This document shows positions 1 to 32,024 of a stretch of 32,024 nt of DNA, in pieces. The stretch is from Dichomitus squalens LYAD-421 SS1. Taxonomy: Eukaryota > Basidiomycota > Agaricomycetes > Polyporales > Polyporaceae. The first letter of the stretch is position 1, and the number at the start of each line of letters is the position of its first letter. The stretch is from positions 3,378,931 through 3,410,954 of the forward strand of contig NW_006766883.1 in NCBI RefSeq assembly GCF_000275845.1, written 5' to 3'. A program made the position numbers and the translations under genes. The notes under the pieces are model-generated. The model made no database searches, was not told the DNA's origin, and saw nothing but the letters and a program-made list of their open reading frames with translations.

Positions 1-345
1 GGTCTATGCCTTACTCATCTCTTACTCATCCTATGGTGCGATACGTCGCAATTCTTTCACCATCGTATTATTCATCGCACTATGGTACATGTGACTAACC
101 ACTCTTCGATTAGTCATGGACACTTCTCTGTAGTATATAAGGACTTCAGATTGCGTCCTCCCTCTTCAGTCTTTCCTTACTGACTGAAGAGTGAGTACTT
201 CATTATATCTACCTCTAACTTGTAGTTACTTACTTAACCTTTGTAGTCTTGCTTCAACTCTAGGTACAGTTCGTTGCTGCAATATAGTCTTTCCTTACTG
301 ACTGAAGATCTTGCTTCAACTCTAGTCGGATCTAATCCTTGTCTT
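1..345 (+). mobile_element. Possible decayed LTR fragment with direct repeats
   Basis: No coding sequence is recognised here. A TATATAAGG box at 134-142 is followed by a pyrimidine-rich stretch and a 23-base block (168-190) that is repeated exactly at 286-308. A second block of 17 bases at 247-263 is repeated at 309-325. The first 23-base block sits in a short hairpin, TCTTCAGT pairing with ACTGAAGA. A TATA box followed by a repeated short hairpin resembles the U3/R part of a fungal LTR retrotransposon. No reverse transcriptase, primer-binding site or matching second LTR is visible, so this is a weak inference. A duplicated promoter region is the alternative. Confidence 0.3.
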
Positions 346-558
346 CACAGCCCCGAGTTTATCAGTGCAGCTCGAAGATGGCGGGAGATAAGCAGGCAGG
401 CGCACGCAAGGAGAGCTCGGAGACGTCGGAAGAGAGCCAGGGATGTCACAGAGGTCACCGAGCGGGGAGTCACGGGGGTAAAGCCACCAGACGTTAAGGT
501 GCTCGGGAACCTCCGATTTTTCGTTCCCGCTTGAAGCTCCGAACGTCTGGTCACGAGA

Positions 559-1080
559 CTACCATATCTGCACATCATCGCAAACCAAGTCCTGAAGGCC
601 GGAAAACGCCGTGATAAATCGGACGAAGGCGGTGCAATGTCGAAACCGCACCCCTCGGAAAGTGAGGCTCCGAAGGCCTCGCCCGAACTGTCGACAGCAG
701 TGAAGAGTCGACCCGTGTATTGATGTAAATCTACGTGGGCGAGGAAAGTTCTTATAGCCAAAAAATGTGATACTGCGAAGATCGGGGAGGATCGACAGTA
801 AGGGGAAGGGGGAGAACTCTTCCAGGCGTATTGTGAGAGAGCGCACGATGGACCGAAAATTAGGCTGAGCCTGGAGGACATCGCAGAATACAAAGAGCTG
901 CTGCCTGCGTTCTAGCTGAACATGGTTGAAGAGAACGAGGGAGCTACGGGGATGGAGTTGGCGGCAGGTGAGAGCGAGGTTGCAGAGAGCCCTGGTGTGT
1001 TCGGATGAATGATCGATGACCTTCTCGATGACCTCCCATGGAAGCGTTGGCCAGAGAGCGCAATCCCACGGGCAGCTGTG
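559..1080 (-). pseudogene. F-box/LRR-like protein relic, truncated
   Basis: Read on the minus strand from about 1080, one open frame gives LPWEVIEKVIDH, then ALCNLALTCRQLHPRS, then RSLTIRLEEF and LPDLRSITFFGYKNF, ending DLVCDDVQIW and a stop near 559. This is the pattern of Agaricomycete F-box proteins: an LPxEVxExVIDxL entry, a CxLTCRxxxPRS helix, and loose leucine-rich strands. F-box proteins recruit substrates to SCF ubiquitin ligases. No in-frame ATG precedes the F-box, and the frame stops after about 160 residues, where family members usually run several hundred. Below 559 another frame stays open but is not clearly homologous. A start exon upstream could be missed, but a broken copy is more likely. 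Confidence 0.5.
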
Positions 1081-1149
1081 TCCGAGGTAAAACAGGAAAG
1101 GGGGCCCTATATGTCGTCCATGTGGAACAGAGAAGGAGCTGGCTCAACT

Positions 1150-2040
1150 CGAAAGACGGCGGGTTAGGCGCGCAGTCAGTTGAGATACGATCCTATGACA
1201 TAGCCTCCGCCGCTCGGAAGTTACCGCCGCTCACTGAGCTCGAATATTGCGCGCACTACTCAGGTCTGCTTGTGTTCCCGATCACTACAGCATATATCCT
1301 AGCAGGACGACCCTGACCACCTCTTACCCGCCCTGAGGTGTAACACACAGGCCTTCGAAGTGTTACGGCAATTCACGTTTCGATCCGCTCGCAATGGCCC
1401 AATGCTTCAAGTTCCCGAGGCATGGAAGCGAAGGACGTCCGGGCTGTTACGATATCGGTCGTATGTTCACTCCCAAATTACCCGATTGATAAGACCGATG
1501 TTCCGAAGAAACCAAGGCACGTGTCGTCCCATCTTCGAAGCCACCGACATGCTGGTCCCTCGCGGAACAACCGCAGCACACTTGGACCTTGGGCGGAGCA
1601 CCACGCCGCGGTTCTCGGGCATTTGTGTTTGCGTGAACGGCGTGACGGAGTTCCAACTCATGCCTATATCATTCCGAGTCCTCTCCTGCCCAGAGCCCTC
1701 CTAACTCATACGAGTGTTCACCGATGGTATCGTACCCCGTCATGGTCACTGCGTCCAGTCAGTCCAATCTGTCTCGCGTCATATACATCTCCCTGCTGAC
1801 GGGTGATCTGGTGCCTGATCATGTCGCAGGCGAAACGTGTATTGAAGGCCTGGTGCCCACCGACGCCAAGATTGATCGCCAGCGGAGTAAGCCGTCCTCA
1901 CGTCTTTGGAATGATATATGATCCTAGTCTTTCTAAGACCCCTCTGCTGAAAATGAGCTAGAAATTGGAGAGGGCAGCACTCCCGAAGGTACGTGCCAGC
2001 TTCCAGCGAAGTTCGAAGCCGTCCATGCATGAATCATAAT
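1150..2040. other. Intergenic stretch, nothing recognised
   Basis: Several overlapping open frames of 65-125 codons occur on both strands between 1360 and 2030. None shows a recognisable motif, a convincing exon-intron structure or a consistent coding signal, so I annotate no gene. The promoter and a possible first exon of the Ifi-6-16 gene that follows must lie in the right part. Confidence 0.4.
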
Positions 2041-2041
2041 C

Positions 2042-2688
2042 TTGTCGGTAGGCCAGTCTCCCCCATATACTCCCCCACAAGAGAACCTCCTTCATCCCAC
2101 ATGCACTTGTCCACGCCGTCGGGAGCCCGTGAACCAAACAGAGACAGCGACGACAAGCCCGCCTGATGGCACGGACTGGAAGAAGGTTGCCAAAGTGGTC
2201 GGCGGGGTTGCCTTGGTAGGCGCCGCAGTGCCCACACTTGCTGTCGCGGGTGTGGCAGCCGCGCTTCCAGTGATCGGCTTCGGTACTGGGGGAGTCATTG
2301 GTGGTGGGTAGCACTGTCCCATTGCGAGCGTCATATCCTTGTTCACCTCGAGACTTACTTGCTAGGATCCATCGCGGCTGGCATCCAGTCCACACTTTAC
2401 GGAGCGTTCACGGGCGGACTGTTCTCCGTCTTCCAATCTGCAGGTGCGACCATCGTCGCGCCAGCCGCTCTTGAAGTGGTCGCGGCTGCCGGCGCCGCGA
2501 CCATCGGCGGTCGCATGATTGGTGCTGCAGCTGAGGAAGAGTCTGAAGAGCGTGAGAGAGATGTTAATGGGAGAACAGACACACGTGTGGATTGCGCGTG
2601 TGCGCAGTGTGTTTGCGACGCGTTTTGTGCATGTGCGTGTCGGAAGTGGCAGCGGCGCCGTCTAGATGAAGAAACACTCCGTACTTAA
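2042..2688 (+). CDS. Ifi-6-16/ISG12-like small membrane protein (copy 1), start unresolved
   Basis: Two exons are visible: up to 2303 and from 2366, with a 62-nt intron (GTGGGT...CTAG). The joined protein reads DWKKVAKVVGGVALVGAAVPTLAVAGVAAALPV, then GGSIAAGIQSTLYGAFTGGLFSVFQSAGATIVAP, then an alanine/glycine-rich helix. The GSIAAxIQ...GGLFSxFQSAGAT core matches the Ifi-6-16 family of small hydrophobic proteins, which in animals act at mitochondrial or nuclear membranes; the fungal role is unknown. No ATG lies in this frame after the last upstream stop, so a first exon is missing or the gene is broken. The end is also uncertain: either a Cys-rich tail to 2688, or a further intron from a GTGAGA donor near 2549. 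Two related copies lie at 19581-20384 and 21396-21704. Confidence 0.5.
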
Positions 2689-3226
2689 GGATGGACTGTG
2701 AAGCACGAGTTGGCTTATGAAGCTATATGTTGGCAATCTTGTTATTTGTGTGACACCAAAGTACGCATGCTGTCGCATCGAAACGGTTCTCGTCAGTGTC
2801 AACATTTATCCGTGTATGTCTTGACGCACACTGGTACCTGGGGATGTAGGGGCAGGAGAAGTAGTTGCGGTTATGTCGAAACAGAGTGCAGGGGATGCAC
2901 AGGATTGAACAGGGAGGGCAGCGACAGGGATAGCGGATTGGATGAATCACTGATAAGTATACTGGGATATTGGTAAGAGAGTACAGCCATATGACGAAAA
3001 GCGAAGGTGATAAAAAGATGTCGAACACGAGGAGCTGTATGTATCGGCTAATAATGCCTATCTCTGTCCATCCCATCCTCATGGGCGCACGGGTGTTGAT
3101 GACAACTGTAACAGCGAGTAATAATATACAAAAATGGGGAGTGCAAAAGAAAGTCGAGCGTCCGCGCAGTGCGACAACACATGAAAACACAACAAGACAT
3201 ACTTTTCCTCCCCTAGCTTCATCCAC
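2689..3226. other. Intergenic, 3' flanks of convergent genes
   Basis: This lies between the Ifi-like gene (plus) and the creB stop (minus), so it should hold both 3' untranslated regions. Open frames on both strands show no family resemblance. It is AT-richer than its flanks. Confidence 0.4.
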
Positions 3227-6200
3227 TCACCGCGCGAACGCACTCGGGGGCGGCACCTCCTTCCTCTCCCTATCTTTCTTCCCGAAGATGTTAGGTGCCG
3301 TGAGACTCAGCTTCCTCGTTGCGCGCTTCCAGTTGTTCCCAGTCGAGCTACTCGAGCTACTGCTGTGCGGCACGACCGGCGTGTCGCCCACCCCGCCCCC
3401 TCCCGACCTCCCAAAGCTCAATGAAGTCGCGTAAGGGTCTGGTTCTGAGTACGCTGAGCCTGGCGGACCGGGGCGCGCGTGCCCGTGTGTATGCGAAGTG
3501 TGGTTTGAATGCGAATAGGTCGTGGAGGAGTATTGGGAATCGGATTGAGAGATGCGGGCTGGGGGTGGGACCGAGTCTGATTGAGCTTCTCGTTGTCGTT
3601 CTCTCCCGCTGTCGCCCGCCGGTGTGGATGGGAGAGGAGGGAGGGACGCCTCTTCTGGCTGGCGAGGTGACCCGTCGGCGGCGTCGCGCTCCTTCCGTTT
3701 CGGCGGAAAGAACGAGTCCGCAGCGGTGCCCTTCCCGGGCGTCATGGGCGACCCAGGTAGCGTGGGCAGCGGGGGTGGCACACCCACGCCTGAGTGGTAG
3801 CCCCTGGAGGACGATGTCATGGTCGCGCCCGCAGTCGACGGACGGGGAGGCAGCTTGGAGGAGGCGTTACCCGACGCGCGCTTCTCGCGTCTGACGCTCT
3901 TCGATAAATCCGGGGCAGACTTCTTGTGTGAAGAGGGTGAGAACGGAGGGTCGGTCCGCGACCCGGAGGCGAATGGGGGCACGGGCGAGGACGGGATGGC
4001 GGGCGAAGACGTGCCCGAGATCGCCGCCTCGGACCCACGCCGGCCGAGCCGGGATAGGGAGGGCGATGCGACAGGCATCGTCTCCTCGCGGGTGCTCTTC
4101 CGGCGGAACCACGTGCTCGACTTCTTCTCGGGAGTGCGCTCCTTATCCCTCGTCGCGGCCGTACCATTCGGAAACGCGTAGCCCTTCGAGGGGAGGGGAG
4201 ACGACGGTACGGATGGCACGGTTTCGTGCGTGCTGGTCTCGGTCGTGGACGCCGTAGCAGTCGTTTCTGTCGTTTGTGGTCGACGCGTTCTCGGGGACGC
4301 GGGTGTCGAGGAGAGGGGAAGGAGGTTCGCAGAGGAGTCGGTAACACTGCGTCGGTATCCGTCCTTGCCGTTCGGGGTCTTGAGGCGGAGCGAAGGAGTC
4401 TGGCGAAGGGTTTTCAGCGCCTTGCCAAAGGTGCCATGACTATGTTTCTCCCGAGAGGGAGACATCGGACCGGGGGTCGGCGGTCCATCTGGCACGGATA
4501 CGACGAGGTTGGGGTAAGAAGGTGTAGGGGCAATGACGGGCAACGAGTCGGAGGTGTTATTGGTTGAAGATATCGGTTGCGCCGCCCCAGGCGTCGGTAG
4601 AGGGGAATCACTCTTATCTGATAAGTTAAGGTCATCGACCGAAGAATGCAGTCCAGGAGGTCTCTGAAGAGATGGTGAAATAGGGGTATGGCTTTGTTCG
4701 CTCGGCTCAGTGGTTGCGATACCGACGGGCTTGCCAGGGACGGAGCCGAGGTCTGTTGTCGCTCTAGAGCCGGGGGGAGGTGATGCGGACTTGAGACCGA
4801 GCGCAGCAAGGTCGATGTCTACAGCTTGATAGTACAATACGTAGGCCGTTCCGCTGTTGGAATCGCCGAAGTACTTAGGGATGTCGGACTCTTTGACAGT
4901 TGAGACGCTGTCATCGTCAAAGAGTGTCCATACTCCCCTTGCCTTTATGATAGTAACATAGTGCCCATGGTGCGGGCCGCTGCAAAGGGCAGAACAGAGT
5001 GAGCAGGGCGAACAACGATGGTCTCTGCAACTAGTATACATACTTTCCAATGTGCACAACGATCGCGAAGAGCTCGTATAACCGGTCGGGATCCTCCGCG
5101 TCGTCCACAGTATTGAATAACCGAAGCTCTAACGGGAACGCTACGCGATACGCGAGCTTGATGTACTTGCCGAGATCCTCCTGATACTTGAAGCGCTTCA
5201 AGTGCAGGGCAAGGACGTTCGGGAGCTTCTTGATCTTCATTCTACAGTTCGGGGGTATTCAACGACCACGCCGCTTATCGAAGAGGAACAACGCACCTCT
5301 TCTCGGCCTCCTGAAGGTCGCAGCAAGAGTCGCAGAAGAACTTGTTCTTCTGGCACAGCATCTCGCTCGCGCTGAACTGCCTGAGACATGCGGTCACGGA
5401 TGAGTTCTGCTCGATGTCGATAGAGAGGTCGATGAACGACTCGTCGCGGGAGGAGACAGTTTCACATGTTAGACAGCGCGTCTCGCTCGTCAAGACACCC
5501 TCGAACAACCTGTGCACAATAGTCGAATGGTATGCTGTGGCCTGCGCCGTCGACGTCGAGGGCGCGGGCTGTGTGGACAGTGTCGCTATCGATGTGGACA
5601 CTTCACGAGGGACATATGGGTCATTCCGAACTCAGGCAGGACATAAGAATAGGATGCACTCACGGTCCTCGCCCGACTTCTCTACCCCATTCGCGTTAGA
5701 CCCGAGCTTCCGCCCATCGTCCTCCATGTCCTCCATTATCCTATTCAGGAGGTAGTTCAAAAATTCGTGCGCATCCTGGTGCTGAGCGGGGCGGAATATC
5801 TCGTTCAGCTCCTTAAGCTTGTCGATGAACGCCTTCGGTGCCACGGTGCCCTTGTCCGCCGGGTTCCTGCTGATGTGCAGGAAGAGGGAACGGAGGGCTG
5901 AGAACAGAGTCGGGGGTGAAGGCGGGATGGGGATCGCGGGCGGCGCATGGGGATTGACTGCGGGGGATTCGGAGACGGAGGACGTGCGGATGGGCTTCTT
6001 GCGCGAAACAGTGGGGGTCTGCTGGGGATGGCTTGGGACGGGTATGGGTATGGGAGGGACGGAAGGGAGCGGCGGAATGTCGGGAACGGAAGGGTCTGGA
6101 TATTGGAGGAGAAGTTCGCGAAAAGGACCGCAAAAGTAGAGGGCCTGAAGGACGGAGTTGGCATAACTGAAACAAGGATAGATTAGCGAGAGGTCTTCAG

Positions 6201-6761
6201 TACTGCGTCGGAGACCCGTGGATGTGATTGGAGAGTTGGAGGGGACGAGTGTCGTCACAATATCGGAAAGAAAGTCCGATGACTTTCATAGCTCTCAGCC
6301 GCAAGAGCTGGACGTGATGACGCCGAGCACGGAGAGAAGCAGGTTCGTCGGTTTCCTACCGCAAAGGTCGGTGCTTGGCGAAGGGCGGCTAGCTCTAGCT
6401 CACTGATAGTCGAAATAAGGGCGGCGGTGCGGAGAAGAGCGCGGCCAAGCCGATAAGAGGGGTCATAACGGTGGCAAATTTCGATAGACAGCGGACACGA
6501 TCGAGAGCATCTCGAGGGAGTGTTTGGGTATGATGCGATGTGGGATGGGAGCGCGCGAGAGCAATGATCACTCACCAAGTGTTGCCAAACTGAAAGATGT
6601 TAATATCATGCTAAGAATAGCAGCGAAGCAAGGTGAAGACTCACATTCTCGAGACCAAAGAGCTTCGCGTCTGCAGCGGAGATGATCGGAGGCTGCTGGA
6701 CGACGACGGGGGCGGGAGCGGCGGGCGTTTGGCTTGTTCCGAAGGAGATCCATTTTTTCAT
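3227..6761 (-). CDS. creB: Ubiquitin carboxyl-terminal hydrolase, CreB/Ubp9/USP12-46 type
   Basis: Removes ubiquitin from substrates; in Aspergillus CreB acts with a WD40 partner in carbon catabolite control. Exons on the minus strand: 6761-6645, 6589-6576, 6166-5664, 5600-5297, 5241-5044 and 4979-3227, summing to 2889 nt (962 aa). The Cys box reads [20 protein letters not shown] with catalytic C44. The His box reads [12 protein letters not shown] with H385, followed by FDDDSV and [10 protein letters not shown]254/C257 and C301/C304 form the zinc-binding CxxC pairs of the fingers region, and ALHLKRFKY and [20 protein letters not shown] are family signatures. Residues from about 430 to the end are a Ser/Pro-rich low-complexity tail, much longer than in human USP12/46. 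Exon 2 is only 14 nt, and its 3' end splits the catalytic Cys codon. A 409-nt intron follows it, long for this genome. Confidence 0.92.
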
Positions 6762-7343
6762 GGCGGAGGTGGGGATTCAAAAGCGATCCCGAGCCAGCCA
6801 GAGTGCAGAGAAAGGCCGCAATTGGTGTGGGCTGCGGAGGACGAAGGAGTGGACGGGCGAGAGGTTGGGCGAGAGAAGGCGGCAGTACTTGTGACGCTCA
6901 TCCGCGCAGGCTGAGCGCTCACCGCTGAGCAGTGTCCGGGTCCGCGCCGCCCGTCCGCCAGGCACACGCCGCCGACTCCGTGTGCCAGCCAAACCCAAGC
7001 ACTTCCTCGCCGCTTCCTAAGCACTCGCATCTCCTCCCAACATCCAAACCACACCACTATACTCAATGCCAGGCGTATGACAATGTCTACAGACCGACAT
7101 ACCCATGTTCTACTCGGGACCGCGCTGTAATAAATTCAACGTGCCTGGTGCCTGCCGGGTATTCTACTCACAATATCAGACGTATCCCACGCACTCCAGG
7201 CTGTAGTCAAGCCCATTCCTCCATGATTTGTCGCGAGGTCTTTGCAGGTCCACTAATATCATGGGGCCTGTACAAAGCGATCCGATATCTTCGGCCTCCA
7301 ATTGCTGCACAATCTACTGACAACTTGGATCATTTCCATCATC
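6762..7343. other. creB upstream region
   Basis: Upstream of the minus-strand creB start at 6761. The first 150 bases or so are GC-rich; no clear TATA box is seen. No coding region on either strand is convincing. Confidence 0.4.
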
Positions 7344-7432
7344 GGGTCGGTGGCGTAGTTGGTTATCGCATCTGTCTAACACTATGTGTTTGGGCGCACA
7401 GAAGGTCCTCAGTTCGATCCTGGGCCGACTCA
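7344..7432 (+). tRNA. tRNA-Val(AAC) with 15-nt intron
   Basis: Full cloverleaf. The acceptor stem GGGTCGG (7344-7350) pairs with CCGACTC (7425-7431), with one G-U, and is followed by discriminator A at 7432. The A box is TGGCGTAGTTGG. The anticodon stem TCTGT (7371-7375) pairs with ACAGA (7398-7402), and the anticodon AAC is at 7378-7380. A 15-nt intron follows position 37 (7382-7396), the canonical place. The variable loop is AGGTC, and the T arm is CTCAG-TTCGATC-CTGGG. A run of T (7436-7441) directly downstream is the Pol III terminator. The anticodon AAC would read GUU, and after A-to-I editing of base 34 also GUC and GUA. Confidence 0.92.
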
Positions 7433-7441
7433 TTGTTTTTT
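7433..7441 (+). terminator. Pol III oligo-T terminator of tRNA-Val
   Basis: TTG followed by six T directly after the discriminator base, the usual termination signal for RNA polymerase III. Confidence 0.75.
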
Positions 7442-7454
7442 GGAGATTGCAGCT

Positions 7455-7688
7455 ATGAACGAAGACGCTGTTCCGGACTATGCTTGTCTGTGCTCCTCCA
7501 GGAGTCTCTCACTAGCTCAAAACCGCGCTCTGTTTATGACAGAAGACGCACATCGGCCGCTTCCCGCGGGGAGCCAGATGTGGCTGTGCTATAATTGCGA
7601 TCACAAGCGCCAAGACCATAGTTTAGCCGGCGGACGTCGGGAAGAAGTTCGAAGAGCCTTCTGTCGCTTTCTGCGACCAAGTCTCTAA
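7455..7688 (+). CDS. Small hypothetical ORF, Cys-containing, doubtful
   Basis: Starts with ATG at 7455, 23 bases after the tRNA, and runs 77 codons in one exon. It reads MNEDAVPDYACLCSSRSLSL, then MWLCYNCDHKRQDH and a basic end. The CLC...CYNCDH spacing could bind a metal, but four Cys and a His in a short frame can occur by chance. No family is recognised, and no promoter or intron supports it. It may be non-coding. Confidence 0.15.
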   Translation: MNEDAVPDYACLCSSRSLSLAQNRALFMTEDAHRPLPAGSQMWLCYNCDHKRQDHSLAGGRREEVRRAFCRFLRPSL

Positions 7689-9703
7689 CTACATTGTCTC
7701 TGACTGAGACCCATCGAACGGCAAAATCAAAACCTCTGCTTCCCCACCGAGCTCTGAATGTTCAAATGTACCCCAACAATACTGCATTCTCGATTCACGG
7801 TAAGCCGCCACGGCCCACCGTCTGCTCTCACCATCATTCCATCGACTCACAGCCCCTGCGCAGATATCTCTACTTTTACCAGACGTGTTATGTAGCGATG
7901 CCAGGTATTGACCGTGCTATATGCTCCGCTTCGATTCTGACATGTTCCTGTGGGGTGCTACAGCAACCGTGCTTCAAACGTGTAGATGCCATTGGACCCG
8001 GTCACCCGTGGACTGCAAGCGTCTGAGCTAGCCTGCGTATACCTCGTTGCAACGACTCTAATTTTCGAAGCTGATGCTCTGATAAGCCATGCTGCATCCA
8101 CTCAACAGTTCAGCGTGTAACAATGCTTCTGAAGACACCGGGTCATGAAATTTCAATTGCACGGTATCAGCATGAATGCGTGTCCAATGTGGACAAGTGC
8201 ATCGAGCGTTGACACTGGCCAGTGCTGCTTTCAACTATTTAAGGCGTGGCGCAGTGCGTAGTGAGCTTACGGCTACACGTGAGCCTGTTATGGTACACCG
8301 CAAGAACGTGCACGGCGTGAGCGTGAGAGGACCCTCCCATGATCCTTCCTATCTCCTAGACTATGGACACCAGGTATGTGGACAATATATCGTGTTTACC
8401 ACATGCTGGGTCTACGAGAGTTAAGTGTTTGAGATGGGTATGTCGGGATCTACTCTATTCAAAGTCGGACAGAAGGATGTCGATCTCAACATGTACGGGC
8501 CACTGCTGCCACAAGCGATGCATTGTGTATCAATCTCGGAGGTGCGCAGACCCCTCTAGATTACGGCGAAGAGCACGACTGGTCTAGAAGCCCTCGAATG
8601 GGTCCAGTGATCCATCTGACAATGACAGGCTTCCCGTATGTCCGGATGATGAGATGATGGAGTCTCGACCTCGTTCCTCCCCGGCTTGACCACGTCTCGT
8701 TGTACGTTTTGGCCCACGGGACTTTGACATATCTTCAGGATGTGCGCACATCTGCGACGTTCAACGAGAAGAACGCACAATGCGGTATGAGACTCATCTA
8801 ACATTCACTTCACAATCACCCTTCCCACCGCAGATGCCGCGTTGACTGAAACCTTCCTGAGCGCCGCACTCGTTCGGCATGTCATACTCCCACAGCGCAG
8901 TCTTCGAATTGCGAAAGCCGAGATACATTTCTGCAACGTTCAAACGAGAGCCAGGTCTCGCCTTCTGGTAACTTACCAAACGTCCTGCAATTCAGGTGGC
9001 AAAGGTAGGCATCAGTCGGAAATATTCTGCTTCCAACTGATGGTTTGTACTTCCCAGGATCTCGCCTCTTCACTCGAGGATGCTTCGTTGCCACTCCCCA
9101 GACTCGCAGTCTCTCACGCTCGGAACATGCACTTCCGCGGCGTCATACTGGAAGCTAGAAGCGACCTCGTCCCATGGTATGCGTGTTCAAGCGTGTATCA
9201 GGCATGCAAGTGACTTCGACTTAAACCATGGTTAGCTCTAGAATCCGCGCCTGAGGTGTGCGGCAATGCGCCCAAACAGGGCTGCGACATATCCACAACT
9301 CTCGAATGTATATGACCCGCTGTGCCGATCACAGCACTAATGTGGAATGCTTTACCCCAGAGGTTCCGTGGAGTCTGCAGCGCGTATATGTCCACCATGA
9401 TGTTAGAAGGTCGCTCCTAGTGTCGTTGGTAACTTTGTTCAGCAGCAAATCCTCGTGGGCAGGACCATATATGCCGACGAACGCACATTCGACTGATGGC
9501 GACTATACGTCTACGGTCTTCAGGTGTTCTATTCGTCCACTTCGGTTGCAAGCCACGACTATCCCTGCAAGCAGGAACATGTTTGACTTCAGGACCCTAC
9601 AAGGTACACTCTCTCGTCTGCCAGTTTCAGTCAAACCCCCGGCTATGCCAATTGTAAGGATGCCTTCGAGAATTATGTGTCTACATTTGCTGATTAGTAC
9701 TAG
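7689..9703. other. Long gene-poor stretch
   Basis: Open frames here are short, overlap on both strands and carry no recognised motif. A possible splice pair on the minus strand (donor GTAAGTTACC near 8975, acceptor TTGCAG near 8930) hints at a decayed gene between about 8760 and 9120, but the joined reading frame matches nothing I know. The right end (about 9610-9703) may include the N-terminal coding part of the DUF6535 gene. Confidence 0.4.
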
Positions 9704-11055
9704 GACGAGGAGTTGGGTTCCATCGGGCAGACGGGTTACTACGAGGGATGGACGGAGTGCGCGGATGCACTGCGGGAACGCGACGAAGACAACGTGAAGG
9801 CAATGTCTGATGAACTTGACGCTTTTCTGGCATTTGTGAGTACCGGGGGCCTGAGATGAATAATCTCACTCTACTGATGGTTTCTCCTCAGTCTGGCATA
9901 TTCTCGGCTGTCATCACCCTGTTTGTAGGCCAAAGCGTTACATCGCTTCAACCCGATAATACTCAGGCTGCTGTCGATATCCTTCGGACAATCTCTCAGC
10001 AGATCGGGAACCAGAGCGCCGCCACCGTGGGGTTGAAGACGGAGCCTTTTCAGAGCAGCATCATCGACATTGCCTTGAACGCGCTGCTTAACGCGGGCCT
10101 GCTCTGCAGTCTCATCGCGTCTGGCATGAGCCTATGGGTCAAGCAGTGGCTCCGCGAGTACGTCCTCGACGAGCCCTCCCTTCCACGCAGCCGCGTTCGA
10201 GTGCGCCTTTACCGATACCATGGCCTTCGAATGTGGCACATCCGAGGAAGCGTTGCATGCATCTCGATCCTTCTACAACTCAGCGTCCTCCTCTTCTCCA
10301 CTGGCGTCGTCATGCTCGCTCACAAATTGAACACTACGCTCTCCTGGATCCTGCTCGCGCTCAATGGCGCATGGTGGGCGGTGACGTGGGGCTGTGCCAT
10401 CGTCGCTGCAGCCTCCGCCAATTGCCCATACAAGTCGCCCCTCTCCAGGGCGATTTTCCGCCTCGGATACCATTTCCGACAAATCTTCGGCAGCCGCGTC
10501 CGCTTCCTCAGGGAGTCAAACTTCGGTAAATACCCTACCTTCGAGAAGAGGGAGCTGGAGAAAACAGAGCTTCACTCTACGAAACTGGAGCTTGAGGCCC
10601 TCACATTTGCCAATCGCGAGCTCTGGGGCAGCGACCGGCTCACACGTATCAACGAATGCTTCAGGGAGTTCAAGGCCCGGGAGCGACCACTTGCGTTGAA
10701 GCACATCGAAAAGATCCTCCGCGCTCACTACTCTCTCGAGACAAGCGCTGATACATTCGAGTGGCCGGGTCAAGACCGCTTGGTCGCCACTGCTGATAAA
10801 GTGGTAAAGCAGCTCATGCGGATATGGTGCGATATCTTCGTGGAGCATTACGGCGAGAAGGCGCGTGTTCAGTCATTGTACCGGCTCTTCTATAGCGTGT
10901 CACAGGGAGAGCAGCACCTGTCCCACACTCATTATGCGCAGACGGAGGAGGTTGCTTGCGGCAGGCCCAAAGTCAGAGGGAAGTCGCCCATTATGTCGGA
11001 CGGCGGGGTGACCGTGTCAGTAGTTCCCGTAAATCCATGTGCCATCGCAGACTAG
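9704..11055 (+). CDS. DUF6535 domain membrane protein, 5' end unresolved
   Basis: Two exons are clear: 9704-9835 and 9892-11055, with a 56-nt intron (GTGAGT...CTCAG). The first ends GYYEGWTECADALRERDEDNVKAMSDELDAFLAF and the second begins SGIFSAVITLFVGQSV; together they are the DUF6535 entry, with the DxLLVFAGLFSAVxTAF-like signature. Four membrane segments follow in the family's order: FSAVITLF, LLNAGLLCSLIASGMSLWV, VACISILLQLSVLLFSTGV and LSWILLALNGAWWAVTWGC. The cytosolic tail of about 220 residues is helical. DUF6535 proteins are greatly expanded in Agaricomycetes; their function is unknown. Upstream, the frame reads DAFENYVSTFAD, then TAG TAC TAG, then DEELGSIG; either an intron (GTAAGG at about 9655 to TAG at 9703) removes these stops or the gene is damaged. 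No start codon can be fixed. Confidence 0.75.
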
Positions 11056-11353
11056 GTTTCTTTCGTGCCAGTGATGCATTGTCTGTTGTTTACTTGTAAT
11101 TTCTTTCGCTTCCCGTATGCAGCTGTGTAGCGACTCGACTGTAATCTATATGTTTTGCCCGTCCTCCCCGTGACTGCTTGAATATTACAGATGTGTTGCT
11201 ATGATATCCGCAAACAAGGAGGCATACGGGAGGTTGCCAAACTTGCTGGCCAGTAAGATCAGAGACAAGAAAGCTGCACCGGTGAGGCTGATCATCATTT
11301 TGTCTGTCACCGGGCCAGCGGAGTCCACTTAAAACCTGCGGACTGAGTAGCAT
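11056..11353. other. Spacer between DUF6535 copies
   Basis: Three-prime flank of the DUF6535 gene. No homology to the first half of that gene is visible, so the second copy seems to have lost its membrane domain. Confidence 0.4.
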
Positions 11354-11640
11354 CGAACCATCGGAAAGAGAGAGCACGGCAAAATCAAATACTATTCGGG
11401 GGAGACGGAGCTTGTCGCACTTCTCCACGTCAACCGCAAGCACTGGGTAAGCGTGCGGCTCAACAGCGTGAACAAGTGCTTCAAGGAAGTGAAGAACAAG
11501 TCGAAGGCATTGGAGACTGCCGAGCGGATCTTCTCGGACGTGTACAAGTACAGCGAGCTCGAGAGGCTGCCACACGCCCGGCAATGACAGGAACTCGTGG
11601 ACTTGATCAAATTCTGGACGGAGATCGATGAGAGACATCA
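11354..11640 (+). pseudogene. Decayed C-terminal copy of a DUF6535 protein
   Basis: One frame reads KYYSGETELVALLHVNRKHW, then VRLNSVNKCFKEVKNKSKALETAERIF, then an in-frame TGA at about 11585, then QELVDLIKFWTEIDERHH. It aligns with the tail of the neighbouring gene (LEALTFANRELWGSDRLTRINECFREFK...LALKHIEKIL...VVKQLMRIWCDIF), with the same spacing of CF-E/K-FK and the W-x-DI/EI end. The transmembrane half is absent and a stop interrupts the frame, so this is a degraded tandem duplicate. Confidence 0.6.
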
Positions 11641-11925
11641 TTCCGAGATAGAAGGCCAGGAACAGGGACAGTCGAGAACACGTACCTGAACGGTCTGAAC
11701 CGGGGGATTCGGCGTTGGGAGTTGGGAATCAGATCCCTAGTAAACCTTTGGTGGGCGCGACGAGTCGCGGTACGGGCGCTGTTGGACATGGCATGCCGTC
11801 GCGTTTGTAATCGATCTAAACCATTGAGCGCGAGTCCCGTGAAACCGGGCGACGAAGAGGGGAACGGAAGTGCTGAGACGGAGAGGAGAGGAGATAGAGA
11901 TCGTGTTCGAATCACTGTTCGATAC

Positions 11926-11933
11926 TATATAAT
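11926..11933 (+). promoter_or_regulatory. Candidate TATA box, UBP2 promoter
   Basis: TATATAAT stands 221-228 bases upstream of the proposed UBP2 start at 12154. It is the only clear TATA element in the preceding 300 bases; the distance allows a 5' untranslated region of roughly 190 nt. Confidence 0.35.
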
Positions 11934-12153
11934 AGAGTTGGATGCTGATCTACCAGATGAGCCCCATCGTGTATGCGTCATTTGCCAAATATCGCATTCA
12001 TTGGGTTTGGGCTGAGCTTGTTACGACACAAATTCACATACCGTACTAGCCCATACTGGTGGCAAATGTAGCAGATTCAAGCTCGAGGTTAACGTCGACG
12101 GCGGCTTACAGCGCCAAGGGCGCTTGATACACGTGGGGCGAGAAGCTGCGTCC

Positions 12154-15100
12154 ATGGACTTTGTCGATTCGGACGTGCTCCTCCTCTCCGCAGCCACCGA
12201 CGACTCGTCTCTTCCTTCTTCCACTCCTGCAATGACCCAAGACCTACCGTCTTCCTCCGGCTCGAGGCGAAGGCCCGCAACCTCAGATGATCGCCCTCAG
12301 ACTCCACCTCGTCCTTCCGACAGTCGAGAAATTGACCCCGCCACTTTCTACGGCACAGGATCCTCAAAGCTCGGTTCCTCCAGCACTTCTTACATTCCGC
12401 CAGAGAGCTCCTCCTTTCGAGAGCCGGTACTTGTTGTTGAGGAGCCCATACCCAAAGACCCTCCCAATTGGATGCCTTCTAACACCTGGGGCGATCCTAA
12501 TAATGAATGGGAGAATCTCAATACCTTCGACAGCTGGGGAGAGACAGGCATAGCTCGCAAGATCAAAATAGATGGAAGGGATGAGTCCGAAGAGCTGCAT
12601 TGGTACGATTCCTCCCTTCGCACTTGGAAGGCGCGGCCAGGTCCGGGTGTCCTTCCACCCCTCCTTGCCGATATGCTCCATGACCCAGACCATGCACTCT
12701 ACTCGGTGAGCGCTCAGCCACATCCTCCCCTCGTCTCGCCTCCTCCATCACACACTCCGAGCGCGGACGAAGTCCGGACCGCGATCCCCCATCCCAACGC
12801 GTACTTTTGCCGGGAACATAACGGATGGGTCCTACTGCTGTGGAAGTCATCCACCGTCCTGCCGCCTTTGCACAGGAACCCGGAGACGCCACTCCCCGAC
12901 CAGAACCGACGGAAGCGAACAGCCTCTTGCGTCGGCGATGGCGAGCAGCCATCTGGGCCCTCCAATATGACCCATCACTGGCATCGGTACGAGAAGGCGG
13001 TGGACGCGACCAAGTTGAACCCTCCATACGTGTACGGCGAACTCCTTCTGGACCTCTATATCTGCTGCCAATGTTCCATGTACTGCCTGGTCTCGGATGT
13101 GATACCCGGTGTTATTCCCGCACCGCTCGTCAAAGAGTTCACGCTCGACAAAATAGGCCATCCTGCTATAGACAAGACTCCTAAGGCAACTGCTGTGGCT
13201 GCTTGGGAGACTGTGTTGACGTGAGTAGGACATCGCGTTCGCGTTCGTCTCTACTGCTTGTGTCTTACCTCCGGTCAATACATTGATTCTTCAGTATAAT
13301 CGATAATCGGCTGTGGAGAGACGAGACACGGGCGCTGCCTGTAGGAAGACCTAGGTTCCAGACAAAAATTGGTTGGAACGGCCATGTGTAAGTTGGGTGG
13401 ATCCCGATGTCCGACCGCGCATCTGCTGACTGAACACAGCGAGCAAGTCTTCCAAGTGTTGGGGTTTCCCACGGACAAGCTCGCGCAAGGCGATAGCAAC
13501 ACGCAAGAGCTCACTCTACAACCGCCACCCATCGATCCTTCTACAGCAGAAGGAAAGGCGTCGCGTACAAAGCTTCTCCGCGCCTGGGTTGAGCTAAGCG
13601 CGTGGCTTGCTATCTACGAGAAGGCGAACAGTGAGTAGTGTGCGCTGCGACGATGACGATCGCTAACAACGATCGCAGAGGAGGCGATGAAGGACTACAA
13701 CCCCATAGTGCTTCATGTGAGGGCGGACAGCGAGCGCGATCTGTACCAGACAGCCATCGGCGCGCACGTTTCTCAGCGTCAGACTGTCTTAGATATTCCT
13801 TTTGAGCTCCTATACTGATGAATTCTGCAGTCTCGCGCGGGCACCTGCCTGACATCTTAGCATCGTACACCGCATTGGAGCCATCTTGGAAGACACTGGG
13901 CATGACCCCAAGCACGTATACATGGGGTAGGCTCATCCGCAGCACCTGATTGTGGTAATGGTAGCAGTGCGCCTTTCTGACTTGTATCGCCTGTGCAGAG
14001 CTTCTCGCCTTCGCGTACCTCGCGCAATGCAGATGCGACCCTGCGAACACGATGACGTACTTCGCCCATCTACTCACTATCGTGAACACGATGCTGAGCC
14101 TCCACGTGAACGTTCCGGGCGAGCTCCAGGGTCTAATCGTCGAAGAGCGCGAACGGTACCGATTTACCCCGGAAGACTATGCGAATGCAGCGCGCCTGCT
14201 CGGCTTCGGACGTGACAACGACCTCGGAGTCGAGCTCGATGGTGAGGTGGATGACGACTTCATCGCCCAGGCGTGGCGGAGTGCGCGGCAGCGGGCGTGG
14301 CAAGACTTCTCGGACGTGGCGCGGAAACGGGCGCAATTGAACGATGCCCTGAAAATCGTCGCGGAGCAGCGGGGTAGCGAAGCCTTGCTCAAGGTGTGGA
14401 GCGAAGAGAAAGGGAGCGGAATGTCCCCGGAGACGGCGTATCAAACGCTTTACGTGCCGAAGGATGTCGATGAGACGATGCTCTTGACGGTGTTCTCGAT
14501 GCGTGTATGTGCTATTCCGTCGTTGTCTGATGTTTATGTGGAGCTTTTTGGCGTTGACGTGACTGTGGACGACCAGGTTGAGGATCAGCCGAGTCAGTCG
14601 GAAAGAATGCGCGAGGCTTTGAGCGTGATCGCGGAGGTCACGAACAGCGAAAGACTACGCCAATTCCTCGCCACTGGTAATGATCGTGAGCAACCCATTC
14701 TCTGCTGATTTTAGTCCTATCTGACCTTTGTTGAGCTGGCGACTCCACCGTCATTAACATCAGCCCCGAAATGCCAAGAGGCCTCAACCAACTGGGGAAT
14801 ACATGCTACCTCAACTCCCTGCTCCAGTACTTCTATACCATCAAAGACCTGCGGGCTGCGATCGCGTCACTGGCCACAGCGGACGCGAAGTCCTTCGATG
14901 AGAAAAAGTTTACAGATGACGATTTGAAGCGCCATCGTGTTGGCGGACGTCTTGTCACACGGCGCGAGATCATGCGTTCTAAGAAGTGTACGTTTTCGTC
15001 CTCTTCCGAAGATCCCTTTGTGCTCACTCATTATCTGCAGTCGTAAACCTTCTTGCCGACCTCTTCTGGAACCTGGAATTCTGCGAGACCACCGCAGTGA

Positions 15101-16925
15101 CACCCGCGATAGAGCTCGCTAAGCTCGCACTGGTGACGTCGCAGGACGAGGAAGAGGACGAGACTTCGGACAAGGCAGGAACTGACTCCTCAAACGATAC
15201 TGACGCGACCCTCGTTGACGATATGGCGCCGCGATCGTCATTCGATCGCTCCTCTCCGCCTGCAACGCAGCTGCAGAGCCCGAAGAGCCCTACCGGGAGT
15301 GTGCTCGGAAAACGTTCCCGCGACCGTGATGGAGAGTCGGCAATGGACGTTGATACGCCCGCGCACACTCCCCCTGGGCCAAGTGCTTTGAGCCCTCCAA
15401 CTATGAAGGCGAGCGGGTCGGGTGAAGAGGCTGCCAGCTTCATTGAGAATGCCATAGGGTCTTCTTCGAAGCGACCTGCGACAAGTGACCCGGATGTAGA
15501 GATGCAGGAGGATTCTTCGTTGCAGGCCCCAGGGAATGGGAAGGTGCCGCCGCCGTTGCCACCGAGGAAGGCGAGACAGACGGACGATTCAGTGATGATG
15601 TTCGGTATGCGCTGGCCTACTCTATCATGTGCGGATGCGCTGACATACTGAGGTGATGTGTAGGACGACAGCATGACGTGTCAGAGTGCATGGATAACTG
15701 CATGTTCCAGATCGAGACGGCGCTACTCGACTTTCAGGGCATGGCCACTTCCGACGACGACAAGACGAGTCCAGTAAAGAGGTGCTTTTCAGTTGTGATA
15801 TCACTACTGGATCATTGCTGACGCAACCTCTGCAGGTTGTTCTATGGCAAGAAGCGGCAACGGCTGCTTTCTCTGTCTCTTAACGAAGACCCACTACACC
15901 AATCGTCAATACACGAGAAGGAGGACTTGTTCTCCCATCTTCACGTGAACGTCGCAGATGAGGGATTCGACCTGTACGACGGGCTTGCCCGCTACTTTGA
16001 CGACGTCGTAGAGGTCGGAGGGCAGAAGAAGCGTATGGAAGTCTCCATCGTCGATCCACCACCCCTACTTCAGGTGCAGCTGCAGGTAAGCCCTTTTCAT
16101 GCGGTCGTGATCCAGCATCTGCTCACCTTCGGTGTAGCGGGTGCAATTCAATCGCGAGACGCAGCAGGCATACAAGTCGCAAGCGTATGTCAAGTTTGGA
16201 GAGACGATCTATCTGGACCGTTTCCTCGACAGTGCAAATCCGGAGAAGAAAGCGCGCTCAAAAACCATCTATACGGAGTTGACTGCTGCTCGAGATCGCG
16301 TACAGAGGCTTACGCAGGGCAAGGTATGGTGCCCTGCATATGCTCCCATAATGTAAGCGGCGCTGACGCCCTGTATAGCATGCGCCGTTCGCATCCGCCT
16401 TCGCCAACACCGTCGACTATTTGTCCAAGCAGACAGCCATCAACCTTCCTCCGGACGACGAGCTCCTAGTATCGCTGTCAAGCGAGGAGTCGCTCATTGA
16501 GGAGCAGCTGCGCACCGATCGCGAGAAGATGGCGACGCTGAAGCAGCAGATCGAGGACACTTGGAAGGACGAGACGTCGGCGGCGTACGAGCTCACATCG
16601 GTGTTCATCCATCGCGGGTCATCGCCGTCGTGGGGCCACTACTTCTTTTACTCGAGAAATCTGCCTGACCGCCCCGATGAGTGGTTCAAGTACAATGATT
16701 CGGACGTTAGCGCGGTGTCGAAGGACGAGGTTCTCGCTGATACGACGGGGTCGACGGCAAATCCGTACATGGTGAGTCTCTGTCCGATTCAGGCGGCGGC
16801 GTTTCCCAACAAGGTCCTTGTACTAACCCTAACTCCTCGCACAGCTTGTCTTTGTGCGGAAGGGTGTAGATGTCATCGACACCGTTCACCGATTCAACCC
16901 TGACACCCTGCAAGAAGAGGAGTGA
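12154..16925 (+). CDS. UBP2: Ubiquitin-specific protease, Ubp2 type
   Basis: Deubiquitinase of the fungal Ubp2 family; yeast Ubp2 antagonises the Rsp5 ligase on K63 chains. Exons: 12154-13220, 13295-13387, 13440-13630, 13679-13777, 13831-13926, 13999-14676, 14736-14987, 15041-15604, 15664-15781, 15836-16085, 16138-16323, 16379-16771 and 16845-16925, in all 4068 nt (1355 aa). The N-terminal half has an AYFCREHNGWVLL motif and a CCQC...C cluster. Next come repeated RPT-like segments ending in REALSVIAE. The Cys box is PRGLNQLGNTCYLNSLLQYFYTIKDLR (C765), then GRQHDVSECMDNCMFQIE. The His box is WGHYFFY (about H1285), with NPYMLVFVRK at the end. A Ser/Thr/Pro-rich insert (exon 8) splits the catalytic domain, as in the family. 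The intron after exon 6 could use a second donor at 14686; the exon 4 donor GTCAGA is non-standard. Confidence 0.92.
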
Positions 16926-17396
16926 AGGGGAACACCTTGCGCCGCGTCCTCACGCTCCAGTATCTCCGTACTCTTCAGCACTCTAGTCACTTACTCGTCT
17001 CGAGCCGAACGCTCCCGCTTACTTTTGACTTGCACATCCGCCCTATTTGTAGCTCTGCATACATCACGATCAGCAGTAGTGTAGCATCATCACGCATGTT
17101 TGGTTCCATATATACTATTATGATCGAATTTGGCGAACCAAAGCTGTATCTATTCGTTCCTCTGATATTCCTTGTTTCAACTTCATATCCTATGATCTGA
17201 CGGGAGGAACTGGCGGTTCCAAACGGTTTTTTGCATCTGACTTCGGCCGACGAAGATCGTTCGCAACTCGTGAACATAGATAGGAATTGCTAGCTAAGTA
17301 CAAACATATGACAGCGGAAGACTACGGAAATACACAAACGACTGGACATAACATGGTAGTAGTACAGTTTATTCGGAGCAGATAGCAATGAAAGCT
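16926..17396. other. Convergent intergenic region
   Basis: Lies between the stops of UBP2 (plus) and the NTF2-like gene (minus), and should contain both 3' untranslated regions. It is AT-rich, and nothing else is seen. Confidence 0.45.
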
Positions 17397-17933
17397 TCAG
17401 GCGAAGAGGGACTCATCTCCGTCAAGGGTGAGCTGGTGGATGCGGTCGGAGCCACCTTCGTGCTTGAGTCTGCAGTGGTGCGTTAGTTTCTGATCAGACT
17501 GTTTGTGAGAGATAGAGACTTACTCTGCGGAAGCAGAGATCTCTGTGGGCTGGTCAGCGTTCTTCTGGGTCCAGAGGAACTTAGTGGTAGGCTGTTCAAA
17601 GGCGGGAGTTAGAGGTAGGAATATGCACCTACTCGCTCCGGGACGTACCTTGCTAGCATCGCTTTGAGAAACGAAGTTGGCGCTGTCTGGGTTCCACCTC
17701 TTCTGGAGGGCCAACAAGGCGGTCTTCAACCCCTCCTTGTCTACCTCCTTGCCAGCCACGATGCCAGTGGCGTCGCTGGTGAAGTAGTTATTGAAGCGTG
17801 TGCTGAAGAGGTCGACGGGCCCATGGCCGAGGCGAATACCGTGAAGCTGAGGAGGTTGGTTGAAGTGGATGTAGGGTGAGTTGAGAAGAGTGGTGAGCTT
17901 CTCCTGGACGAAGTCTGGGGAGGATGCGGACAT
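17397..17933 (-). CDS. Small conserved protein, NTF2/SnoaL-like fold suspected
   Basis: Three exons on the minus strand, 17933-17649, 17591-17524 and 17469-17397, give 426 nt (141 aa). The protein starts MSASSPDFVQEKLTTLLNSPYIHF, continues PVDLFSTRFNNYFTSDATGIVAGKEVDKEGLKTALLALQKRW, and ends HQLTLDGDESLFA. An N-terminal helix, an FxxxFxxDATGxVxGKxVDxxGLKxALLALQ block and late beta strands suggest the NTF2/SnoaL alpha-beta barrel, but this is a judgement by eye and no catalytic residues are assigned. I chose the ATG at 17933 (CTCCGCCATGTC) over one at 18068, because the upstream 130 bases hold a TATA box and a pyrimidine-rich leader. If the upstream ATG is used, a 45-residue hydrophobic leader is added. 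Confidence 0.75.
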
Positions 17934-18054
17934 GGCGGAGAAAGGTCGTTGACTCGGATCGAGAGCAGAGGCAAGTTGGTATGGACAGGCGGACGAGGAG
18001 GCGAGGGAGGATCTGAGGGCGGACGAAGCGAGGATGAGAGCAAACGGTAAACGG

Positions 18055-18061
18055 GCTATAT
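18055..18061 (-). promoter_or_regulatory. TATA box of the NTF2-like gene
   Basis: TATATAG on the minus strand, about 122 bases upstream of the ATG at 17933 and followed by a C/T-rich leader typical of strongly expressed fungal genes. Confidence 0.5.
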
Positions 18062-18150
18062 ACACCATCCAAACAACGATTCGAATGCACTCCTCTGCAC
18101 TTTATATCATTCAGTCGACTGCGCAAGACATGTCGCAGGAAGGAGTCCGA

Positions 18151-18158
18151 TGACGTCA
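18151..18158. promoter_or_regulatory. CRE-like palindrome TGACGTCA
   Basis: A perfect 8-base ATF/CREB site, about 220 bases upstream of the NTF2-like start and 90 bases beyond its TATA box. In fungi such sites bind bZIP factors of the Atf1/Sko1 class. Function here is inferred from position only. Confidence 0.4.
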
Positions 18159-18269
18159 GCCGGCCACTCGGCCCGGGCACTGCAGGTCGACGACAGTCGG
18201 CGATGACCAGCCTGAGTCCATAACTACTTAGTACTCCTCCTTCTCAGAGCTACCTTTACTTATTCCACC

Positions 18270-19260
18270 CGCAGTGATCTCGACCCGGTCTCCGAACCCA
18301 ATGATATCCAACAAGCACTCGGTACTAGACCGTCATCGCCCCCTCGACGCTCATCACTCTTCTCTGGCGAGCTCGACCCCTTGGACCATGATCGTAGTCA
18401 GTTCTCGACGCTCATTACTGACTGACAGCATGCCAAGCAGCATGCGCATCCAATGAGTGCTGCTGCTGAGAACGTGGTCGTCTGCAGACAAGGCATACTC
18501 CACGTCCTCTGTCTACTCCCATTGTTTTCTTCCATTTGCTCCAGACGTCCTGACATGCCGGCCATATCTACCGAGCTATTCTCTTGCTCAACTATCTTAC
18601 TAGAGAGTGAGTCCCCACCTGCAGCCTTCGCGACCATTCTTGCAAGGTACTGGCCGAGGCCAAGTTGTACGCTCGAGTTCGTCGCGCGACAGCTTCTAGC
18701 TTCGAGGGCAGGGTTGGACGTGATGTCCGGCATATCTATAGGTTCGTCCGCCCTTAGATGATCGAGCAGCATAGAGAATTAACCGATTTGTTATGGCCGA
18801 CATATGACTCCATGACCTCATTTCTAGTAGACGTAGCCCAACACGACGCGAACGCAAGCTCGGGATTTCTTGACATGGTACCTCCGCATATTGTCACTTC
18901 GCCTCCCTTATCATTGGCGGACATCATCCCAGTTGTTGTATTCCTTGTATTTTACTTGGTTTTCGTGGCTGTGTTGGTCTTTCTTGATCCCGAAGCGTGT
19001 AAAGCCATGGAGGTATGAGCTGCGACTATTTCTGGTGCTATTCGAAGTCTAACGAGACGAACTCGCCAGGAAACTGTGAACAACATGTGGAGCCAAAGAG
19101 GTACGGAGTTCTCAATGCCTCCTTATGTGTGAATATTCCTGCAGGCGCCGTTCGTCCTGATAGTGTGTCGAGGTGTGGATTATTAGGGAGGACATATTCG
19201 TATTGTATTCCAGCGAACATGGCATGGCCATCTTCCCGTGGAAAAGCTCATTCGCGCGTA
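18270..19260 (+). other. Possible multi-exon membrane-protein gene or relic
   Basis: A frame from about 18270 reads DLDPVSEPNDIQQALGTRPSSPPRRSSLFSGELDPLDHDRSQFSTLI. An apparent exon at about 18757-19014 (acceptor TTAG, donor GTATGA) encodes MIEQHRELTDLLWPTYDSM, then ADIIPVVVFLVFYLVFVAVLVFLDPEACKAME, which has one strong hydrophobic segment. A short exon ETVNNMWSQR may follow at 19072-19101. The pieces share a strand and look coding, but I could not join them into one frame, and no family is recognised. It may be a degraded or rapidly evolving gene. Confidence 0.3.
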
Positions 19261-19483
19261 GCATAGGCCGCTGGCGTATGCGGGTCTCATGTAGCAGTAC
19301 GAATTCAGGCCCCATGCGGGCGATGATCAGGCCGCCTGGGACAACGCTCAGGAGAGAAGCTCTGCAGGCATGATCCATGAGGAGGGGAGGAGGAAGGTGC
19401 GTGATGCACGACCACACCTGAACCTTGTCTGACGGATCGAAGCACAGTCGCGGGATCGATACCTGGATTACAAGTAGCGTGCT

Positions 19484-19490
19484 ATATAAC
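19484..19490 (+). promoter_or_regulatory. TATA box of Ifi-6-16 copy 2
   Basis: TATATAA, 91-97 bases upstream of the ATG at 19581, followed by a C/T-rich leader. Confidence 0.5.
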
Positions 19491-19580
19491 ACTGCCCAGA
19501 GTCCTCGAGGCTTGTCTCCCCCTGCCTCTCCCCCCAACTACTTACGCTCGTCCAACCGTTATACTTAGCATCTCTCGACC

Positions 19581-20384
19581 ATGCCAGCCATCCCAGTAGA
19601 TTTCTCACTGCTCGACCAACTTAAGCGTGGATCTGTCCAAGCTTCGCTGGAGATACCAGAAATGCGTACGTCGACACGTTGTCTGAGCCGAAGGCCCGAA
19701 GATGACACTGACGACCACTCCTTGCATCATAGCATCCCTCCCGAGTGGAGACGCGGTCGTAGATTTCTTTCGCAGGTTATACGAAGGTGCGTTCGAAGCA
19801 CTCTCGGTCTCCAGCCTATTCTCTCCTACGCCAAGGTTTTTCGTTCAACGTTCGCTCTCTGACATATTCTTCGTCGGACAGCAATGGTCCAATTTTCCAT
19901 GCAAGCCGCGAACGATGCTACCCAGTTCGCGAAGGAACATCCCGAGGAGTGCAAAACTGTAGCGATCGTAGTGTTCGCCGTAGTGGCAGCAGTCTTAATT
20001 TGGGTCCTCTTTCCGGTGCTGCTCAGCATTATTGGCACCATTGGAGACTGTGTCTATTCTTTCGTAAAATGTGTCTTTGCTCTTGGAGATATTTTCTTGC
20101 AGGGTAAGTACGAGCGTATTATTGGTGCAGCCTCGAAGTGACACATCTCAAAACAGTGGTACATCTGCTCCTGACGCGCCTCGAGGCATGTATTTTGTCC
20201 TGCGCTGGATTTACTCGTCGAGGGGTCAGGAGTGGTATGGCATAAACATAATGTGCAGTTTCGTGACACGTACTCATTTCCCTTGATAGGTTCGGCCGCA
20301 GCTCGCATACAGGGGGCCGCATATGGGGGATCTACCACCGGGGTATTCTCCAAGTTTCAGTCTCATGGAGCGACTGGGAGATAA
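19581..20384 (+). CDS. Ifi-6-16/ISG12-like membrane protein (copy 2)
   Basis: Exons 19581-19665, 19733-19786, 19882-20103 and 20290-20384 give 456 nt (151 aa). The N-terminus is MPAIPVDFSLLDQLKRGSVQ. A central segment reads KTVAIVVFAVVAAVLIWVLFPVLLSIIG, and the C-terminus GGSAAARIQGAAYGGSTTGVFSKFQSHGATGR shows the family core GSxAAxIQ...TTGVFSxFQSxGAT. The start has a good context (CGACCATGCC) and a TATA box upstream. The last intron is long (186 nt); if it is retained, the frame ends at GKYERIIGAASK with a TGA, giving a protein that lacks the Ifi core. It is related to the copies at 2042 and 21396. The cellular role in fungi is not known. Confidence 0.65.
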
Positions 20385-21395
20385 GATGGTTAGCTGAACT
20401 CTCGTTTGCCGCCCTCGCCTGGCAGGTCCGAGGATGGCCTACCGGTAGAGCAAGCACGACTTTTTTTGGGAGTATGTATATAGAGTAGCTAGTCGTCTGT
20501 CCTCTAGCTAGCGTGTGTCGATTTCCAATCCCTCAATCTCAATGCATACACGAGACGTAATGTGCCTGACGTTTCGTGCACAAAGTGTTGGAATCCTGGC
20601 GTCAAGATGGCGAGCTCGCGGAACGAGCGCCGCAGGTCCCGCCGCCCCGACGGATACCCGCACCCTCATCTACCGTCTTGTATTCCGGTATATAATCCCC
20701 ATTGTATCTATTGTGTACGGTACGCGTTTGCACCGGCCAAACGCGAATCTCATTTGAGCCCTCTTGCCCTTGAACTTCTACACAAGGCCACATCCACGAA
20801 GTTGCCGATGGCAATTCTTGTGCTACTCGATCTACGGACCCGAGGCTGCTCTATCCTTAGCTTCTAACCGTCCGGGTGTTCCCTACGTCTTCTTGGTTAA
20901 TACACATCCTCGACTTCGCCGAACTTCTGGTGTGCCCCAGTAATGCATGGGACTTACCACTGGTGGTGAGATAGAGGCTGAAGAAAGGGAAGAGTCGTGC
21001 CTCACTGAGTAGGACATGTGCCCGGTCCCACAAGCTCAAGGTTGCGTGCAGGTCGGCCTTGCGACTCGCTCTCGGAAAGAAGTCGTCTACCGCAGCACTA
21101 CGAGGAAACTCTATCGCTCAATCAAGCACTGGCGACAAAGTAGCGGGGCTCTCAATGCTTTTAAACCCCACGGGAGGGTGGCATCCCTTTCTGACAACCC
21201 TGTCGTACTCTCTCTTTCGTCCCGACTTCCTACGCTCACTGAAACTATACGCCTCAATCAACGCTATTGTAGCCGCCCTTGTTGTTGAAGACCCCTCTGA
21301 AAGGTACTCAGAATACAATATATCTTTATGTGAATGATGCCTGACTGCATGTTCGGGAATGATCCTGCGCAGATATCGTTGCCTGACTCGCAACC
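20385..21395. other. Intergenic, one unassigned open frame
   Basis: A frame at about 21104-21300 reads VAGLSMLLNPTGGWHPFLTTLSYSLFRPDFLRSLKLYASINAIVAALVVEDPSE and ends at a possible donor. It could be an upstream exon of the following gene, but its phase does not join to the Ifi exon at 21396, and an in-frame stop lies just before that ATG. I leave it unassigned. Confidence 0.3.
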
Positions 21396-21704
21396 ATGTC
21401 GATCGCAGTTGCCTGTGTCGCCTGGCTTGCTACAAAGGTCGTGCCAGTGGGACTGTTGGCAACCGTTTTCGGGGCCGGGTCTTTGTGGTTGGTTGGATTC
21501 AGACATGGCGGTATTGCACGAGGTGCATACTCGGTATTTTCCTGCAGTGCTCACCAGCCGTGCTCATTCTACCACCGTAACACAGGTACCCTAGCGGCCG
21601 CGATACAAAGTGCCATATATAAAGGACGGACCACAGGCGTATTCTCCACGTTCCAGTCTTTGGGAGCAAGACTCTTACGGCGAATGTTTTTCAAGTTCTG
21701 GTAG
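21396..21704 (+). CDS. Ifi-6-16/ISG12-like membrane protein (copy 3, minimal)
   Basis: Two exons, 21396-21522 and 21586-21704, give 246 nt (81 aa). The protein is MSIAVACVAWLATKVVPVG, then VFGAGSLWLVGFRHGGIARG, then TLAAAIQSAIYKGRTTGVFSTFQSLGARL and a basic end. The GFxxGGIAxGTLAAxIQS...GVFSTFQSLGA pattern matches the animal ISG12 core closely, and the length is typical of the family. The intron sits at the same place, just before the G-S/T-xAAxIQ motif, as in copies 1 and 2, and has the same phase. The ATG context is CAACCATGTC, and a stop lies upstream in frame. The neighbouring F-box gene ends 138 bases downstream on the other strand. Confidence 0.7.
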   Translation: MSIAVACVAWLATKVVPVGLLATVFGAGSLWLVGFRHGGIARGAYSVFSCSAHQPCSFYHRNTGTLAAAIQSAIYKGRTTGVFSTFQSLGARLLRRMFFKFW

Positions 21705-21841
21705 AGGGCGTCCGACTCCGATCCGATGATCGTGCACAAAGCGTTACGCCAGGCGATGGAACTCGTCATTGCGGAAGATTGGGATATATGTACAATATGT
21801 TGTCCGTTATGCGTTCCCTCTAAATGTATGCGTCTATGATG

Positions 21842-24151
21842 TCAAGGAGCAAAGACGAAAATATGAACAGTATCAGCTGACATGCCAGGAAGCAGAAAAC
21901 AAAATGAGTCGTACCACAAACGTGCCGGGATAGGGGCGCCTGCGAAGTCAAACACCGCGATCCTGGTACTGTTCGCGTACCCAATGCACAGCCGCCCGAT
22001 CGTTTCGTCCCATGCGACGGCAGAGACGTGGTCGAGATCAGCGAGCTCGAGGTTGAACTGATGGCTGACACGAATGCGGCTCGATTCCTCAAGGACGTCG
22101 GACTGACCGTCTTCCTCGTTGTCTTCGCTACCTTCGTCTGCGTCTTCCTCGTTGTCTTCGTTACCTTCGTCTACGTCTTCCTCAGGCTCCTCGTCATGGT
22201 CGTTCACCTCCTCGTCGTGAGCGGCGTCGTTCGCTGGCACATCCTGACTCCCAACAGCCTGTGCTTCCACTGTAGCAGGTGGCTTGTCGAGCAGGCCTTC
22301 ATCCCAGACCCCGCCGAGCATGCGAACCTGGAAAGATCTCGCCTTACTCCCTTGACGCGGAACGGTGTAGATGACAGGCCGAGTCGACCCGAGAAGGATG
22401 CGGTGCTCGTACAGGTCATTCAGGCTCTCCATCCCTTCCGGCAGCGGTTCCGTCTCGATAAACGGGTCGTCCTCGGAGAGGATGTAGATGTACCGCGTAC
22501 TCGGATCAGCGTCCGCGTTAGAAGTAGAAGAGGCAGGAATGGGTTCCGGGAAGAACGTACTGAAGACTAGGCCATACGAACGATCCGCCTGAACGAAGAT
22601 TGTGATAGGAAGGGGCTTTGTTGGAGACGTTGGCTGCAACTCCGCGCGTACGCTCACATCGTTCTTTAGCGCCGCGCCCATTCCGGGCTGGGTGATCCAC
22701 ACTTTGTGCCAGAAGTTCCAACCTGCGTCGTGCACGGCCGTCCGCGAGGCCGCATCGCAAGTCAACGAGGCCCCGTCTATGGTATACTTGACGTCATAGA
22801 GCTCCGCGAAGTAGTACGGTCCAGTGAGGATTTCCCCTGGCGGAAGGTCGGCGAGGTCGGCGGCGACTTGCAATGGATCGGGGTCCTCGCCTGCGCGGCG
22901 GACGAGAAGGAACTGGTGCTGAGACGGTACGAAGGTGAATGCCACGATGGCGTGTGCCTGCATGCATACATCAGCTGGAGGAGCCCTTGGGGTACAAGCA
23001 GAGACTGACGAAGTTTTGGTAGGAAGGGTGCGGTGCGCAGTACATAGTGCACCCCAGACCTCCGTCGAGATTCTTGTAAACGATGCGGTCGGGGTGCTTG
23101 AGCACCGCAACGAGGGGAATGCCGTTCCGGTCCTCATCTATGATAGGGTTGCTCATGCGCGCGCGCGATGTGATCTCGGTGAGGACCTGAAACGGGCGAT
23201 CCTGCTGCAGCGCGCGCGTGCGGTACTCTTTGGGATCCCAGGGCTTGTCATTGTCGAAGAGAAGCTCCAGAGATTGGAGTGGAACGTGCATGACGGCACA
23301 TTCGTACTTGACTTTGGCAGAGAACCAGTCAGAGTCAGGCGCAAGACGGTTGATATCGAATCTGAACATCAAGCAGTGAGTATATGCGTGCTATGAGCAA
23401 CGGTTATCATCAAATAGCTCACTCATCCTTGAAGCTTTCTCTACGATAGTTCCTGCGGATATAGGCGATTGCGATGCCGGGCCGGCCGTGAATGGACAGG
23501 TACTTTGCGCGCAGATGAAATGCCTTCGACGGGGTCGTGAGCCTAGCGACGGGGAATCCCATGGAGTAGTTAAAGTCGGACGTGTAGACCTCGATACAGT
23601 ACCGCATTGGGTTCCGGTCCGCGACGGTCGCGACGAGGTAGTGCCCTCCAGGGAGTAGTGCCATCTCGAGAACCTTCCGCTGCGCTTCGATCTCCCACCG
23701 GCGAAAATGCTGGGGACGGTGTTGATCCCACCGTTTCGGTAAGGAGAGTGAGCGGGTGAGCAGGCGCTCGGCTTCGATCTGGGAAATGTTCGCGAGGGAA
23801 TAGCGCTCGGTGGGCGGAACGGGTGGGAGTTGACGTTCGGTGTGGGTGAGGACGCGTTTCCAAACGGCAGGTTCGTTAGAACATCGTCGCAACTGATTGC
23901 TAACCTGCATATGTCGTGAGCTGCACCTGTGATCAAACGACATGAAAGAACACGGCTCTCACCTGGCGCACGGAGACGATGTCCTCTAGATTCAAATCCG
24001 GGAGGATGTTGTCGAGTATGATATCGTCATTGAGGATCCTTTGAGTAGCATTTTGAGCAGCGTGACCTAGGGCGGTCATTTTGTGCGTCAAGATGAAGGA
24101 TTTGGCTATGCGTTGATCAGTGTTGTTCAATGAGCTGCTGAGCTGGCCCAT
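21842..24151 (-). CDS. F-box protein with acidic repeat
   Basis: Exons on the minus strand, 24151-23963, 23904-23423, 23361-23010 and 22957-21842, give 2139 nt (712 aa). Near the start, RILNDDIILDNILPDLNLEDIVSVRQVSNQLRRCSNEPAVWKRVL is an F-box, so the protein probably feeds a substrate to an SCF ubiquitin ligase. The rest follows the Agaricomycete F-box/beta-propeller-like type: repeated strands such as LPGGHYLVATVADR and SAVAWDETIGRLCIGYANSTRIAVFDF. Around residues 580-630 an acidic stretch (NEDNEEDADEGSEDNEEDG) is encoded by a 33-base tandem repeat. The donor of intron 3 is GTCAGT. A second ATG at the MTALGHAAQ position would still keep the F-box, so the exact start is not certain. The gene follows mcr1 on the same strand after 261 bases. 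Confidence 0.82.
22109..22183. repeat. 33-bp tandem repeat, about 2.3 copies
   Basis: The unit beginning GTCTTCCTCG starts at 22109, 22142 and 22175, and the first two copies differ at only a few bases. It lies inside the last exon of the F-box gene and codes on the minus strand for an 11-residue acidic unit. The period is a multiple of three, so changes in copy number keep the frame. Confidence 0.8.
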
Positions 24152-24412
24152 GGAGGACGGCGGCAACGAAGGGCAGGCGGTGACGAGTCGCTAGCAATTT
24201 TGTTATGTAGGTCTCATATTAGGACCCTGAACGCGTACAAGGACAGTCTTGTACTCGATACAGCTTGCACGTCATCGAAGTCCTGAAGTATAAGGCGGCG
24301 GCAGATGCCGAACGAGCGCCTGCACCGGTTATTCTGCGCTCGCGGTAAGAACTAGACGACTGACATAATGGATTAATCGTGCACAGCATGAAAGAGTACA
24401 ACTATATGCTAT

Positions 24413-25860
24413 TTAGAACTTGAACACCTACGTGGGATATAAGGACAACGTTCAGGAGCGTGACCGGCAGAAGAGACGTACCTGGTCCTCGTTGTAGCCG
24501 AGCTCCTTTAGGACTCCGCTGAGAGCACCTTGTTTCATGCCTTCCTTCTTGCCAGCAAGTGCATTGACTTGACCAGGAGGACCTACAGGGCACTGATCAG
24601 ATGAGAGTATGAAGATAGAGACTGAGGCGTACCACAAACGAAAATCTTGGTCTTCTCGCCGAGGTCTGCCGGGGGAATGTGTTGCGCAATGAGTTCCTTG
24701 TTGATGTAACCAACGGGACCTAGGGAAGGCACAACGAATGAATTGTACCGCATAAAAAAACCCAGACATGCAAGCACGAGCAATCGCACCCTTCCAATCG
24801 CTGGTCTCTGGCTTGTCAATGGTGTAAACGACGTTGAACGTCTGGGGATATTTCTTCTTGAGCGCGTCAAACTCCTCCTTGAGGAGGATATCCTTCTCAG
24901 TCGCGTTAGCGAAGATGAGGGTGAAGCGCGTCTTGTTGGAAGGATCCTTGAGGGCGTAGTCGAGGATCTGGTACATGGGCGTGCTGCACGGTGTAGTGAG
25001 CGCGTAGACTTGGGGGGATTACGTGAGTGTGAATGACATGCTTACATGCCGCTGCCGCCGGCAATCATGCCAACCTGGTCGAACTGGTTGACTTTGGTGT
25101 GGTGTAAGCACGAGGGCAGTGCAAGCCAGGGATCGAAAGGGAACGTACTCTTGTATTCGAACTTGGGAATGGGCCCCTTGATGGCGAGGGACTCGCCAAT
25201 CTTGAGGTCGTGGATGTACTTGGACATCTTGCCCTGGTCATAGCGTTTGATGAGGAACGTAAGCTCGCCAGGGAGGTCGGAGGGAGAGATGGGGGTGTAG
25301 GGACGGATGACGGGCTTGCCCTTGGGGTCGAGAAGGGGGTTGGGAGCGTCGTCTGCAGACTTGACGACGACACAAGAAGCAATGGGAAGGAGAGAAGCGG
25401 AGTCGGGAGGGAGCTCAAAGATGTACCTGAGAGGAGGGTGTCGGATGGAGAGGAAGGAGATGGGAGATGTGAAGACGTACTTTGCAGTGTTGTGATTGTA
25501 AGGCTCGACCTTCTTGAGCTTGAAGTCCTTGAAGTTCTGGGGGTCGAGGGGGCTCTGGTCAGAGATTTTGGGCTTGAGGGAGGCAGAGGCGGTGGGAGAG
25601 CGGTCGAGGTAGAGGTAGCCGGCAATGCCAACAACACCTAGAGATGAAAGGTGAGAAGATGATGTGAGAGGACGGTGGGGGGATAGATACCGCCGCCAAT
25701 GAGCCAATACGGGAGGTTGCTCGACTTTGTGGTCGTCGGAGGGGCGGTAGAGTACCGCCTGGCGTTTTGGAGCTGAGGGAGGTCAGAGAGGAAGGAGGGG
25801 AGGAGAGATGAAGAGACGTACGGCGGTACGAGCGGTGAACGATGCGCGAACGAAAGACAT
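24413..25860 (-). CDS. mcr1: NADH-cytochrome b5 reductase 2, mitochondrial
   Basis: FAD enzyme that passes electrons from NADH to cytochrome b5 at the mitochondrial outer membrane and intermembrane space. Nine exons on the minus strand: 25860-25822, 25772-25691, 25637-25481, 25426-25149, 25091-25046, 24983-24790, 24719-24633, 24582-24482 and 24427-24413, in all 999 nt (332 aa). A mitochondrial leader (MSFVRASFTARTALQNARRYST) is followed by a membrane anchor (PYWLIGGGVVGIAGYLYL). The FAD-binding motif is RPYTP (134-138). NADH-binding motifs are AGGSGITPMYQ (196-206) and VCGPPG (293-298). The end, GYNEDQVFKF, is the family's usual C-terminus. The last exon is 15 nt and encodes only VFKF and the stop. 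Exon 5 uses an AAG acceptor. It is divergent from hog1. Confidence 0.95.
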
Positions 25861-26438
25861 GGCTGCTGCAAACGTCGACAGCGCTGGTCGACAGCGCTGG
25901 TCGGAAACTGCAGACGCCGCCAGCGAGCGATGACCTCATTGGCTCGCTGATGCCCGACTCCGAGTCGAGACTGACCGGGCCGAATGTAGCGACCGGCGAC
26001 GTCATCGAATGCTATCCTCAGCGACGCAGGCACGCTCAGGGCGACCCCCGCAGCTCTGACGTCATCCAAGACCCCGAAAACCTTTCTTGCTCTCCGAGCT
26101 CGTTCGCCCCCTCGCCCTACGAAAACTGTCAGAAACGCAAGAAACATCCGAAAGGAGGGACGCGCAAGGGGAGCGGGCCAAGAGACAGGCGTGCGGGACA
26201 ACTATGGGGGGGGAGATGGATCGGAGGCGAGTGCCATGTTAGGGCAGTGATTAGATAAGCGACGGACGACGCAGCCAACGAGCGCTCGTCCTCGTCTTGC
26301 TCTTCTACCTTGTGTACATCTGCTCACCGATACGAACTTCTACGCACGTCCTCCCTCTCTCCTCATCGTCCCACTCGCTTCAGACGCCTCCAACCCCACC
26401 ACGGCCTCGCTCTCCCCCTCCACAACCACCCGACAGAG
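25861..26438. promoter_or_regulatory. Divergent promoter of mcr1 and hog1 with CRE-like sites
   Basis: These 578 bases separate two head-to-head genes. TGACGTCA stands at 26057-26064, and related sites are GACGTCAT at 25998-26005 and TGACCTCA at 25931-25938. The last lies between 8-base inverted arms CAGCGAGC (25921-25928) and GCTCGCTG (25942-25949) and overlaps a reversed CCAAT motif. A 13-base tandem repeat (25874-25899) lies close to the mcr1 start. C/T-rich tracts precede hog1. In fungi CRE sites are bound by Atf1/Sko1-type bZIP factors controlled by the HOG pathway, so feedback is possible but inferred. Confidence 0.5.
25874..25899. repeat. 13-bp tandem duplication
   Basis: GTCGACAGCGCTG occurs twice in direct succession and is followed by GTCGG. 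It sits about 15-40 bases upstream of the mcr1 start codon. Confidence 0.75.
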
Positions 26439-28255
<1,817 letters not shown>

Positions 28256-29274
28256 CTAATCATTCTAGCCGTCATCTGTTATGTCTCTTCATCTTGCAGT
28301 GCGGACTTCAAGTACCTAGACGACGCCTCCTTTTTCAGGGCTTTCGATCTCGTGCGCTTATCTCCCGTACGTTACCCGACCTCGCTCATAACCTCCCTGA
28401 CACCCATCCATATCCGTTCCCTACGATTCACGATCTACTCCCGCTGGCTTTAGCGCGCGCTCTTCAACGTGTCGCTGCGGTATATTACTACCTCTCTTGT
28501 ACGCCTCCAGTCACTGTATAACACGGCCAGACTCTCCCTGTTGTAATACCCCGACCCTCTCTCCCTGTCTCATGTTATCCGTCCCGAGTGTGAGCGTCGC
28601 CGGTGACGGTGTTGACGCTGATGCGATCTTGGTCCCATTGCACTTATTGTAGTACCGCTTTGTATCAGTCAAACACGATCATTACATCAGCGAAGCCGCA
28701 TCGGGGACAGGCCAGTCAACATCCTCGGCATTTCACTCGTCCTTCGCAGACATAGGTATGACCTATAATAGACGACAAATCGGCCATACTGCCTTACAAG
28801 AAAGGCATGAGGGATGTAAGAAGACAAGCTGAGAGAACAAGTGACCCGTAGTGCAGCTTTCGTGCCCATGTCTCGAAAGTGGGAGGTCAGGGTATACACT
28901 GCACGCGACGATGACTTCGCCGTACGCGGAGCATTCCTGGCCATGATACGTCCGAGTCGCGTAGTACGTGTGTACGCGTAGGTTCTGCATAGTGCATTTC
29001 CGAGATCTTCGTGGCAGGGTATAGAATGTGTCTGTCTTACCGTACACATGTAGCACAATTGTGGAGGACATAGCAAGCAATCGTTGCGAAGAGGTAATGT
29101 ACTAGTCGGAGTAGATCTCGAGATTATGCGTAGCCCCGCACGAGAGCATAGGATCACGGACGCGGAGGAGGCGTCCGGTGAATACTAGTCTGGGATATGT
29201 GTCAAGTCTGTAAGCGGAGACCCACTGTCCGGAAGTGATCAGACATACCGATGAATGCAACACGGTAGCAGCCA
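28256..29274. other. Convergent intergenic region
   Basis: About 1 kb between the stops of hog1 (plus) and the bL31m gene (minus). Open frames on both strands are not convincing. Part of it must be 3' untranslated sequence. Confidence 0.4.
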
Positions 29275-29730
29275 TCATGTTGACTTGACCTTGTCGCCCG
29301 AAGGGGCAGCCTCCCCAGCGGCCTCGTTCATCCAGTCCATATCCGATTTCTGCCCACTCAGCTCTCCAAAACGTCTGCTGAAGCGGCCCATACGCCCAGT
29401 GACCTCGTCTTCCTCCTCGTCCATCCCAACGAAGCGCGCCGCGTTCCAGAGCGGGTTGTTGGTCGTATCGCGAGTGAGGCGGATGATAGAGCGCGGGGAT
29501 GTGGTGTAGTGGATGATCGTCGAGCCATCAACGCGAACGAGTCGCTGAGGAAAGACGGGGACGATGGGATTGGGTAGCTTCTTGGTGCGCCTCTTCCAGA
29601 CATGCGTGCGGCCGTAAGGCGAAGAGGATACTGAACGCGTTTGGAGTCGTACGCTGGCAGAGGAGGACGGCGCAAGGAGATGCGTGGCACGAGACGTGCT
29701 GGGAAGGAGATATAGCAAGCTTGTCGCCAT
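29275..29730 (-). CDS. MRPL36: Mitochondrial large-subunit ribosomal protein bL31m
   Basis: Component of the mitochondrial large ribosomal subunit, homologous to yeast Mrpl36. A single exon of 151 codons. The N-terminus (MATSLLYLLPSTSRATHLLA...SVRLQTRSVSSS) is a mitochondrial targeting sequence, rich in Ser, Arg and Leu without acids. The conserved block is KLPNPIVPVFPQRLVRVDGSTIIHYTTSP, then RSIIRLTRDTTNNPLWN (80-96), which aligns with the GEIRLIQDQRNNPLWN segment of the yeast protein. The tail, MGRFSRRFGEL, then a weakly conserved acidic end, also fits. It is divergent from the MARVEL-like gene, with 467 bases between start codons. Confidence 0.85.
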   Translation of the reverse strand: MATSLLYLLPSTSRATHLLAPSSSASVRLQTRSVSSSPYGRTHVWKRRTKKLPNPIVPVFPQRLVRVDGSTIIHYTTSPRSIIRLTRDTTNNPLWNAARFVGMDEEEDEVTGRMGRFSRRFGELSGQKSDMDWMNEAAGEAAPSGDKVKST

Positions 29731-30197
29731 GTTTGGTGGTGCGCGGGTTAGGACGGTGGTGGCCAGCTGCAGAGGTTGGTTGTCCAGGCGCGCGTAAGTA
29801 GTGACTTCTGCAGCTTCGGGCGTCCGGACACCTATGCATCTCGACCACTACGACACTCGCCCTGAGCGCGGACAACGGTTTGTATACAGCTAGCAATGGA
29901 ACTCGTATTCGGCGTTCTCGCTTCTGTGCCCGTGGGCTGAACGGACGGAGCGCGACCCGCTCGCCAGGGGCAACGTACCTGGTCGATAGGTCGTGTCGAC
30001 TGCCCCCCATGACGACCGCGCTATCTTCCAGAACATATTCCTTCGCGGTCTCTTCGGACATACATATACTGTCATCCGTCGCGATGGACGGTCCTCGACT
30101 GCCCAGGTCGGCTCTACATTTGCCACCACATTCTCTGCCGCGCCTCCCCCTTTCTGGATTTTGGTGCGTGTATTCGGCCAGTGCGTAGATCGCCGTC

Positions 30198-31057
30198 ATG
30201 GGTCCTCTCCGCACGATCGTTAGGCTTCCTTTGTACATTATCCTTGTGAGTTGCGATCTCTCGTTCGTGCACTGGATTTCACTTGCTGACCCGTGCTCGG
30301 AATGGAACAGTGGGTTTTCTCGGCACTCCTTCTCATCCTGACATGCGTGCGCTTGAACTATACTCTCCATCTTCCGAAGGGCGATCCGCTGAACAACGGT
30401 CGGGATTTCTATGGTATGTCACGTCTCTACTCTATCCCGAACAGTACAATGATCTGCGAACGTCGTACATCGTAGATCCTATTGTTGCGGAGCTGCTTGT
30501 CGTCTCTATTCTGACTCTTGGCACAATTCCTCTTGTGTGAGTACCCGTCTATGCCGGCATGAACATGACTAATGACCCATCGTCGACGGCCGCTTTGACA
30601 GTATGGAATGGGTGTCGCCCAACATCACTTCGACAGCTTCGAGGAACCTACTTGAGCTCTCCGGTCTGGCAGTGCTATGGCTGCTCTGGTTGGTCGGATG
30701 CGTCGTTTCGACTGTAAGTGTTCTTACCTCTTCAGGCGTAAACTTGACTGACCGTGCATGGATAACACCCCTTCCCTGGACCCTGGGTCTCCACCCCTAA
30801 CTCACGTGTCTGTGCATCGCCCGCAGAGCATCTGGCCGAACTTGACCTTCTGCTACCAGTTTGAGCCCTGCCGCATCCTCACGGCAATGATGGCCTTCGC
30901 CTGGCTTGGATGGATAGTGCTCGTCGGTCTCATCGTTATCGCCATACTGAACGCAGTCTCCAAAGTCCGTCCGACCCGCGCGCCGATGATGGTCGAGTGG
31001 GCATCGACTCCCTCGTTCGGAGAACCAAGCGCTGTCCAGCACAGCCTTGGACCTTGA
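30198..31057 (+). CDS. Four-helix membrane protein, MARVEL-like
   Basis: Exons 30198-30245, 30311-30413, 30476-30536, 30602-30713 and 30827-31057 give 555 nt (184 aa). Four hydrophobic segments are seen: IVRLPLYIILWVFSALLLILTCVRL, DPIVAELLVVSILTLGTIPLV, LELSGLAVLWLLWLVGCVVST, and MAFAWLGWIVLVGLIVIAIL. An extracellular-type loop with two Cys (FCYQFEPC) lies before helix 4, and a polar tail follows. This is the topology of fungal MARVEL proteins, which act in membrane apposition and vesicle traffic. The call rests on topology and the WLxWL/AFxWLxWI patterns, not on an alignment. It is the last protein gene before the telomere. Confidence 0.75.
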
Positions 31058-31556
31058 CTCGGGCTGAGGTGTAGGATGAGTGTATCGATGCATGCGGGGT
31101 GAGACACTGATTGAAGTGCTGCTGTTTGACGTGATCACCTGCAGGACGTTCCCGAAGAGCAGGCTCGTTAGGGACAGACATTGTTGTACCCGGACTGGAA
31201 ACTGTAAGGTGTCGAAGCTTCCTGGGTTCAATAGATACCAATAATTTGTGCAAACACATGTGAACGGAGGGGGTGTATCTGTGCGGTCTCGTGCTATGGA
31301 TGCATGGATGAGTGTGGTCGTTGTGGGCGTGAGCTTGCGGCATCGATGCTTGTTTGTCCAATGTAGCAGCGATTTGTCTTTGCCAATTCGTTGGACTGCT
31401 CCGAATTTGTCTTGCGCAAATGGAGTGTATTGCGACTGCCCACAGAACTGCACACAGCGGGAGGGGTGTTCTAATGTGTGTCGGTTTTGGAACATGGGCT
31501 GGTATTGGCGCTAAAATTAGCGCCTGCGTGTGAAATCTCTTGACACCGTAAAATGT
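31058..31556. other. Subtelomeric spacer
   Basis: No gene is recognised. At 31507-31524 an inverted repeat, GGCGCTAA and TTAGCGCC separated by AA, lies about 30 bases before the internal telomeric tract. Confidence 0.45.
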
Positions 31557-31571
31557 GGGTTAGGGTTAGGG
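31557..31571 (+). repeat. Internal telomeric tract, 2.5 units
   Basis: GGGTTAGGGTTAGGG in the same orientation as the chromosome end, 295 bases inward of the terminal array. It marks a former position of the telomere or a telomere-primed junction. Confidence 0.75.
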
Positions 31572-31634
31572 AGGGAGATCGAAACCGAGCGAAGCGAGGT
31601 GAGATCGACCGTTGAGTCGAGGGTGGGTAGGGCG

Positions 31635-31710
31635 AGCTGAGTCAACGGGGGCGTTGTGTGCTACAACGTCCCGTCCCGTTTCGCCTTTTATAGCTCATCA
31701 GGACTCTGCT
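31635..31710 (-). ncRNA. Type I hammerhead ribozyme
   Basis: Minus strand, 5' to 3'. Stem I 5' strand AGCAGAGTC (31710-31702), core CTGATGA (31701-31695), stem II GCT-ATAAAA-GGC (31694-31683), core GAAA (31682-31679). Stem III continues from the last A with CGGG, pairing with CCCG before the U at 31645. A second helix CGTTGT/ACAACG (31668-31663, 31657-31652) caps stem III beyond an internal loop. The cleavage triplet GUU is 31646-31644, so cleavage would fall between 31644 and 31643. The 3' strand GACTCAGCT (31643-31635) closes stem I with eight pairs and one A-A mismatch. All invariant core bases are present, and C-G and G-C pairs flank the core as in the consensus. Stem III is longer than in most retroelement hammerheads. 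Confidence 0.8.
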
Positions 31711-31733
31711 TAGTGCATCCCTTTCGGGAAGTG

Positions 31734-31777
31734 CTTATCTCTTTGCCGTCTGTCTATCCGACGGCACAGGAGATAAG
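31734..31777. other. Long imperfect hairpin
   Basis: CTTATCTC (31734-31741) pairs with GAGATAAG (31770-31777), and GCCGTC (31745-31750) pairs with GACGGC (31760-31765), leaving a 9-base loop. It lies directly 5' of the hammerhead on the minus strand. Confidence 0.7.
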
Positions 31778-31825
31778 GTCAATTATGCTTACGATGCCGA
31801 ACGCGGCCGGAGCTTTGTTCCGATA

Positions 31826-31853
31826 ATGACTAAGTCCGATCGGACTATGTCAT
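31826..31853. other. Palindrome close to the telomere
   Basis: A perfect 14-base palindrome, AGTCCGATCGGACT (31833-31846), is extended by matching arms ATGAC and GTCAT after two unpaired bases on each side. It ends 13 bases before the terminal array. Confidence 0.75.
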
Positions 31854-31866
31854 CATGATTACTTAC

Positions 31867-32024
31867 TTAGGGTTAGGGTTAGGGTTAGGGTTAGGGTTAG
31901 GGTTAGGGTTAGGGTTAGGGTTAGGGTTAGGGTTAGGGTTAGGGTTAGGGTTAGGGTTAGGGTTAGGGTTAGGGTTAGGGTTAGGGTTAGGGTTAGGGTT
32001 AGGGTTAGGGTTAGGGTTAGGGTT
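31867..32024 (+). repeat. Telomere, (TTAGGG)26
   Basis: 158 bases of uninterrupted TTAGGG, 26 full units plus two bases, running to the end of the window. The G-rich strand points outward, so this is a right-hand chromosome end. TTAGGG is the usual telomere unit of Agaricomycetes. Confidence 0.98.

What the first reader, a model, noticed from the sequence alone, without database searches (positions are those of the whole stretch)
31635..31710. Complete type I hammerhead ribozyme on the minus strand beside the telomere
All core bases (CTGATGA, GAAA, the A-U pair and a GUU cleavage triplet) are present, and three stems close, including a distant stem I of eight pairs with one mismatch. The chance of core and all stems agreeing in 76 bases is very low. 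Stem III is extended and bears an internal loop, unlike the very short stem III of most retroelement hammerheads, so it could work as a monomer.
Basis: partly seen in the sequence, partly recalled or inferred. Interest (0 to 1): 0.92.

Follow-up and report, generated by a model that had tools for sequence, protein, structure and literature searches.

The report
Hammerhead ribozyme in telomeric retroelement remnant
At the very end of a fungal chromosome sits the tail of what looks like a telomere-seeking retroelement whose RNA carries a well-formed self-cutting (hammerhead) motif; ribozymes of this sort are already known from such elements, so this is a good new example rather than a new kind of thing.

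Summary
The minus strand of 31635-31710 has every hammerhead core base, three stems and a GUU^G cleavage site at 31644/31643. A descriptor scan finds it once in the window and never in 600 shuffles. Of 16 core-motif matches in the 40.3-Mb genome, only the 5 copies of this sequence have all stems. Rfam does not recognise it, even at E up to 10. There is no covariation, and cleavage is untested.

It is not a free-standing ribozyme. It lies about 70 nt upstream of the 3' end of a repeat found at 8 places in the genome. The repeat ends in reverse-complement telomeric repeats in 6 of 7 readable 3' ends; at 7 of 8 places its 5' side faces a contig end at most 5 kb away. The window copy is 5'-truncated and capped by telomere. 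The host is Dichomitus squalens.

This is the anatomy described for endonuclease-deficient Penelope-like elements; their Terminon members carry a 3'-terminal hammerhead beside reverse-complement telomeric repeats (PMC3846280, PMC6431247, passages read). No Penelope-type reverse transcriptase was recognised, so membership is inferred. New member of a known kind.

The parts
31635..31710 (-). type I hammerhead ribozyme motif, whole
   Evidence: same in 5 of 5 long copies except 3 positions in stem III
31702..31710 (-). stem I, 5' strand (AGC-A-GAGUC)
31695..31701 (-). core CUGAUGA
31683..31694 (-). stem II and its loop
31679..31682 (-). core GAAA (last A pairs as A15.1)
31645..31679 (-). extended stem III with internal loop and terminal loop
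   Evidence: variable positions of copies all lie here
31644..31646 (-). cleavage triplet GUU; predicted cut between 31644 and 31643
   Evidence: cleavage itself not tested
31635..31643 (-). stem I, 3' strand (GACUC-A-GCU), start of the predicted 3' product
31612..31634 (-). spacer, telomere-like in the C48/C57/C20/C34 copies, altered in C1 and C91
31572..31611 (-). 40-nt 3' tail ending GATCTCCCT, shared by 7 of 8 places
31557..31571 (-). reverse-complement telomeric repeats CCCTAACCCTAACCC at the element's 3' end
31572..31866 (-). visible remnant of the telomeric element (295 nt), 8 places in the genome
31867..32024 (+). terminal telomere (TTAGGG)n, 26.3 copies, joined to the truncated 5' side of the element

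Best explanation
A genuine type I hammerhead ribozyme motif in the 3' part of a telomere-attached retroelement, most likely an endonuclease-deficient Penelope-like element (PLE) of the basidiomycete Dichomitus squalens. Shown here: the motif, its copies, their orientation towards contig ends, the 3' reverse-complement telomeric repeats, and a 5'-truncated copy capped by telomere. Inferred: the sense RNA (minus strand here) ends in CCCUAA repeats that anneal to the G-rich 3' overhang of a chromosome end; reverse transcription extends the chromosome with the antisense strand; synthesis stopped early at ...CTTACTTA and telomerase added GGGTTA repeats. Also inferred: the ribozyme cuts the RNA at GUU^GACUC, most likely processing read-through or head-to-tail transcripts so that an RNA begins with the spacer and tail. 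The role of the ribozyme is called unknown for PLEs and Terminons in the literature I could read.
For: Motif: all core bases and stems; 1 descriptor hit against 0 in 600 shuffles; of 16 genome-wide core matches only the 5 family members have all stems; core, stem I, stem II and proximal stem III identical in 5 of 5 copies. Element: 8 places; in 7 of 8 the 5' side faces a contig end at most 5.0 kb away, and in 6 of 7 readable 3' ends the tail runs into at least one CCCTAA. Between the seven 3' flanks no blastn match at E<=1e-5 begins within the first 180 nt or so, so these are separate sites. Junction: the window has GATTACTTACTTA|GGGTTA where other copies have GATTACTTACTTA|CTAATC, as for truncation followed by telomere addition. 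Published pattern: EN-deficient PLEs are largely confined to chromosome ends, telomeric repeats are added to their truncated 5' end, and they are the only PLE type in fungi (PMC3846280, passages); Terminons have a 3'-terminal hammerhead next to reverse-complement telomeric repeats (PMC6431247, passages); Penelope-like elements lie at telomere-less chromosome ends of Agaricus bisporus (PMC7473861, passages). No GIY-YIG match passes the cut-off in this genome (best 18.1 bits against 22.6).
Against: No PLE-type reverse transcriptase recognised: of 41 RVT_1 matches I looked at 37; 26 show a Gypsy-like catalytic box, 4 showed none to my simple motif search, and 7 pieces read by eye look like LTR, LINE or DIRS types (types judged by eye from recall); 4 were not fetched. 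The element's 5' parts are cut off by contig ends or read N. No Rfam hit. Folding prefers other structures, and with flanks stem I falls to 0.00-0.05 in 5 of 5 copies; shuffled downstream sequence does the same in 159, 164 and 177 of 200 cases for the three copies tested, so this is weak evidence. C20 breaks one distal stem III pair. The C13 copy points the other way, and C26 has CTCTAATCC in place of CCCTAA. The other assembled telomere (C114) has no core motif in the 1.1 kb read. No covariation, transcript or cleavage data.
Confidence: 0.8

Rival explanations
1. A subtelomeric repeat that spreads between chromosome ends by recombination or break-induced replication at its flanking telomeric tracts, without its own retrotransposition; the hammerhead is a passenger or relic.
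For: Telomeric tracts flank the unit on both sides in C57 and C20 and in the window; copies are 97-100% alike; no linked reverse transcriptase seen.
Against: 5'-truncated pieces of different length with a common 3' end (C1, C26, C13) look like reverse-transcription products; the C26 and C13 pieces have no telomeric tract directly on their 5' side.
Confidence: 0.12
2. A non-autonomous, retrozyme-like or SINE-like telomeric element with a hammerhead, mobilised in trans by a PLE or other reverse transcriptase.
For: No open reading frame spans the readable 448-572 nt of C20 and C57 (stops in each sense frame); no reverse transcriptase in linkage.
Against: The readable part is only the 3' end; only one hammerhead per readable copy, whereas retrozymes need a pair.
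Confidence: 0.12
3. A hammerhead that no longer cleaves: the fold is a relic or serves only as a structured 3' end that presents the telomeric repeats.
For: Competing folds; GUU is not the commonest triplet (recalled); PMC6431247 stresses the fold exposing telomeric repeats.
Against: Core, stem I, stem II and proximal stem III are identical in 5 of 5 copies, although the copies are too alike to prove selection.
Confidence: 0.25
4. Chance resemblance to a hammerhead.
For: No Rfam match.
Against: 0 in 600 shuffles; 0 of 11 other core matches in the genome have the stems; position next to telomeric repeats matches the published Terminon layout.
Confidence: 0.02

Closest known systems
Terminons / Athena: telomere-associated EN-deficient PLEs of bdelloid rotifers (Arkhipova et al. 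2017 not held; described in PMC6431247 and PMC3846280, passages read)
   Same: 3'-terminal hammerhead close to reverse-complement telomeric repeats; 5' truncation capped by telomere; chromosome-end location
   Different: Fungal host with TTAGGG repeats; about 70 nt (telomere-like spacer plus 40-nt tail) lie between cut site and CCCTAA repeats; stem III is long, whereas PLE and Terminon hammerheads are described as minimal, lacking helix III or the tertiary contacts (PMC7761336, passages)
EN-deficient PLEs of fungi (clade in PMC3846280, passages; the name Coprina is recalled)
   Same: Fungal host, chromosome-end location, telomere at a truncated 5' end, no GIY-YIG match over cut-off in the genome
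   Different: No RT ORF seen here, so clade membership is untested
Hammerheads of fungal and protist PLEs said to be stable as monomers (Cervera and De la Pena 2014, abstract recalled; paper not held)
   Same: Extended stem III
   Different: No sequence comparison was possible; recall only
Hammerhead of the Anolis PLE PAc (PMC11167929, passages)
   Same: Hammerhead in a PLE
   Different: PAc has a GIY-YIG endonuclease; its ribozyme overlaps the ORF start and cleaved only with protein present

Membership tests
Hammerhead ribozyme (type I) | Core CUGANGA and GAAA, A15.1-U16.1 pair, NUH cleavage triplet | tested here: met
   5 of 5 copies
Hammerhead ribozyme (type I) | Three helices around the core, open at stem I | tested here: met
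   98.5% of pair cells kept over 3 distinct sequences
Hammerhead ribozyme (type I) | Score above gathering for an Rfam hammerhead model | tested here: not met
   also not listed. A detection test by existing models, not a structural definition
Hammerhead ribozyme (type I) | Covariation of stems among homologues | tested here: inconclusive
   0 of 22 pairs vary on both sides; 3 distinct sequences
Hammerhead ribozyme (type I) | Self-cleavage at the predicted site | not testable with these tools
   bench assay needed
EN-deficient Penelope-like element | Chromosome-end location with 5' side outward | tested here: met
   7 of 8 places at contig ends, 5' side outward; only C1 of these has an assembled terminal telomere array
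EN-deficient Penelope-like element | Reverse-complement telomeric repeats at the 3' end | tested here: met
   6 of 7 readable 3' ends
EN-deficient Penelope-like element | Telomeric repeats added to a truncated 5' end | tested here: met
   window copy
EN-deficient Penelope-like element | Telomerase-like reverse transcriptase ORF | tested here: inconclusive
   none recognised among 37 of 41 RVT_1 matches looked at; 5' parts of the element not readable
EN-deficient Penelope-like element | No GIY-YIG endonuclease | tested here: inconclusive
   no match over cut-off in the genome, but the element's coding part was not seen
Retrozyme | Pair of hammerheads bounding a short non-coding unit, circular RNA | tested here: inconclusive
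   one hammerhead per readable copy; upstream parts missing; circular RNA not testable

The most novel reading that the evidence does not exclude
The telomere-capped copy is transcribed from or near the telomere as C-rich telomeric RNA carrying a working monomeric hammerhead, so that a self-cleaving ribozyme sets the end of telomeric RNA at a fungal chromosome end, or decides whether the element RNA keeps the telomere-annealing tail needed for priming.
Probability: 0.06. Interest if true: 0.75.

Novelty: new member of a known kind. Interest (0 to 1): 0.36.

Why it matters
[quoted passage not shown] A short, low-copy unit with a long-stemmed, possibly monomer-capable ribozyme beside telomere-annealing repeats in a fungus would be a tractable place to ask whether cleavage feeds or blocks chromosome-end priming. 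It also shows that an Rfam scan can pass over such a motif.

Tried and rejected
Rfam on the window at gathering and on 401 bases at E<=10, and RF00163 and RF00008 over the genome: site not listed (the 4 weak RF00163 places lie elsewhere, and that search also rings at E<=10 in 11 of 14 control genomes). RVT_1 search for the element's reverse transcriptase: none of PLE type recognised. Telomerase_RBD finds a likely TERT gene on C4, no help for the element. A switch of the ribozyme by the downstream spacer: a 9-of-10 complement in C1 and loss of stem I with flanks looked suggestive, but shuffled downstream sequence does the same in 159, 164 and 177 of 200 cases (3 of the 5 copies tested), so rejected. 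IMG/VR scan for the exact 24-nt core: 0 matches. Selection on the ribozyme: 3 variable positions in 76 nt among 5 near-identical copies is too little to judge. Model R1 was built but could not be run on this genome and was used nowhere. Alignment A1 had frames shifted by my coordinates and was replaced by A2. Gladyshev 2007, Cervera 2014, Arkhipova 2017 and Lunse 2017 are not held, so what they say of fungal hammerheads is recalled. Paper searches in the held library that listed no paper whose title or shown abstract reports a hammerhead in a fungal telomeric element: and 68 (the last poorly worded, mostly unrelated listings); I read passages of nine papers, no whole text. The nine are PMC7473861, PMC6155905, PMC6431247, PMC11167929, PMC7761336, PMC11722881, PMC4700185, PMC5408684 and PMC3846280; passages of a tenth, PMC3411680, held nothing on this.

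Full report
Observation. The minus strand of 31635-31710 reads AGCAGAGUCCUGAUGAGCUAUAAAAGGCGAAACGGGACGGGACGUUGUAGCACACAACGCCCCCGUUGACUCAGCU. Every hammerhead core base is there, the three stems close, the ends lie in stem I (type I), and the cleavage triplet is GUU with the 3' product starting at 31643.

Chance. A descriptor (exact core, contiguous stem I of at least 5, stem II of at least 2, stem III of at least 3, NUH) finds one site in the window and none in 600 dinucleotide-preserving shuffles of bases 1-31860, both strands. In the 40.3-Mb genome, CTGATGAG-N(4-28)-CGAAAC has 16 matches against 11 for the reversed pattern. Five are copies of this sequence with all stems. Of the other 11 the best has stem I of 5 pairs but stem II of 1 and stem III of 2.

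Against. No Rfam family matches at gathering or at E<=10 on 401 bases. Over the genome Hammerhead_1 lists 4 other weak places, best 21.2 bits against a cut-off of 34, and Hammerhead_3 none; only 73 of 6279 and 68 of 6533 candidates were scored. The hammerhead fold costs 6.2 kcal/mol against the minimum-energy fold, and with flanks stem I falls from 0.90-0.96 to 0.00-0.05 in all five copies. These energies give the core's non-canonical contacts no credit, and shuffled downstream sequence disturbs stem I as often (159, 164 and 177 of 200 for C1, C48 and C20). Folding therefore neither supports nor refutes activity.

What carries it. The 295 nt between the telomere and the internal telomeric repeats (31572-31866) match 8 places, the window's included: five long copies at 97-100% identity (C1, C91, C48, C57, C20), a 5' part at C13, and 3' ends at C34 and C26. 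At 7 of 8 the 5' side faces a contig end, at most 5.0 kb away; C13 points the other way and is cut by its contig end. In 6 of 7 readable 3' ends the element stops at ...GATCTCCCT and runs into CCCTAA repeats; C26 has CTCTAATCC. Among the seven 3' flanks no blastn match at E<=1e-5 begins within the first 180 nt or so; matches further in belong to other repeats. C91, C48, C57 and C20 share some 130-285 nt more on the 5' side, with a degenerate telomeric tract in C57 and C20, where the readable sequence goes far enough; C20 also lacks about 26 nt inside. The window copy lacks this 5' part: after GATTACTTAC the telomere begins, and the two share a further TTA. Two contig ends carry assembled telomere arrays, C1 and C114; C114 has no CTGANGA core in the 1,111 bases read.

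Copies. In the 76-nt ribozyme the five copies differ at 3 positions, all in stem III's internal loop or distal stem; one (in C20) breaks a distal pair. Core, stem I, stem II and proximal stem III are identical. With 3 distinct sequences there is no covariation to count.

Host. A window gene (9856-11052) is 100% identical over 97% of the query to a Dichomitus squalens protein; this is a polypore.

Mechanism. PMC3846280 (passages) says that EN-deficient PLEs apparently prime on exposed chromosome ends, that telomeric repeats are then added to the truncated 5' end, and that fungal genomes hold only this PLE type. [quoted passage not shown] The window's element shows these DNA features, with a 70-nt interval in place of 'immediately'. 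I infer the same cycle. Shown: anatomy. Inferred: transcription, cleavage, annealing, reverse transcription. The gap is the reverse transcriptase: of 41 RVT_1 matches I looked at 37, by motif search and by eye, and recognised none of PLE type, but the element's 5' side is cut off or unreadable in every copy. No GIY-YIG match passes the cut-off, as the paper leads one to expect of a fungus.

Comparison and novelty. PLE and Terminon hammerheads are described as minimal type I motifs lacking helix III or the tertiary contacts (PMC7761336, passages; likewise PMC6155905, passages); this one has a long stem III. I recall that the 2014 abstract of Cervera and De la Pena already describes fungal and protist PLE ribozymes as stable monomers; the paper is not held. 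I therefore file this as a new member of a known kind, with membership by reverse transcriptase still open.

Noticed in passing
L019-L031 and L033-L036 (17 of the 22 matches): A dispersed repeat with a degenerate C-strand telomere-like tract (CCTAACCCAAACCCGAACCC...), most members with shared flanks and most not at contig ends; the tract resembles the one upstream of the hammerhead unit in C57 and C20.
   Followed up: partly
window 31609-31618 and 31639-31648: In the window copy the ribozyme's 3' strand has a 9-of-10 complement 20 nt downstream; C91 has the same spacer, C48, C57 and C20 do not. The folding control gives no sign of a switch.
   Followed up: yes
window 31612-31634: Two subfamilies (C1 and C91 against C48, C57, C20 and C34) differ by a cluster of changes in the spacer between ribozyme and tail.
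   Followed up: partly
L006 (C13 contig end): One partial copy lies with its 3' side towards the contig end, opposite to the other seven; an internal copy or a broken assembly.
   Followed up: no
window 22108-22183: 33-bp tandem repeat (2.3 copies) inside a 431-aa frame on the minus strand with long acidic runs.
   Followed up: no
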